NCBI GenBank assembly: GCA_022760355.1
Contig: JALEGB010000137.1
Coordinates: 1-64,000 of the forward strand
Direction of reading: 5' to 3'
DNA: 64,000 bases
Origin: Neomegalonema sp.
GTDB taxonomy: Bacteria; Pseudomonadota; Alphaproteobacteria; Rhodobacterales; Rhodobacteraceae
A model generated the notes under the pieces. The model was not told the origin of the DNA. It worked only from the letters and a program-made list of their open reading frames with translations, and did not search any database. Position 1 is the stretch's first letter. Each line of letters starts with the position of its first letter. Positions 1-64,000 of this stretch are shown here, in pieces. A program made the position numbers and the translations under genes.

Positions 1-689
1 CTGACGATGCAGCAGAGGATCCCGACCGCAAGGCCCCAATGCACATCCATACCGGGCAGCGCGCCGATCTTGAGATGCGCGGCCAGCGGCGCGGTTGAGG
101 GTTTATTCAAGCTGGCCGGATCGCGCAGCGGGCCTTCGACAAGATGGTTCATCAGCGCGATGGCGATATAGGCCATCAATAGGCTGGCGATCGTCTCATT
201 GACGCCGCGGTAATGTCGAAGCGCGCCAACGGCGCCGATCCAAAGGCCGCCCGCGATCGCGCCCGCCATCATCATCAAGGGGATCGCCAGCAGGCCGGGG
301 AGCGGGCTGAGCGCAGCGGCGACCCCGCCCGCAGCGACCCCGCCCAGCACAATTGCGCCCTCGCCGCCGATGACGACCAGGCCCAGCCGGGCCGGCAGCG
401 CGACGCACAGCGCCGCAAAAAGCAGCGGCGCCGTGCGCGACAGGGTGTTTTGCCAAGAAAACCATGTGCCGAAACCGGCTTTATAGACCAGCGCGTAGAA
501 CTCCGACGGCGATTTGCCTTGAGTGGCGAGAAAAGCGCCGAAAGCCAACAATCCAAGGGCGAGCGCCCCGAGCGGTATGGCGATCGCCTCCGATCGCCGG
601 GCGAGCCCGGCGAGGAAGCCGTCGACGGCGATGAACCGCCGCGCGCCGTGCTGTTTTTCGGCTAAGTTTTCCCGATCGGCGATCGCCAT
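1..689 (-). CDS. BMP-type (simple sugar/nucleoside) ABC transporter permease, C-terminus outside the window
   Basis: Minus-strand reading from ATG at 689 gives an open hydrophobic protein (MAIADRENLAEKQHG...ALALGLLAFGAFLATQGKSPSEFYALVYKAGFG...) next to a BMP-type binding protein; runs off the left edge. Confidence 0.8.
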   Translation of the reverse strand, partial: MAIADRENLAEKQHGARRFIAVDGFLAGLARRSEAIAIPLGALALGLLAFGAFLATQGKSPSEFYALVYKAGFGTWFSWQNTLSRTAPLLFAALCVALPARLGLVVIGGEGAIVLGGVAAGGVAAALSPLPGLLAIPLMMMAGAIAGGLWIGAVGALRHYRGVNETIASLLMAYIAIALMNHLVEGPLRDPASLNKPSTAPLAAHLKIGALPGMDVHWGLAVGILCCIV

Positions 690-699
690 GAGCCGGTCC

Positions 700-1821
700 T
701 TACGAAGTCGAGCCGATGACGCCTTCGACGAGATAGTCCATGCTCTCCAGCTTCACGTCGGTTTCCGCGAACGCTTCGCCAGCCTTGGCGATGACATTGC
801 CCTTATTGTCCTTCATCGGGCCTTTGATCACGGCGAACCCGCCTTTCAGGATGTCGGCTTTGGTCGCTTCAAACTGCTTGCGCGCCGCGTCCGACACGCC
901 AGGGCCGAGCGGCGACATTTTGATGAAGCCCTCCGCCAGACCGCCGCGGACAAAGTTGTCAATCGGCTTGCCGGCCATGGTCGCCTTGACCATGCCCTCA
1001 TAGACGGAAGCCCAATTCCATTCCGCGCCCGTCAGGTATTTTTCTGGCGCAAGCGGCGACTGGTTGGCGTGATAGCCGTTGAGGAACATGCCTCGGCTTT
1101 TGCCGGTCTCCATCACCACTTTCGGACCGTCGACGTGGCAGGTGACGACATCGCACCCTGCATCGGCCAGGGCGTTCGTCGCTTCCGCTTCCTTGACGGC
1201 GAGGGACCACTCGCCGGTGAAGATCACCTGGCAGGTAATGGAGGGATCAACCGAGCGCGCGCCGAGCAGGTATGAGTTGATGTTGAGCAGAACCTGCGGG
1301 ATCGGCTTCGCCGCAACGAAACCGATTTTCTTCGACTTGGTCGCATGGCCGGCGGTGACGCCGTTCAGATACTGGCCCATGCCGATATAGCCGAAGTAAC
1401 TACCCACATTGGTCGGGTGCTTGTCGGCGCTCCACAGCCCGCCGCAATGCTCGAAACGCAGCTTGGGGTATTTCGGCGCGAGCTTCAGAATGTGGGGATC
1501 GAAATAGCCGAAGGACGTGGGGAACAGCAGCGTGGCGCCGTCGAAATTGATCATCGACTCCATCGATTTCTGCACTGCGACCGTCTCCGGAACATTCTCC
1601 TCTTCGACGACGGTGACCCCGTCCATCGCTTTGACGGCAGCTGCGCCTTCGGCATGCGCCTGGTTGTAGCCATAGTCGTCCTTTGGCCCGACATAGATGA
1701 AGCCAACGGTCAGCTTGCCGGCCGCTGCGGCGCTGGGCGCGTAGCCGCCGAGTGTTGCGGCGCCGGCCAGGGCGACGCCGCTTTTCAGAAGGCTGCGGCG
1801 TGAGAAGGTCGAGGATGACAT
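700..1821 (-). CDS. BMP family ABC transporter substrate-binding protein (Tat-type signal SRRSLLKSG)
   Basis: ORF 373 aa; KLTVGFIYVGPKDDYGYNQAHAEG and ...GYNGYH/ADAGCDVVTCHVDG-type motifs of the BMP/PnrA family. Confidence 0.88.
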   Translation of the reverse strand: MSSSTFSRRSLLKSGVALAGAATLGGYAPSAAAAGKLTVGFIYVGPKDDYGYNQAHAEGAAAVKAMDGVTVVEEENVPETVAVQKSMESMINFDGATLLFPTSFGYFDPHILKLAPKYPKLRFEHCGGLWSADKHPTNVGSYFGYIGMGQYLNGVTAGHATKSKKIGFVAAKPIPQVLLNINSYLLGARSVDPSITCQVIFTGEWSLAVKEAEATNALADAGCDVVTCHVDGPKVVMETGKSRGMFLNGYHANQSPLAPEKYLTGAEWNWASVYEGMVKATMAGKPIDNFVRGGLAEGFIKMSPLGPGVSDAARKQFEATKADILKGGFAVIKGPMKDNKGNVIAKAGEAFAETDVKLESMDYLVEGVIGSTS

Positions 1822-2002
1822 CGGTTCGGCTCTCCTAATTCGCAGGAGCCCAAAACGGCGCGTCGGCGCGGGTCGCCGAAGGCGGTCAACCGGATCGGGC
1901 GGTGAGTGCGAACCCAGATTGCGAGCTGAGGCTGATGCTGTCTTCTGCTATGTTTGCGACGGACCGTTGCGTTTTTTGCAGCGCTGGCGGCCGCGCGCGC
2001 CG

Positions 2003-3775
2003 CTACTCAAGCAGACTGCGCGCGACCCGAAAACCGACCGAGCTGGATTTTGACGTCCGCGCGAGCCCTGCGCGCCAGGCGCTGCGAATGTTGCCCGGAA
2101 AGGAGGTCCAGCCGCCGCCACGGATAATCGCCGCCTTTGGCCGGTCACAGCCGCCGAGCCGGGCGCCGCCATCTGTTGGGGCGCCCTTATGGCTGCTGTG
2201 GGCGCAGTCTGCGACCCATTCATTGACGTTGCCGATCATGTCGAACAGGCCCCAGCCGTTTGGCTTCAGGGAGGCGACGGGCCCGGTGTGCGCGAAGCCG
2301 TCCGCGCAATCGAGGAAGATCCATTTCGAGTAGCGCGCATGGGCGGTTTCGTCCGACACGTTCGCATAGGGGCAGCCTGCCGGGGCCGGATGCCCCCAAG
2401 GGTAGCGCGTTGTCGTCCCCGCCCGCGCGGCGTACTCCCATTCCGCTTCGGTCGGCAGCCGATACTGCGCGCCGGTGCTGCGGGAGAGCCACGCGGCGTA
2501 GGCCTGGGCGTCGCGCCACGAGATGCAGGTGACGGGATGAGCGTCCGTTTGCGCGAAGCCCGGAGAGTCCCATGTCGCCGTCGGGCTTTCGCGATGCGAT
2601 CCGTCGACGACAATCCAGCACCCTGGACCGGTTTTGCGCTTGGTCGCCGCGACAAAACGCCGATATTGCCCGACCGTGATTTCCGTGCGCCCGATTGCGA
2701 AGCTCTTCAACCGAACGCGATGCTGAGGCTCCTCACGCCGGCGTTTGAGCGTCTCGGTCTTTGGCGCGCCCATCAGATACGCGCCGCCGGCGATCGCGAC
2801 CATCTCCGGGCATCCTGCGCATTCCGTCGCGCCGGCGCGGCCAGCTGCGCGCAGGCGCGCTTCGAACGTCGCCCCAGCGTCTGGGCGCGGCGCAGGCGGC
2901 GGCGCAGCAGGCTCCGCTAGGGGGGCTGATGTCGCGGCGCCGGCCAGATAGTAGTTGCGCGCCCCGCGCTGGCTCTGATGATCCGGCGCCTGGCTGCGGC
3001 GCGTCGCCGTCAGCACGGCCGAGCGCACCCGACGGAAGGCTTCGTCAATCTCAATCCCCGGCGTCGGCAAGATTTTGAGCAAAGCGGCGGTGTAGGGGCT
3101 GTTGCGCGCGCGCCCGTCCTCCGCCGTTTTGCCGGCCGCGGTGGCGTAGGCGATCAGCGCGTCGCGGGTCTCGGCCGCCTTTGGAAAACGGGCCAACCCG
3201 CGCTCCAGCCCGGCGGAGCGCGCAAGCCGCGGCTCGCCGCCGGCCAGATAGGACACCATCCCGCTATCCCGGCAGGCGTCGAGGATCACCAGCCGAAGGC
3301 CCGCCACCCCCCGCAGATGGCTCATCAACTCAGAGACGGAGACCGCGTCGCGCCGCAGGTCGGACAGCGCCCGTGGATCCGCGTCGACGCCGAACAGATA
3401 GCTTTCCCCTTGCGACTGAATGGCGTGGCCGGCGAAAAACACCGCGGCGATTTCAACCCGTTTTTTGCGCAGCGCCGCGCGAAACCGGCGCAGCTGCGCC
3501 ACCATGTCTCGGGTGGAAAGATCGAGATGCAACGTCGTCTCGAAGCCGAGGCCTCTGAGCGTGCGGGCGATGTCCGTCGCGTCATTGGTCGGGTTGGGCA
3601 GGCGCGGGAGATGCGCGCTCTCATAGGCGCCGTTGCCGATTACAATCGCTAATCGCGCCGGCTTTTCCGCGCGCGCCGGCGCGACCCATAGAGCAAGCAG
3701 CGCTGCTGTGAGGGCGACCCCCGCCCAACACCATAACTTCACCTCGGTGCGCATCATCGCCTCCTTCCCGACCAT
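2003..3775 (-). CDS. Secreted caspase-like (C14) protease fused to formylglycine-generating-enzyme-like (SUMF1/FGE) domain
   Basis: Signal peptide (ALWVAPARA); caspase fold LAIVIGNGAYE, catalytic FFAGHAIQ and LDACRDSG; FGE domain MVAIAGGAYLMGAP...YRLPTEAEWEYAARAG...GNVNEWVADC...RGGGWTS...VGFRVAR. Confidence 0.9.
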   Translation of the reverse strand: MVGKEAMMRTEVKLWCWAGVALTAALLALWVAPARAEKPARLAIVIGNGAYESAHLPRLPNPTNDATDIARTLRGLGFETTLHLDLSTRDMVAQLRRFRAALRKKRVEIAAVFFAGHAIQSQGESYLFGVDADPRALSDLRRDAVSVSELMSHLRGVAGLRLVILDACRDSGMVSYLAGGEPRLARSAGLERGLARFPKAAETRDALIAYATAAGKTAEDGRARNSPYTAALLKILPTPGIEIDEAFRRVRSAVLTATRRSQAPDHQSQRGARNYYLAGAATSAPLAEPAAPPPAPRPDAGATFEARLRAAGRAGATECAGCPEMVAIAGGAYLMGAPKTETLKRRREEPQHRVRLKSFAIGRTEITVGQYRRFVAATKRKTGPGCWIVVDGSHRESPTATWDSPGFAQTDAHPVTCISWRDAQAYAAWLSRSTGAQYRLPTEAEWEYAARAGTTTRYPWGHPAPAGCPYANVSDETAHARYSKWIFLDCADGFAHTGPVASLKPNGWGLFDMIGNVNEWVADCAHSSHKGAPTDGGARLGGCDRPKAAIIRGGGWTSFPGNIRSAWRAGLARTSKSSSVGFRVARSLLE

Positions 3776-3875
3776 CGAATCTAGTCTTTACTCTATCGGT
3801 CTGTGCGGCGGAGAGTGCTGAATTACGAAGGGCGGGGCGATGCGGAGCCGCGCCCGCAATTGGAGGGGAAGTGGA

Positions 3876-5081
3876 ATGCCAAATCCGCTTGCGATGCCGT
3901 TCGCGCAGCATATCGCGCATCTGCTCAATAAGCGTGACGATGATGGATTGGTGCGGATCAACCCTTGGCGGCTGTTTCTTAGGCTGGAGCAAACGCTGCT
4001 CCGGGGGCGCGGCGGGGGCTATGTGTTGAAGCTCGTCGGCCTGCGGACCATGGGGCTGAACCCAGATCGCATGAGCGATCGGGAAGACGGCGTCGCCCGG
4101 TGGTTCGACGCGGTCATGGAGCGGCCGCTGGAGATCCATTCCTCGCGCGACCGGCATAAGGCGCATGATCTGCTGGAGGCGCTCGTCCGGCGCAGTCCCG
4201 AATTTGGGCCGGCGCGATTGGAGCGGCGCCCGAGCGACTCCGCGGCCGCCGCGCAGGGCCCGGCGCAAGGGCTGTATGCGCGGCTGGCCCAGTTTGAGAA
4301 GCGCGCGCCCGATCCCGCGGTGGGACGGCGCGGCGCGGCGCTGCGGCGAGAGCAGGGCCCCTTGATGCTGATCATCGGCGACGCCGCCGCCCCGACGCCC
4401 GAGACGCTGTCGGTTTGGTCGGCGCTGAGCCTCATTCCCAGCGTGATGCGCCCGCTGGAAGGCGACGAAGCGTTGGCTTTTTCCTATTTGATGATCCAAC
4501 TTATTGAGACGGCGGATGAGCGATGGAATTCGATTCGCCGTCTGGGGCTCTCGCCCCCGGAATGGATTGAGGATCTCTCGATCAATCGCGCCCGCGATGT
4601 CGGCATACTCATGAGCGCCGCCGGCCCGAGGCCGGACCAAGACGCTCTGGCGGCGGCGTGGCGACGCGTTCCGGTGCCGGGGTTTGACGATCTCGACGCC
4701 TTCTTCGCGTCCGACATCGGCCGGGCGATGTGCGCGCCAGTCGGCGGCGGGCCGCGGTTTGAACCGCTTGACGAAGCGCCGGAGCCCCGTGCGCCGATCG
4801 CGGACAAGCAGGCGACGAAGGAAGAGATGTTGGACGCGATCGAGCTCTTTCGTGCGCGGGGCCGCATCGATCCGTTTGACCTCGATCTCCTCGCCGCTGT
4901 CGCGGAGGGGGCGAACCTGACGGCGCTTTGGCGTCGGCCGAACATTCGGGCGCGTTTCGACAACAAGGCGGCGTTCGTCGCGCATACCGACAAGGTGAGT
5001 CAGGCGCTGATCCGCGAGGTGCGAGAGATCGAAGCGGAGCGCGCCTTGTCTGCTGAGGGGGAGGTGAGAGAGGTCACATGA
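3876..5081 (+). CDS. Uncharacterised protein (about 401 aa), first gene of operon divergent from caspase-FGE
   Basis: Long ORF; start chosen at ATG 3876 because ggagggg precedes it (track start is 3840); no family recognised. Confidence 0.75.
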   Translation: MPNPLAMPFAQHIAHLLNKRDDDGLVRINPWRLFLRLEQTLLRGRGGGYVLKLVGLRTMGLNPDRMSDREDGVARWFDAVMERPLEIHSSRDRHKAHDLLEALVRRSPEFGPARLERRPSDSAAAAQGPAQGLYARLAQFEKRAPDPAVGRRGAALRREQGPLMLIIGDAAAPTPETLSVWSALSLIPSVMRPLEGDEALAFSYLMIQLIETADERWNSIRRLGLSPPEWIEDLSINRARDVGILMSAAGPRPDQDALAAAWRRVPVPGFDDLDAFFASDIGRAMCAPVGGGPRFEPLDEAPEPRAPIADKQATKEEMLDAIELFRARGRIDPFDLDLLAAVAEGANLTALWRRPNIRARFDNKAAFVAHTDKVSQALIREVREIEAERALSAEGEVREVT

Positions 5082-5539
5082 GTACGCCAACGGATGATAG
5101 TGACGCGCGCGATGCGCTCAGACGGGCGAGCGACGCCCTTCGCATTAGGCTTGCGCGCCTGGGCGATGAGCTCAGCGACGAACCGGGCGAGGCTGAGCCA
5201 GCGCCGATCGTGACCCGGATCAAGTTCGCTTCTCTGGCTGCTGATATCGGCCAAGTGCGGGAGCTTCCTGAAAAGAGGGTTAATCCGGGCGACCCCGCCA
5301 TCGAAGTGCGCTTCGCAAAATCGTTCGACGGCGTGACGGTGGATCTGCAGGCGCTGGGGCTGCCGGCGTTGCGGCGCCTCGGTGGGCGCAAGGCGCGATT
5401 TATCAGCGCCGATATGTCGGTCGATTACGCGTTTCGGTTTGATCCGCGCGGCCGAGCCCGGCTGTTGCTGTCCGCAAACACCGCCGTCGTTGGGAGCCTG
5501 GCTGACGGGTTTCATATCGATTTCGTTGAGGCCCCATGA
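5078..5539 (+). CDS. Uncharacterised 153 aa protein
   Basis: ATGA overlap with preceding and following ORFs, consistent with translational coupling. Confidence 0.75.
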   Translation: MSTPTDDSDARDALRRASDALRIRLARLGDELSDEPGEAEPAPIVTRIKFASLAADIGQVRELPEKRVNPGDPAIEVRFAKSFDGVTVDLQALGLPALRRLGGRKARFISADMSVDYAFRFDPRGRARLLLSANTAVVGSLADGFHIDFVEAP

Positions 5540-6888
5540 GCGCGGTCGAGCCGTCGCCGATCGCGCTGGTTTTGCTGGCGGGAGACGGTGGGCGTGTCGG
5601 CGTTGTCGAAGCTGGGCCGCCCCGCGGAGACAAGCGTTCTGAGGCTGTTGATCCGGCGCTGCAGGATCTGCTCGATTGCGGACTCTATTCGGCGGGGAGG
5701 GTCGCGCGCGCAGCGGCGCGGCGCTTGGCGGCGCTGTCAATGGCGAAAGGGCGTCTGCTGCGTCCTGCGCCGGTCGATACCGTGTTGACGCCTGCGGTCG
5801 ATAAAGAATTCGACGGGCTGGATGAGGCCAACAGCGCCAGCGCCGAACTTGGCCTCGCCCTGGCGATCCTCATGCGTCAACATCGATGTCGGCGCCAGGT
5901 GGTTGCGGCGACGGGCGCGCTGTCCGAAGGCGGGCCAAGCGACGCCGATTTCGCCGCAATTCCAATCAAGGCGGTGGCGGGTGTCGATGAAAAGCTCGCC
6001 GCGCTCGGGCGTTTCTTAGAGGAGCATCGCGGCGGGCCTTGGTCCGACGGGTTGGTCTTGGCGACTCCTGCGCTCTCGATGGATGGGCGGCCGTTCTTGG
6101 AGGCCCATGCCGGGGCTGTCGCCTCACTCGAGGCTGCGGCGAAGGCCGTCGGATCATCTGTTGTCGTCGCGCCGGCGCGGTCGCTGAATGAGGCGGTTAA
6201 GCGTCTGGGGCCGCGGCCGGCTTCGCATCCCAAGGAGTGGTTGGCGCGGTTGGGGCTGGGCTTTGGCGTCCTTTGCGGCGCGATGGCGCTGACGGTGGCG
6301 ATATGGCTGTCACAGCCGACCGATCTTCGATTTGGCGCGCTGAAGGGCCCTGGCGGCGCTGAGGCGACGACGCCATTGCGAACCGCATATAACCATTTGG
6401 ACGGCGATGGCGCAGCGTTGCCCGAATGTCGAGGGCGCGATGGCGTGCTGCGGGTCGGCTGGGGCGAAGAGTTGACGGTTCTGGCGGAAATCGGTCCGAC
6501 GACCGCGCCGGCTCAGGCCTATGAGGGGATAATCGTCGGGGTGACCGAGGATGGCGACGCCAAGCTGTATCCGGCGGCGCTGTTGCCGCCCGAGGGGAGG
6601 TTGGCGCGCGGTGGCGACGGGGTGGTGCGCTTCGGCGGTCGGATCCCGATCACCCCGCCGCCGCGCGGGGATGGCGATCGCCAGCTCAAGTTATTCGTGC
6701 TCGCCCGTAAATTGCGGCGGTACGATTATAAACAGATCGAAGCAGAGCTGCGCGATGCGATGGCCGCGGCGCCGAAGGACGGCCGGCTCAACGCCGCCAG
6801 CCGCGTTATCGCAGATGTGAGCGGCGCGTCGCTAGAAGCCGTGATTGTCGCCACGCCAAGGGTCGAAGGTTGCGTCATGGTGCGCTAA
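5536..6888 (+). CDS. Lon (S16)-fold protease-like protein with central TM helix and DUF4384-like extracytoplasmic region
   Basis: NSASAELGLALAIL / VVAATGALS / IPIKAVAGVDEKLAAL / VVVAPARSLNEAVKRL follow Lon proteolytic-domain order; TM WLARLGLGFGVLCGAMALTVAIWL. Confidence 0.6.
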   Translation: MSAVEPSPIALVLLAGDGGRVGVVEAGPPRGDKRSEAVDPALQDLLDCGLYSAGRVARAAARRLAALSMAKGRLLRPAPVDTVLTPAVDKEFDGLDEANSASAELGLALAILMRQHRCRRQVVAATGALSEGGPSDADFAAIPIKAVAGVDEKLAALGRFLEEHRGGPWSDGLVLATPALSMDGRPFLEAHAGAVASLEAAAKAVGSSVVVAPARSLNEAVKRLGPRPASHPKEWLARLGLGFGVLCGAMALTVAIWLSQPTDLRFGALKGPGGAEATTPLRTAYNHLDGDGAALPECRGRDGVLRVGWGEELTVLAEIGPTTAPAQAYEGIIVGVTEDGDAKLYPAALLPPEGRLARGGDGVVRFGGRIPITPPPRGDGDRQLKLFVLARKLRRYDYKQIEAELRDAMAAAPKDGRLNAASRVIADVSGASLEAVIVATPRVEGCVMVR

Positions 6889-6968
6889 GCTCCCCGCCCA
6901 GGTCGGAACTCTGTCGCCAGCGCCCTTCGCTCGCGGGCGGTTCGCGGCTTGGCGATAGGGAGGCGCGA

Positions 6969-7442
6969 ATGAAGGGATGGCGGGTCGCGATTGCGGCTGG
7001 TGTGGCGTTGGCGGCGTTGGGCGCGCCGGCGACGGCCTGCGGGTGGCGTTTGATCATCAAGGCTGATGGCGAGAAAAAGGTGCATGCGTTGCGGGCGATC
7101 ACGGCGATCACGGTGCCCAGCGGCGGCCGTTTGTTTGCCCGGCCGCCGCGAGCGGCGTTCCTCTTGGCCGCGCTCGAGGCCGCCGACGCGCCGCGAAAAC
7201 TGAAGGTGTTGCCGATCGGCGCGTCCCTTTCCGGCCGGGACGTGGCGCCAGGCGGGCGGTTGCACTTGGTCAGCAGCGGCGTTGCGCTCGACATCAGCCC
7301 GCGCGAGATCCGCTTGGCGGAGGGGCAAGCGCTTGAAAGCTGGTTCTTCGCCGGCAGTCGACAGTTCGGCGAAGCGCCGCGACGGCCCAAACTCAGCGCG
7401 AAGAAGACGGTGCGGGTTTGCGTCGTCGAATTTAGAGGATAG
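6969..7442 (+). CDS. Uncharacterised secreted protein
   Basis: ATG 6969 gives signal peptide MKGWRVAIAAGVALAALGAPATAC; in-frame part of ORF 6870-7442. Confidence 0.6.
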   Translation: MKGWRVAIAAGVALAALGAPATACGWRLIIKADGEKKVHALRAITAITVPSGGRLFARPPRAAFLLAALEAADAPRKLKVLPIGASLSGRDVAPGGRLHLVSSGVALDISPREIRLAEGQALESWFFAGSRQFGEAPRRPKLSAKKTVRVCVVEFRG

Positions 7443-7503
7443 TGCGGAACGCGGGGGATACTGCAGCGGGCCTGGGGAAGAGGGCCCTTCTTGCGAGATC
7501 GCC

Positions 7504-9234
7504 ATGGCCGCCTTGCGCGCATTGAGAAAAAGCTGGTTCCTTTGGGCGTTCGCCGCCGCTGCAACGACGGTGGCGACCTTCCTGATCTCATATGCATCCT
7601 ACGAAGCGCGAGAGCTGGAGCGGGCGGCCGCCCGCGCCGCGCTGTACCGAAGCACGCTGGTCAGCGCCCTGCGGCAGGTGCAGCATTTGCCACAGATTTT
7701 GGCCAGCGACCCAACGATCATCGGGCTTGCGGAGCGCTCGGATGTGGATGCTCTGAACCGGCGGTTCGCCGACATTGTCGCCGCTTCAGATATCGATGCG
7801 CTCTATCTGATGGATACGCGCGGGCTGACATTGGCGGCGTCGAACTATGCGACGCCGCAAAGCTTTGTCGGACGAAACTATGTGTTCCGCCCCTACTTTC
7901 GTACGGCGCTCGCTGGCGGGCGAGGCGAGTATTATGCGGTCGGAGCGACGACCAAGCGCCCCGGATATTTTATCGCCAACGCCCTGCGCGATCGGAAGGG
8001 CGTCGTGCTGGGGGTTCTGGCCGTCAAAGTGGATCTCCATCCGTTGCAAGCGGCGTGGCGCGCCGGTGGCGAGAGCGTGCTGGTCGCGAATGGGGATGGG
8101 GTGATCATTCTTTCCTCGGATCCGGCCCAGATTTACAGGACGCTCGAGCCCATCGCGGCCGCGCGCCTTGGCGTCATTCGGGCGGCGCGCCAATTTCTCG
8201 ATCAGCCGCTGTCCCGGTTAGCATGGCGCCGCACTGGCGCAAATCGCTGGCGGATGAATGGCTTGGACTATCTGCATGCGCAGGTTGACATTGGACGTCT
8301 CGGCTGGCGGCTGCACTATCTGCTCGATGACAGCCGCGCCGCGCAGAGCGCGGCGCTGACGGCGATCGCCGGCGCGATCGTATTTACAGCCCTGCTTCTC
8401 ATCGCTGCGTTATGGCGTTCGGCGCGCTTGAAGCGCGCTCTATCCTCATCGCAGCAGCATCGGCGGGCGCTGCGCCGGACCAATCTGGCGTTGGAGCAGG
8501 CGCAAAAGGAGCTGGCGCGCGCTACGAAAATGGCGGCGTTGGGGCAGCTGGCGGCCGCTGTCACCCACGAGTTGGGGCAGCCGATTTCGGCGATGCGCAA
8601 TTACTTGGCGGCGGCGGAGATGACGCGCGATCCTGGCGCGCAGCAAGCGGCGATCGCGCATCTCACCAGCATTGCGCAGCGGATGGAGCGTATTACCCGG
8701 CAGTTGAAACAGTTCGCGGATCCCGCCCCCTCCCGATCGGACCTTGTCGGACTTGATGAGGTGGTCGAAGGCGCCAAGCTGCTGCTCGCTCATGATCTGG
8801 CGGCGGGCGGCGTCGCGCTCCGCATTGAGAGCGCGCCCCAGCGCGTGCATGTGCAAGGGGATCGGACGCGGCTGGAGCAGGCGCTCGTAAACCTGATGCG
8901 AAACGCGATCGCCGCGATGGAGGAGAGCGAGGATAAACACATTACCCTCTCCATCGGGGTGGAGGGCGAATGGGCGATCTTAAGCGTGACGGATACGGGA
9001 CTTGGGCTCGGGGAAAAGAGCCTGGAGGAACTCCAGGAGCCCTTTCACACCACTCAGCCATCCGGCAAAGGGATGGGGCTGGGACTGGCGATCACGGCGG
9101 CGATCATGCGTGAGCATGGGGGCGAGCTGAGCGCCTATACCACGCGCGGCGGGGGCGCGTGCTTCTCGCTGCGTATCAAGCAGATGTGCGCAAGCACGCC
9201 AGGCGATGCGCCCATCCATGAGGCTGCGCAATGA
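7504..9234 (+). CDS. dctB: DctB-like sensor histidine kinase
   Basis: Cache-like periplasmic domain, AALGQLAAAVTHELGQPISAMRNYL H-box, GLGLAI ATPase motif; followed by DctD-like regulator and dctPQM. Confidence 0.85.
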   Translation: MAALRALRKSWFLWAFAAAATTVATFLISYASYEARELERAAARAALYRSTLVSALRQVQHLPQILASDPTIIGLAERSDVDALNRRFADIVAASDIDALYLMDTRGLTLAASNYATPQSFVGRNYVFRPYFRTALAGGRGEYYAVGATTKRPGYFIANALRDRKGVVLGVLAVKVDLHPLQAAWRAGGESVLVANGDGVIILSSDPAQIYRTLEPIAAARLGVIRAARQFLDQPLSRLAWRRTGANRWRMNGLDYLHAQVDIGRLGWRLHYLLDDSRAAQSAALTAIAGAIVFTALLLIAALWRSARLKRALSSSQQHRRALRRTNLALEQAQKELARATKMAALGQLAAAVTHELGQPISAMRNYLAAAEMTRDPGAQQAAIAHLTSIAQRMERITRQLKQFADPAPSRSDLVGLDEVVEGAKLLLAHDLAAGGVALRIESAPQRVHVQGDRTRLEQALVNLMRNAIAAMEESEDKHITLSIGVEGEWAILSVTDTGLGLGEKSLEELQEPFHTTQPSGKGMGLGLAITAAIMREHGGELSAYTTRGGGACFSLRIKQMCASTPGDAPIHEAAQ

Positions 9235-10577
9235 AACAAGATGCGGAGAGCGACGCGGGCCGTCGCGTATTGGTGGTGGAAGACGATGCGGTGATGCGCG
9301 GCTCGCTGGCGCAGTTGCTGGAAGCAGCGGGGTGGACGGCTTTGGTCCTGTCTGATCCGACGGTTGCGTTGAAGGAAACCGCAGCATTTGAGCCGGATGT
9401 TCTCGTCTTTGACGTGCGTATGCCAAAGATGAGCGGGCTGGAGCTGTTGCGATCCTTGCCCATTGACTCGCCGCCTGTCGTATTGATCTCCGCCCATGGC
9501 GACGTGCCGACAGCGGTTGAGGCGATGAGCGCCGGCGCCTACAGCTTTATCGAGAAGCCCTTTGATCCGCGGCGCTTTCTTGTCGTTTTGCGGAACGCGG
9601 CCGATAAGCACCGGCTGTCGCTGAACGCCGCGCGACTACGGGAGCGATTGGCGAGCCTGTCGCAGATTGATAAGATCATGCTTGGCGCGACCCCGCGGAT
9701 GCAAAAGCTGCGCGAGGCGTTGATTGATCTGGCGCCGTTGCCGACGAATGTGATGATCCTGGGCGAAACCGGCGTCGGCAAGGAGCTGGTCGCGCGGGCG
9801 TTGCATGATTTGAGCCAGCGCGCGGATCAGCCTTTCGTCGCGCTGAATTGCGCGGCGATCCCGGTCGACGCGTTTGACGCGCATATGTTCGAAGGGCCCG
9901 GCGGCGAGCCTGGCGCAATGCTGCGTGCGGATGGGGGATCACTCTTCCTGGACGAAGTTGGCGCTTGCCCGGCCGAGGCTCAGGCCAAGTTTCTCCGCGC
10001 GATCGAAACCCGAGAATTTGTGGCGGCGAGCGGCCGGGTGCGGCAGGTGGATATTCGCGTGATCTCGGCCTCCAACGCGCCGTTGGATCAGGCGACGACG
10101 ACCAACGCAATCCGTGAGGATCTGTTCTATCGGCTCGGGGCGGTGATTTTGGACGTGCCGCCGCTGCGCGAGCGGCGTGAGGATATTCCGCTGCTGTTTC
10201 ACCACTTTGCGGCGCATTACGCCCGACTTTATGAGATCGACGAACCTGAATTGGCTGCAGAGGATATCGCGGCGATGATGGCGCATGACTGGCCGGGAAA
10301 CGTCCGCGAGCTGCGTAATGTCGCGGAACGTCGCGTTCTATCGGCGAAGCGCGGCGGCGGGTCCGTGTCGACGTCGATCGGGCGAGACGGCGATGTCGGC
10401 GACGCGCCCGAGACGCTGCGCGAAGCGGTGGCGGCCTTTGAGCGGCAGCTGATCGGCCGGGCGATCCGCAGCCATGGCGGCCGGATGGACGCTGTGGCCG
10501 AAGCGCTTGGCATAGGGCGGCGCACGCTCAACGAGAAGATCGTCAAGCTGGGGCTGGACAAGACCGAGCTGTTATGA
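9231..10577 (+). CDS. dctD: DctD-like NtrC-family response regulator lacking GAFTGA
   Basis: Receiver (VLVVEDDAVM...VFDVRMPKMSG), Walker A GETGVGKE, Walker B GGSLFLDEVG, HTH; the sequence where GAFTGA is expected reads FEGPGGEPGAMLRADGG. Confidence 0.85.
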   Translation: MKQDAESDAGRRVLVVEDDAVMRGSLAQLLEAAGWTALVLSDPTVALKETAAFEPDVLVFDVRMPKMSGLELLRSLPIDSPPVVLISAHGDVPTAVEAMSAGAYSFIEKPFDPRRFLVVLRNAADKHRLSLNAARLRERLASLSQIDKIMLGATPRMQKLREALIDLAPLPTNVMILGETGVGKELVARALHDLSQRADQPFVALNCAAIPVDAFDAHMFEGPGGEPGAMLRADGGSLFLDEVGACPAEAQAKFLRAIETREFVAASGRVRQVDIRVISASNAPLDQATTTNAIREDLFYRLGAVILDVPPLRERREDIPLLFHHFAAHYARLYEIDEPELAAEDIAAMMAHDWPGNVRELRNVAERRVLSAKRGGGSVSTSIGRDGDVGDAPETLREAVAAFERQLIGRAIRSHGGRMDAVAEALGIGRRTLNEKIVKLGLDKTELL

Positions 10578-11144
10578 CTGCGCCGCCAGCGGACGGGACG
10601 CCGTTTCCGCCTTTGCAATCAACACTCGCCTCCGAGCGCGGCCGATCGCAACGACAATCAGCCCCGAAACCACGGCGGAGATCCCGAGCAGAACGAGAAA
10701 CGCATCGTCTGACGGCAAGCGGTCGGAGAAGTCCGGTGACGCGAACACGGCGTCGGTCACCACCGACAGCGCCAGATCCGTTGGGATCATCACGACCGGC
10801 GTCATGATGATGTTAAATAGGCGCCTTGAGCCGCTGCTGACGTCCCGCGCATCCGCTACGAATGCCACATAGGCCATCCATGCGCCAAGCGTCGCCGCCC
10901 CGAGGACACGCGCGAACGTAATCCCCGCCGGACGACCGTCGGGATGTGTGAACATAAAGATGAGCGCCGCGATAATCGTCAGAATAACCACACTCTTCTT
11001 CGAGAGTTTGCCGCCCCAGCTGGCAAGCCAGCTGATCGCAACTGTGACCAACACGCCCGACAGCAATGAGCCCAGCAAACTCCAGATCGACACTGTAGAC
11101 ATTGGCGTTTCGCCCCTCCCTGCCCAGCTTATCCATCGGGACAT
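10572..11144 (-). CDS. Hypothetical multi-pass membrane protein
   Basis: ORF 190 aa with several hydrophobic segments; internal start at MSTVSIWSLLG (11102) possible; convergent overlap with dctD. Confidence 0.6.
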   Translation of the reverse strand: MSRWISWAGRGETPMSTVSIWSLLGSLLSGVLVTVAISWLASWGGKLSKKSVVILTIIAALIFMFTHPDGRPAGITFARVLGAATLGAWMAYVAFVADARDVSSGSRRLFNIIMTPVVMIPTDLALSVVTDAVFASPDFSDRLPSDDAFLVLLGISAVVSGLIVVAIGRARRRVLIAKAETASRPLAAQS

Positions 11145-11288
11145 ATACCACAGGGGCTCGATAGATCAACCCCGCGCCTGCGGAATTCCGCAGCGCTCGA
11201 CACGGCGTGCGCGCGGATTTCCTCATTGCTTTGCGGTGATCGGCGCCACTAGCGTTGCGGCATAATCCTATAAACCGGGAGGATATCG

Positions 11289-12302
11289 ATGAAACGCACG
11301 ATCGCCGCAGCATTCTGCGGCTTGGCCGCTTTTGGTTTTGTCGCGGAAGCAGCCGCCAAAACCACCTGGAACGTTTCGCTCTGGGGTAAGCGCCGGGCCT
11401 TCACCGAACATGTTGAAAAACTTGCTGAACTGGTCGCTGAGCGCTCGGGCGGCGAGTTCGAGCTGAAAATTTCCTATGGCGGCCTGTCGAAGAACCGCGA
11501 AAACCTCGATGGCATCTCAATCGGCGCTTTCGAGATGGCGCAGTTCTGCGCCGCCTACCATCCGGACAAAAACCCGACCCTGATGGTGCTGGATCTGCCG
11601 TTCCTTGGCGTGGGGTCCCTCGCGCAAGAGCGCAAAGTTTCGATGGCGTACTACAAGCATCCCGCCGTCGTTAAAGATCTCGCCCGCTGGAGCGCCACGC
11701 TGCTGATGCCGTCGCCCCTGCCGCAATACAATCTGGCGGGCGCTGGCGAAGCGCCGAAGTCGCTGGCTGACCTGAAAGGCATGCCAATCCGCGCGACCGG
11801 CGGTATCGGCCGTGCAATGAAAGCGATCGGCGGCGTGCCAACCTCGATGACCGCGTCGGAAGTGCGCCCGTCGCTGGATAGCGGCGTCATCAAAGCCGCC
11901 GCTTTTGCGCCGCACGCCCACATGTCCTTCGGCGTGGTGGAAGTGGCGAAATGGTGGACCACGAACCTGAACCCAGGCACCTTGAACTGCCCCGTTGTGG
12001 TGAATACAGACGCGCTGAAAGGCCTGTCGGAGAAAAACCGCAAGATCCTGCTGGGCGCAGTTGATGAGGCGTTGGACCATTACCTGTCGTTCTACAACGG
12101 CAAGACGATGACCCGCTGGGGCCCGCTTCTGGCCGAAAAAGGCATCGCGACCGTCACTTTCTCAGAAGATGAGATTGCGAAGCTGAAGAAAGACGTCGCA
12201 GGCCCTGCTGCTGAAGAATGGGTAAAGGCCAATGCGGCCAAAGGCCTTCCAGCGAAGGAGCTGTATGATTTCGCTCTGAAGCTGATCGCTGAGCACAAAT
12301 AA
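11289..12302 (+). CDS. dctP: TRAP transporter substrate-binding protein DctP family
   Basis: Signal peptide and DctP motifs (GISIGAFEMAQFCAAYHPDK, PLPQYNLAGAGEAPKSLADLKGMPIRATGG); followed by DctQ/DctM. Confidence 0.88.
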   Translation: MKRTIAAAFCGLAAFGFVAEAAAKTTWNVSLWGKRRAFTEHVEKLAELVAERSGGEFELKISYGGLSKNRENLDGISIGAFEMAQFCAAYHPDKNPTLMVLDLPFLGVGSLAQERKVSMAYYKHPAVVKDLARWSATLLMPSPLPQYNLAGAGEAPKSLADLKGMPIRATGGIGRAMKAIGGVPTSMTASEVRPSLDSGVIKAAAFAPHAHMSFGVVEVAKWWTTNLNPGTLNCPVVVNTDALKGLSEKNRKILLGAVDEALDHYLSFYNGKTMTRWGPLLAEKGIATVTFSEDEIAKLKKDVAGPAAEEWVKANAAKGLPAKELYDFALKLIAEHK

Positions 12303-12315
12303 CGCTCTGGCACAT

Positions 12316-12355
12316 GCGCGCCGCCGATCTTTTCGTGGGTCGGCGGCGCCTTTTT
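12316..12355 (+). terminator. Intrinsic-terminator-like hairpin between dctP and dctQ
   Basis: gcgcgccgccgatc - ttttcgtg - ggtcggcggcgcc followed by ttttt. Confidence 0.7.
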
Positions 12356-12371
12356 ATAAGGACTTTGCCTA

Positions 12372-13007
12372 ATGGCCGGCGCCGCCTCTGTTCTTGAGGA
12401 CGGGTCTACGCTCAGCCGGATCGATCGCGGTCTTAATCGCTTCGAGGCCGTGCTTGCATTGTTGAGCGGATTCGCCGTTTTCTCTCTGATGGTTCTCGCC
12501 GTGATCTCGGTCGGCGGTCGGAACTTCTTCAACCATCCTCTGCCGGGATATATTGACTACATCACGCAAATTATGCCGCTGATCGCCTTTATGGGGATGG
12601 CGTATATGCAGCGGGTGGGCGGCCATATCCGCATGGACATCCTGATCGGCGTCCTGCGTGGTCGAACGCTGTGGGCCGTCGAGTGGCTGGGCGTCTTTAT
12701 CACGCTGCTGGTTTGCCTGCTGCTCGCTTGGGGCTCCTGGCTCCATTTCCTGCGCAGCTTCGACTTCGCCCAGCCGCTTTGGAGCTCGGACAGCACAATG
12801 GATATCGGCTTGCCGACATGGCCTTCCAAGCTGTTGGCGCCGGTCGCGTTCATTGTGATGTCGCTGCGGCTGGTGGTGCAGCTGTGGGCCTATGGTCGGG
12901 CGACGCTGCTGGGGCTCGACCGTCCCGTCGCCGCGCCGATGATCGAGAGCGCGGCGGAGCAAGCCGCGCGGGAGGCGTCGCATGTCTCCGGCGCCGATCA
13001 AACATAG
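12372..13007 (+). CDS. dctQ: TRAP transporter small permease DctQ
   Basis: Four hydrophobic segments, position between dctP and dctM. Confidence 0.85.
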   Translation: MAGAASVLEDGSTLSRIDRGLNRFEAVLALLSGFAVFSLMVLAVISVGGRNFFNHPLPGYIDYITQIMPLIAFMGMAYMQRVGGHIRMDILIGVLRGRTLWAVEWLGVFITLLVCLLLAWGSWLHFLRSFDFAQPLWSSDSTMDIGLPTWPSKLLAPVAFIVMSLRLVVQLWAYGRATLLGLDRPVAAPMIESAAEQAAREASHVSGADQT

Positions 13008-13016
13008 GAGGCTGGT

Positions 13017-14426
13017 ATGGAAGCGATTGATATCGGCCTGATCGTCACCGGCGGGCTGTTTGTTTGCGTTCTGCTCGGCGTGCGGGTGGCGTTCGCCGCC
13101 GCCATCGCCGGCGTGGTTGGGTTGGTTTGGATCTTTTGGTCCAAGAAAGGCTATGATCCGGAGCAGTTTTTCTGGGCGTTGAAAGTCGCGGTGGGCATTG
13201 CCGGGCAAGTGCCGCATTCGAAGATTTCGGCGCATGCGCTGTCGCTGATCCCGATTTTTATCCTGATCGGCTATCTCGCCTACTATGCGGGGATGACGCG
13301 GGCGCTGTTTGATGCGGCGAAGAAGTGGATTGGTTGGGTGCCCGGCGGGCTGGCCGTGTCATCCGTCTTCGCAACGGCGGGGTTTGCGGCCGTGTCCGGC
13401 GCATCGGTCGCGACGTCGGCCGTGTTTGCGCGGATCGCGATCCCCGAGATGCTCAAGATCGGCTATTCGAAGAGCTTCGCCGCCGGGGTTGTCGCAGCCG
13501 CGGGAACGCTCGCATCGCTGATCCCGCCTTCGGCGATCCTGGTGATCTACGCGATTATCGTTGAGCAAGATGTCGGCCGGTTGCTGCTCGCCGGCTTTCT
13601 GCCCGGCGTGTTCTCAGCGCTGATCTATGCAGGGCTGATCATCGGCATGGCGATGATCAACAAGAATATCGGGCCGCCGGTTTCTGGGTTCACGTGGCGC
13701 GAGCGTTTCGCGTCTTTGCCGCCAGCGATGCCGATCTTCCTGGTCGTATTCTTGATCATCATCTTCATCTACAACCCGTTCGGCGGCGATGCGTGGGGCA
13801 CCCCAACCGAAGGCGGCGCGCTCGGCGCGGCCGTCGTGTTGGTGATGGCGCTGCTGCGCGGCATGAACTGGGCGCAGCTGAAGGATGCGCTGATGGAGAC
13901 CGCGAAACTGTCGGCGATGATCTTCGCGGTGATCTGGGGCGTGTTGGTCTATGTCCGCTTCCTCGGTTTTGCGGATCTGCCTGGCACCTTTTCCGAGTGG
14001 ATTAGCTCGCTGGATCAAAGCCCGATGCTGACGCTGGTGCTCATCCTGCTCGCCTACGCGGTGCTGGGCATGTTCATGGATGCGATCGGCATGCTCGTGC
14101 TGACCTTGCCCGTGGTGTATCCGGCGGTGATGGCTCTGAATGGGGGGGAGAGTGTGAGCGCCGCCGACAGCGCTTTCGGCATGTCAGGGGCGGCCTGCGC
14201 GATCTGGTTCGGCATTCTGGTGGTCAAGATGGCGGAGCTTTGTCTGATTACGCCGCCGATCGGGTTGAATTGCTTCGTTGTCGCGGGCGTACGGCCGGAC
14301 ATCTCGGTGCAGCAAGTGTTCCGCGGGGCGGCGCCGTTCTTTGTCGCCGATGCGCTCACCATCGCCGCGCTGGTGGCGTTCCCGGGCATCATCCTGTTCC
14401 TGCCCGCACTATTAGGCGTCGGCTGA
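13017..14426 (+). CDS. dctM: TRAP transporter large permease DctM
   Basis: ORF 469 aa; GASVATSAVFARIAIPEMLKIGYSKSFAAGVVAAAGTLASLIPPSAILVIYAII is a DctM hallmark. Confidence 0.92.
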   Translation: MEAIDIGLIVTGGLFVCVLLGVRVAFAAAIAGVVGLVWIFWSKKGYDPEQFFWALKVAVGIAGQVPHSKISAHALSLIPIFILIGYLAYYAGMTRALFDAAKKWIGWVPGGLAVSSVFATAGFAAVSGASVATSAVFARIAIPEMLKIGYSKSFAAGVVAAAGTLASLIPPSAILVIYAIIVEQDVGRLLLAGFLPGVFSALIYAGLIIGMAMINKNIGPPVSGFTWRERFASLPPAMPIFLVVFLIIIFIYNPFGGDAWGTPTEGGALGAAVVLVMALLRGMNWAQLKDALMETAKLSAMIFAVIWGVLVYVRFLGFADLPGTFSEWISSLDQSPMLTLVLILLAYAVLGMFMDAIGMLVLTLPVVYPAVMALNGGESVSAADSAFGMSGAACAIWFGILVVKMAELCLITPPIGLNCFVVAGVRPDISVQQVFRGAAPFFVADALTIAALVAFPGIILFLPALLGVG

Positions 14427-14456
14427 CGCCTGCGCTTCAAGCAAGAGACGACGATC

Positions 14457-14491
14457 GCCGCCCGCCGCAATCTAATGGCGGGCGGCTTTTT
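14457..14491 (+). terminator. Rho-independent terminator after dctM
   Basis: gccgcccgcc - loop - ggcgggcggc followed by ttttt. Confidence 0.8.
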
Positions 14492-14559
14492 CGTTGGCGG
14501 GGTAGGGCGCCAATCGGACTGAGGCCAGGATCGGCGTGCGCTCGCGTCAAAACAAAGAC

Positions 14560-15594
14560 TTAACGCGTGACCAAGACCAGGCCCAGCGCACCGTTGCGTG
14601 CGCCGAAATACAGTCGCCGATGGTCTGCGTCCCAGGCGAGCCGGGTGATTTCAGCGTCTGGGTCGCCAGCGACGCCAGCGCGCGCGATCATGGCGTCGCC
14701 CTTTGTTGCGTCGCCGATCAGGATCGCGCCATTGGTGAAGCCGCCGGCGAGCCGCTTGATCGGGCCGCCGGCCACGGCCGAGACGGACGAATCGCAGACA
14801 TAGCCGATTTCAACCGGCGGAAATGCGCCCGGTCCGCCGGCGATCGGCCAGGACGCGATAACGTCAGCGCCGGAGCTGAGAAGATAGGCGCTGTCATCAC
14901 TCCAGGCGATTTGGCGCGGCTTGGCTTTGAAGCCGCCAAGTCGATAGTCCTTGCCCGTGACCATATCCCAGGCGTGCAGCTCCCGATCCTGCGTCGCTGC
15001 GGCGATGTAGCGGCCGTCAGGAGACCAGGAAACCGCAACCGCGGAGCCCTTCCAGCTCAATTCGATTGGGGCCGCCGCATCTGTCATGCTCCAGATCGTC
15101 ACGCCATCATAACGGCTTACGGCCAGCCGATCGCCCGCGGGAGAAAAGCACAGGTCGGCGACGCTGCTCGGATGATCGGTGAAGCGTCCGACCAGCCCGT
15201 CCGGGCCGGCGACAACAATGTTTTTACCATAGGCGGCGGCGGTGAGCCCATTCGCCACGCTGTGGGCGGCTGCGGTGATCCATTCGCCCTTGGCGTCAAT
15301 AAGCGTCATTTGTCCGCCATCGGCGCGGGTGAGCAGCACCAGGCCGTCTTGACCGGCTGAGACGACCCCGTCGTCCGCTGTCGCCGCGATCGCCGTAACC
15401 GCTCCGGAGTGTTGAGCGCGTTCCGCGACGCCGTCGGCGCTGATTGTCAGCACCCGACCATCCCCGAGGCCGGCGGCGCACCCGTTCTTGAGCGCGGCCA
15501 ATGTGGTCACGTTTGCGCCGACATGGCTTTCGCGGGAGGCGACGCCTGGCGCGATTTGCTCCGCGCCATGATCTTTTTCAATTGTGATGCTCAT
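14560..15594 (-). CDS. WD40-repeat protein, adjacent to COG0523 GTPase
   Basis: Repeated WSPDGRYIAAATQDRELHAWD / FSPAGDRLAVSRYDGVTIWS units. Confidence 0.8.
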   Translation of the reverse strand: MSITIEKDHGAEQIAPGVASRESHVGANVTTLAALKNGCAAGLGDGRVLTISADGVAERAQHSGAVTAIAATADDGVVSAGQDGLVLLTRADGGQMTLIDAKGEWITAAAHSVANGLTAAAYGKNIVVAGPDGLVGRFTDHPSSVADLCFSPAGDRLAVSRYDGVTIWSMTDAAAPIELSWKGSAVAVSWSPDGRYIAAATQDRELHAWDMVTGKDYRLGGFKAKPRQIAWSDDSAYLLSSGADVIASWPIAGGPGAFPPVEIGYVCDSSVSAVAGGPIKRLAGGFTNGAILIGDATKGDAMIARAGVAGDPDAEITRLAWDADHRRLYFGARNGALGLVLVTR

Positions 15595-15595
15595 C

Positions 15596-16582
15596 TCAGG
15601 CGGCCACCTTTGCCCGGCAGCCTTCGAAGCCTTGTTTCAGCATCGCGGGCTGCAGGTTGCGGCCGATGAATACGAGCCGGCTTTCGCGGGCCTCGTCCGG
15701 TCGCCATTCGGCGCCCCATTGGCTGTCCATCACCATATGAACGCCCTGAAAAACATATCGCTTGGGGGAATCTGAGAAGGCGAGAATGCCCTTTGAGCGG
15801 AAGATCGACGGACCATGTTCACGCACCAGCGCCCGCATCCATTCCGAAAATGCGCGCGCGTCGAGTGGCGTAGTCGAGCTCAGCGAGACGCTGCCGACCG
15901 TGTCATCATGCTCATGGTCTTCTGGATCTTCTTCCAGAAAGCCGGGCTCGATCGCCAGCAGCCGGTCCAGATCAAAAGCGGCTCGATCAATAAGCGCGTC
16001 AATTGGCGCGGCGCTGTTAGTGGTTTCGATGAGCTGCGCATGCGGATTGAGCGTCGCGATTTTCGCTTTGGTGGCTGCAAGCCTTTCGGCGTCCGCAAGA
16101 TCAATCTTGTTTAGAATAATCAGGTCCGCGAAGGCGGTTTGTTCTTCGGCCTCATGGCTTTCATCAACCCTGTCCAAGAAATGTGCGGCGTCGACGACTG
16201 TCACAACCTGGTCAAGTTGCAGCCTGTCGCGCATTTCCTCATCAACGAAGAAGGTTTGAATGACCGGACCAGGGTCGGCAAGGCCCGTTGTTTCGATGAT
16301 GACGCCATCGAACTTTTCAGCGCGATCGAGCAAGCCGCCGAGGATCCGGATCAGATCGCCGCGCACAGTGCAGCAGATGCAGCCGTTGTTCATCTCAAAG
16401 ACTTCTTCATCGGCGCCAATCACCAGATCATTATCAATCCCGGTCTCCCCGAATTCATTGACGATCACAGCGAATTTCTTGCCGTGCTCCTCGGTAAGAA
16501 TTCGGTTCAGCAAGGTCGTCTTGCCGGCGCCGAGATAGCCGGTGAGCAGGGTCACTGGCGTTCTTTTCTGCGATGTGGTCAT
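15596..16582 (-). CDS. CobW/COG0523 family GTPase (zinc metallochaperone-like)
   Basis: P-loop GYLGAGKTTLLN, NEFGETGIDNDLV, GCICCTVRGDL (CxCC). Confidence 0.9.
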   Translation of the reverse strand: MTTSQKRTPVTLLTGYLGAGKTTLLNRILTEEHGKKFAVIVNEFGETGIDNDLVIGADEEVFEMNNGCICCTVRGDLIRILGGLLDRAEKFDGVIIETTGLADPGPVIQTFFVDEEMRDRLQLDQVVTVVDAAHFLDRVDESHEAEEQTAFADLIILNKIDLADAERLAATKAKIATLNPHAQLIETTNSAAPIDALIDRAAFDLDRLLAIEPGFLEEDPEDHEHDDTVGSVSLSSTTPLDARAFSEWMRALVREHGPSIFRSKGILAFSDSPKRYVFQGVHMVMDSQWGAEWRPDEARESRLVFIGRNLQPAMLKQGFEGCRAKVAA

Positions 16583-16658
16583 GCGTCAATCTCCGTGAAA
16601 ATATCGATGCGCCGCGCTCCGGGGGAAGCCGTCGCGCGGCGCGGTGGTCAGCCGCCGC

Positions 16659-17534
16659 TCACGAGGTCGGGCTCAACGCGGCGACGAGCGCGTCGAGATT
16701 GTGCCGGAACATGGCGAGGTAGCTGGTGGCGGGGCCGCCGCGTTCTGAAAGCGCGTCGGAAAACAGCCGGCCGCCGATCGACAGCCCGGTTTCCTTGGCG
16801 ATCTGCTCCACCAGCGCCGGGCTGGTGATGTTCTCGACGAACAGTGCGGCGACCTTCTGCTCCTTGATCTGTTTGATCAGCTTGGCGAGATCGCGGGCGG
16901 AGGGTTCGGCTTCGGTATCGATGCCGACCGGGGCCAGAAATTCGAGACCATAGGCCTTCGCGAGATAGCCAAACGCGTCATGGGCCGTGACGACGGTGCG
17001 GCGGTCGGCCGGCAGCTTGGCGAGCGCTGCGGTCGTCTCCTTATGCAGCGCCATCAGCTTGACGATGTAGGCCTCGGCGTTGGCGTCGTATTTCGCGGCG
17101 TTCTTCGGATCGACCTTGGCGAGCCCCTTGGCGATGTTGCGCACATAGATCACGCCGTTGGGCAAGGCGTTCCACGCATGCGGATCAACTTCGCCCTCGA
17201 CGAGCAGCGGCGTGATTCCCTCGGTGGCGACGAACACCGCCGCCTTCGATCCCGAGGTCTCGATCAGCGTCTTCGACCAGGTTTCAAATCCAAGCCCATT
17301 GACGAAGATTACATCCGCCTCGGCGACAGCGCGGGCGTCTTGCACACTGGGCGTGTAGACATGCGCATCGGCGTCTGGGCCGACGATGGTCGTCACTTCG
17401 GCCATATCGCCGGCGACCACTTTGACCATGTCGCCGAGAATCGAGAAGCTGGCGACGATTTTGATCGGCTTCGCCGTTGCGGCCAGCGGCGTAAACACCA
17501 GCGCCGCGGCAAGCATCCATCTAAGGAATCTCAT
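16659..17534 (-). CDS. znuA: Zinc/manganese ABC transporter substrate-binding protein
   Basis: VASFSILGDMVKVVAGDMAEVTTIVGPDADAHVYTPSVQDARAVAEADVIFVNGLGFETW; start at MRFLRWMLAA (track ORF extends to 17561). Confidence 0.85.
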   Translation of the reverse strand: MRFLRWMLAAALVFTPLAATAKPIKIVASFSILGDMVKVVAGDMAEVTTIVGPDADAHVYTPSVQDARAVAEADVIFVNGLGFETWSKTLIETSGSKAAVFVATEGITPLLVEGEVDPHAWNALPNGVIYVRNIAKGLAKVDPKNAAKYDANAEAYIVKLMALHKETTAALAKLPADRRTVVTAHDAFGYLAKAYGLEFLAPVGIDTEAEPSARDLAKLIKQIKEQKVAALFVENITSPALVEQIAKETGLSIGGRLFSDALSERGGPATSYLAMFRHNLDALVAALSPTS

Positions 17535-18441
17535 GCTGTATCTCCTTGGATTGCTGAACATTTTCGGAGGAGCGCGCCCGTGTTTTAGCGGCGACCGACT
17601 TCAGGCCGGCGCGCAGGCCGAGTGGCGCGAAAAGCAGGCTGATGACGAAAATCACGCCCGCAACGAGCACGATGCAGGGGCCCGACGGCGTCTCCGGCGC
17701 GTAGAATGAAATCAGCAGGCCGGCCCAGCAGCTGCCGAGGCAGAAAGCAAAGCCGATCAGCAGCTGGCCGGTGATGGTCGCCGACCAGTAGCGCGCTGAC
17801 GTTGCGGGCAGGATCATCAGCCCCACCGCCATCAGCGTGCCGAGCGTTTTGAAAGCCGCCAGCAGGTTCAGCACCACCAGCAGCATGAACATCTGCTCGA
17901 TCAGCTGCGGGTTCTTGGACTGGGACTCGAAGAAGGTCGGGTCGAGCGTGCTGACGATCAGCGGCCGCAGCAACACGACGAAGGCGCAGAGGGTGATCGT
18001 CGCCACCGCGCCGATCAGGATCATTGAGTCGTTGTCGATGCCGAGGATCGAGCCGAACAGGAAGCTCTTCAGCGGGACGGCGGAGCCCGCGGCGGAGAGG
18101 ATCGTGATCCCAACCGCCAGCGCGATCAGATAGAGCGAGGCGAGGCTGGCGTCGGAGCGCAGGATTGTGACCCGCGCGAGCAGGCTGGTCAGCGCCGCAA
18201 CCCCGATTCCGGCGATCAGCCCGCCGATCAGCAGCGAACCGACCGATAGCCCCGCCACCACGAAGGCGATCACGATGCCCGGTGTGATCGCGTGCGCCAT
18301 CGCCTCGCCCGCGAGGGACAGGCGGCGCAGAACCAGAAAGGCGCCGACCGGCGCGATGGAGGCGGAGAGCGCCGTCGTCGCCACCAGGGCGCGGCGCATA
18401 AAGGCGAACTCCATCCATTCCGGGGTCCAGAACTCAGCCAT
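17521..18441 (-). CDS. znuB: Zinc/manganese ABC transporter permease
   Basis: FMRRALVATTALSASIAPVGAFLVLRRLSLAGEAMAHAITPGIVI; start chosen at MAEFWTPEWM. Confidence 0.85.
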   Translation of the reverse strand: MAEFWTPEWMEFAFMRRALVATTALSASIAPVGAFLVLRRLSLAGEAMAHAITPGIVIAFVVAGLSVGSLLIGGLIAGIGVAALTSLLARVTILRSDASLASLYLIALAVGITILSAAGSAVPLKSFLFGSILGIDNDSMILIGAVATITLCAFVVLLRPLIVSTLDPTFFESQSKNPQLIEQMFMLLVVLNLLAAFKTLGTLMAVGLMILPATSARYWSATITGQLLIGFAFCLGSCWAGLLISFYAPETPSGPCIVLVAGVIFVISLLFAPLGLRAGLKSVAAKTRARSSENVQQSKEIQHEIP

Positions 18442-19246
18442 GGCCGGCCTCCAGCTCGGTTCCCCGATAGATGCGCGGCGCCCAGGCGGCCTGACTTTCA
18501 GACATGTAGCCTTGCGCGACCAGGTTCTGAACGGTGAGAACTTCGTCCACCGCGCCATAAACCCCACGGCCGCCGCCGAGCAGCAGGGCGTGGCTGCAGC
18601 GATCCAGCACGGCGGAGAGGTCATGGACGACGAGGATCACCCCGCGCCCCTCGGCCGACCATTGGTCGATCACATCGAGCAGCTGCGCCTCGGTTCGCTG
18701 ATCGACGGCGGCGAAGGGTTCGTCGAGCAGGATGAGCGGCGCGTCCTGGACGATCACGCGCGAGAACAGCGCCCGCTGCAGCTGCCCGCCGGACAGCGTG
18801 TAGATCGGCTGATCTGCGACTTCAGCGACGCCTGTGGCCTCGAGCGCCATGGTGATGCGGGCGCGCGTCGCCTCATCCACCCGGCCGCGAAAGCCGAAGC
18901 CGCGCCAAGCGCCCATCGCGGCCAGATCGCGCGTCTTGATCGGAAAACGGCGGTCAAACTCGGAAAGTTGAGCGAGATAGCCGATTTCGCGCGGGCGCCC
19001 TCTTGGCCAGCTCAGCGTCCCAGCGAGCGGCGGGCGCATGCCGAGCACCGTCTTGACGAAGGTCGTCTTGCCCGAGCCGTTATGTCCCACCACCGCCAGC
19101 ACGTCGCCGGGCTGGACATGAAACTGGAGCCCATGGGCCAGCTCATGCGCCGGATAGCCCAGGGCGAGCCCGTCGCAGTTCAGAATGGCGGGCGTATTTT
19201 TCCGTACCCCGGCCGCCACTAGATAATACCTACAATCAATACCCAA
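18434..19246 (-). CDS. znuC: Zinc/manganese ABC transporter ATP-binding protein
   Basis: Walker A GHNGSGKTT, signature LSGGQLQRA, Walker B LILLDEPFAAVD. Confidence 0.85.
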   Translation of the reverse strand: MGIDCRYYLVAAGVRKNTPAILNCDGLALGYPAHELAHGLQFHVQPGDVLAVVGHNGSGKTTFVKTVLGMRPPLAGTLSWPRGRPREIGYLAQLSEFDRRFPIKTRDLAAMGAWRGFGFRGRVDEATRARITMALEATGVAEVADQPIYTLSGGQLQRALFSRVIVQDAPLILLDEPFAAVDQRTEAQLLDVIDQWSAEGRGVILVVHDLSAVLDRCSHALLLGGGRGVYGAVDEVLTVQNLVAQGYMSESQAAWAPRIYRGTELEAGHG

Positions 19247-19443
19247 ATAACGCCGCTAACTGCCGTGGCTCCACATAACAAATCTCGCAGGCTTAAATCG
19301 GTCAGTGAGAAGTTTTCTTCCACGTCTTTTCTGCTTGGCTTGATCATCGCGAGTTCCTTTATCGGGAGTTTGCTTGTGAAGGCGTTTCTTGGTTTGCGCG
19401 CCGGCTATCTCATCTTGGTTTCATGGCATTGGGCTCAATTCGC

Positions 19444-19475
19444 CCTGTCGCCGCCCGCGAGCAGGCGGCGACAGG
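19444..19475 (-). terminator. Hairpin downstream of cynS
   Basis: Perfect 12-bp inverted repeat cctgtcgccgcc - cgcgagca - ggcggcgacagg; no clear U-tract. Confidence 0.45.
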
Positions 19476-19482
19476 TCTATGA

Positions 19483-19938
19483 TCAGAAGGTTTTGTAGGG
19501 CAGGAACTTGCCGGTCATTTCGATCTTCACCCGGTCGCCAGCCGGGTTGGCCTCGCGGCTGATATCCATGGTGAAGTCGATCGCGGACATGATGCCGTCG
19601 CCGAATTCTTCTTCGATCAGCGCCTTCATGGTGGTGCCGTAGACGCTCACGACCTCATAGAGGCGGTAAATCAGCGGGTCGGTCGGCACCGCGGTCGGCA
19701 GGGAGCCGCGATAAGGCACAGTCATCAGCAGCGCGAGTTCTTCTTCGGAAAAGTTAAGGCCCAACGCATGGCCTGCGGCGACGGCTTGATCGCGGGTCAG
19801 GGAGATTTGCCCCATCAGCGCGGCGGTGGTCCATTCTTTGGAGTGGCCGACGGCGGCGGCGATGTCTGACCATTTGACGCCGCGCATGATCTTATGTGCG
19901 ACGATTTTTTCAGTGAGTTCAGCCCTGGTGATCATCAT
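19483..19938 (-). CDS. cynS: Cyanate hydratase (cyanase)
   Basis: HTH-like N-terminus plus catalytic YRLYEVVSVYGTTMKALIEEEFGDGIMSAIDFTMDISREANPAGDRVKIEMTGKFLPYKTF. Confidence 0.95.
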   Translation of the reverse strand: MMITRAELTEKIVAHKIMRGVKWSDIAAAVGHSKEWTTAALMGQISLTRDQAVAAGHALGLNFSEEELALLMTVPYRGSLPTAVPTDPLIYRLYEVVSVYGTTMKALIEEEFGDGIMSAIDFTMDISREANPAGDRVKIEMTGKFLPYKTF

Positions 19939-19946
19939 TTCACTCC

Positions 19947-20849
19947 TTACATCGCGATAGTTTGGGGGGCGGCTAGCGCCGCTGTTGTGTCTGCCGCCAT
20001 TGGCCGAGCAACTGGCGGTTTTTTCGGGTCGTAGGACGCGCTCGCGATTTCTTCTTTGAAGTTCTTTGAGCGGTTGACCAGAAACTCAATGAGATGATTT
20101 CGCATCGGATAGTAATTCGGATGCATATGCAGATTTGTTCTTGAACGCGGCTTCGGCAGCGTGTTCTCGACGATCTCACAGACCCGCGCCTCGGGGCCGT
20201 TGGTCATCAGAACAATGCGGTCCGCCAGTAGGATCGCTTCGTCGATATCGTGCGTGATCATGAAGCTCGTTTGCTTGCGCGCATGTACGATCGAGACAAG
20301 CTCATCCTGGAGCGAGCCGCGGGTGAGTGCGTCAAGCGCGGAAAACGGCTCGTCCATCAGCATGATCCGCGGCTCAATCGCGAGCGCGCGGGCGATGCCG
20401 ACCCGTTGCCGCATACCGCCGGAAAGCTGCGACGGCTTCTTCGTCTCTGCGCCGGTCAGGTGCACAAGGTCGATGAATTCCTGGCAGTGGGCGCGGCGCT
20501 CCTCCCGGCTTTTCTCTGGCCAGCGGGAGGATACGGCGAAGTCAATGTTCGCCATCGCCGTCATCCAGGGCATGAGCGCATGTCCCTGGAAGATCACGGC
20601 GCGATCGAGGCTGGGGCCGCGCACATCCTTGCGATCGACCAGGACGACGCCATTCGTTGGCTTGTCGAGGCCGGCGAGAATGTTCAGCATCGTCGTCTTG
20701 CCGCAACCGGAGTGGCCGATTAGGCAAACGAACTCGCCCTCATGAACATCGAACCAAATATCTCCGAATACTTGTGTTGAAGACTTTTCATTTGGGGTTG
20801 GAAATGATTTTTCTAACCCCTGCACTTGAATGATTGGTTTGTCAGTCAT
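19947..20849 (-). CDS. NrtD/CmpD-type ABC transporter ATP-binding protein (probable cyanate/nitrate-type importer)
   Basis: [35 protein letters not shown]; next to cynS. Confidence 0.88.
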
Positions 20850-20858
20850 CGCCCCACC

Positions 20859-21704
20859 CTATTCGACATACGCGACCAGGCGGCCGGCCCGCGCCAACGC
20901 CAAGTCAAGCAACATGCCAACCACGCCGATAAAGAAGATCGCCGAGATCACGCCCGTAATAGATAGATTGTTCCATTCATTCCATACGAAGTATCCAATG
21001 CCTGTGCCGCCGACGAGCATTTCAGCGGCAACAATAACTAGCCACGCGATGCCAATTGAAATTCGCATTCCTGTCAGTATCGTCGGTGCTGCCGCCGGTA
21101 GTATTACGCGGAATGCAGTGCGCCATGATGATACTTCGAGTGTTCGTGCTACATTGAGCCACTCTCTGCGCACATTTGCGACGCCGAATGTCGTGTTGAT
21201 CAGCATCGGCCAAATCGAGCAAATGAAGATCACGAATATTGACGATGTCTCGCTGTCTTTAATTGTGTACAGAGCGAGCGGCATCCAAGCGAGCGGTGAG
21301 ACGGGTTTGAGCAGTTGAATAAAGGGATCAAGCGCGCGCTGGGCGACATTGGACATGCCGATCAAAAAGCCGAGCGGCACTGCAATGAGCGCGGCGAGGA
21401 AGAAGCCGGTCAGCACCCTCGCGATCGAATAGGCGAGCTGAATGCCGATGCCTTTGTCATTCGGGCCCGCGTCATAAAACGGGTTGGTGATGTGGCCCCA
21501 AATCTCTTTGCCGACATCGGCCGGGCTGGGGATAGCGCTTTTCCCTTTGGCGGTTGGGCCGAGCAGTTCGGCGAGCTCGGGGTCCATTTTGACCGCAGGC
21601 CCCTGCTTTGAAAGCACGAACAGATGCCAGCTTAGCAAGAAAACACCAAGAATAATGATAGATAGCGCTAACGCTTTTGCCCAAGGCGGTTGTGTTGTCG
21701 TCAT
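20859..21704 (-). CDS. NrtB/CmpB-type ABC transporter permease
   Basis: IQLLKPVSPLAWMPLALYTIKDSETSSIFVIFICSIWPMLINT motif. Confidence 0.88.
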   Translation of the reverse strand: MTTTQPPWAKALALSIIILGVFLLSWHLFVLSKQGPAVKMDPELAELLGPTAKGKSAIPSPADVGKEIWGHITNPFYDAGPNDKGIGIQLAYSIARVLTGFFLAALIAVPLGFLIGMSNVAQRALDPFIQLLKPVSPLAWMPLALYTIKDSETSSIFVIFICSIWPMLINTTFGVANVRREWLNVARTLEVSSWRTAFRVILPAAAPTILTGMRISIGIAWLVIVAAEMLVGGTGIGYFVWNEWNNLSITGVISAIFFIGVVGMLLDLALARAGRLVAYVE

Positions 21705-21800
21705 ATTCTATCCAGTCTCTTTGCTATTCCGAACTGGCCTATCTAGCGGTGCGCGGCTTGGCGTAAGCGGGGGTAGATTCGCCAAGCCGCGCTGGTTTAG

Positions 21801-23321
21801 TTAGCCGCGCTTGATTGCGAAGCTATCGATGTACTCATCTGGTTTTGAGTAATCGAAGGTCTTGCCCATGATGTCATAGCTCTTGTAAGTGACATCTGGT
21901 GGCGTTTGCCCCATGTCTTTCATGACAGCTTGGGCGTCGGTCGCCAAGTATACCTGCTCAGCGATCGCTTTATAGTTGACGTCCCCTTCAATATAGCCCC
22001 ATCGCTTCATCTGCGACAGGATCCACACCCCAAAGGAGTGGTACGGGAACGGATCAAAATCGATCCGGTCCGGCTCGTTCCGAACGGCGCCCAGACCGTC
22101 GGCGAAGCGGCCGGTCAGAACTTGCTTCACCACCGTTTCCGGCTGATTGAGGTAGTTCTTCGGTGAAATCGCCTTTGAAATCTCAGCCCGGTTTTCCGGC
22201 GCCGAGGAATAGGCGGTCGCGTCGAGGATCGACTTAAACAACGCCAAGAAAGTGTTCGGCGTCTCGTCGATGAACTTCTTCGAGGCGGCGAAGGCGCAGC
22301 ACGGGTGGCCCGGCCAGATTTCTTTGGTCAGCTTGTAGATAAAGCCGACGCCATCATAGACGGCGCGCTGGTTGAACGGATCTGGGCTCAGATAGCCATC
22401 CAAGTTGCCGGCGGAAAGGTTGGCCACCATCTCTGGCGGCGGCACCACCCGGATTTGGATGTCTTTGTCCGGATCCAGGCCCGCTTCGGCGACATAGTAG
22501 CGAAGCAGGAAGTTGTGCATCGAATATTCGAACGGCACGCCGAAGGTGAAGCCTTTCCACAGCTTCGGATTCTGCTTGTCCTTGTGCTTCATCGCCAGGG
22601 TGATGGCCTGGCCGTTGATGTTCTCAACTGCAGGCATCGTCCATGGCGTCGCCGCCGAGCCGGCGCCGACCGTGATCGCCAGCGGCATCGGGGTCAGCAT
22701 GTGCGCCGCGTCGTACTCGTAGGAGAGCGACTTGTCGCGGCTGACCGCCCAACCGGCGGTTTTGATCACATCTACGTCAAGCCCGTACTTCTTATAGAAG
22801 CCCAACGGGTGCGCCATGATGATCGGGGTGGCGCAAGTGATCGGCACGAAGCCGACTTTGAGGTCCTTTTTCTCAATCGGACCTTTCGCGTCGACGATAT
22901 TGGCGACCGCCTTATCGATCGGCAGGATCGAGCTGATCGCCGCCGCCGCTGTGCCTGCGCCAACTGCGCGCAGGAAGGCCCGGCGATTGGCGTCGGTTCC
23001 GAAGATCCCGTTTAGGATCGCGGACTCCGCCAGATTCGCGAGGACTCTCTCCTGATCCTTCCAATCCAGCTTTTCAGCTGTATCGGTCGGCGCCGCCAAA
23101 TCGCTGAGTGCGCGATCGGCTTCTGTCGCTTCGCGTGCGACGGGTCCTTCGGCGCCGTTCGGCGTCGTCTCCGCGCAATAGAAGCGCGATCCTTTAGATG
23201 CGTCCGCGAGCGCCGCTTGGTGCTCGAACATCGTCGCATGCAGTCCGCACGGACAGCCGTTCCAAAGAACTTCGTCCGCATCGTAGAGGTTGCTCAAAGC
23301 TCCCATGAGCCTGTGCTCCAT
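21801..23321 (-). CDS. NrtA/CmpA-like substrate-binding protein with unusual Cys/His-containing N-terminal extension before a Tat-like signal
   Basis: GFVPITCATPIIMAHPLGFYKKYGLDV, VPFEYSMHNFLLRYY, HPCC; N-terminal NGCPCGLHATMFEH upstream of NRRAFLRAVGAG; start may be 23306. Confidence 0.85.
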   Translation of the reverse strand: MEHRLMGALSNLYDADEVLWNGCPCGLHATMFEHQAALADASKGSRFYCAETTPNGAEGPVAREATEADRALSDLAAPTDTAEKLDWKDQERVLANLAESAILNGIFGTDANRRAFLRAVGAGTAAAAISSILPIDKAVANIVDAKGPIEKKDLKVGFVPITCATPIIMAHPLGFYKKYGLDVDVIKTAGWAVSRDKSLSYEYDAAHMLTPMPLAITVGAGSAATPWTMPAVENINGQAITLAMKHKDKQNPKLWKGFTFGVPFEYSMHNFLLRYYVAEAGLDPDKDIQIRVVPPPEMVANLSAGNLDGYLSPDPFNQRAVYDGVGFIYKLTKEIWPGHPCCAFAASKKFIDETPNTFLALFKSILDATAYSSAPENRAEISKAISPKNYLNQPETVVKQVLTGRFADGLGAVRNEPDRIDFDPFPYHSFGVWILSQMKRWGYIEGDVNYKAIAEQVYLATDAQAVMKDMGQTPPDVTYKSYDIMGKTFDYSKPDEYIDSFAIKRG

Positions 23322-23443
23322 AGTACGACATGTTGGCCTCCTTTAGCCGTCTCCGCAAACGCCCCCATCAGCGCTCCGCGGTGGTTTGAATTTGATCGCA
23401 TTGCGCCGCCTTTGGCGCGCGATCCAGCTTGCGTCCGGCGCGC

Positions 23444-24049
23444 TTAGGCGTCGGAGGCGAGCAATTCTTCAGCCTCAATGATCGCGCGCGCCGTTTCCGG
23501 CAGCGGCAGGTTGCGGGTCATTGAGAGCGCCTGCAGGCGCTTATGCGCTTCGTCTTCGGACAGGCCGCCGCGCGCCATCAGCACGCCCTTCGCGCGCGCC
23601 ACCAGCTTCATTGAAGCCAGCGCGTTTTTGGCGGAGCGCCAATCTTCGGTCAGGCGCTGTATTCGGGCGCGAACGGCGATTGCGCTTGCGGCGCCGATGG
23701 CGATGCGGTCGGCTTGCACGCCAACAGGGGCCACCTGATCCGCGCCGGCCGCGATCAGGCGCGCGGCGATGTCGGGTTGGGCGTTGTCGACCAGGGTCAA
23801 GATCGGCGCCGCCAGGCCCTCGCGCAGGGTCTCCAGCGCTTCGATCGCGCTCGGCGCGCCTTCGCCTGCGTGAAAGAAGGCGAGCTCGACATCTAGGGCG
23901 GCGTCGATCGCGCTCGCCGCGTCGCCGAAACCGCCCACAATCGCGAAGCCGCGATCATGTAGCACGCTCGAGAACAGCTCACGGCGGCCGGCTTCCGGGT
24001 CAATCAACAGCGCGCGCCGCACGGTGGGATCGGGGAGGGACAAGAACAT
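23444..24049 (-). CDS. ANTAR-domain response regulator (NasT/AmiR-like)
   Basis: Receiver-like N-terminus and ANTAR C-terminus LVARAKGVLMARGGLSEDEAHKRLQALSMTRNLPLPETARAII. Confidence 0.85.
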   Translation of the reverse strand: MFLSLPDPTVRRALLIDPEAGRRELFSSVLHDRGFAIVGGFGDAASAIDAALDVELAFFHAGEGAPSAIEALETLREGLAAPILTLVDNAQPDIAARLIAAGADQVAPVGVQADRIAIGAASAIAVRARIQRLTEDWRSAKNALASMKLVARAKGVLMARGGLSEDEAHKRLQALSMTRNLPLPETARAIIEAEELLASDA

Positions 24050-24660
24050 CAGGCCGTCTCCTCGACACCGAGGGCTGCAGCCAGGTAGTCGAGCCGATCC
24101 TGCCCGAGGAAGCGCGCGCCATCCAGCACATAGGTTGGCGAGCCGAACACCTGCGCGGCGATCGCGTCATGGGTGTAGGCCTCGGCCGCCGCCCTTGTTT
24201 CGTCGGCGGCCGCGCGCCCAAGGATCGCGAGCGCGTCAAAGCCTGCGGCGCTCAGGATGTCGCTGGCGGTCGCCTCGCTGGCGATATCGCGTTCCTCGGC
24301 CCATACGGCGCGCAGAAAGGCGAACGAGATCCGGCCGACATCGCCGCCGGTCAGATCGACCGCAATAATGATCCGGCAGGCGAGATCGGTTGGCGTCGGC
24401 CAGTATGTCGGCTTCGGATTGATCGGTAGGCCGAAACGTGCGGCGCACCGCGTGAGATCCTCCATCCGATAGCTCAACCGGGCGTCGGATTGCTTGAAGG
24501 GCGGGGTCGTTTCGCTCGCCGCGAAAACCCGAGCGATGTCGACCGGGCGATAGCGGATCTCCGCATTGGCCGCCGTCGCAATGGCGCGCAGCCGCGGCTC
24601 GCCCAGATAGGCGAAACCAGAGATTGGCGCGTAGTAATAGTCGATTGTCGCTCGGGTCAT
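24049..24660 (-). CDS. 2-hydroxychromene-2-carboxylate isomerase / DsbA-fold (kappa-GST-like) protein
   Basis: IDYYYAPISGFAYLG start, QVFGSPTYVLDGARFLGQDRLDYL. Confidence 0.75.
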   Translation of the reverse strand: MTRATIDYYYAPISGFAYLGEPRLRAIATAANAEIRYRPVDIARVFAASETTPPFKQSDARLSYRMEDLTRCAARFGLPINPKPTYWPTPTDLACRIIIAVDLTGGDVGRISFAFLRAVWAEERDIASEATASDILSAAGFDALAILGRAAADETRAAAEAYTHDAIAAQVFGSPTYVLDGARFLGQDRLDYLAAALGVEETA

Positions 24661-24670
24661 TGTGCTCTCC

Positions 24671-25531
24671 TTAGGCGGCGAAAGGCAGGCCTTCGTCGAT
24701 TGGCAGCGAGGGATCGCGCGACCATTCGTTCCAAGAGCCGAAATAGATCCGCACGTCTTTCACGCCGGCCTCCTTGAGGGCGACGAAGGTGTTCGAGGCG
24801 CGCGCCCCCTTGAAGCAGTACAGATAGACGGGCGTGTCCTTGGTGATGCCGACGCTGGCGCACTCCGCCATCACTTCGTCCGCCGATTTGATCCGCGGCC
24901 CTTCGGCGGTTGGCTTCATGAAGCGGTACCATTCGATCCAGCGCGCGCCCGGAATTCGGCCTTTGCGCGGGCAGAAATCCTTGCCGTAGGGGGAGGAGCT
25001 GTCCGCGATCCATTCATCGACATCGCGCACATCCAAAATGGCGATGGACGGGTTGCCCAGCGCCGCTTGCATATCCGCCTGCGTCAGCATCAGCGCCGCC
25101 GCACTTGGGTCGACGGGAAAGCTGGCTGGCGTCGGCGTCAGCGGCGCGGTGTGGAGATCAAAGCCGGCGGCTTTCCACGCATCGACGCCGCCATGGAGCA
25201 CCGCCGCGTTCGGATAGCCGAGATATTTCAGCAGAAAATATCCGCGGCAGGACTGGCCGAAGCCGGTATTCATCGATTGCTCGCACAGAACGGCGGTTTT
25301 GGCTCCATCCAACCCGGCGGCGCCGAAAGCTGCGGCGAATTTCGCGCTGAGCTCCGCCATGCCATCGGCGGAGGACGTCGCCAGGTAGGTGAAGATCTCA
25401 TGCAGATTTACGGCGCCAGCGATGTGGCCGGCCTTGAAGCTGTCGGGGTCGCGGGTGTCGATTACGACAACATCCGGTCCGAGATTTTCTTTCAGGGTTT
25501 GCGGCGAAACTAATACGGACATTCTCTTCAC
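24671..25531 (-). CDS. Thiosulfate sulfurtransferase (tandem rhodanese domains)
   Basis: DTRDPDSFKAGHIAGAVNL; AAVLHGGVDAWKAAGF; LDVRDVDEW; active-site loop YLYCFKGARASN. Confidence 0.88.
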   Translation of the reverse strand: MKRMSVLVSPQTLKENLGPDVVVIDTRDPDSFKAGHIAGAVNLHEIFTYLATSSADGMAELSAKFAAAFGAAGLDGAKTAVLCEQSMNTGFGQSCRGYFLLKYLGYPNAAVLHGGVDAWKAAGFDLHTAPLTPTPASFPVDPSAAALMLTQADMQAALGNPSIAILDVRDVDEWIADSSSPYGKDFCPRKGRIPGARWIEWYRFMKPTAEGPRIKSADEVMAECASVGITKDTPVYLYCFKGARASNTFVALKEAGVKDVRIYFGSWNEWSRDPSLPIDEGLPFAA

Positions 25532-25558
25532 TCCTTGAGGCCCCCGGAAGGCGATCGT

Positions 25559-26707
25559 TTATGCGGCCGGCAGTTCGGCGAGCATTTTGCGCAGCTGCTT
25601 CGTGGCTGGCGTAACGATGGCGACGAAATAGGCTTCACGCAGTCGGCGCTGGGCGACCCCGCGGCCGACATAGCCGCGCGCGCCGCAATGCAGCATCGCG
25701 TAATGCGCGGCTGTGACCGATGCTTCGCCGCCAGCAAGCCGCGCCGCGAGAACGCGGCGGAAATACTCCGGCGACGGGTCGTAGGGGGTTTGGGCAAGGG
25801 TGAAGATTTCGCCTTCGAGCTCTTCAAGCTGCTCTTCGAAGTCCGCCGGCTGCATCTCCAGATATTTGTTTACATGGCCGAGCTGCGTCTCGACTTGGCG
25901 CATCAGCTCAATACAGCTGCGGACCATGCCGGTCGCCATGCCGCATTGCATCAGAACGAAGCCGGCGCGGATGCGCTTCAGGTAATCGTCAATCGGGTCG
26001 GCGAGGATCTGCTCCTCCGGCACGAAGACGTCGCGGAACTGGACGGCTTGGGTGTTCGTGCCGCCCATAGCGACGAAGTCGTGGTCCAGCGTGAGTTTCA
26101 CGCCTTCCGCTTCGCCCCGCGCCGCCGCCATCACGCGTCTGGTTGCGCCGCCCTCTTCAACGTCGAACACAATGCCGAACCAGCCTTTTTCGTCGACATT
26201 CGAGACCCAGGGCAAAGCGCCCTTTACACGGTAGCCGCCCGGGACTTTTTCGCCTTTCAACCGCATCTTTTCGATGCCGAAAAAGGTCTTCATCGGGTTC
26301 GAAAGGCCGGTGCCGCCCAGCACGGCGCCGCTTGCGACTTGCGCGCCGAGCGATGCCTTGAGGTCGTCATTTTCGGACGAGTAAATATACCAGCCCAGCG
26401 CGTCCTGGCACCACATACAGAAGGCGGTGGAGGTGCAGAGCTCGCCAGCGCGCGACATGACGCGGATCGTGTTGCTGAGATCCGGCTCGACGCCGCAGGT
26501 GGGCAGATGGGCGCTATAGGCGCCGGCGTCGCCCATCGCGCGCATGACCTCTTCAGGGTACAGCCCTTCGTCGATTTCGCGGACAAGGGGCTTAAGCTGC
26601 GTTTGCGCAACCTTATCGACCTTCTCCATCAGCGTCGGGGCGACGGCCTTCGGCTTACTAAACAAAGACATCACGAGCGACATGACGATACGCTCTCCAC
26701 AAAACAC
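25559..26707 (-). CDS. Acyl-CoA dehydrogenase-family flavoprotein
   Basis: SAHLPTCGVEPDLSNTIRVMSRAGELCTSTAFCMWCQDALGWYIYSS, GGTGLSNP, GYRVKGALPWVSN; internal start at 26683 possible. Confidence 0.82.
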   Translation of the reverse strand: MFCGERIVMSLVMSLFSKPKAVAPTLMEKVDKVAQTQLKPLVREIDEGLYPEEVMRAMGDAGAYSAHLPTCGVEPDLSNTIRVMSRAGELCTSTAFCMWCQDALGWYIYSSENDDLKASLGAQVASGAVLGGTGLSNPMKTFFGIEKMRLKGEKVPGGYRVKGALPWVSNVDEKGWFGIVFDVEEGGATRRVMAAARGEAEGVKLTLDHDFVAMGGTNTQAVQFRDVFVPEEQILADPIDDYLKRIRAGFVLMQCGMATGMVRSCIELMRQVETQLGHVNKYLEMQPADFEEQLEELEGEIFTLAQTPYDPSPEYFRRVLAARLAGGEASVTAAHYAMLHCGARGYVGRGVAQRRLREAYFVAIVTPATKQLRKMLAELPAA

Positions 26708-26758
26708 GGCGGTTACGATGGGCGGGGCGCAGGCCCCGCCAGGTTAAGCAGGGCGGCG

Positions 26759-27295
26759 TCAGGCCGCGGTGATCTCCATGTTCACCGGGCGCGAGAAGGT
26801 GTTGAAAACAGGCGACCATTTGGCGACATGCTGGATCAGCTCGTCGATCACTTCCTTGGGCGCGTCCGCCTCCATGGTCACCTTCATCCGCACATCGGTG
26901 AAGCCGACCGGCTTTTCGCTCATGTCGCCCGTGCCCCATACCGCGGTGATGTTGAGGTCGCCCTCCATCTCGATCTCGAGCTTTTGGACGGTGATGCCGC
27001 GATGGACCGCATTGGCGTGCAGGCCGACGCAGACGCAGCTGCCGAGTGCGGCGAGCGATGCTTCTGATGGGTTCGGCGCGGTGTCGTCGCCCAGGAGGCC
27101 TGGCGGCTCGTCAACGATGTAGGGCTCAAGATCGCGGATGTAGTTGGCGTGGCGGAACCGGCCTTCGGCCACCGTCTTGCAGCTCAGCGTCTTGATCGCT
27201 TGCGGGTTGGCCTTGCCTTTCTCGATCAGCCCTTCAAGGCCGTCCTTGTCGATCGGCGCGAGGCAGCCGGTCAGCACAGTGTTGGGGGCGGACAT
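26759..27295 (-). CDS. OsmC family protein
   Basis: PNPSEASLAALGSCVCVGLHANAVHRGITVQKLEIEMEGDLN. Confidence 0.88.
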   Translation of the reverse strand: MSAPNTVLTGCLAPIDKDGLEGLIEKGKANPQAIKTLSCKTVAEGRFRHANYIRDLEPYIVDEPPGLLGDDTAPNPSEASLAALGSCVCVGLHANAVHRGITVQKLEIEMEGDLNITAVWGTGDMSEKPVGFTDVRMKVTMEADAPKEVIDELIQHVAKWSPVFNTFSRPVNMEITAA

Positions 27296-27317
27296 ACGAT
27301 TCCCTTTCCCTGGTGGG

Positions 27318-28166
27318 TTATGCGCGGTCCTCTCGGACCCAGTTGAAGCGTCGGATTGCCGCCATGCAGGCGAAGTCGAGCGCGAAGCCGATGACGCCGA
27401 TGATCACGACCGTGGCGGCGAGCCGGTCGTATTCCAGAGTGTCCCGCGCATCGTTGATCGCGTAGCCGAGGCCGGAGGTGACGCCGAGATATTCGGCTGG
27501 CACCAGGATGACCCAGGCGACCCCGAGCGCGAGACGCAGCCCGTTCAGAACATCCACCGCAATCGCCGGCAGGATCACGACGAACAGCATATGGAAGGGG
27601 CGGGCGCCGAGATTGCGGGCGACTTTGAGCCAGGCCGGATCGATCCGGCGCACGCCTGCTGCGGTTGAAAAGAGGATCGGCCAGATCGCGGCGACGGCGA
27701 TCAGGAAGATGATGGCGCCATCCCAGGTGGCGAACGCCATCACCGCGATCGGCATCCAGCTTAAGGGGCTGATCATGCGAAGAAACTGAAATGGAATGTT
27801 CGTCACTTCGCGGATCGCCGGCGAGCGTCCGATCAAAATTCCGATCGGTACGCCGATGGCCATAGCCACAGCCAATCCTGCGCCGACCCGGTACAGGGAT
27901 GGGCCGCTCATCGCCACAGCCTCGCCGGACTGCAGCATGCGCCACAGCCGGTCAAAGGTTGGGCCCGGCGCGAAGTCGGCAAAGGCCGACAGGTCCGGAT
28001 TCGTCCGCACGATCCAGCCGCCAACCATCCACAGCCCGAGCAGTCCGGCCATGCCAAGCAACGCGCTCAACCACGGCCGCACATACCGCCAAAGCGGGCC
28101 CGCACCGCCGCGCTGGCTGTCGTCGGCGTCAGGCGCGCCCGCTTGGATGATGGCGGCCGCGCTCAT
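27318..28166 (-). CDS. NrtB/TauC-type ABC transporter permease
   Basis: QFLRMISPLSWMPIAVMAFATWDGAIIFLIAVAAIWPILFST. Confidence 0.88.
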   Translation of the reverse strand: MSAAAIIQAGAPDADDSQRGGAGPLWRYVRPWLSALLGMAGLLGLWMVGGWIVRTNPDLSAFADFAPGPTFDRLWRMLQSGEAVAMSGPSLYRVGAGLAVAMAIGVPIGILIGRSPAIREVTNIPFQFLRMISPLSWMPIAVMAFATWDGAIIFLIAVAAIWPILFSTAAGVRRIDPAWLKVARNLGARPFHMLFVVILPAIAVDVLNGLRLALGVAWVILVPAEYLGVTSGLGYAINDARDTLEYDRLAATVVIIGVIGFALDFACMAAIRRFNWVREDRA

Positions 28167-29422
28167 AGTTTCAGCACTTCTTCACGGTTGAACGGGTCGC
28201 CTGGATTGACCGAGGGGTCCTTCTTCCAGTCAGGATATTTGTCGAGCGCCGACTTGACGTGCTTGTAGTCGACGAGATCCTTGGCGACGAACTCGGGATC
28301 GAGCGCTTTTAGGAACGTCGTGTCGCCCCCGACAACGGTTTCGCTCATGGCTTTGACAATCAGCTTCGTCGCTGACGGATAGGGCCAGGGCTGGAAGTCA
28401 ATCCGACCGTTCTGCCACTCGTCGGCGTGTTTGTTCGCGCCGGTTTCCGCATAGGACGGATCGTCATAGGTGGTCATCGCCCGCTTCACCACCGCCGCCG
28501 GCGCGGGCAGATAGCCTTTGCCGTCGCGCGACATCATCTCGGCGACTTCTTCTTTGTGGGAGCTCGCGTAGATCTGCGCGCGGACGACAGCGTTCATAAC
28601 CTTCTGCGTCCATTCGGATTTCTTCGCCACTGCTTCCTCATGCATGCAAATCACGCAGCAGGGGTGGTTCTTCCAAATGTCGCCGGTGAAGCGCAGCATC
28701 CGAGCGCCGGCTTTAAGTTCGCCAAGGGCGTTGAACGGCTCGGCGACGATGTAGGCGTCGATCTTCTTCGCTGCGAGCGCAGGCGGCATCTCGGGCGGCG
28801 GCATCACCTGCAGATTGCATTCGTTCGCCGCCAGTTTGGCGCCCTGCGGCTTGATGACAGGCGTAACGCCGGAGGCGCGCAGGGCGTATTGCAGCACGAT
28901 ATTGTGCATCGAATACCAGAACGGCACCGCGACCTGTTTGCCCGCGAGCTGGCTGAAGTCCGTGATGCTGGTATGGCGGCCAACCACGAGGCCGGAGCCG
29001 TTGGTGTGCGCCCAGGCCATGATCTTGACTGGGATCTTGTTATTGTACCGCATCCAGACGGGGATCGGCTTCAGGAAGTGGACAAGGTTGAATTTGCCCG
29101 AGACGAACCCTTCGACCAGTGGCGACCAGCCCCGTATCAGTGTGGGTTTCGGCGCCTTGAGGCCTTCTTCCTCGAAATAGCCCATGCCGTGGGCGACCAG
29201 CAGCGCTGTCGCGTCGGTGATCGGCAGATAACCGATGCGCACGACGTCATCATCTGCGGCTTGCGCCGGCGTTCCGCCGACCAATGAGCCGAGCAGGCCG
29301 GCCAGCGCGCCGCCTGCGAGCATATCGAGCGTTTGGCGGCGTGAGAAATCGGAAGCGAAGTACTCTTCGTCATCCCATTCCGCATCGACGGGTGGTTTCG
29401 CGCCTGTTGGATCGCTCATCAC
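28163..29422 (-). CDS. NrtA/CmpA-like substrate-binding protein (Tat signal SRRQTLDML)
   Basis: VRIGYLPITDATALLVAHGMGYFEEEGL, VPFWYSMHNIVLQYALRASG, HPCCVICMH. Confidence 0.88.
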   Translation of the reverse strand: MMSDPTGAKPPVDAEWDDEEYFASDFSRRQTLDMLAGGALAGLLGSLVGGTPAQAADDDVVRIGYLPITDATALLVAHGMGYFEEEGLKAPKPTLIRGWSPLVEGFVSGKFNLVHFLKPIPVWMRYNNKIPVKIMAWAHTNGSGLVVGRHTSITDFSQLAGKQVAVPFWYSMHNIVLQYALRASGVTPVIKPQGAKLAANECNLQVMPPPEMPPALAAKKIDAYIVAEPFNALGELKAGARMLRFTGDIWKNHPCCVICMHEEAVAKKSEWTQKVMNAVVRAQIYASSHKEEVAEMMSRDGKGYLPAPAAVVKRAMTTYDDPSYAETGANKHADEWQNGRIDFQPWPYPSATKLIVKAMSETVVGGDTTFLKALDPEFVAKDLVDYKHVKSALDKYPDWKKDPSVNPGDPFNREEVLKL

Positions 29423-30324
29423 ACGGTCTCCTTTTCTGAACTGTCGTCCTGATGGCCGCTGAAGCTGGCGGCGTCCGCGCCCACGACCTTGGCGTAGAGG
29501 TCGGTCAAGCGGGTTTGGGCGCGTTTGAAATCGGCGGAGTTGACGTCACGGACGCCTTCCTGCGCCTGATCCTGGTTGCGAAGGTCGACTTCGCCGGCGA
29601 TGCGCCCTGGCCCCGACGCCAGCACGATCGCGCGATCGGCCATCAGCGCGGCTTCGCTCACGTCATGAGTGACGAGCACCAGGGTGAGGCCGAGCTGTTG
29701 CGCGATAGCGCGGACGTCTCGTTGCAGCGCGCGCCGGGTGAACACGTCCAGCGCGGAGAACGGCTCATCAAGCAACAGCAGGTCTGGTCGCGGCGCGAGC
29801 GAGCGGGCCAGCGCAACGCGCTGCTGCTGGCCGCCGGAGAGGTCTTGCACATTCCGATCGGCGAATTCGGACAGCTCCACCAGCTCCAATACTTCAGGAA
29901 CGCGCGTCTGCGCTTCGCGTCCGCGACGGGTGAAGCGCAGGCCGAGCGCTGCATTCTGCGCGACGGTCATCCACGGGTAGAGCGATGGGGCCTGAAACAT
30001 CATCACCCAACGCGGCGACGGCTTGCGGACGCGATCGCCATCGATCACCACCTCGCCCGCGCTTGGCTGGAGCAGGCCGGCCATCATGTGGAGCAGCGTG
30101 GATTTTCCGGAGCCGGATCGGCCGATCAGGGCGACGATCTCACCGGGCTGCACCTCGAGAGAAACGTCCTTCAGCACTTTGCCGTCCGCTTTGCGATAGG
30201 CGTGGCTCAATCCGAAAATCGCGAGATGCGCGCCGTTTGTGAGCGGGTGCGCGTTGTGATGCGCTGCGGCCGAGGGGCCTTGCGCCGCGCTTCGCTTTTG
30301 ATCGTCCGCTGCTTGCTTCGCCAT
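29419..30324 (-). CDS. ABC transporter ATP-binding protein (nitrate/sulfonate/taurine type)
   Basis: [48 protein letters not shown] may start at 30402. Confidence 0.87.
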   Translation of the reverse strand: MAKQAADDQKRSAAQGPSAAAHHNAHPLTNGAHLAIFGLSHAYRKADGKVLKDVSLEVQPGEIVALIGRSGSGKSTLLHMMAGLLQPSAGEVVIDGDRVRKPSPRWVMMFQAPSLYPWMTVAQNAALGLRFTRRGREAQTRVPEVLELVELSEFADRNVQDLSGGQQQRVALARSLAPRPDLLLLDEPFSALDVFTRRALQRDVRAIAQQLGLTLVLVTHDVSEAALMADRAIVLASGPGRIAGEVDLRNQDQAQEGVRDVNSADFKRAQTRLTDLYAKVVGADAASFSGHQDDSSEKETV

Positions 30325-30544
30325 CGCCACTCGCTGCGTCCTCTGTGTTCGCCGGATCGGCTGATCATACAGACCTGTTTGTTTAGAGGAGGCGTGGATC
30401 AACGTTCTGTCAATAAGACTTAGATTATTTTTTGCACTGCAGTAGGAATATGCTCAATAATTAGGCGACAACGGGCGATATATCCTCTGTTTGCCTGAAA
30501 TTTCGCCTAATTGGGGCGCGAATCATCGATACTGGGGACGGTTC

Positions 30545-30573
30545 TTGACAAACCGAGCGGTAGTCCGACCTAA
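30545..30573 (+). promoter_or_regulatory. Candidate TetR promoter/operator
   Basis: ttgaca followed by aACCGAGCGGTag (ACCG-ag-CGGT dyad) and a weak -10 upstream of the TetR gene. Confidence 0.3.
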
Positions 30574-30653
30574 AGGCCGCATGCCCGGCGCCAGCGGCGG
30601 AGATTTGTCGCCAGCGGGGGCTGGTAGCGCGCGTTTAATAAGCGGGGCGAGAT

Positions 30654-31289
30654 ATGAGCGGCTTAAGCGAAGCCCGAAGTGAGCAGACGGGACCGACGCA
30701 AAGTTGGCGGCAAGCGACGTCCGACGCCGCCTCGCCGCGCGAGCGGATCTTGGCCGCAGCGGCGCATTTGTTCTGCCATGAGGGGTTTGCCGCGACCGGC
30801 GTGGATGCGATTGTCGCGCAGGCTGGGGCCGCCAAGACAACGCTGTACAAACACTTTGAATCTAAGGAGCAGCTGATCGACGCGGTGCTCGAGCGGGAAG
30901 GCGCCGCTTGGAGGCGGTGGTTTTTCGGCAAGCTTGGCGCCTTGCGGGGCGACGCCCGCGCCAGGCTGCTGGCGGTGTTTGATGTGCTTGAGATCTGGTT
31001 CGCCGACCCGGAGTTCTATGGCTGTCCGTTTATCAACGCGATCGCTGAGTTTGACACCGGGGATGAGCGCATCCGGGCCGCCGCCGCCGCGCACAAGGCG
31101 CATTTATTTGCGTGGCTCAAGGCGCAGGCGTTGGAGTGCGGAGATTCTGCGCCGGACGAAACGGCGCGGCAAATGGTGGTGCTGATTGATGGCGCCATTG
31201 TCGCTGCGCAAGGCGCGCGGGATCCGAGTTTCGCCCGCACGGCCAAGGGCTTGGCGTCCATCCGTCTTGAGGCTCGGCCAGATTTATGA
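30654..31289 (+). CDS. TetR/AcrR family transcriptional regulator
   Basis: HTH ERILAAAAHLFCHEGFAATGVDAIVAQAGAAKTTLYKHFESKEQLIDAVL. Confidence 0.92.
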   Translation: MSGLSEARSEQTGPTQSWRQATSDAASPRERILAAAAHLFCHEGFAATGVDAIVAQAGAAKTTLYKHFESKEQLIDAVLEREGAAWRRWFFGKLGALRGDARARLLAVFDVLEIWFADPEFYGCPFINAIAEFDTGDERIRAAAAAHKAHLFAWLKAQALECGDSAPDETARQMVVLIDGAIVAAQGARDPSFARTAKGLASIRLEARPDL

Positions 31290-31302
31290 GTTCCCACCCT
31301 AG

Positions 31303-31324
31303 GGGGCGCTCGGCCGAGCGCCCC
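31303..31324. terminator. Bidirectional terminator-like palindrome between convergent genes
   Basis: Perfect palindrome ggggcgctcggccgagcgcccc followed by gttt. Confidence 0.6.
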
Positions 31325-31422
31325 GTTTGTCCGCCGAGCTTATGCGCGACGGCTTTGTTCGAGCACCTGTTTGAGCGCCGGTGTTGAGCGCGGCCGCCGC
31401 ATAGCGGCCCCGGTTGCTCGGA

Positions 31423-31929
31423 TCACCGACGGTAAACGAATACGCGTCCGATTGTGCCGGCTTCATCCTGCGAAATCGCCGTCAGCTCTGGGTGATCCGG
31501 CAGCGGTTGGGTCGAAACGATTAGTCCGCCGCCTTTTCGCAAACAGGCAATCATCGCCGGCGCGAAATGTGCTGCGAGCGCCGGGTCGCCGACCGGGTCT
31601 CCGACGCCCAGATCGTAGCTGACCAGCGCGAGATCCGCGCCGGCAAGCTTCGCTAGCCCGTCTTCCGCTTCGCCCAACAGCAGAAGCTCGGCCGGCGGGT
31701 GGTAGTCCGGATGCGCCTCGACAACGCGCTCGATCACCCAGATTTTGCGATCGGGAAAATGTTCGCGCATATAGTCGTAGGTCCGGCCCGCGCCGAGGCC
31801 GACTTCAACAATATCGCCCGGTACGCCGGTTTCGGCGGCGCCCAGCGCCTGTTTCGCCCAGGCCAAGCCCGCGCGCTGCGCCGTCATGCGGCGGATCATC
31901 GTATCAAGGCGGCTCATATCAGCCTCCAA
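31423..31929 (-). CDS. Small SAM-dependent methyltransferase-like protein, copy A
   Basis: GDIVEVGLGAGRTYDYMREHFPDRKIWVIER motif I; paralogous to next gene. Confidence 0.75.
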   Translation of the reverse strand: MEADMSRLDTMIRRMTAQRAGLAWAKQALGAAETGVPGDIVEVGLGAGRTYDYMREHFPDRKIWVIERVVEAHPDYHPPAELLLLGEAEDGLAKLAGADLALVSYDLGVGDPVGDPALAAHFAPAMIACLRKGGGLIVSTQPLPDHPELTAISQDEAGTIGRVFVYRR

Positions 31930-31962
31930 TTCAAATGAGGTTCGAACGAAGCAAGCGCGGCC

Positions 31963-32454
31963 CTAGGAGGCGCTTAGGTAAATGAACACCCGGCCTTGCC
32001 CGATCTCGTCGCTCGTCTCAGCCTGGCGCAATTTCGGATGCTCAGGCAGGCGCTGGGTGGAGACCAGCACCGCCGCTGCTGGCGCCAGCGCGGCGGCGAT
32101 CAGCGGTGTCAGGCGAACGGCCCGTTCATCTGGAGTTTGCGGGTCCTGGCCGCCAAGATCATAGTTCGCCAGCGCAATTCCGGCCCCTTCCAGCCGGGCC
32201 AGCCCTTCGGAGGCGTCGCCTTCCAGCAGGTCTTGCGCCGGCGGCATGCAGCTCGGATGCGGCTGCAGCTTGCGCTCGATCGCCCAGATCCGGCGGCCCG
32301 GCATATGTTCGCGGATGTGATCATAGGTCCGGCCATTGCCGAGCCCGATCTCAACCAGATCGCCGGGAACATCTTGGATCTGCGTAAAAGCCCAATCCAG
32401 CGCGGCGCGTTGCGCCGTCATCCGCAGGATCATCGCTTCCAACCGATTCATCAT
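31963..32454 (-). CDS. Small SAM-dependent methyltransferase-like protein, copy B
   Basis: GDLVEIGLGNGRTYDHIREHMPGRRIWAIER; start at MMNRLEAM because the longer ORF reads through a repeat element. Confidence 0.75.
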   Translation of the reverse strand: MMNRLEAMILRMTAQRAALDWAFTQIQDVPGDLVEIGLGNGRTYDHIREHMPGRRIWAIERKLQPHPSCMPPAQDLLEGDASEGLARLEGAGIALANYDLGGQDPQTPDERAVRLTPLIAAALAPAAAVLVSTQRLPEHPKLRQAETSDEIGQGRVFIYLSAS

Positions 32455-32467
32455 CGTACCTCTAACG

Positions 32468-32573
32468 CTAGAGCGTGCGCCGACCAAGTGGATGCCGGTT
32501 GGCGGGAACAGCACGCGACAAAACAAAGAGTTAGAGCCTTGAGCCGATCCAACTTGATCGGCGAAAGCTCTAG
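32468..32573. repeat. Intergenic palindromic element, CTAGAGC...GCTCTAG ends
   Basis: 106 bp bounded by ctagagc/gctctag; internal gccgatc-caactt-gatcggc hairpin and ttagagc. Confidence 0.7.
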
Positions 32574-32588
32574 CGCGAGTTTGACGGC

Positions 32589-35075
32589 CTAGCTTCCTGG
32601 GCCGTCGTCATCGCGCGTTATCTCATCTTGCTGGTGCGGCAGCAGCGTGCTCGAGGTTGCTCCTGCGGCCGCCAGCTTCGCTGCGTCGGTCAGGGGTTTC
32701 GAGTCCTTGGCCGTGTCGTCACCTGCGAGCCTCACTGTGACCTCACGGTGGGCGAAACGAATTCCCTCTTTCTCAAACAATTCGCGGATGCTTGCTAAGA
32801 TAACCTTGCGGAGAATCCACTGATCTCCAGGCTTAGTCATAAACTTGACCCGCATAATCATCGCGGAGTCTTCCATCTGAATAAGCCCTTGTGACTTCAG
32901 AGGTTGCAGGAATTTTGGTCCGTGAATTGGATGTTGTAAGAGCTCCTGACCAAGCGCCTTAACTTTTTTACGTACAGCCTCAACATCTGTGTCGTATGTT
33001 AGTCGAATGGGCAGCTTCATTACCACCCAATCGCGAGAGTAGTTGGTGAGATGTTGGATTTCACCGAACGGAACAGTATGTAGATAGCCGAGATGGTGGC
33101 GCAACTGGAATGAACGAACTGAGATCCGCTCCACTGTTCCCTTCACGCTTCCGATATCGACATACTCGCCCTTGCGGAAGGCGTCGTCGATCAGGAAGAA
33201 CGCGCCAGACAGAATATCGCGCACCAGCGCTTGAGCGCCGAAGCCGAGCGCGAGGCCGATGATGCCGGCGCCGGCGAACAGCGGGCCGACATTCACCCCG
33301 AGCTCCAGCGCAATGATCAGCAGGACCGTGACCGTAATGGTTGTGAGGACGAAGTTGCGGAAGAGCGGCAGCAGCGTCGCAAGGCGGGATTGACCAGCGC
33401 CGCCTTCGCCTTCGCCAGGCTCACTGCTTTCTTCCGCGCCGCCGCCTTCTTCTTCGATCCGTTGGTCGATCCAGATCCGTAAGGCGTGATAGGCGATGTA
33501 GCCGAACAGGATGACGACGCTGATATCGACAACGGTGTCCATCCATGGCGTCAGTTTCGACGTCGCGCTTTCTGACCGCCAGATGTGGAAGAAGGCGTAG
33601 AGCCCTGCGCCGATGGCCAAGATGGTCGCCACCCGCCGTCCGAGATCTTTGGCGGTGCGCATGCCTCCCGGCATCGGCAATTGTTCGAGCTGCGCCGCGC
33701 CCTCCGCGTCGGTTGCGTCGCCGATGAGCGCGGCCGGTTCGCTCTCGCCGCGGGCTTGCGCCTCCAGGGCGGCGAGCCGCGCCCGTCGGCGTGCGCGGCT
33801 GTTGAAGAACTGGGAGATGATCAGGGACGAGAGACCGTAGACAGCGAAGGCTGTCAGCATAATCGCGTAGACGCCCACGATTAGCGGCACGCCGCCGCCG
33901 GCGCCCTTTACCAGCTGGGCCGTCATCACCACCCAAGCGGCGAGCGAATAGATGATGACCACCGGCCCCCACAGCGCCGCAGCCCAGCGAGCGGGCCAGG
34001 TCGCCTCAAGCGAGGATTTGCCGCCGCGAATGGCTTTGCCGACAGTTCGGTTGTTGAGCAGCACGAACGCGATGTTCAACAGAACGATAATCAGCGTCAG
34101 GCCGGAGCTGACGACGGAGTGGAACCCATGCGGCAAATCCAGCGCCGCGAGCCAGACGCAATAGGCCTGAAACGCGAGCGCAAGAGCGCCGGTGCCGAGC
34201 AGCCAGACGAACAGGCGCCGAGCCTCGCCATTCGTTAGTTGCGGGATGCGGTACTCCGGCAAATATGGCGCGAGAATAACGCGCCAGCCGATCGCCGTGA
34301 GGCGGATGGCGACGAAAGCGCCGAAGACGACGAGCAGCGTCGTCTGCGTTGCCGGATCTTGTGGGTTTTGGCCAAAAATCAGCCCAAAGATCAGCGCCAG
34401 CACAACAGCGAGGATAATGCCAACCATTCCGAGCGCAGCGCGCAGCAGCAGGATGGGCAATTTCTCGTCGATCGTTTCGGGATTGGGGATCTTTTGGCGA
34501 ATGAACCACGGCCGGATCAGCAGCACGCCGAAAACAAGAATGACCAGCAGCATTGAAATGGCGAGATATACAATCGTCTCAATAACCACATCGAAGAAGT
34601 AGCCGGCCTTCTTCGTCGGGCTTTTCGACGCCATCTGCGCCAATGTCAGCTGATACAGTTCTGGCGTTCGCGCAATTTGGCTTTTGATCTTGTCATACAG
34701 ATCCGCGAGCTCCGATTGCGCCATCACGACCATCTTGGCTTCGCCAGCGGCGCCTAATCGGCGGTAATCGTCGATGGAGCCCACGCCGCTCGGCCCGTCG
34801 GCGCTCGATACCGGGGTGGTCTTCGCTTCGGCGCTTTCTTTGGTCGCGCCCTTTGGTCGAATGATGATGATCTCAGCACCATCGCCAACGCTTTTTTCGA
34901 GCGATTTGATCAGGGTTTGATCGCTGTCGGCTTTTTTGTCCGTATCAGCGGGCTTGTCGCCAAACAGGCTGGGGAATGACTGCGCGTTGGCGATAATCGG
35001 CTGGCACAGTGCGAGGGCGATGATGGCGGCGGCGACCACCCATAGGCGCGCCCGCATAGATTGAATAAGCTTCAC
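32589..35075 (-). CDS. Large MscS-family mechanosensitive channel
   Basis: 828 aa; ALGFGAQALVRDILSGAFFLIDDAFRKGEYVDIGSVKGTVERISVRSFQLR. Confidence 0.9.
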   Translation of the reverse strand: MKLIQSMRARLWVVAAAIIALALCQPIIANAQSFPSLFGDKPADTDKKADSDQTLIKSLEKSVGDGAEIIIIRPKGATKESAEAKTTPVSSADGPSGVGSIDDYRRLGAAGEAKMVVMAQSELADLYDKIKSQIARTPELYQLTLAQMASKSPTKKAGYFFDVVIETIVYLAISMLLVILVFGVLLIRPWFIRQKIPNPETIDEKLPILLLRAALGMVGIILAVVLALIFGLIFGQNPQDPATQTTLLVVFGAFVAIRLTAIGWRVILAPYLPEYRIPQLTNGEARRLFVWLLGTGALALAFQAYCVWLAALDLPHGFHSVVSSGLTLIIVLLNIAFVLLNNRTVGKAIRGGKSSLEATWPARWAAALWGPVVIIYSLAAWVVMTAQLVKGAGGGVPLIVGVYAIMLTAFAVYGLSSLIISQFFNSRARRRARLAALEAQARGESEPAALIGDATDAEGAAQLEQLPMPGGMRTAKDLGRRVATILAIGAGLYAFFHIWRSESATSKLTPWMDTVVDISVVILFGYIAYHALRIWIDQRIEEEGGGAEESSEPGEGEGGAGQSRLATLLPLFRNFVLTTITVTVLLIIALELGVNVGPLFAGAGIIGLALGFGAQALVRDILSGAFFLIDDAFRKGEYVDIGSVKGTVERISVRSFQLRHHLGYLHTVPFGEIQHLTNYSRDWVVMKLPIRLTYDTDVEAVRKKVKALGQELLQHPIHGPKFLQPLKSQGLIQMEDSAMIMRVKFMTKPGDQWILRKVILASIRELFEKEGIRFAHREVTVRLAGDDTAKDSKPLTDAAKLAAAGATSSTLLPHQQDEITRDDDGPGS

Positions 35076-35339
35076 CGCTGCAACCCTCCCTTGAAACTAC
35101 TCCCCACGAACATGGTTAGGCAGCGTTTAATCGGTTTTTACCAGCACGCGCCAAGCAAAAACTGGCGCGCAAATCGTGGCTTCAAGTCAAAACTAGACAA
35201 ATCAGGATCGCACGGCTGAGACCGTCGATCACGACTTTGCGTTCGTCATCGACAAACCCGCCCAGAACCACCAACCTTAACCACCGGCGGCGTTGGAGTG
35301 GAGCGGTTTCCAAGGGGCCGACGCTGGATGGAGATTACG

Positions 35340-36611
35340 ATGGACAAACGAGTCGCCGTATTGGGGCTTGGTTACGTCGGGCTGCCGCTGGCGGTCGCGA
35401 TGGGACGATCTGGGCGAGATGTTGTCGGCTATGACGTCGATGCTCGTCTGGTGACAGGGTTGCGTCAAGGGCGCGATCCGAACGGCGAAGTCGCCAGCGC
35501 ATCATTGGCGGAATGCGGCGCCGTTTTTTCTGATGATCCAGCCGATCTCGCTGGATCCGATGTTTTTATCATCGCTGTGCCGACCCCGCTGGGAGAGGGC
35601 AATCGTCCGGATCTCGGGCCGATCCGTTCGGCCTGCGCTGCGATTGGCCCGTTCTTGCGCAAGGGCGCATTGGTGATTGTCGAATCTACCGTTTATCCAG
35701 GACTCACGGATGAGGTCTGCGCGCCGGCGCTTGCTGCGGCGTCGGGGCTCGAAGCTTACACCGATTTTGCGCTTGGCTATTCGCCGGAGCGCGTGAATCC
35801 GGGCGATGCAGAGCACTCGCTGGAGACCGTGGTGAAAATCGTCGCTGGGCAGGACGCGCCGACGTTGGAGCGTGTGGTTGCGCTTTATGCGCCGGTGGCG
35901 AAAGGCGGGTTGCATCGCGCATCGTCGATCCGAGTGGCGGAAGCAGCGAAAGTTATCGAGAACACCCAGCGCGATCTGAACATTGCGCTGGTCAACGAGT
36001 TTGCGTTGATCTTCGGCAAGCTTGGGCTCGACACGACTGAAGTTCTGGAGGCCGCGGGAACCAAGTGGAACTTTCTCCCCTTTAAGCCGGGGCTTGTGGG
36101 CGGCCACTGTATTGGCGTCGATCCGTATTACCTGACGCACAAAGCGGAGACGGTGGGCCATCACCCAGAGGTGATCTTGGCGGGACGCCGGATCAATGAC
36201 GGGATGGGCCGGCATGTGGCGCAGGAGCTGGTCAAGAAGATGCTGGCGGCCGGGGTCGCGTTGCCTGAGGCGCGCGTATTGGTGCTGGGTCTGACCTTCA
36301 AAGAAAATTGCGCCGACATCCGCAACACGAAGGTCGTCGACATTGCCCGCGAGCTCGAGAGCTTCTCGGTGTCTGTCGACCTCCACGATCCGCATGCGGA
36401 TCCGGAATTAGCGCGCGCGCATTATGGCGTTGAGCTGCGTCAGGATGCGCCCGAAGAACTGAATGGGTATGACGCTGTTGTTCTGGCGGTCGCCCATGCT
36501 GAGTACAGGGAGCTTGGCGCGGAAGCGATCCGCGCAATGGGTCGCTCCGGAGCGATTTTCTACGACCTCAAGGCCGTGTTTCCGCGCTCGTTGAGCGACG
36601 GACGTCTTTGA
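35340..36611 (+). CDS. Nucleotide sugar dehydrogenase (UDP-GlcNAc/UDP-Glc 6-dehydrogenase family, WbpA/TviB-like)
   Basis: VAVLGLGYVGLPLAVAMG, GYSPERVNPGD, GGHCIGVDPYYL, LGLTFKENCADIRNTKV. Confidence 0.92.
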   Translation: MDKRVAVLGLGYVGLPLAVAMGRSGRDVVGYDVDARLVTGLRQGRDPNGEVASASLAECGAVFSDDPADLAGSDVFIIAVPTPLGEGNRPDLGPIRSACAAIGPFLRKGALVIVESTVYPGLTDEVCAPALAAASGLEAYTDFALGYSPERVNPGDAEHSLETVVKIVAGQDAPTLERVVALYAPVAKGGLHRASSIRVAEAAKVIENTQRDLNIALVNEFALIFGKLGLDTTEVLEAAGTKWNFLPFKPGLVGGHCIGVDPYYLTHKAETVGHHPEVILAGRRINDGMGRHVAQELVKKMLAAGVALPEARVLVLGLTFKENCADIRNTKVVDIARELESFSVSVDLHDPHADPELARAHYGVELRQDAPEELNGYDAVVLAVAHAEYRELGAEAIRAMGRSGAIFYDLKAVFPRSLSDGRL

Positions 36612-37900
36612 TCGCCTCGTCTGAATTGGGGGAGCGTTCCATGTACGCAGCCACTTTGGCCGTGAAGCCGCGCGACGCCGCGGGGCCGCGGATCCTATTC
36701 TATAGCCATGACACATTCGGACTTGGCCATCTGCGCCGTTCTCGGGCGATTGCGACGGCGTTTGCGGGGCAGATGCAAAATGTTTCGGCGCTGATCTTGA
36801 CCGGCTCGCCGGTCGCGGGGCGGTTCTCGTTCCCGGCTGGGGTTGATCACGTGCGGCTGCCGGGCGTCGTAAAGCTGCCGAACGGCGAGTATGACAGCGA
36901 AAATCTCCGGCTGAGCATCGATCAGACCACCGCCCTGAGGGCGTCGATCATTGAGGCGACGGTCGAGTCTTTTGACCCCGACTTGATCATTGTGGACAAA
37001 GAGCCGACAGGCTTTCGCGGCGAGCTGCTCGGCGTGCTGACGCAGCTGGAGCGCCGCGCGGGCGCTTCCGGCGAACGGGGCGGGGCCCGGCCGAAGGTTG
37101 TGCTCGGCGTGCGCGACGTGCTCGATGAGCCGGACGCGCTGATCCCGGAGTGGGAGCGCAAAGGCGCCCGTGAGGCGCTCGAGCGGTACTATGATGAGAT
37201 TTGGGTCTACGGTTTGCCGCAGGTTTATCGACCGCTCGAGGCGCTGGATCTGACGACGGATGCGCGTCGGCGCATCAGATATACGGGCTATTTGCGCCGT
37301 GAAGCGCTCAGCGATTCAATCGACTCATCAATTGAACAGCCCTACGTGCTCATCACGCCTGGCGGCGGCGGCGACGGCGCCCTGATGGTCGATTGGGCAA
37401 TTTCCGCCTATGAGAAGGATCCGTCACTGAAGCCGCACGCCGTCGTCGTCTATGGTCCGTTTTTGGCGGGCGAGCAGCGGATTGAGTTCGATCAACGGAT
37501 TGCCGCCTTGGGCGATCGCGTGACGGCGCTTGGCTTTGCCTCCAACATGGAGGCGTTGATGCATAACGCCGTGGGCGTTGTTGGCATGGGCGGCTACAAC
37601 ACCTTCTGCGAGATCCTCTCTTTCGATAAGCCGTCTGTCCTATGTCCACGCGTGCGGCCTCGGCGAGAGCAGCATATCCGGGCTTCGGCCGCGGAGGAGC
37701 TCGGCCTGCTGCGGATGCTGGATCCCGTTCGCGATGGTTCGGGCGCCGCTGCGATGGGGACGGCGATCCGAGCGTTGGCGGACCAGCCGCCGCCATCGGC
37801 CGCAGGGCTGGAGGGGCTGCTTGACGGCCTGCTAATGGTGTCGCAACGCGCTGCGGCGCTGCTGGAGGATCAGCCGATGATGCAAGCGAGCCCGGTATGA
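36608..37900 (+). CDS. Glycosyltransferase (COG4671-like)
   Basis: ILFYSHDTFGLGHLRRSRAIATAF, LITPGGGGDG, GMGGYNTFCEILSFDKPSVLCPRVRPRREQHIRA. Confidence 0.8.
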   Translation: MIASSELGERSMYAATLAVKPRDAAGPRILFYSHDTFGLGHLRRSRAIATAFAGQMQNVSALILTGSPVAGRFSFPAGVDHVRLPGVVKLPNGEYDSENLRLSIDQTTALRASIIEATVESFDPDLIIVDKEPTGFRGELLGVLTQLERRAGASGERGGARPKVVLGVRDVLDEPDALIPEWERKGAREALERYYDEIWVYGLPQVYRPLEALDLTTDARRRIRYTGYLRREALSDSIDSSIEQPYVLITPGGGGDGALMVDWAISAYEKDPSLKPHAVVVYGPFLAGEQRIEFDQRIAALGDRVTALGFASNMEALMHNAVGVVGMGGYNTFCEILSFDKPSVLCPRVRPRREQHIRASAAEELGLLRMLDPVRDGSGAAAMGTAIRALADQPPPSAAGLEGLLDGLLMVSQRAAALLEDQPMMQASPV

Positions 37901-39180
37901 GTCGCGCGCCTAAAATTGCAGTCGTGGTGAAGGGGTGGCCGCGCTTGTCGGAGACCTTCATCGCGCAGGAGCTGGCGGGATTGGAGGATCGTGGGCTGGA
38001 TCTTGAAATCTGGTCCCTTCGCTTCCCGACCGATAAAAAACGCCACGCGTTGCATGACCGGATTCGCGCGCAGGTGAAATACGCGCCGGAGTATTTGCGC
38101 CATGAGCCGGGCCGCGTGCTGAAGGGGCTTGGCGCCGCAGTGCTGCGGCGGGGGTTCTGGCCCGCTCTCGGGACCTGGTTGCGCGATCTGATGCGGGATC
38201 CGACGCGCAATCGCGCGCGCCGATTTGGCCAAGCGCTCGTGTTGGCGCGAGAGATGCCGGGCGACACCGACGCCATTTACGCCCATTTTCTGCATACGCC
38301 CACATCGGCGGCGCGGTACGCCGCCATGATCCGGCGGACCCCTTGGGGCTTCTCCGCGCATGCGAAGGATATCTGGACGATACCGGAATGGGAGAAACAG
38401 GAGAAAATCGCCGACAGCCAGTTCGGCGCGACCTGCACAGCGTCCGGCGCGGCGCATCTTGTGTCTCTCGCGGACCGGCCTGAGAAAATAAGTCTAATCT
38501 ATCACGGTCTCGATCTTTCGCGCTTCCCGGCGCCGCCATCGCAGCGGCCCGAGCGCACCGGGGCGGCCGGGGCGCCAATCCATTTCCTTTCGGTCGGGCG
38601 GCTGGTGGAGAAAAAAGGCTTTGATCGGCTGATCGACGCGCTCGCCCTGTTGCCTCCTGATCTTGACTGGCGCTGGACCCATATCGGCGGCGGCGCGCTC
38701 AAGACCACGCTGTTGGCGCAGGCTGAGGCGCTGGGGGTGTCGGATCGGATCGATTGGCGCGGCGCGTGCGATCAAGCTGAAGTCATCGAGGCGATGCGGG
38801 CGGCGGATATTTTCGTTTTGCCGAGCCGGATCGCGGCGGATGGCGATCGTGACGGGCTGCCGAACGTTCTGATGGAGGCGGCGAGCCAGAAGCTGGCGAT
38901 CCTATCCACGCCTGTTTCCGCCATTCCAGAGTTCATTGAGGATGGCGAGCACGGAATGCTGCGGTCAGATGCGCCGGAGGCTTTGGCGACCGCGTTGACG
39001 GCGTTGGCCCGAGATCCGGCGCTGCGTACGCAATTGGCCGATGCGGCTTATGTGCGCCTTCGTCAAGAATTCGGGGCGGATGCGGGGATCGTCCGGCTGG
39101 AGCGGCTGCTGCGCGCCATGGCGGCGGGGCGGCCGGAGGCCGCGATCGTGCTCAACGCGTCGGCCGTGAAGCAGGGTTGA
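37897..39180 (+). CDS. Group 1 (GT4-like) glycosyltransferase
   Basis: FLSVGRLVEKKGFDRLIDAL, DIFVLPSRIAADGDRDGLPNVLMEAAS. Confidence 0.9.
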   Translation: MSRAPKIAVVVKGWPRLSETFIAQELAGLEDRGLDLEIWSLRFPTDKKRHALHDRIRAQVKYAPEYLRHEPGRVLKGLGAAVLRRGFWPALGTWLRDLMRDPTRNRARRFGQALVLAREMPGDTDAIYAHFLHTPTSAARYAAMIRRTPWGFSAHAKDIWTIPEWEKQEKIADSQFGATCTASGAAHLVSLADRPEKISLIYHGLDLSRFPAPPSQRPERTGAAGAPIHFLSVGRLVEKKGFDRLIDALALLPPDLDWRWTHIGGGALKTTLLAQAEALGVSDRIDWRGACDQAEVIEAMRAADIFVLPSRIAADGDRDGLPNVLMEAASQKLAILSTPVSAIPEFIEDGEHGMLRSDAPEALATALTALARDPALRTQLADAAYVRLRQEFGADAGIVRLERLLRAMAAGRPEAAIVLNASAVKQG

Positions 39181-39183
39181 GCA

Positions 39184-40272
39184 ATGACCGCTCCTGCGAT
39201 CGCGTTTTATGCGCCGATGAAGCCGCCCGATCATCCGACGCCGTCGGGCGATCGGACCATGGCGCGATCGATTCTGAAGGCGCTTGAGGGGATCGGTCCG
39301 CCGGCTTTTCTTGCGTCGCGGTTGCGCAGCCGGGACGGGGCGGGCGATGCGCGCGTTCAGCAGGAGATCATCGCCGCGGCGGAGGCCGAGGCGGCGCGTT
39401 TGAAGCAGGGGCCGCCGATCGCCCTCTGGATCACTTATCATAACTACTACAAGGCGCCTGATCTGCTCGGGCCCGTCGTCGCCGCCGCCTATGGCGCGCC
39501 GTACCTGGTGGTCGAGCCCTCGATCTCCGCGAAGCGCGCCCATGGGGCCTGGGCGGCGTTCAATCGGGCGGCGGACGCCGCGACGGCTCAGGCGGACGCA
39601 TTGTTCTATATGACGGAGCGCGACGCGCCTGCGTTGCGCGCAGCGCTGCGGGTTGACCAGCGCCTCGTGCATCTGCGCCCTTTTTTGCCGCGCGAGCACG
39701 TCGAGCCAAGCGTGGCGCGGGCTTTCGAGCCGCCGTTGCGATTGCTGGCGGTGGGCATGATGCGGCCCGGCGACAAGTTGGAATCCTATCGCGCCTTGGC
39801 GCAAGCGCTCGCTTTCGTTCGCACCCCTTGGCGGCTGGAGGTTGTGGGCGACGGCCCAGCTCGGGCGGAGACTGAGGCGCTGTTTGCAGAATTTGCGCCG
39901 CGCATCGTATTTCGCGGGCGTCTTGAGCCCGAGGCGCTGGAGGCGCGGTATGAGGATGCGGATCTGTTCGTTTGGCCCGGAGTGAACGAAGCCTATGGGC
40001 TGGTGTATCTGGAGGCGCAGGCGGCTGGGACGCCGGTTGTTGCGGAAAATCGGCCCGGCGTGCGCGATGTGGTGCGGGCGGGCGGCCAATTGACCCCGCC
40101 GCAGTCTCCGCGGGCCTTCGCTGCGGCGATTGATCAGTTCGCAGAACGACCCGACTTGCTTGCGCGCACGGGCGCAGCGGCGGCCGAGGCGGTCGCGTCG
40201 GATCATCTTCTGCACGCTGCGCGCCGAGCGCTTGCGACGACTTTCGCGCCGCTGCTGGAGCGAACACTATGA
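39184..40272 (+). CDS. Glycosyltransferase (GT4-like)
   Basis: RIVFRGRLEPEALEARYEDADLFVWPGVNEAYGLVYLEAQAAGTPVVA. Confidence 0.88.
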   Translation: MTAPAIAFYAPMKPPDHPTPSGDRTMARSILKALEGIGPPAFLASRLRSRDGAGDARVQQEIIAAAEAEAARLKQGPPIALWITYHNYYKAPDLLGPVVAAAYGAPYLVVEPSISAKRAHGAWAAFNRAADAATAQADALFYMTERDAPALRAALRVDQRLVHLRPFLPREHVEPSVARAFEPPLRLLAVGMMRPGDKLESYRALAQALAFVRTPWRLEVVGDGPARAETEALFAEFAPRIVFRGRLEPEALEARYEDADLFVWPGVNEAYGLVYLEAQAAGTPVVAENRPGVRDVVRAGGQLTPPQSPRAFAAAIDQFAERPDLLARTGAAAAEAVASDHLLHAARRALATTFAPLLERTL

Positions 40273-40856
40273 TCCGCGTCGCATTTCTGCGCCATGGGCG
40301 CACGGGTTGGAACCGTGAGGGCCGTATTCAGGGCCGCACCGATCGGCCGCTCGATGATGAGGGGCGGGCGGAGCTGACGCAGTTCGCGCCGCCGCCCGAA
40401 TGGCGGGATGTCGAGCTGGTCTCCAGCCCATTGTCGCGCGCGAGCGAAACTGGCGCGATTTTGTTTGGCCGCGCGCCCCGTCGCGATCCGGCGCTGATAG
40501 AGATGGATTGGGGCGCTTGGGAAGGTCAGCGCGGCGAGGCGCTGCTGGCGCAGGGCGCGCCAGGCTTTCGGCCGATAGAGGAGTGGGGCTGGGCGTTTCA
40601 GCCGCCCGGCGGCGAAGCGTTATGGATGTTGCGAGAGCGCGTCGCAGCCTGGATGGCGGCGCTGGAGCGCGACACGGTGGCGGTTGCGCATATCGGCGTC
40701 ATGCGGGTCGCCCTGGCGATCGCGACGGGGTGGAACTTTGAGGGACCGGCGCCCTTTCGCATCCGCCGCTCCCGTCTTTATCCAATCCGGCTACAGCCCG
40801 AGCTGAGTGCGGAGGAGCCGCTTCGACTGATCAAGCGCAGCGAGGGGATGTCGTGA
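40269..40856 (+). CDS. Histidine phosphatase (phosphoglycerate mutase-like)
   Basis: VAFLRHGRTGWNREGRIQGRTDRPLDDEGRAEL. Confidence 0.88.
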   Translation: MIRVAFLRHGRTGWNREGRIQGRTDRPLDDEGRAELTQFAPPPEWRDVELVSSPLSRASETGAILFGRAPRRDPALIEMDWGAWEGQRGEALLAQGAPGFRPIEEWGWAFQPPGGEALWMLRERVAAWMAALERDTVAVAHIGVMRVALAIATGWNFEGPAPFRIRRSRLYPIRLQPELSAEEPLRLIKRSEGMS

Positions 40857-41983
40857 AGCTGTTTATCGCCGTTACGCATTTGCTGGGGTCTGGCCACCTT
40901 AGCCGAGCGCTGGCTTTGGGGCGCGCCTTTGCATCGACGGGGGGCGCGGTCGTGGTTGCTTCCGGCGGCCGGCCGGCGCCGCATCTTCGCGCTGATGGCG
41001 TTGAGCTCATCCAGCTGCCGCCGCTCGCGTCGGATGGGGCGAATTTCAAGCGCCTGCTGGACGCAGAAGGGCGGCCGGCGGATGAGGCGTATCTGGCGGA
41101 GCGTCGCGCCGCCCTTATTTCGGGCCTCGCGCAAACTGCGCCGGATGTCGTGATCACTGAACTATTTCCGTTTGGCCGCCGCAGCTTAGCGGCGGAGTTT
41201 GAGGCGTTGCTCGACGCCGCGGCCGCCTTGCCGCGGCGGCCGCTGGCGCTGGCGTCGGTGCGCGATATCCTGGCCGCGCCGTCCAAGCCGTCTCGCATCA
41301 ATGAGACGGAAGCCCGGATCGCGCGGTTCTATGATGGGGTGCTGGTCCATTCGGACGCCGCGCTCACGCCGCTGGAGGCGAGCTGGCCGGTGACGCCCGC
41401 CATTGCCGCGAAGCTGCTCTATACCGGCTATGTGGCGCCGCCGCCGCCCAAATTTGAGCCGGAGGGGGAGGGCGCCGGCGAGGTGATCGTGGCGGCGGGC
41501 GGCGGCCCCGTTGGCGAACGGTTGTTCGCAACCGCCGTGGCGGCGGCTCGGCTGACGCCTGAGCGCCGGTGGCGGATGCTTGTCGGCGGCGAGGGGCGCG
41601 CCGAGCGTTGGGCGGCGGAGGCGCCGGCGAATATGCGTGTCGAGCGTCCGCGCCCGGACTTTCGCCAGATGTTGGGGCGAGCGGCCTGCTTCGTCGGCCA
41701 GTGCGGGTACAATACGGCGCTCGACGTGCTGGCGGCGGGGCTGCCGGCCGTGTTCTCGCCATTTGAAGAAGCGGGCGAGACCGAGCAGCGGCTGCGCGCG
41801 GAGGCGTTGCGGCGGCGCGTCGGCTACGCCGTGCTGAGCGAAGCCGAGATGGCGCCGTCTGCGTTGGCTGCGGCGGTGGAGGCGCAGATTGAGCGCGGCC
41901 GCCCGCCGCGCTTGGCGGCGGCGATGGATGGCGCGTCGCGCAGTGTGGATATTGTCGCTGAGCTGCTGCGGAGCCGGAAATGA
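40853..41983 (+). CDS. Glycosyltransferase (COG4671-like), second copy
   Basis: IAVTHLLGSGHLSRALALGRAFA, VIVAAGGGPVGE, FVGQCGYNTALDVLAAGLPAVFSPF. Confidence 0.78.
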   Translation: MKLFIAVTHLLGSGHLSRALALGRAFASTGGAVVVASGGRPAPHLRADGVELIQLPPLASDGANFKRLLDAEGRPADEAYLAERRAALISGLAQTAPDVVITELFPFGRRSLAAEFEALLDAAAALPRRPLALASVRDILAAPSKPSRINETEARIARFYDGVLVHSDAALTPLEASWPVTPAIAAKLLYTGYVAPPPPKFEPEGEGAGEVIVAAGGGPVGERLFATAVAAARLTPERRWRMLVGGEGRAERWAAEAPANMRVERPRPDFRQMLGRAACFVGQCGYNTALDVLAAGLPAVFSPFEEAGETEQRLRAEALRRRVGYAVLSEAEMAPSALAAAVEAQIERGRPPRLAAAMDGASRSVDIVAELLRSRK

Positions 41984-42768
41984 CGGGAGCGGTATTTGCG
42001 CCGCTGCGCGCCGAACTTTCGGCATGGCGGGCCGAGCGTTTGCAGCTGGATGTGTGGTTGCGGGATGATGATGCTGTCGCGCCAACACCTGCGTTGGAGC
42101 GTCTGTTGGCCATGTGCGATCGCCATCAGGCGCCGCTCGCATTGGCGGTGATTCCAGAGGGGGCGACGGAGGCGCTCGCGGCGCGTTTATCCGCGGCGCC
42201 GGGCGTTGCGGCGCTGCCCCATGGCTGGGCGCATGCGAACCATGCGCGGCCGCCGGCAAAGAAGGCGGAGTTTGGCGCTGATCGGCCGGTCGAGCCGCGT
42301 CAGCGCGAAATTGCCGCCGGTTGGGCGCGCATACAGTCGTTGTTTGGCGCCGCCGCCTGCCCGATCTTCACGCCGCCCTGGAACCGGATTGCGCCGGATA
42401 CGCCGCAACTGCTCAGCGCGCTCGGGCTCAGCGGGCTGTCAACTTTTGGTCCGCGCGCCGCGGCGAAGCCTGCGCCGGGCGTTGAGCAGCTGAACACACA
42501 CCATGATCCGATTGACTGGCGCGGCTCTCGCTCCGTCGTCGATGTTGACCGGCTCTCGCGCCAAATGGCGGAGCAACTGGCGGCGCGGCGCGAGGGGCGG
42601 GCGGACGCCGCGGAGCCTTACGGGTTGCTCACCCATCACCTCGTCCATGATGAGGCGATCTGGCGATATTGTGAGGATCTGCTCAGCTTCCTCCGAGGCG
42701 AGTTCGCCGATGTGGTCGCCTATATCGATATCCGATCGCATTTGGGGCGGGTTGTTAGGACAACGTGA
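41980..42768 (+). CDS. Polysaccharide deacetylase-like (NodB-fold) protein
   Basis: WLRDDDAVAPTPALERLL, LAVIPEGATEALA, LPHGWAHANHA, FTPPWNRI, THHLVHDEAIW. Confidence 0.7.
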   Translation: MTGAVFAPLRAELSAWRAERLQLDVWLRDDDAVAPTPALERLLAMCDRHQAPLALAVIPEGATEALAARLSAAPGVAALPHGWAHANHARPPAKKAEFGADRPVEPRQREIAAGWARIQSLFGAAACPIFTPPWNRIAPDTPQLLSALGLSGLSTFGPRAAAKPAPGVEQLNTHHDPIDWRGSRSVVDVDRLSRQMAEQLAARREGRADAAEPYGLLTHHLVHDEAIWRYCEDLLSFLRGEFADVVAYIDIRSHLGRVVRTT

Positions 42769-43217
42769 ACCTTTTCCAGTCAATTTCTCAATTCCAGCTC
42801 CTTGGAATGAGATTGAGAGCCATGACGCAAGCAGAATGCGAGCGCGGAGGGCGCGACCGGCGGGTCGAGGCGCGATGCGACGCAGGAGAGGCGTCCCCGC
42901 GTCTCGACCGAGAGGCGCTCGCCGCCAATACCGGGCCCGATCGGGGGCTCCATAACGAGTTGTTCGATCTGTATTTCGATCAGGCGCCGGTCTATCTCGA
43001 TCATATGCGCAACGCCATTTCGGGCGAATGCCGTGATGAATGGCGGATTGGATGCCATGGCGTGAAGGGCATGGCTTGGACGCTTGGCCTTACAGTTCTG
43101 GGCGACACGGCGCATCGGGTGCAGCAGCAAGGGCCGGCCAAGCGGCGTTTGGCGCAAGTTGAAAAGCTGCTGCAGGAATCGAAAGCCGCCGTAAAGGCTT
43201 ATTTCTCCGAAGTCTGA
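42765..43217 (+). CDS. Hpt-domain phosphotransfer protein
   Basis: EWRIGCHGVKGMAWTLGLTVLGDTAHRVQQ around the phospho-His; true start may be 42807 or 42822. Confidence 0.75.
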   Translation: MNLFQSISQFQLLGMRLRAMTQAECERGGRDRRVEARCDAGEASPRLDREALAANTGPDRGLHNELFDLYFDQAPVYLDHMRNAISGECRDEWRIGCHGVKGMAWTLGLTVLGDTAHRVQQQGPAKRRLAQVEKLLQESKAAVKAYFSEV

Positions 43218-44659
43218 TCCGTTTGCATCGGCAGCATCAAAGCCGCGCAGAGGCCGCCTTGAGGTCGGTTGGATACTTCCAGCCGCCCCTCATGCGCCTC
43301 CATAATCGCGTGAGCGATCGCGAGGCCTAGTCCGGTCCCGCCGGTTCCGCGGTTGCGCGAATTTTCAAGCCGTACAAACGGATTCAGCACTTTTTCCAGA
43401 GCCTCCTCCGGCAGTCCGGGGCCCCGATCCAAAATCTCGATCCTCGCGAAACCGTCTGGTGTTCGGGTCATCCGAGCTTCGACATCGCCGGCATAGGCGA
43501 GCGCGTTGTCGATCAGGTTGCGGATTGCGCGGCGCAGCGCTGCTCGGCGGCAGGGGGCGACGATTCGCGGGCCGTCAATATAACGAGCCGCGGCGCCTTG
43601 ATCGACATAGTCGTCGATCAGGCTTTCGAGCAGGGCGCCCAGATCCACAGGCGCAAGCGGCTCGGTAGCGCTCGTGTCCTTGGTCCAGGCGAGAATTTCT
43701 TCGGTCAGCCCCTGGATTTCATTCAGCGACAGCTTCATTTTTTCGCGCAGCTCCGGATTTTCAACATTCTCGATCCGAAGTCGCAGCGCGGTCAGCGGTG
43801 TGCGAAGATCATGCCCGACGGAGCGGAGCATAAAACTTTGCGTTTCCAGCAGGGACGTGATGCGACGGCGCATTGCGTTAAATGCGCGGGCGGCGTCGCG
43901 GGATTCGATTGGGCCTGTTTCTCTGACCGGTTGCGCGGTCGCATCCCCTTGGCCAAACGCGGCGGCGGCTCTAGCCAAATCGCGGAGCGGTTGGGCGATC
44001 CGCCGCGCGAAAATCGCCATCGCGCCAATGACAAGCACCAGCATAGCGAGCGTCGCCAGCCCGATCCGCAGCGGCATCCAGTTCGCCGGCGGGCGCATCG
44101 AGGCGCTGTTCAGCCACAAGCGCGGCGTGATGGGGTAGGAGAGAAGGATCTCCTCAACATGTGGCGGCGGCGGCGGGCCCGGCCGCAGCCGCGGCGCCGC
44201 TTTGATTTCGCCTTGGCGGGAGATGACAAAGTGAGGCTCGCCGTCGCCCAGAGGCGGCCGTCCGACGCGGCCCCGGCGCGCCACGGCCAGGCTTGGGTCA
44301 AACCCGACCACGGCAAGACGCTCTCGCAAAGCCGCCGTCAGGCGCGGGGCGGCGGCGGCGTCCGTTCGCGCGGCGGCCAAGCTGCGCTTGCTCAGGAAAT
44401 ACACGCCCTTGGCGCGAGGATGCGGGCGCAAAGCCAGCGGCAGTTTGGCGATCTTGCTCGGGTCCCGGACGAGCATACGGGCGCGCTCAGCCGCTGCTGC
44501 GAAACGATCTACGACCCGTTCCTCAAAACCCGCGCGCGCCGCCAATCGGCGTTGGTCGACGAGAAGGGCGATGTTGAAGATCTGGGCAATCAATAACGCG
44601 CCCGCGGCGAGGAGCATGATCCTGCCCGTAAGCGTCCGCGCAAGCTTGGGCGGCGTCAT
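43199..44659 (-). CDS. Sensor histidine kinase (HAMP, HisKA, HATPase)
   Basis: SVGHDLRTPLTALRLRIE, IRNLIDNALAYAG, RGPGLPEEALEKVLNPFVRLENSRNRGTGGTGLGLAIAHAI. Confidence 0.9.
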   Translation of the reverse strand: MTPPKLARTLTGRIMLLAAGALLIAQIFNIALLVDQRRLAARAGFEERVVDRFAAAAERARMLVRDPSKIAKLPLALRPHPRAKGVYFLSKRSLAAARTDAAAAPRLTAALRERLAVVGFDPSLAVARRGRVGRPPLGDGEPHFVISRQGEIKAAPRLRPGPPPPPHVEEILLSYPITPRLWLNSASMRPPANWMPLRIGLATLAMLVLVIGAMAIFARRIAQPLRDLARAAAAFGQGDATAQPVRETGPIESRDAARAFNAMRRRITSLLETQSFMLRSVGHDLRTPLTALRLRIENVENPELREKMKLSLNEIQGLTEEILAWTKDTSATEPLAPVDLGALLESLIDDYVDQGAAARYIDGPRIVAPCRRAALRRAIRNLIDNALAYAGDVEARMTRTPDGFARIEILDRGPGLPEEALEKVLNPFVRLENSRNRGTGGTGLGLAIAHAIMEAHEGRLEVSNRPQGGLCAALMLPMQTDQTSEK

Positions 44660-45393
44660 TCGCTTGTTCCGCTCGCGGGGGGCGCCGCGCTTGTGTCGGG
44701 GGCGAAGCGATAGCCGCCGCCCCAAACGGTTTTGATGTGGCGCGGGTTGCTGGGATCCGCCTCAATTTTTCGGCGGAGTCGGCTGATCATATTGTCAATG
44801 CTGCGCTCAAAGGGCAGCGCCTCGCGCCCGCGGGTTTTCGCCATCAGCGCGTCTCGGCTCAGCGTTTCAAGCGGATGGTCCAGCAGCACGCGGAGGAGGC
44901 TGAGTTCGCCGCTGCTCAGCGGTACGACGAGCCCATCATCGCGGTGGAGCTCGCTCTGCGCTGGGTCCAGCCGCCATCGCCCGAACCTGAGCGCGCTAAC
45001 CCGTTTGCCGGCGCCGTTGCTGCGGCTGCGCCTGAGCACGGCTTTAATGCGGGCGACCAGCTCGCGCACATTAAACGGCTTCGGCACATAATCATCCGCC
45101 CCGATCTCAAGGCCGACGATTTTGTCCGTCTCATCGCCCAAGGCGGTCACGAGGATCACCGGCAGATCCAACGTCTCGCGGAGCCAGCGGCAGAGGCTGA
45201 GGCCATCCTCCCCCGGCATCATTACATCCAGAATGACAAGGTCGGGCTGGTTTTCGGCCAGATACGCCCGCGCGGCGGCCGCACTGTCCAGGGCGACAAC
45301 GCTAAAGCCCACTTTGTCCAGACTTTCGGCTAGCGCTTCGCGGATCTGCGCGTCGTCGTCCACAATGAGAACTTTGTCAGGGGCGTCGTTCAT
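44656..45393 (-). CDS. OmpR/PhoB-family response regulator
   Basis: VLIVDDDAQIREALAESL, LDVMMPGEDGLSLCRWLRE, KPFNVREL, wHTH. Confidence 0.93.
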   Translation of the reverse strand: MNDAPDKVLIVDDDAQIREALAESLDKVGFSVVALDSAAAARAYLAENQPDLVILDVMMPGEDGLSLCRWLRETLDLPVILVTALGDETDKIVGLEIGADDYVPKPFNVRELVARIKAVLRRSRSNGAGKRVSALRFGRWRLDPAQSELHRDDGLVVPLSSGELSLLRVLLDHPLETLSRDALMAKTRGREALPFERSIDNMISRLRRKIEADPSNPRHIKTVWGGGYRFAPDTSAAPPASGTSE

Positions 45394-45947
45394 CTGGTTC
45401 CGGTGGGCTGACGAAGAGGCGTCTTCTTATTTTGCCGAAAATGCCGGCCTGGGCGGAGCGCCAACTTGTCGCAAATTGTCGTCGGCGCGGCGCCAAGCGT
45501 GACAAGACGAGAGTAGCGTTCTGATGCTCGTTTGGCGAGTATGAGGGCGCGGTCAGGTTGGGGCGTCGGCGCAGGCTTCGCTTCATTACGACAGGAGACG
45601 GCTTCGCCTCAGCGCTACAGGAGACGCAGTTTGCTCCTGCGGCGAGGCTTTCGGGCCGCCGCCCGGCGTCGGACATGTTTCCGCGCCGAGGCGATCGAAC
45701 GTTAAACGCGTAAAACGGGGGTTTTGAGCGCGCATACATCATCTGATTAGCTGGCCGCGCCATCTTGTGCGCTTGGCGCGCCGGTTTCTGACTTCGTCAA
45801 TCGCCGCTCGCCTCGCGGCGCCGTTGACGAAAACCGCCGGGCGCCTCTGCCACTCTCCTCAATCGTTCGCCCGGCTGCGCCGCGCCCGATCAACCCCGGA
45901 TCGTGCGCGGCGTATTTATTTTGAGCAGGCGCCACCGGGCGAGCGCG

Positions 45948-46700
45948 CTATTTCCGCAGCGCAGGCAGGCCAACGCCGGTGCTGTCAAAGCCGCCATCGG
46001 ATGCGATGACCTGTCCGGTGACGTAGCTGGCCGCGTCGGAGCAAAGGAATGTGATGACCGCGCCGATCTCATCCTCCGATCCATACCGGTTGAGCGGCAC
46101 TGCATCATGATATGCGTCGATGATCTCTTGGCTGTGGACGGCCATCGCGAGTTTGGTGCGGACAGGACCCGGCGCGACGCAATTGGCGCGCACGCCATAC
46201 TCGCCCAGCTCAGCGGCTTGCTGCTTGGTCAAATGGATCACGCCAGCTTTTGACGTCCCGTAGGCGACGCGGAGGGTCGATGCCCGAAGCCCCGAGATGC
46301 TGGCGATGTTCACGATACACCCGCGCACGCGCTTTAGCGCCGGCGTCGCGGCTTGCGACAACAGAAACACGCCGTCGAGATTGGTCGCCATCACCCGTCG
46401 CCACAATGCGAAATCAGCCTCCTCAATCGGGCCAAATTCGGCGACCCCAGCGTTGTTCACAAGCGCGTCTATGCGCCCGAAAGCGGCTTCGGCTTCGGCG
46501 ACAATCTTTTCCACCTGGTCGGGGATCGAAACATCGTAGCCCAGCGGCAGGACGTTCGTCAGATCTGCGGCGGCGGCCGTCAGCTCTTCGACATCCCGGT
46601 CCACCATCACGACCTTGCGCCCCTCGGCGAGAAAAAGCTTTGTTGTCGCAAGCCCGATCCCGCGGGCTGCGCCAGTGACGATTGCTGTTTTGGACGACAT
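45948..46700 (-). CDS. Short-chain dehydrogenase/reductase
   Basis: AIVTGAARGIGLATTKLFLAEG, LVNNAGVAEFG, YGTSKAGVIHLTKQ. Confidence 0.93.
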   Translation of the reverse strand: MSSKTAIVTGAARGIGLATTKLFLAEGRKVVMVDRDVEELTAAAADLTNVLPLGYDVSIPDQVEKIVAEAEAAFGRIDALVNNAGVAEFGPIEEADFALWRRVMATNLDGVFLLSQAATPALKRVRGCIVNIASISGLRASTLRVAYGTSKAGVIHLTKQQAAELGEYGVRANCVAPGPVRTKLAMAVHSQEIIDAYHDAVPLNRYGSEDEIGAVITFLCSDAASYVTGQVIASDGGFDSTGVGLPALRK

Positions 46701-46759
46701 CTTTCCTCCTGTCCCCGCCGGGCTGTTCTATGGCGCTTGTCGGCGGTGGCGGCGGAGGT

Positions 46760-46864
46760 TAGAGCATTTTCGAAACAATTGCGGTCATGAAAACGCTCTA
46801 TTTTTTTGAGGGGTCGCGATTTCCGAGTGATCGAATGCGCGCATTTGATTTGAAATCACTCCAG
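46760..46864. repeat. Intergenic palindromic element, same architecture as 32468-32573
   Basis: tagagcattttc...gaaaacgctcta (11 of 12 pairs) then ttttttt and a second arm gagtgatc...gaaatcactc. Confidence 0.6.
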
Positions 46865-47247
46865 GGTGCGATGCGAGGGATCATATTGAAGGCGGCCGCC
46901 AGCTGACGCGCTGAGATGTTGAGGGAGCTCCGCGCGTCCTGTCACAAGCGCCGGCGCGCGCCTATCGAGAAAGTTCGAACTCAAGCGCCCAGCAAACGCG
47001 ACCGAGCGCCGGCCGCTCAGGCCGCCCTTTGCGCAGCATTGCCGCAGATCCACAGAAACCACGGCGAAAAGCTCCCGCTATTCGCGATGCGAAGAGCTCG
47101 ATGCGCCGCGAAGGTTCGACGTCGGCTTCTGACATGTTTCCGGCTATGATCTTTTTAGCGGAGAGATTCGGGAGTGGGCCATGAGCGGACTTCGGTCCGA
47201 AGCAGCATGACATCTGCGCTGCAGACAAAAACAGTATATAGCCAACG

Positions 47248-47649
47248 TCAGCTTTCCGACGAGCGGGCTCTTAAAGTGTCCAGTATCGGGCAATCGCTTT
47301 GCCCATTTGCGCAGTTCGCGACCAGCTCGGCTAAGGCCTTCTCAAGCTGCCGAAGCTCCAGCAATTTCGCCCGCACATCCGAGAGGTGCTTGCGCCCAAG
47401 CTGCTCGACCGTCTCACACGCGTCCGACGGCGCATCGGCCAAATTGCGAAGCGCAACGGCATCGTGGATTGAGAACCCAAGATCACGACAGCGTTTGATG
47501 AAACGAAGCTCGGAAATCTCAGCGTCTGAGTACGCCCTTCTCCCCGACGCCGTCCGGCCCGCCTTCGAAATGATCCCCTCACGTTCGTAGTAGCGGATCG
47601 TCTCAATTGAAACGCGGCTTAACCGTGACGCTTCTCCAATCGCGACCAT
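47248..47649 (-). CDS. merR: MerR, mercury-type regulator
   Basis: VSIETIRYYEREGII HTH; Cys pattern SDACETV and NCANGQSDCPILDTL as in Hg(II)-binding MerR. Confidence 0.85.
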   Translation of the reverse strand: MVAIGEASRLSRVSIETIRYYEREGIISKAGRTASGRRAYSDAEISELRFIKRCRDLGFSIHDAVALRNLADAPSDACETVEQLGRKHLSDVRAKLLELRQLEKALAELVANCANGQSDCPILDTLRARSSES

Positions 47650-47664
47650 GTGATCAGTCTCCGC

Positions 47665-47695
47665 TTGCTCCTGTAGTGACTACAGGATGCACAAG
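47665..47695 (+). promoter_or_regulatory. MerR-type promoter/operator of merT
   Basis: ttgctc - 19 nt containing ctgtag-tga-ctacag dyad - cacaag. Confidence 0.65.
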
Positions 47696-47702
47696 GTCAC
47701 CC

Positions 47703-48086
47703 ATGATGTCGAATACTGAAACACTCCAAGACGGCGGCAAGGGGCCGAACCGTCTTCTTGTTGGCGGTGTCGGTTTGCTCGCACTGCTGAGTGCGTCCTG
47801 CTGTGTCCTGCCGATTGGCTTGTCGATCCTGGGTTTAGGCGGAGCGTGGCTGACGATGCTCGGCCCCCTTGTCGCCTATCGCATTGAGATACTGGTGATC
47901 GTGGGGCTTGTGCTGGCGTGGGGCTGGTTGCGGCTGTGGAGCCGGTGGGCCTGCTCGAGTCGCAAACGCTCCACTCTTGCCCTTCTGGCTTTCACGACTG
48001 TTGCCTTCGCACTCGCCGCGAGTTCGCCGCTCTGGGAAGAAGATGCAGCTCGGACGATGTTTGCTCTCTGGAGACAATCACGGTGA
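47703..48086 (+). CDS. merT: Mercuric transport protein MerT
   Basis: LLALLSASCCVLPIGLSILGLGGAWLTMLGPL; start after MerR-type operator. Confidence 0.85.
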   Translation: MMSNTETLQDGGKGPNRLLVGGVGLLALLSASCCVLPIGLSILGLGGAWLTMLGPLVAYRIEILVIVGLVLAWGWLRLWSRWACSSRKRSTLALLAFTTVAFALAASSPLWEEDAARTMFALWRQSR

Positions 48087-48292
48087 GGGACTGGTTGCTG
48101 CCACTTGGTCTCGGCGGTGTCGGCTTGGCGGCTTTGTGTTGCTTCACGCCGCTGCTGCCGTGGCTGTTTTCACTTCTTGGGATCAGCGGCGCTCTTGGCT
48201 ACGTCTATAGAGACGATGTGCTGCTGCCGATCCTGGCTGGATTTCTCCTACTCACGGGATACGCGCTGTGGCGACGCAAACGGACGAAGTGA
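48083..48292 (+). CDS. merF: MerF-like small mercury transporter
   Basis: GTG start overlapping merT stop; RDWLLPLGLGGVGLAALCCFTPLLPWLFSLLGISG...LLPILAGFLLLTGYALWRRKRTK. Confidence 0.75.
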   Translation: MRDWLLPLGLGGVGLAALCCFTPLLPWLFSLLGISGALGYVYRDDVLLPILAGFLLLTGYALWRRKRTK

Positions 48293-48492
48293 ATCTTCAA
48301 TCAACCATCACATGCCCTGAGTGCGGGCACGCATCGGAGGAAACGATGCCGACGGATGCTTGTCAGTGGTTCTATGAATGCATGTCTTGCAAGACGGTGC
48401 TGAAGCCGCTGCCCGGTGACTGCTGCGTTTACTGCTCTTACGGCACGGTCTCATGTCCTCCAATCCAAGAGAGAGGCCCGTGCTGCGGATAA
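48268..48492 (+). CDS. Small Cys-rich GDCCVxCSYG-motif protein
   Basis: CPECGH...C...CMSCKTVLKPLPGDCCVYCSYGTVSCPPIQ. Confidence 0.8.
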   Translation: MATQTDEVNLQSTITCPECGHASEETMPTDACQWFYECMSCKTVLKPLPGDCCVYCSYGTVSCPPIQERGPCCG

Positions 48493-48909
48493 TCAGTGCT
48501 CGTGTTCGCAATGCTCGTGGTCAGCGAGCGACGCTAGAACATAGCAATCTTCGGATAGGCCGCGCCCGTCACACCCCTTGGCCATGCGAGCCAACTCTTT
48601 TTCGAGCGCCTTCAGCTTTTTAACTTTCGCGCGAACATCTGCGAGCTGCGCAACCGCAATTTCGGTGGCGGCTTCGCATGACCAATCCGGGTGTTCTTGT
48701 AACTCTATCAGCGAGGAGATTGCCTCTATCGAGAAGCCGAGTTCACGGGCATGCCGGATGAAACTCAACCGTTCCAGTCCGGCGGCATCGTAGCGTCTTT
48801 GGTTGCCTTCCGTGCGTTCAGGCGCGGCCAACAATCCCATTTCTTCGTAGTAGCGGATTGTTGGTACCTTGACCTTTGTGCGCTTTGAAAGCTCGCCGAT
48901 AGAAAACAT
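48493..48909 (-). CDS. MerR-family heavy-metal regulator with His/Cys C-terminus
   Basis: MFSIGELSKRTKVKVPTIRYYEEMGLL; C-terminus CDGRGLSEDCYVLASLADHEHCEHEH; start 48909 (upstream part of track ORF is promoter). Confidence 0.87.
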   Translation of the reverse strand: MFSIGELSKRTKVKVPTIRYYEEMGLLAAPERTEGNQRRYDAAGLERLSFIRHARELGFSIEAISSLIELQEHPDWSCEAATEIAVAQLADVRAKVKKLKALEKELARMAKGCDGRGLSEDCYVLASLADHEHCEHEH

Positions 48910-48920
48910 GAAGAAACCCC

Positions 48921-48951
48921 TTGAACCTCTAGTCACTAGAGACATTACACT
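48921..48951 (+). promoter_or_regulatory. MerR-type promoter driving the exporter gene
   Basis: ttgaac - 19 nt with ctctag-tca-ctagag dyad - tacact. Confidence 0.75.
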
Positions 48952-48982
48952 GTCATCAACGTAAGGTGAAAGGGGTTTTCTC

Positions 48983-49618
48983 ATGGCAGGTTGCTGCGGA
49001 AATGACGCCAAGTTCGACGGCGTGTCAGATGAATACAAGCGGCGGCTCTGGATCGTTATCGCGCTAAACGCCACCATGTTCGTGGTCGAGATGACGGCGG
49101 GCCAGGTCGCGCAGTCGCAGGCGCTCAAGGCTGATGCTTTGGACTTTCTGGGCGACGCGCTGACCTATGGGATTTCGCTCGCCGTCATCGGTGCATCGAT
49201 CCGAGCGCGCACAAATGCTGCTCTCGCCAAAGGCATCAGCCTGCTTCTGATGGGGCTGTGGGTCTTCGGCTCGACGACCTATCGGGTATTGTATGTCGGT
49301 GTGCCTGAGGCTGAAATCATGGGCCTCGTGGGCGCTCTGGCGTTGGCGACTAACGTTGCAAGCGTTCTGCTGCTTGTCAGCTATAAGGACGGCGACGCCA
49401 ATGTGCGCTCTGTCTGGCTCTGTTCGCGGAACGACGCTATCGGCAACGTCGCGGTAATGTTCGCGGCTCTCGGGGTCTGGGGCACGGCAACCGGATGGCC
49501 GGACCTTATCGTAGCCGCGATCATGGCAAGCTTGTTTCTTTCATCATCGCTCCAGATCATTCGCCAAGCGCTTGAAGAACGGCGCATCGAAGCCGTTCAC
49601 GAACATGGAGCGGCGTGA
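48983..49618 (+). CDS. Cation diffusion facilitator-like transporter
   Basis: LWIVIALNATMFVVEMTAGQVAQSQALKADALDFLGDALTYGISL. Confidence 0.85.
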   Translation: MAGCCGNDAKFDGVSDEYKRRLWIVIALNATMFVVEMTAGQVAQSQALKADALDFLGDALTYGISLAVIGASIRARTNAALAKGISLLLMGLWVFGSTTYRVLYVGVPEAEIMGLVGALALATNVASVLLLVSYKDGDANVRSVWLCSRNDAIGNVAVMFAALGVWGTATGWPDLIVAAIMASLFLSSSLQIIRQALEERRIEAVHEHGAA

Positions 49619-49870
49619 GCAGAGCGGGAGTTCGCTGCGATGTAGCAATCTGGTAGGCTTGGGCTTCTAGCTGATGTTCGCACGCGCAACGCGAACTTCG
49701 CGTTTGGGTCACCAACGGCTGTTCGCCGCCAAATCGACTGTGTCGGCTCCCAGGCCATGAGCAGAACCAAACGCTGCGTGAGCTGGCGGGCAAGCTCAAA
49801 TGCCGGCTATCGTGATCGTGCTCTGTCCGGATACGCTCGGCATGGCGGTGGCGTATCGGCGGCGGGCGTT

Positions 49871-49924
49871 TAGAGCGATTTGAAGTTGGATGGACCCATC
49901 TAACGGCTCGCAAATCGCACCCTA
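49871..49924. repeat. Short palindromic element related to the TAGAGC family
   Basis: tagagcgatttg-aag-ttggatgg-a-cccatctaa-cggctcg-caaatcgc. Confidence 0.45.
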
Positions 49925-50022
49925 GCCGCATTCAACACAATTATTGTGGGGGGAATAGGCCGGCGGCGCGTACGCCCCGGCGCTGGCGGCGCACGGCTCT
50001 CGCGCTGTTGAAACGCAAAATG

Positions 50023-50085
50023 CTGGCGCCTTGCAATGCCGGGCTGGCGCCTTGCGATGTCGGGCTGGCGCCTTGCGATGTCGGG
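50023..50085. repeat. Tandem repeat, 3 x 21 bp
   Basis: ctggcgccttgcaatgccggg / ctggcgccttgcgatgtcggg / ctggcgccttgcgatgtcggg. Confidence 0.9.
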
Positions 50086-50115
50086 AATGCGTCGCGCTTC
50101 CTGTCCGAAGCGCTG

Positions 50116-50191
50116 TGGTGCCCAGGGGCGGATTCGAACCACCGACACACGGATTTTCAATCCGTTGCTCTACCAACTGAGCTACCTGGGC
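50116..50191 (-). tRNA. tRNA-Phe (GAA)
   Basis: GCCCAGGTAGCTCAGTTGGTAGAGCAACGGATTGAAAATCCGTGTGTCGGTGGTTCGAATCCGCCCCTGGGCACCA on minus strand. Confidence 0.96.
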
Positions 50192-50372
50192 GTTCCGGGC
50201 GTCTTGCCGCCGGAGCGGGCTACGTAGCGAACCTGGTGCGTGCTGTCCAGATGGAAACGCGCGAAATATCGGCTTTTTTCAGCCCGGGAGCTTTCGTCGA
50301 TCAGGTCGGATCGGCGCAAGGTTCTTTGTTGCGCCGCACGCCGTTTCGGCCCGTTCGCATCCAGTTCGCGGC

Positions 50373-50582
50373 CTACCCCTGACGATCCGAAGGGCGCATA
50401 GAGGGATCGGCCGCAAGCTCCTGCGCGTCAGGATCGTCCTCCTCCGCGGCGGGAATGGCGTAGCTGCCGCTCACCCACTTGCCCAAATCGATGTCTGCGC
50501 ACCGTTTGGAGCAGAATGGGCGATAAGCATCCGACCGTTTCGCGCCACAAATCGGGCAGGCTCCAGCTTTTGTCGTCGCCAT
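50373..50582 (-). CDS. yacG: DNA gyrase inhibitor YacG (zinc-binding)
   Basis: CPICGAKRSDAYRPFCSKRCADIDLGKWVSGSYAIP. Confidence 0.92.
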   Translation of the reverse strand: MATTKAGACPICGAKRSDAYRPFCSKRCADIDLGKWVSGSYAIPAAEEDDPDAQELAADPSMRPSDRQG

Positions 50583-50627
50583 CAGCGCTCTCCTCCTCGT
50601 CGACCCAGTTTGTACGAAGCCGGGTCA

Positions 50628-51722
50628 CTATCGGCTCAGATCCTCAACGGCGAGCAGTGTTTCAATCGGCGTTCGATCACGATTACGCCGCGCCTCCAGC
50701 ATCCCCAGCGGTCCGAAACCGAGCACCCGCAAGGGCGGATCGGCCGCAGCCTTCAGCGCTGCGATATAGCGCGCCCGAGCCTTCTCCGCGTCCTCGCTGC
50801 GGCCGCGGTCAATCGCAGCGAGATCGATCAAGATCTGGCCGCCCCAGCCGCGCAACCGCAGCTGACGCGGGATCTCCGCCAGCGCCGCCAGATTCACCGC
50901 TTGCGCCGAGCGGCTGGCGCCGGCGTTGACGTCGATCACCACCGCGGCGGCTGGCCGCTCGCACGCCATCCAAGCGCCCGACAGGCCCGGCCCCGTCAGA
51001 TCGACTTTGGGTGACAACAGCCGCGCCAACTCAGCCTCGAGCCCGCGCCGCGCCAAGGGGCGCTCATCCGCCGGCAGGCCAGGCGCTGCGGTCTCCAGCG
51101 TTGCGTCCGGCCAAAGAGTCCGGGCCTGCGCCACCAGCCCCGGCGCTGCGCGTAAACGTCGTGGCGGGAGGGGGGGAGCTGCTTGGATCTCGGCCGCTGC
51201 AGCCAGCTGCGCCTCCGCCTCCCCCCGTAGCAGATCGCCGTTTCGCCCCGCCGCCGCAGTGCGCAGCACGAAACCGCCATGCTGCTCAAGCCCGGCCAGC
51301 GCGGCGGCTAATCGGGCCCGTTCCGCCGGATCGCTGATCTTTCGTGACACATTCACGCCTGGCGTCGACGGGGTGTGCGCCAAATACGGGCCGGCGAAAT
51401 TCAGTTTCTCAGTCGCTGCGGCGGCTTTTGTGTGCAGGTCATCCGCCTCCGCCGCCCGCGTAATTTCTACTTTAACCGGCTCGCCAGGAGATCTTGAGCC
51501 GCCCCCCGGCAGAAACGCCCGCATGCCGCCAAGATCGAGAAAATAGCCCCCGCCCGCGGAGCGGCTGGCCGGCTTGTCGATACGCGCAGCCCAGATCTCG
51601 CCAACCTGGGGACCGGCGCGTTCGGCCGCCACCAGCAGATCTTGAAGGGCGCCGCGCGCGATGAGGGCGGCGATTTCCCGCCCGCCGCGATCATCAACGA
51701 GAATTCGCCGCTCAGCCGTCAT
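50628..51722 (-). CDS. rng: Ribonuclease E/G family protein
   Basis: [55 protein letters not shown]; located maf-rng-yacG. Confidence 0.82.
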
Positions 51723-52368
51723 GCGCGGGGGCCTTCTCCGCCGCGTCAGCTGCGTGCGGGGCTGAGCGCCAGATCGGCCGGCCCGCCGCCTCCAACAGCG
51801 CCGCGGTCTCCGCCAGCGGCAGGCCGACAACGGCGGAATAGGAGCCGTTCAAACTGGGCGCGAAGGCGCCCGCCAGCCCCTGGATCGCGTAAGCGCCGGC
51901 TTTGCCGCGCCATTCCTCGCTGTCCAGATACCAGCCAAGTTCGCTTTCGGAGAGGCGTTTCATACTGACAGCGGCGCTTACGCGGCGAGTCCAAAGCCGA
52001 TCCTCGGAGGTTTTCAGCACCGCGACGCCGGTCACGACGCGATGTCGCCGCCCGGAGAGCAGGCGCAGGAACGCCTCCGCCTCTCGCCGATCAGCCGGTT
52101 TCCCCAGGATGCGCCGGCCGACGGCCACCGTGGTGTCCGCGGCCAAAATGATCGCGTTCGGCCAAGCGTCCGCAATCGCCTGCGCCTTTTCGGCAGCCAG
52201 ACGCTCCGCATAGGCGAGAGCCGACTCGCCCGCGTGAGGCGTTTCATCAATATCTGCGGGCGCCACCGCATCAGGTGCTACGCCAAGCTGCGCCAACAGC
52301 TCCAGCCGTCGCGGCGAAGCGCTCGCCAGCACCAGCCGCGGCGGCTTCGCCGCCGATTGCGCCGTCAT
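51712..52368 (-). CDS. maf: Maf nucleotide pyrophosphatase
   Basis: [68 protein letters not shown]. Confidence 0.95.
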
Positions 52369-52380
52369 CAGCGCCGTCCG

Positions 52381-52599
52381 CTATTTAAACCGGTAGGTGA
52401 TGCGCCCTTTGGTCAGATCATAGGGCGTCATTTCAACCTGCACCTTGTCACCGGCGAGCACGCGAATGCGGTTCTTCCGCATTTTGCCCGCTGTGTGCGC
52501 GATGATCTCATGTCCGTTCTCAAGCTCAACCCGGAAGGTTGCGTTCGGCAGCAATTCCACCACCGTTCCCGGGAATTCCAGCGTTTCTTCTTTCGCCAT
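52381..52599 (-). CDS. infA: Translation initiation factor IF-1
   Basis: [72 protein letters not shown]. Confidence 0.98.
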
Positions 52600-52754
52600 G
52601 CGTTCCGTTTTTGTTTAGTTTATGCGATATCGCCCGCCGCGTCTGCGGCTCCTTGCGCATGTGATGGGGCCGAGGCCGCCGAAAGGCAAGTAAGGACGGC
52701 GGGTGAGACGCGAAAGACAGCGTCATAAACGAACAATGCGGCGACGCCAGGATA

Positions 52755-53237
52755 TTATTGGCCCGCATCAGCCTCAATCAGCGCGCCCAGACGCTCAGAT
52801 ATGCGCCGGGCCAGCATCTCCCGCGCAGCGCGGTAAGACGCGCCGCCGAGCTGAGTCGGATCATCGACCGGCCAATATTCGAGCGTCACAGCGCCCCCGC
52901 GCGCTTCACGCCGAACGGCTTGGTACGCGGCGTCCGATAGGGCGATGATCAGATCAAACGCGCACAGATCGCCGCCAGACGCCTCCAGATCCGCGATGCT
53001 GGAAATCTCGACATCTCCAATCGGCACGCCGATCTCGGCCAACGTCGCCCGAGCGCGCGGATCGAGTTTCTCGCCCGGATAAACGCCCGCGCAGCGCGCG
53101 TCGACCGCATCGCCGAACTGCGCCTCGCATAATGCGCGCGCCATTGGTGATCGCGTCGCTGAATGGGTGCACACGAACAGCACCGATGGGCGGCGCGCCG
53201 CCATCTCTCCGGGCGCTTTCGGCGCGGCGGAGCTCAT
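52755..53237 (-). CDS. Low-molecular-weight protein tyrosine phosphatase / ArsC-like
   Basis: VLFVCTHSATRSPMARALCEAQFGD P-loop C(X5)R. Confidence 0.88.
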   Translation of the reverse strand: MSSAAPKAPGEMAARRPSVLFVCTHSATRSPMARALCEAQFGDAVDARCAGVYPGEKLDPRARATLAEIGVPIGDVEISSIADLEASGGDLCAFDLIIALSDAAYQAVRREARGGAVTLEYWPVDDPTQLGGASYRAAREMLARRISERLGALIEADAGQ

Positions 53238-53755
53238 AGCAGCTTCTCCATGCCGGAGCCGAGCGAACAGCAGAGGGTGAAGAGACGCCGCGCCGTCTGG
53301 CCGTCAATCTCAACCTCCGCCGCGAGCGCGCTGCGCAGCAATTCGGACGCTTCATCATGCAACGCCCGGCGCTCCGCATCTGCGGCTTCAATCTGGCTCG
53401 GCGGCAATCGACGCACGGCTTCGCGATAGGCTTCGCACAGCGCAAGATATTCGAGGGACGCTTCGTCCAGCGCCGGATCGGCAACATGGACCTGTCGCTC
53501 AACCCCGTCCGAGGCGCGGACGACAAAAGAATAGCCCGCGTCGGAGGCTTCGCCCCGCCCCGAGTTTTCGCCCCGCTCCACTGTCAATGCATATGGTCCA
53601 GCCGCGCCGCGCAGGCGGAACCGATTTTCTTCGACCAGATCGTAGATCGCGACGCGGCGCTCCTGCTCCAGCTCTGGCGCCGGCGCAGCGTCCTCAACGA
53701 CGTCAACTTTTTCCAGCCGATCGGTGCTGGCGAACGCAACCGCCGCGCTGCTCAT
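53234..53755 (-). CDS. UPF0262 family protein
   Basis: IYDLVEENRF...GPYALTVERGEN...RRLFTLCCSLGSG. Confidence 0.8.
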   Translation of the reverse strand: MSSAAVAFASTDRLEKVDVVEDAAPAPELEQERRVAIYDLVEENRFRLRGAAGPYALTVERGENSGRGEASDAGYSFVVRASDGVERQVHVADPALDEASLEYLALCEAYREAVRRLPPSQIEAADAERRALHDEASELLRSALAAEVEIDGQTARRLFTLCCSLGSGMEKLL

Positions 53756-54321
53756 CGCGCCGCCCCGCCGATATGTCGCGGCGCGCGCCGCGCCTTCCAC
53801 GGTTTTGAGATATCAGCCATCGCCGCCTCAAGCGCCTCAACCGAAATACGAACATCGCCGCCGCCGGCGCAGGCGATTCGCACCACGCCGGAGGGCGGCT
53901 GCGCGTTCGCTTCAAAAGAGACGCCGAGCACAACCAACGGCGCATCGGTGGCGGTCAGATCAATTCCTCGCGCCTGCACCGCAGTGACATTGTCAAAATG
54001 CACGCCGGTCCGCACGCGCTCTCGCATTGCCGGCTCTTCCCAACGATAGCGGTTCGCCACAAAGGCGAAGCGCCGCTCGGCGCGGAGCCAAGCGCTCTCT
54101 TTCACCAGAACAACCGCATCTTGCAGCAGCGCCGAAAATACTTCCAGATCATCGCTATCCTGCGCCATCAAGCGGGTGGGGCGGAATGCGTCTTCAAACG
54201 CGGCGTCCTTCACCGGCGCATCCGGTTCAGCCGCCGGTTTCGTCGCGCGATCCCCTGCTTCTGTCTGGTCTGCGCTGCGGTCCACGGACGGCTCCGCCGC
54301 CTCGGTCGGCTTTTCAGCCAT
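53752..54321 (-). CDS. DUF2948 family protein
   Basis: LMAQDSDDLEVFSALLQDAVVLVKESAWLRAERRFAFVANRYRWE. Confidence 0.82.
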   Translation of the reverse strand: MAEKPTEAAEPSVDRSADQTEAGDRATKPAAEPDAPVKDAAFEDAFRPTRLMAQDSDDLEVFSALLQDAVVLVKESAWLRAERRFAFVANRYRWEEPAMRERVRTGVHFDNVTAVQARGIDLTATDAPLVVLGVSFEANAQPPSGVVRIACAGGGDVRISVEALEAAMADISKPWKARRAPRHIGGAAR

Positions 54322-54328
54322 TATGCGC

Positions 54329-55594
54329 CTACTCCTTTATGCGTTCGATATCGACGCCGCAGCCGCGCAGCTTTTCCTCCAGCTGCTCATAGCCGCGATC
54401 GAGATGATAGACGCGATTTACAAACGTTTCGCCTTCAGCTGCGAGGCCGGCGAGAATCAAGCTGACCGAAGCGCGCAAGTCAGTCGCCATCACAGGCGCC
54501 CCGCGCAGCTTCTCAACGCCGGTCACGACGGCGGTGCCGCCCTGGACGTCAATCTTTGCGCCCATCCGCAGCAGTTCCGGCGCATGCATAAACCGGTTCT
54601 CAAAGATCGTCTCTTCGACCCGGCTCACACCGTCCGCCAGACACAGCATCGACATCATTTGGGCCTGGAGGTCCGTCGGGAACCCCGGATAGGGCGCTGT
54701 GCTGACGTCGAGCGCGCCAACAGGGCCGTTTGTTCGGCTCACAAGAATACCGTCGTCCGTATCCTCAACCGATATGTTGGCTTCTTCCAGCTTCTCGATC
54801 AACGACGCGACCAGACGGCGCTTCCCCCCGACCATTTCAACAGAACCGCCTGCGATCGCGGGCGCAATCATGTAGGTCCCCAGCTCGATCCGATCCGCGA
54901 GCACGCGATGGGTGCAGCCCTTCAGCCGATCAACGCCCTCAATCTCAATCGTATCCTCGCCATCGCCGTCAATCTCAGCGCCCATCTTGCGCAGACAACG
55001 GGCGAGATCGACGATCTCAGGCTCGCGCGCCGCGTTTTTGAGTACGGTTACGCCCTTGGCCAACGTCGCCGCCATCAGCAAGTTCTCGGTGGCGCCGACG
55101 GACACAAACGGGAATTCGATCGTTGCGCCGGTTAGGCCCGTCGGCGCCTTCGCGTGGATATAGCCGTCTTTCAGCTCAAGGTCGGCGCCCATGGCCTCCA
55201 GCCCTTTGAGGTGAAGGTCGACAGGGCGGGCCCCGATTGCGCAGCCGCCGGGCAACGAAACGGTCGCGTGGCCGTGGCGCGCCAGGAGCGGCCCGAGCAC
55301 GAGAATGCTCGCCCGCATCCGCCGGACAATCTCATAATGCGCCAGCGTGCTCTCAAGCGCGTTCGCGCGCAGCGCCAGCCGCCGCCCCTGCTCCGAGAGT
55401 TCAACCGCCACCCCAAGCGAAACCAACAGCTTGGTCATGGTTTCGATATCCGCCAGTCGCGGCGCGTTCGTCAGCTCCAATGTCTCATCGGTCAGCAACG
55501 CTGCGGGCATCAGCGTAAGGCACGCATTCTTCGCGCCCGCGATCTCGATGCGGCCACTGAGGGGTTTGCCGCCTTTGATGGCAATTTTGTCCAT
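54329..55594 (-). CDS. murA: UDP-N-acetylglucosamine 1-carboxyvinyltransferase
   Basis: [58 protein letters not shown]. Confidence 0.97.
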
Positions 55595-55680
55595 GGAACG
55601 CCTCATGAAGCTCGCGCCGCCTCTGCGGGCGCGTCTAAAATGCAAGCGCGTCGCATATTTTGCGCCGCTACCTGCTCCGG

Positions 55681-55866
55681 TTATCGCTTTGCGTCCTTCG
55701 CCGCAACGTCGGCGGCTTCCGAGCCCTTGCCCTCAGCCCCAGCGCATTCTTGCTCAGCCGCGTCGGCCAGGCGCGCGCGGCCCTGGGCTTTGCGCCGCTT
55801 TAGATTCTCCCGCAATGCGGCGGCCAGGCGCGCCTTCTTCTGTTCATGTGTTTCGCCTGGCGGCAT
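55681..55866 (-). CDS. Small basic conserved-type protein
   Basis: [33 protein letters not shown]; 61 aa from internal ATG. Confidence 0.5.
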
Positions 55867-56350
55867 CGAGCCCTCCTCAGTTTGCACAAGGCGGCGCGCA
55901 TTCCGACGCGCGGCGACGGTGGAATCGCCGGCCTGAGCGTCGGCGGTCGCTGGGGCCGAACCTAAGCAATTTACCCGGCGCGGAAAATTTAGCGCGGAAA
56001 ATATCGAATAGCGCTTGGTTACCAGCGATCGCGCCTCTAGCCAACATATCTGTAATTCATCAAGACGAGCGGCGGTTGCGTAAGGAGATCGCCCTCGAAC
56101 AAAGGATGCTTTCATCTATAAAGCGACATTCTACGCAGCTTGCGCGCCATTCGTCCCATCAATGTCTCCCTCGCCCTTTGTCGGCCAAGAGTTGCAGGGA
56201 GGCCTGCATTCGCGGCGGGAGGGAGGGCGGAAGCCCTGAATGGAACGCCAAATAGCGATAATTGATGGCTGACCTTGTTGTCCCAAGCCGGACCGGGGCG
56301 GAATTTTTTTCTCAGTTCGGGTCACAAACCCCGCATGCGCCCGCTCTTCC

Positions 56351-56382
56351 TTATCGACGCGCTTTTGGAGGCGCGTCGATAA
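56351..56382. promoter_or_regulatory. Perfect 12-bp inverted repeat at the Shine-Dalgarno of the SRPBCC gene
   Basis: ttatcgacgcgc-ttttggag-gcgcgtcgataa immediately followed by ggag. Confidence 0.6.
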
Positions 56383-56393
56383 GGAGAACAGAC

Positions 56394-56798
56394 ATGAAGA
56401 CTTTCGATGTTCAATCAGTCGGCATTGAAGCGTCGGCGACCAGCGCCTTCGCCTACATCGCCGACGGCGCCAACTTGCCGAAGTGGACCAATGCGTTCAA
56501 ATCAGTGGACGGAGAGCGGGCTGTCCTAGAAACTGCTCAGGGCGCGGTTCAGATCAAACTTGAGGTCATCGCTCATAAGGAAACGGGCGTCGTCGATTGG
56601 CGCATGACGTTTCCAGACGGCTCCGTCGGCCATGCACATTCGCGTGTTACGCCCGACGGCGACGCGCGCGCGGTCTATTCGTTTGTATTGATGGCCCCGC
56701 CCGTCCCGCTAGAGGCGTTGGAAGGGGCGCTGGACGCGCAGCGGGCGCTTCTCGCTGAGGAGCTTCCACGCCTTAAGGCAATGATTGAGAAGCAATGA
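56394..56798 (+). CDS. SRPBCC/START-like protein
   Basis: MKTFDVQSVGIEASATSAFAYIADGANLPKWTNAFKSV; overlaps sigma factor start. Confidence 0.75.
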   Translation: MKTFDVQSVGIEASATSAFAYIADGANLPKWTNAFKSVDGERAVLETAQGAVQIKLEVIAHKETGVVDWRMTFPDGSVGHAHSRVTPDGDARAVYSFVLMAPPVPLEALEGALDAQRALLAEELPRLKAMIEKQ

Positions 56799-57613
56799 TC
56801 ACGCTGGATCCTGAACTGGTGACGGCCGCCCAAGAGGGTGGCCGCGACGCCCTGGAAGCGCTGGTCCGCGCGACGCAACGACCTGTGTTCAATCTCGCAA
56901 TCCGCATGCTCGGACATCCGAACGACGCAGAAGACGCGACGCAGGAAATCCTTGTGAAGATGATCACGCATCTAGGGGACGTTCGAGAGCCTGCTGCGGC
57001 GGGCGCTTGGGCGCACAAACTCGCCTGCCGTCACCTCGTGCATGTTCGGCGACAAGGAACGCTTGAGGCGCAGCGTTTCACGTTCAACGGTTTCGCGGCG
57101 GACCTGGAAGATGGCCTCGAAGAACTGCCAGACACCGCAGCTGAAGACCAGGAAACCCAAGTGCTGATCGAAGAGATTAAGGTTGGTTGCACGCTGGCGC
57201 TTCTGACCTGTCTGACGCGTCCACTCCGAGCAGCTTATATCCTCGGCGAGATCTACGATTTATCAGATGCAGAAGCTGCCGCAGCGCTCGAAATCCAGCC
57301 GGCGGCTTTCCGCCAGCGATTGCGCCGGGCTCGGGCATTGGTCACTGATTTCCTCCAAGCGCGCTGTGGGATCGTTTCTGACGCAGCCGCGTGTCGCTGT
57401 GACCGGAGAGCATCCAAAGCACAACGACATGGCAGGGTCCAAAAAGGCCGAGCGTCAATTCCTCCGACCGCACGCCCTGCGCCGACAATTGCCGAAGTTC
57501 GAACGGAAGTTGCCAAGCTCGAACAGGAGCGGGCGGCGACCGCGCTCATGCGTTCAAACGCGAGTTTTACGACGGATGTTGGCCGCTTGGTTCTTCAGGC
57601 CCTTCGACCCTAG
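56795..57613 (+). CDS. ECF-type sigma-70 factor with C-terminal extension
   Basis: RPVFNLAIRMLGHPNDAEDATQEILVKMITHLGD; sigma4 LSDAEAAAALEIQPAAFRQRLRRARA; ACRCDRRASKAQRHGR tail. Confidence 0.87.
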   Translation: MITLDPELVTAAQEGGRDALEALVRATQRPVFNLAIRMLGHPNDAEDATQEILVKMITHLGDVREPAAAGAWAHKLACRHLVHVRRQGTLEAQRFTFNGFAADLEDGLEELPDTAAEDQETQVLIEEIKVGCTLALLTCLTRPLRAAYILGEIYDLSDAEAAAALEIQPAAFRQRLRRARALVTDFLQARCGIVSDAAACRCDRRASKAQRHGRVQKGRASIPPTARPAPTIAEVRTEVAKLEQERAATALMRSNASFTTDVGRLVLQALRP

Positions 57614-57633
57614 ATCCGCCGGACGCCCGTCGG

Positions 57634-57670
57634 GCCCGTCAAACGCGCTTTTGGGGTGCGTTTGACGGGC
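57634..57670. terminator. Strong hairpin between convergent genes
   Basis: Perfect 13-bp stem gcccgtcaaacgc - gcttttggggt - gcgtttgacgggc. Confidence 0.6.
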
Positions 57671-57700
57671 TGGCGACGACCAGATTTAGGAGTTTACAAC

Positions 57701-58879
57701 CTAGCGTTCTGAATAGGGGTCGAGCGCATCCCGAAGCCCGTCGCCCAGAAAATTAAAGGCGAGAACAACGAGCACAACCGGCGCCACCGCTGTTAGCAGC
57801 CAGGGTTGCAAGGTGATGGCGCTCAAGCTCAGCGCGTCATTGAGCATCACGCCCCAGCTGACATCCGGGTAGCGCAAGCCAAGTCCCAGGAACGATAGCG
57901 CCGTCTCACCCAGAATCATCGCCGGGATCGATAATGCGGCGCTGGCGACCAGGTGGCTGGCGAAGTTGGGCAGCAGATGCCGGCGCACGACACGGCCGGG
58001 AGACGCGCCCATCAGCTCAGCGGCGCTGACGAAATCCTCCTCCCGCAGTGCGAGGAACTTGGATCGCACCGCCCGCGCGACGCCTGGCCAATCCAGCACG
58101 CCAAGGATGACCGTGATCATCAAAAAGACGCTCAGTGAACTCCAGTTCGGCGGCACAGCCGCGGCCAGAGCGAGATAGAGCGGCAGTTCCGGCAGTGAGC
58201 GCAGCACTTCGATCAGCCGCATCACCGCTGCATCCAGCAGCCCGCCGAAATAACCGGCGAGTCCGCCCAGTGTCACGCCGATCGCGAAGGAGATGAATAT
58301 CCCCAACAGCCCGACGATCATCGAAAGCTGAGCGCCGTAGAGGATACGGGAAAACACGTCCTTCCCCACCTTGTCTGTGCCGAGCAGATGCACCGAACCG
58401 CCTTCGGGCGCGCAGAACAGATGGAGCTTGGAGGTAAAGAGCCCGCCGAGAATTCGATACTCGGCCCCTTCGCAGAAGAATTTGATCGGCAGTTTGACGG
58501 AGTGGTCCTCATGGTAGGTCCAACGCATCGTGGCGAGATCCGCCTTCGCGTCGGTTTTCACCACATACGGACCGACAAAACCGCCTTCATCGAACCAGTA
58601 GATGGATTGGGGCGGCATCTGCAGATGCTCGATATCCTTCTCATTCGGTCCGTAGGGCGCAAAGAACCCCATGAAGGGCAGCATCAGATACAGCGTCAGC
58701 AGAAACACCCCCGACGCCGCCGCCAGCCGGTGACGCATCAGCCGCCGCAGCGCTAAGCGCCAGGCCGGCGCATCCAGCTCCGGACGGGCGCCGTCGGTTG
58801 GGTCGTCGTCAGGATGGTACGGCGCGCTGTCGACAAAGCGCGGACGTTTCGGCGGAGCGCCAGCCTCAATCCCTGTCAT
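57701..58879 (-). CDS. yejE: Peptide ABC transporter permease (YejE/DppC-like)
   Basis: Permease core VGLLGIFISFAIGVTLGGLAGYFGG...GASPGRVVRRHLLPN; long periplasmic insertion. Confidence 0.85.
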   Translation of the reverse strand: MTGIEAGAPPKRPRFVDSAPYHPDDDPTDGARPELDAPAWRLALRRLMRHRLAAASGVFLLTLYLMLPFMGFFAPYGPNEKDIEHLQMPPQSIYWFDEGGFVGPYVVKTDAKADLATMRWTYHEDHSVKLPIKFFCEGAEYRILGGLFTSKLHLFCAPEGGSVHLLGTDKVGKDVFSRILYGAQLSMIVGLLGIFISFAIGVTLGGLAGYFGGLLDAAVMRLIEVLRSLPELPLYLALAAAVPPNWSSLSVFLMITVILGVLDWPGVARAVRSKFLALREEDFVSAAELMGASPGRVVRRHLLPNFASHLVASAALSIPAMILGETALSFLGLGLRYPDVSWGVMLNDALSLSAITLQPWLLTAVAPVVLVVLAFNFLGDGLRDALDPYSER

Positions 58880-58892
58880 TGCATGCCCCTCG

Positions 58893-59915
58893 CTAGCGTT
58901 TGCGCGCGCCGGTGCGGATCCGCGGATCCAGCAGCGCCAGGAGAAGATCGGACAACAGCATCCCGATCAGGGTGAGAAACGCGATAAACAACAGGATAAA
59001 GCCGGACAGCAGATGGTCCTGAGATTTCAGCGCGTCGAGCAGGATTGGCCCAATCGTCGGCAGGCTCATCACCACCGAAATCAGCACCGATCCGGAGACG
59101 AGCTGCGGCAGCAAATTGCCGATGTCAGCGACAAACGGGTTCAGCGCCATGCGGAGCGGATAACGCACGATCCGCCGGATCGGCGACGCGCCTTTAGCTT
59201 TCGCCGTCGTTACGTACGGCTTGTTCAGCTCATCCAGCATGTTCGCCCGCAGCCGCTGCGACATCGCCGCCGTACCGGCGGTGCCGATCACGATGGTTGG
59301 CACAATCAGATGGGTCAGAATTGAGCCCATCTTGTCCCAACTCATGGGTTGCCCCTCGAATTCAGCCGCCATCAGGCCGCCGATCGGCAGATCAAGATGC
59401 TGCTTGCCGTAGTAAAGAAGAATCAGCGCCAACAGGAAGTTTGGCGTCGCCAGCCCGATATAACCGACAAAGGCGGCGAGGTAGTCCACCCAGCTATTCG
59501 CCTTTACGGCTGAGATCACGCCGAGCGGCAACGCCACGGCGTACACGAACAGCACCGCCGCCAGATTCACGACCAAGGTGAGCCACAACCCGTCGCCGAT
59601 CACCTCCGCCACTGATTTATTCAGCTCAAATGACCAGCCAAGCTCGCCCTGGAGCAGCCCAGTATATCCGCCCTCTCCCGGCGCGACGCCGAGCCAGATC
59701 AAATATTGCTCCCATAGCGGCCGGTCGAGTGAATAGAGCTGCTGCTTAAACAGCGCCTCGGCGATGAGGTTTTCCTGACCCGTCGCCTTCAGCTCCGCAA
59801 TCTGGTTTGAAATGAAGTCGCCTTCTGGCAGGTTGATGATGAAGAATATCAGCGCGGATATCAGCAGCAGGCTGCCCATCATCGCCAAGGTGCGGAAGAT
59901 CAGAAATCGCAACAT
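58893..59915 (-). CDS. yejB: Peptide ABC transporter permease (YejB/DppB-like)
   Basis: AVALPLGVISAVKANSWVDYLAAFVGYIGLATPNFLLALILLYY. Confidence 0.85.
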   Translation of the reverse strand: MLRFLIFRTLAMMGSLLLISALIFFIINLPEGDFISNQIAELKATGQENLIAEALFKQQLYSLDRPLWEQYLIWLGVAPGEGGYTGLLQGELGWSFELNKSVAEVIGDGLWLTLVVNLAAVLFVYAVALPLGVISAVKANSWVDYLAAFVGYIGLATPNFLLALILLYYGKQHLDLPIGGLMAAEFEGQPMSWDKMGSILTHLIVPTIVIGTAGTAAMSQRLRANMLDELNKPYVTTAKAKGASPIRRIVRYPLRMALNPFVADIGNLLPQLVSGSVLISVVMSLPTIGPILLDALKSQDHLLSGFILLFIAFLTLIGMLLSDLLLALLDPRIRTGARKR

Positions 59916-61910
59916 CTACTTCTCTCCGCTCTTTTTATCGGCGCTTTTCGAGGGCGCAAAGAAGAAGAGGTCCGGGCGATAGACGCCAAAACGCGCGCCA
60001 GGGTCCCACGCCCAGACGCCGGATTTCGGCACATTCCGCATAGCTTTGGAGACGACGACAGGTTGCGGCGCGCCGGATGCGACGCCGATGACAAAGAGCT
60101 GCTCGGCATGGATCGCGAGCATTTTCCGCCAGATCGCCGCACGCGCGTCATCGGTCGTCGCCTTCGCCCAGGCAGCGCCTAGCGCCATCAGCTTTCGTCC
60201 CTCAGGCGTATCCGGCGCCTCGCCCGATTTGCCTTTGGTTTCGAAGAACTGCCCCCATTTCGGCCACTGGAAGGAAGATTGCTGCATTGGCGCGAGGTCC
60301 AACGGCGGATCGCTTGGGGTCGGCAGACCGTTAGACCATCCGGTCCACACGGCGATCATGACCGAACCGGACTCAACGCCTTTTCGCAACGAATCTCGAT
60401 CACGCGGGCGGGTCAGCAGTCGGACGCCGATTTCGCGCCAGGTCTCGACCATCAATTCGAGCGCGTCCGCCGCCTCGGCCGGATCGCTCGCATATTCAAC
60501 GATGACCTCAAGAGGTCGTCCGTCGGGCAGGAACCGATAGCCTCGGGCGCTTTTGCGCTTCAGTCCCATCTCGTCGAGCAGCGCGTTTGCCGCCTTGAGA
60601 TCAAATTGGGTCCAAGGTTTCACAAAACCGGGATCATAGAGCGGGCTTTCCGGCAGCGGCCCATTGCCAACCGGCTTTGCGAGATCGAAATACAAAACGC
60701 GATTGATCAGCCGACGATCAATCGCCATTGAAAGCGCGCGCCGGAACCGGGCGTCGCGCAGAACCTTTCGCCAAACAGGGTCGGCATAATTCAGGTTCGG
60801 ATACAGCGCCATCTGCGACGCGTCGCCCTTGCGCCAGAGCCGCGCCTCAAACCCGCCCCGTTTTTCCTCGCTCTTCAACACCGCCATATCGGGAAAGGTG
60901 ATATTGCGCGCCTGCAGGTCGGCTTCGCCGGATGCGGATTTCGCGGCGGTCAGCGAGCTTGACGCTACGATCATCTCCAGCCGATCAATATAGGGCAGCT
61001 GCCGGCCGCGCGCGTCAATTCGATGAAAAAACGCATTCCGGATTAGAATAAAACGCCGCCCGCTCAGGTCCTTGGCAAGACGCCACGGCTGCAGCGTCGG
61101 CAGATCCGGATTATCGTTTTTATACATATTGTCGCTGTCATTGTGCAGGGCGGCCCATCCCCGCAAACCAGCTTTCTTAGCCTTCGCCTCAAGCTTTTTG
61201 ACGTCAGTATACTTGGCATGAAATTTTTTCATGTAATGGGCGGGGCGATAAATGAATGGCGGCGCCGCAGCGGCTAGCTTTTTCAGAAAATAGGGGTTGG
61301 GGCTGGACCACTCATAAATAACTGTGGTCGAGTCGGGAAATGTTACTCGCGGCGGTTCGCCATTGACCAACATAAAGCGGGGCGGCCCGCCTGGGCTCAG
61401 CTTCGGATGGTTCGCCACGTCCTCCCACCAATAGCGGAAGTCCTCGGAGGTGAAAGGCGCGCCATCCGACCATTTATGCCCAGGGCGAAGTTTAAAGACG
61501 AATTTGCGCCCCTCAAATACGTCAAAGCTCAGCAAGAGATCAGGGCGCAACGCATAGTCCGCGTCGTAACAAATCAGCCGCGCATAGCCATAGACGACAC
61601 CGAGCCGGACCCGCTTTGCTTTCTCAATGAACATGCGCCACGAGCCGCCATGAACGCCGAATTGTCGGCCGCTTTTCGTCGGGTCGACAACGCGCGGCGC
61701 CAGCGGCAATCTCTCGGCGATCGGCGGCAGCGCGCCCGCATGCGTATCGTACGCCGCCAATGTGTGCTCAATCAGGGGCGGCAGCTTCAGCAGGCGCCCC
61801 TTTTCGTCGATAAACTCGCGAGCCTCCGCGATGGGCGCGCTCACGGCGAGAAGCGCAAGCAAAGCTGCCGAATGTAGTCTGTTCCAGAAGCGCATCGACG
61901 TCCCTCCCAT
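59916..61910 (-). CDS. yejA: Peptide/microcin C-type ABC transporter substrate-binding protein
   Basis: FKLRPGHKWSDGAPFTSEDFRYWWEDV; RRALSMAIDRRLINRVLYFDLAKP. Confidence 0.83.
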   Translation of the reverse strand: MGGTSMRFWNRLHSAALLALLAVSAPIAEAREFIDEKGRLLKLPPLIEHTLAAYDTHAGALPPIAERLPLAPRVVDPTKSGRQFGVHGGSWRMFIEKAKRVRLGVVYGYARLICYDADYALRPDLLLSFDVFEGRKFVFKLRPGHKWSDGAPFTSEDFRYWWEDVANHPKLSPGGPPRFMLVNGEPPRVTFPDSTTVIYEWSSPNPYFLKKLAAAAPPFIYRPAHYMKKFHAKYTDVKKLEAKAKKAGLRGWAALHNDSDNMYKNDNPDLPTLQPWRLAKDLSGRRFILIRNAFFHRIDARGRQLPYIDRLEMIVASSSLTAAKSASGEADLQARNITFPDMAVLKSEEKRGGFEARLWRKGDASQMALYPNLNYADPVWRKVLRDARFRRALSMAIDRRLINRVLYFDLAKPVGNGPLPESPLYDPGFVKPWTQFDLKAANALLDEMGLKRKSARGYRFLPDGRPLEVIVEYASDPAEAADALELMVETWREIGVRLLTRPRDRDSLRKGVESGSVMIAVWTGWSNGLPTPSDPPLDLAPMQQSSFQWPKWGQFFETKGKSGEAPDTPEGRKLMALGAAWAKATTDDARAAIWRKMLAIHAEQLFVIGVASGAPQPVVVSKAMRNVPKSGVWAWDPGARFGVYRPDLFFFAPSKSADKKSGEK

Positions 61911-61921
61911 AGCCGCCGGCC

Positions 61922-63703
61922 CTACGCCGCCGCGCGCACGAAATGCCCAACGCCCGCCTCGATAAGCTCAGGCGCGCGCTCCCCATCAAAGCGGTACGGC
62001 TCTGGCCAACTGGACGGTTCGCCAGCGCCCGCCGCGACCGCCTTCACATCGATTTTCCGGCTGACATCCGGTTCGGGCGACGCGGCGATCAGGGCGCGCG
62101 TATAGGGGTGGCGCGGCGCGGCGAACAAGGCGCTCGGACGCGCAAGTTCCACGATCAGGCCGGAGCGCATCACAGCGACCCAGTCCGCCAGCTGCCCCAC
62201 CACCGCGAGATCATGGCTGATAAATAGATAGCTGAGGCCGCGTTCGCGCCTGATTTGTTCCAGTAATTCAAGAATTTGAGACTGAACCGAGACGTCTAGC
62301 GCCGATGTCGGCTCGTCGCATACCAGGAATTGCGGCTCTAGCATTAAAGCGCGCGCGATGGAGATCCGCTGGCGTTGTCCGCCCGAAAATGCGTGCGGAA
62401 ACCGGTCAATCATCATTGGATCGAGCCCAACCCGCCGCATCAGATCGGCGGCTCGCGCCCGACGCTCAGCCTGATCATATAATCGATGGATCTCCAGAGG
62501 CTCCGTCAAGATCTCACGCACCCGCATGCGCGGGCTCAGCGCCGCAAAAGGATCCTGCATCACGATCTGAGCCGAGCGGCGGAAGGCGCACAGTTCCTTG
62601 CGGGACAGCGCATGAACATCCAGGTCTTCACGCTGCGCATCCGGTCGAAAACGGACGGTTCCCGCCGTCGGCCTGTCCGCTGCAAGCGCGATCCGGGCCA
62701 GGGTGGTCTTGCCGGAGCCGGACTCGCCGACAACGGCGACAGTCTCGCCGCGAGGGACATCCAAATCGATTCCGCGCAGCGCCGGAAACCGGCGCGCCGG
62801 TTTGAACAGGCCGGAGCGACGCTCCTCAAAGATCCGCGTCACGCCGCGAAGACTCAAAATAGGATCGGGCGTCGACAATGACGTGATTGGCGCCGGCTTG
62901 GGCGCCATCTTGGGCGCTGCGGCGACGAGCTTTTGCGTATAGCCATGCGCCGGATCACCGACGACCTCGCCCGCATCTCCGGCTTCAACCACCCTGCCTT
63001 TGCGCATCACGACAACCGCGTCCGCCACGTTCGCGACAACGCCCAAATCATGGGTGATCAGCAGCACGCCCATGCCGGTGTCAGCCTGCAGCTGCTTAAT
63101 CAAGTTGAGCACCAGCGCCTGCGTCGTCACGTCCAGCGCTGTTGTGGGCTCATCGGCAATCAATAGTTTCGGCTGACCAATAATCGCCATTGCGATCATG
63201 GCGCGCTGACGCAGACCGCCGGACAGCTCAAACGGATATGCGCTCCAAGCTCGGCTGGGATCTGGGAAGCCGACCCTTTCGAACGCCTCGAGCGCCATCC
63301 GCTTCGCCTCCGCACGGCGCGAAACACCATGCAGCAGCGCCACCTCAGCCGTCTGCGCGCCGATCGTGTGAAGTGGCGAGAGCGCGCTCATAGGCTCCTG
63401 AAAGATCATCGAAATCTTGTCGCCGCGCAGGCGTTGCAGCTTGCGCTCCGACATTTGCAGCAGATCAACAGGCGCCGCCGCGCCAGGCTCCCAACAAAAT
63501 GCCGCCGACCCGCCGCGGATCTCCGCTTTCGGCGGCAGAAGGCCCATCACAGCCCGGCAGCTCAATGTTTTGCCCGATCCAGATTCGCCGACGATCGCGA
63601 TCGTCTCGCCTGAGTGGACGGAAAAGAACGCGCCTTCCACGGTGCATGTTTCCGCCCCCCGAAAGCCGATTCGCAAGTTCTCTACATTGAGCAATGCGCT
63701 CAT
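61922..63703 (-). CDS. yejF: Fused double-ABC ATP-binding protein (YejF/GsiA-like)
   Basis: Two Walker A motifs (GESGSGKTLSCRA, GESGSGKTTLARI) and two ABC signatures. Confidence 0.87.
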   Translation of the reverse strand: MSALLNVENLRIGFRGAETCTVEGAFFSVHSGETIAIVGESGSGKTLSCRAVMGLLPPKAEIRGGSAAFCWEPGAAAPVDLLQMSERKLQRLRGDKISMIFQEPMSALSPLHTIGAQTAEVALLHGVSRRAEAKRMALEAFERVGFPDPSRAWSAYPFELSGGLRQRAMIAMAIIGQPKLLIADEPTTALDVTTQALVLNLIKQLQADTGMGVLLITHDLGVVANVADAVVVMRKGRVVEAGDAGEVVGDPAHGYTQKLVAAAPKMAPKPAPITSLSTPDPILSLRGVTRIFEERRSGLFKPARRFPALRGIDLDVPRGETVAVVGESGSGKTTLARIALAADRPTAGTVRFRPDAQREDLDVHALSRKELCAFRRSAQIVMQDPFAALSPRMRVREILTEPLEIHRLYDQAERRARAADLMRRVGLDPMMIDRFPHAFSGGQRQRISIARALMLEPQFLVCDEPTSALDVSVQSQILELLEQIRRERGLSYLFISHDLAVVGQLADWVAVMRSGLIVELARPSALFAAPRHPYTRALIAASPEPDVSRKIDVKAVAAGAGEPSSWPEPYRFDGERAPELIEAGVGHFVRAAA

Positions 63704-63936
63704 TCTTCGCCTTCCCCGCACGCATCCAACTCGGATCGTCCCCCCGAGCCAAGGCGAAACCGATCACGATCAGCCACAGCTCAACTCACTAATAGGCGGG
63801 CTCCCCCAATCTGCGAAATAAACTCTCGCGGACTAAGATGAAATCCGGCTGAATTTCCTTGCGTTCGGGCCCTTGCGCTTCGCGCGCGGAAATAGTATTT
63901 GGCGTGCTCTCTCGGCGGATTGGCTGGGAGTTGGAT

Positions 63937-64000
63937 GGCGCGGTAGCTCAGCCGGTTAGAGCGCACGACTCATAATCGTGAGGTCGAGAGTTCGAGTCTC
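63937..64000 (+). tRNA. tRNA with CAT anticodon (Met, or Ile2 if lysidinylated), 3' end outside window
   Basis: GGCGCGGTAGCTCAGCCGGTTAGAGCGCACGACTCATAATCGTGAGGTCGAGAGTTCGAGTCTC. Confidence 0.93.

Follow-up and report, generated by a model that had tools for sequence, protein, structure and literature searches.

A Lon (S16)-like membrane protein without an AAA+ domain encoded near caspase genes in Neomegalonema sp.

Described Lon-type proteases and the Lon-like gene

Lon proteases (MEROPS S16; LonA, LonB, and LonC; Pfam PF05362, Lon_C) share the order of their core segments with the Lon-like protein described here. In both, a Ser followed by Ala lies at a helix start, and an ATG-type strand, a GGxxxK-type lysine, and a terminal strand-helix of the form IxPVxxVxEVL are present. 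Compared with Lon, the Lon-like protein is without AAA+, has a longer hairpin before the lysine, and has an N-terminal third that cannot be aligned; its transmembrane (TM) helix and an extra domain lie after the protease domain, not before it. A stand-alone S16 serine protease from a Lysinibacillus plasmid (WP_263082545.1) is likewise without AAA+ and divergent in its N-terminal part. However, this 214-aa protein has a good Lon_C score (Pfam E value of 6e-12), unlike the Lon-like protein, and shows neither a C-terminal TM helix or extra domain nor a caspase neighbor in the stretch seen. At that locus (L172:643-1287, annotated as stand-alone S16), only the C-terminal half of the protein matches Lon_C, and the gene is closely followed by one for an AAA family ATPase. 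Two further loci (L070 and L071) carry ORFs of 687-688 aa with Lon_C matches; their products resemble BrxL-type BREX proteins whose C-terminal domain is Lon-like.

In CalpL, the type III CRISPR Lon protease, the Lon-type domain acts as a signal-triggered protease (PMC11417357, PMC12751052). As in the Lon-like protein, this domain is without an AAA+ motor, and in CalpL it is used in signaling. CalpL also has a SAVED domain and a cA4 response, for which no counterpart was found at the Lon-like locus: Pfam and PADLOC detected no SAVED domain in the Lon-like protein or its neighbors. For bacterial caspases (metacaspases), both gene clusters (PMC3501461) and peptidase cascades (PMC7159879) have been described, in which, as in the genomes studied here, caspases occur with FGE-sulfatase, Sel1, or DUF4384 domains and several caspase genes may share an operon. 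Lon is not mentioned in the main text of PMC7159879, and open papers searched for Lon-like proteins with caspases and DUF4384 yielded nothing relevant and no described Lon-like caspase partner.

Here, a window of 64,000 nucleotides from Neomegalonema sp. was analyzed, in which the Lon-like gene lies in a compact operon with three other ORFs, termed A, B, and D (Table 1). The analysis yielded S16 homology, conserved dyad residues, a conserved A-B-Lon-D operon, and an association with caspase genes. Taken as a whole, the locus is somewhat better explained than not by an S16-derived, motor-free, membrane-anchored signaling protease within a caspase-linked module. Such a protein would add to the S16 superfamily a form that is tethered to the membrane, has no motor, and escapes current libraries.

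TABLE 1 Coordinates of the features at the Lon-like locus (window positions)
Feature	Position	Strand	Basis
Secreted caspase (C14) fused to FGE-sulfatase	2003..3775	-	Pfam C14 E 9e-35, FGE E 5e-61
ORF A, 413 aa, conserved cytoplasmic partner	3840..5081	+	Homolog G393:C320:9585-10814, E 6e-25
ORF B, 153 aa, conserved cytoplasmic partner	5078..5539	+	ATGA overlap on both sides
Lon-like (S16-related) membrane protein	5536..6888	+	ORF, 450 aa; one 469-aa homolog
S16-like core, residues 93-224	5812..6207	+	hhalign vs diverse S16 profile, E 7.4e-7, 0/200 shuffles
Ser102, candidate nucleophile	5839..5841	+	Codon AGC; aligns with GPSAG Ser; Ser114 in homolog
Lys153, candidate general base	5992..5994	+	Codon AAG; aligns with last residue of GGxxxK; Lys165 in homolog
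Predicted single TM helix, residues 240-258	6253..6309	+	Best 19-residue hydropathy window 1.97; basic residues precede
C-terminal domain (~190 aa), probably periplasmic, conserved Cys 298, 446	6310..6885	+	No family match
ORF D, 157 aa, predicted secreted, ATG 6969	6969..7442	+	Signal-like N-terminus; two Cys

The start codon of the Lon-like ORF is ATG 5536. A sequence-only reading had located this codon, Ser102, Lys153, and the TM helix correctly but ended the feature at 6315, whereas the ORF continues to 6888 (450 aa). Its statement that no AAA+ domain precedes the Lon-like domain also held, as the ORF contains neither AAA+ nor any other Pfam domain. The protein had no match in Pfam, NCBIfam, PADLOC, or PHROGs, it fell below the gathering score of Pfam Lon_C with no match even at an E value of 10, and comparison with PDB sequences gave nothing beyond noise. 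Single-sequence scans were blind to the S16 relationship.

Profile evidence for S16 homology

The N-terminal domains of the Lon-like protein and its sole homolog were combined in a two-sequence profile and compared by hhalign with a diverse S16 profile of 38 sequences, comprising LonA and LonB, LonC-type, viral Lon, and stand-alone S16 domains. The comparison gave a score of 49.6 with a probability of 91.8 and an E value of 7.4e-7, which, like those of the other S16 comparisons, holds for one comparison, about eight S16 profile variants having been tried. None of 200 column shuffles scored as high (best, 24.0). The domain sequences used in the profile for Lon of E. coli and LonB of A. fulgidus proved right or nearly so when matched to PDB chains. 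With a LonA-only profile, the register was right at an E value of about 0.09, and 7 of 100 shuffles scored as high (P of about 0.07); addition of two archaeal LonB sequences brought the E value to 0.017, with no shuffle of 160 as high. Thus, a LonA-only profile was not enough, and significance required the LonB, LonC, and viral S16 domains as well. Control pairs made from ORFs A, B, and D and from the C-terminal half of the Lon-like protein scored 10 to 15, which is noise. When an HMM of the diverse S16 profile was run over 1500 ORFs, the homolog ranked first (E value of 2e-4), ahead of the window protein in second place (E value of 0.19).

The signal came from two separate regions, as residues 93-162 (E value of 7.7e-7) and residues 160-233 (E value of 0.029) were each matched to the diverse profile with none of 80 shuffles as high. 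The segment order proposed from the letters, NSASAELGLALAIL / VVAATGALS / IPIKAVAGVDEK / VVVAPARSLNEAVKRL, is therefore above chance. The N-terminal resemblance to Lon that had been proposed along with it (VGVVEAG...LQDLLDCGLYSAGR) is not, because 56 of 80 shuffles of residues 1-98 scored as high and the first ~90 residues cannot be aligned above chance. AlphaFold2 models built on the two-sequence alignment were of low confidence, with a mean pLDDT of about 43 when the window protein was placed first and about 37 when the homolog was. Foldseek with the first model gave no meaningful match; FlaH, MITD1, lumazine synthase, and others were returned but disregarded.

A coincidence of motifs in an unrelated alpha/beta fold would accord with the absent Pfam match, the LonA-only result, the unmatched N-terminal third, and the failure of AlphaFold2 and Foldseek to return Lon, but it is very improbable given the diverse-profile score against its shuffles, the two-region signal, the first rank of the homolog, and the partner-gene controls at noise, while the structure models carry too little confidence to weigh against S16. 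On the profile evidence, which bears out the divergent Lon (S16)-like domain first proposed, the Lon-like protein is a distant member of the S16 superfamily, with homology well supported for residues 93-224 only. It does not qualify as a Lon protease of the LonA, LonB, or LonC kind, since tests found neither an AAA+ domain nor the Lon serine signature.

Candidate dyad and membrane topology

The dyad had been proposed as Ser102 or Ser100 with Lys153. The alignment supports Ser102 with Lys153, which occupy the positions of the Lon dyad; Ser100, also conserved in the homolog, aligns two positions earlier. The Lon dyads, Ser679/Lys722 in E. coli and Ser509/Lys552 in A. fulgidus, have a Ser-to-Lys distance of 43 in both proteins, so the catalytic lysine is the last residue of GGxxxK. 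The corresponding spacing in the Lon-like protein is 51, because the hairpin ahead of the lysine carries an insertion. In the two-protein alignment, Ser102 and Lys153 lie within the most conserved stretches, NSxSAELGLALA and AVxGxDxK. The serine signature (NSASAE in the window protein, NSESAE in the homolog) departs from DGPSAG, and the PROSITE pattern DG[PD]SA[GS] is absent from both. As two members of the family are known, dyad conservation is a comparison of n = 2.

The eroded serine signature would suit an inactive Lon-fold domain that serves as a binding or oligomerization module, as in RadA, and so forms a noncutting transmembrane signal relay. RadA-type domains show that the Lon fold can persist without catalysis, and those in the S16 alignment have neither dyad residue. 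Here, however, both dyad residues and their neighborhoods were kept between two proteins that are only 33-38% identical; an inactive domain appears the less likely reading. The kept residues argue for proteolytic activity, which we consider the rather more probable state of the domain.

Basic residues lie ahead of the TM segment in both the window protein and the homolog, and beyond this helix both contain exactly two Cys, at matching positions. Both the charge bias and these conserved Cys fit an N-in/C-out orientation with an oxidized periplasmic domain. The Lon-like domain is thus very likely cytoplasmic, and the C-terminal periplasmic domain is probably disulfide bonded. A by-eye likeness of the C-terminal domain to DUF4384 was rejected, as hhalign scores against the caspase C termini of both genomes were within the shuffle range.

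Operon, caspase neighborhood, and proposed role

The sole homolog (G393:C320:11290-12699; 469 aa, with 33% identity along its full length) is encoded on contig JAHQVS010000035.1 of a Rhodobacteraceae MAG. The gene order A, B, Lon-like, D is preserved on this contig, where B and the Lon-like gene, and likewise the Lon-like gene and D, overlap by 4 bases. In the window, ATGA overlaps join the A stop to the B start (5078-5081) and the B stop to the Lon-like start (5536-5539). The two Cys of ORF D are also present at aligned positions in its homolog. ORFs A, B, and D had no match in Pfam, NCBIfam, or PADLOC, none of the five proteins of the locus matched the PADLOC anti-phage defense models, and no sequence-related structures were found for A and B. 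A weak, unexplained PHROGs match was seen for ORF B (phrog_30387; E value of 0.006), with none for A and D.

Protein and profile searches of about 1,190 family, class, and phylum genomes (overlapping draws) gave no further Lon-like homolog, pattern scans over a collection of 85,462 species returned this one homolog only, and in a plasmid collection neither the Lon-like protein nor ORF A, which is equally rare, had a homolog. Weak genome matches with E values of 1e-3 to 1 (DXS, an acyl-CoA ligase, a response regulator, and HtrA) look like chance. No divergent Lon-like paralogs were found beside the other caspases of the two genomes. The family is thus very rare, having been seen in two genera, which limits the breadth of the finding.

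The operon and caspase context go beyond what the sequence-only reading had seen. In the window, the caspase-FGE gene starts 65 bp from A, divergently on the opposite strand, and its product has a signal-like N terminus and both caspase dyad motifs, AGH and DAC. In the homolog genome, an OmpA gene, caspase 1, and caspase 2 (with DUF4384) lie directly 5' of A-B-Lon-D; both caspases are secreted and encoded on the operon's strand, with a gap of 47 bp to A. D is followed, after about 3.3 kb, by the start of a caspase-Sel1 gene, so that 3 of the 8 caspase genes of this genome lie no more than about 3.3 kb from the operon. In the window genome, contig C41 carries a cluster of genes orthologous to those for OmpA, caspase 1, and caspase 2, at 31-33% identity; the two genomes thus have the same OmpA-casp1-casp2 and operon set, joined in the homolog genome and split in the window genome. 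Of 397 family genomes, 15 encode relatives of caspase 1, and the caspase 1 loci inspected in 13 other genomes had no A, B, Lon-like gene, or D nearby, which makes the Lon-like operon an occasional, nonobligatory partner.

These bare loci would also be expected if the caspase link were incidental and the operon worked alone among genes that are merely common there. Caspase genes are indeed numerous (14 in the window genome and 8 in the homolog genome), and the window caspase is of a different type, an FGE fusion, on the other strand. An incidental link keeps an appreciable, though the smaller, share of the probability, as it leaves unaccounted for the two caspase genes directly upstream on the same strand in the homolog genome, the 3 of 8 caspase genes near the operon, the 65-bp distance in the window, and the OmpA-casp1-casp2 set common to both genomes.

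With the caspase link taken as functional, the locus suggests a rare, undescribed protease signaling module. The periplasmic domain, perhaps together with secreted D and the secreted caspases as candidate upstream factors, might sense an envelope event. Once the periplasmic part was engaged, the cytoplasmic Lon-like domain would, by analogy with CalpL, make limited, ATP-independent cuts. Its most plausible targets would be the proteins of ORF A, ORF B, or both, which are the first candidate substrates or regulators because A and B are translationally coupled to the Lon-like gene. The signaling role and the substrates are tentative proposals. A full proteolytic relay through the inner membrane, in which secreted caspases and a periplasmic sensor control a motor-free Lon-type Ser-Lys protease that processes two dedicated cytoplasmic partners in a caspase-to-Lon cascade, is decidedly more doubtful. 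As ORFs A, B, and D are ready candidate substrates or regulators, the idea can be tested directly. Bacterial caspase gene clusters, about whose physiological pathways little is known, would thereby be connected with a Lon-type protease.

Several features of the caspase genes were observed in addition. Fourteen caspase genes are unusually many for a genome of 3.9 Mb, and fusions similar to the caspase-FGE-sulfatase of the window occur at several other places in the window genome (L086, L087, L090, and L091). Contig C41 (G000:C41; L083 8268-15290, minus strand) carries four consecutive caspase genes and the OmpA gene. The C-terminal domain of caspase 1 (L083:12811-13515, minus strand; L017:7188-7907) is at most marginally DUF4384-like (Pfam E value of 0.23); it has conserved FNLANxGEVQ and PFGxDHVV motifs and was found in 15 of 397 family genomes.
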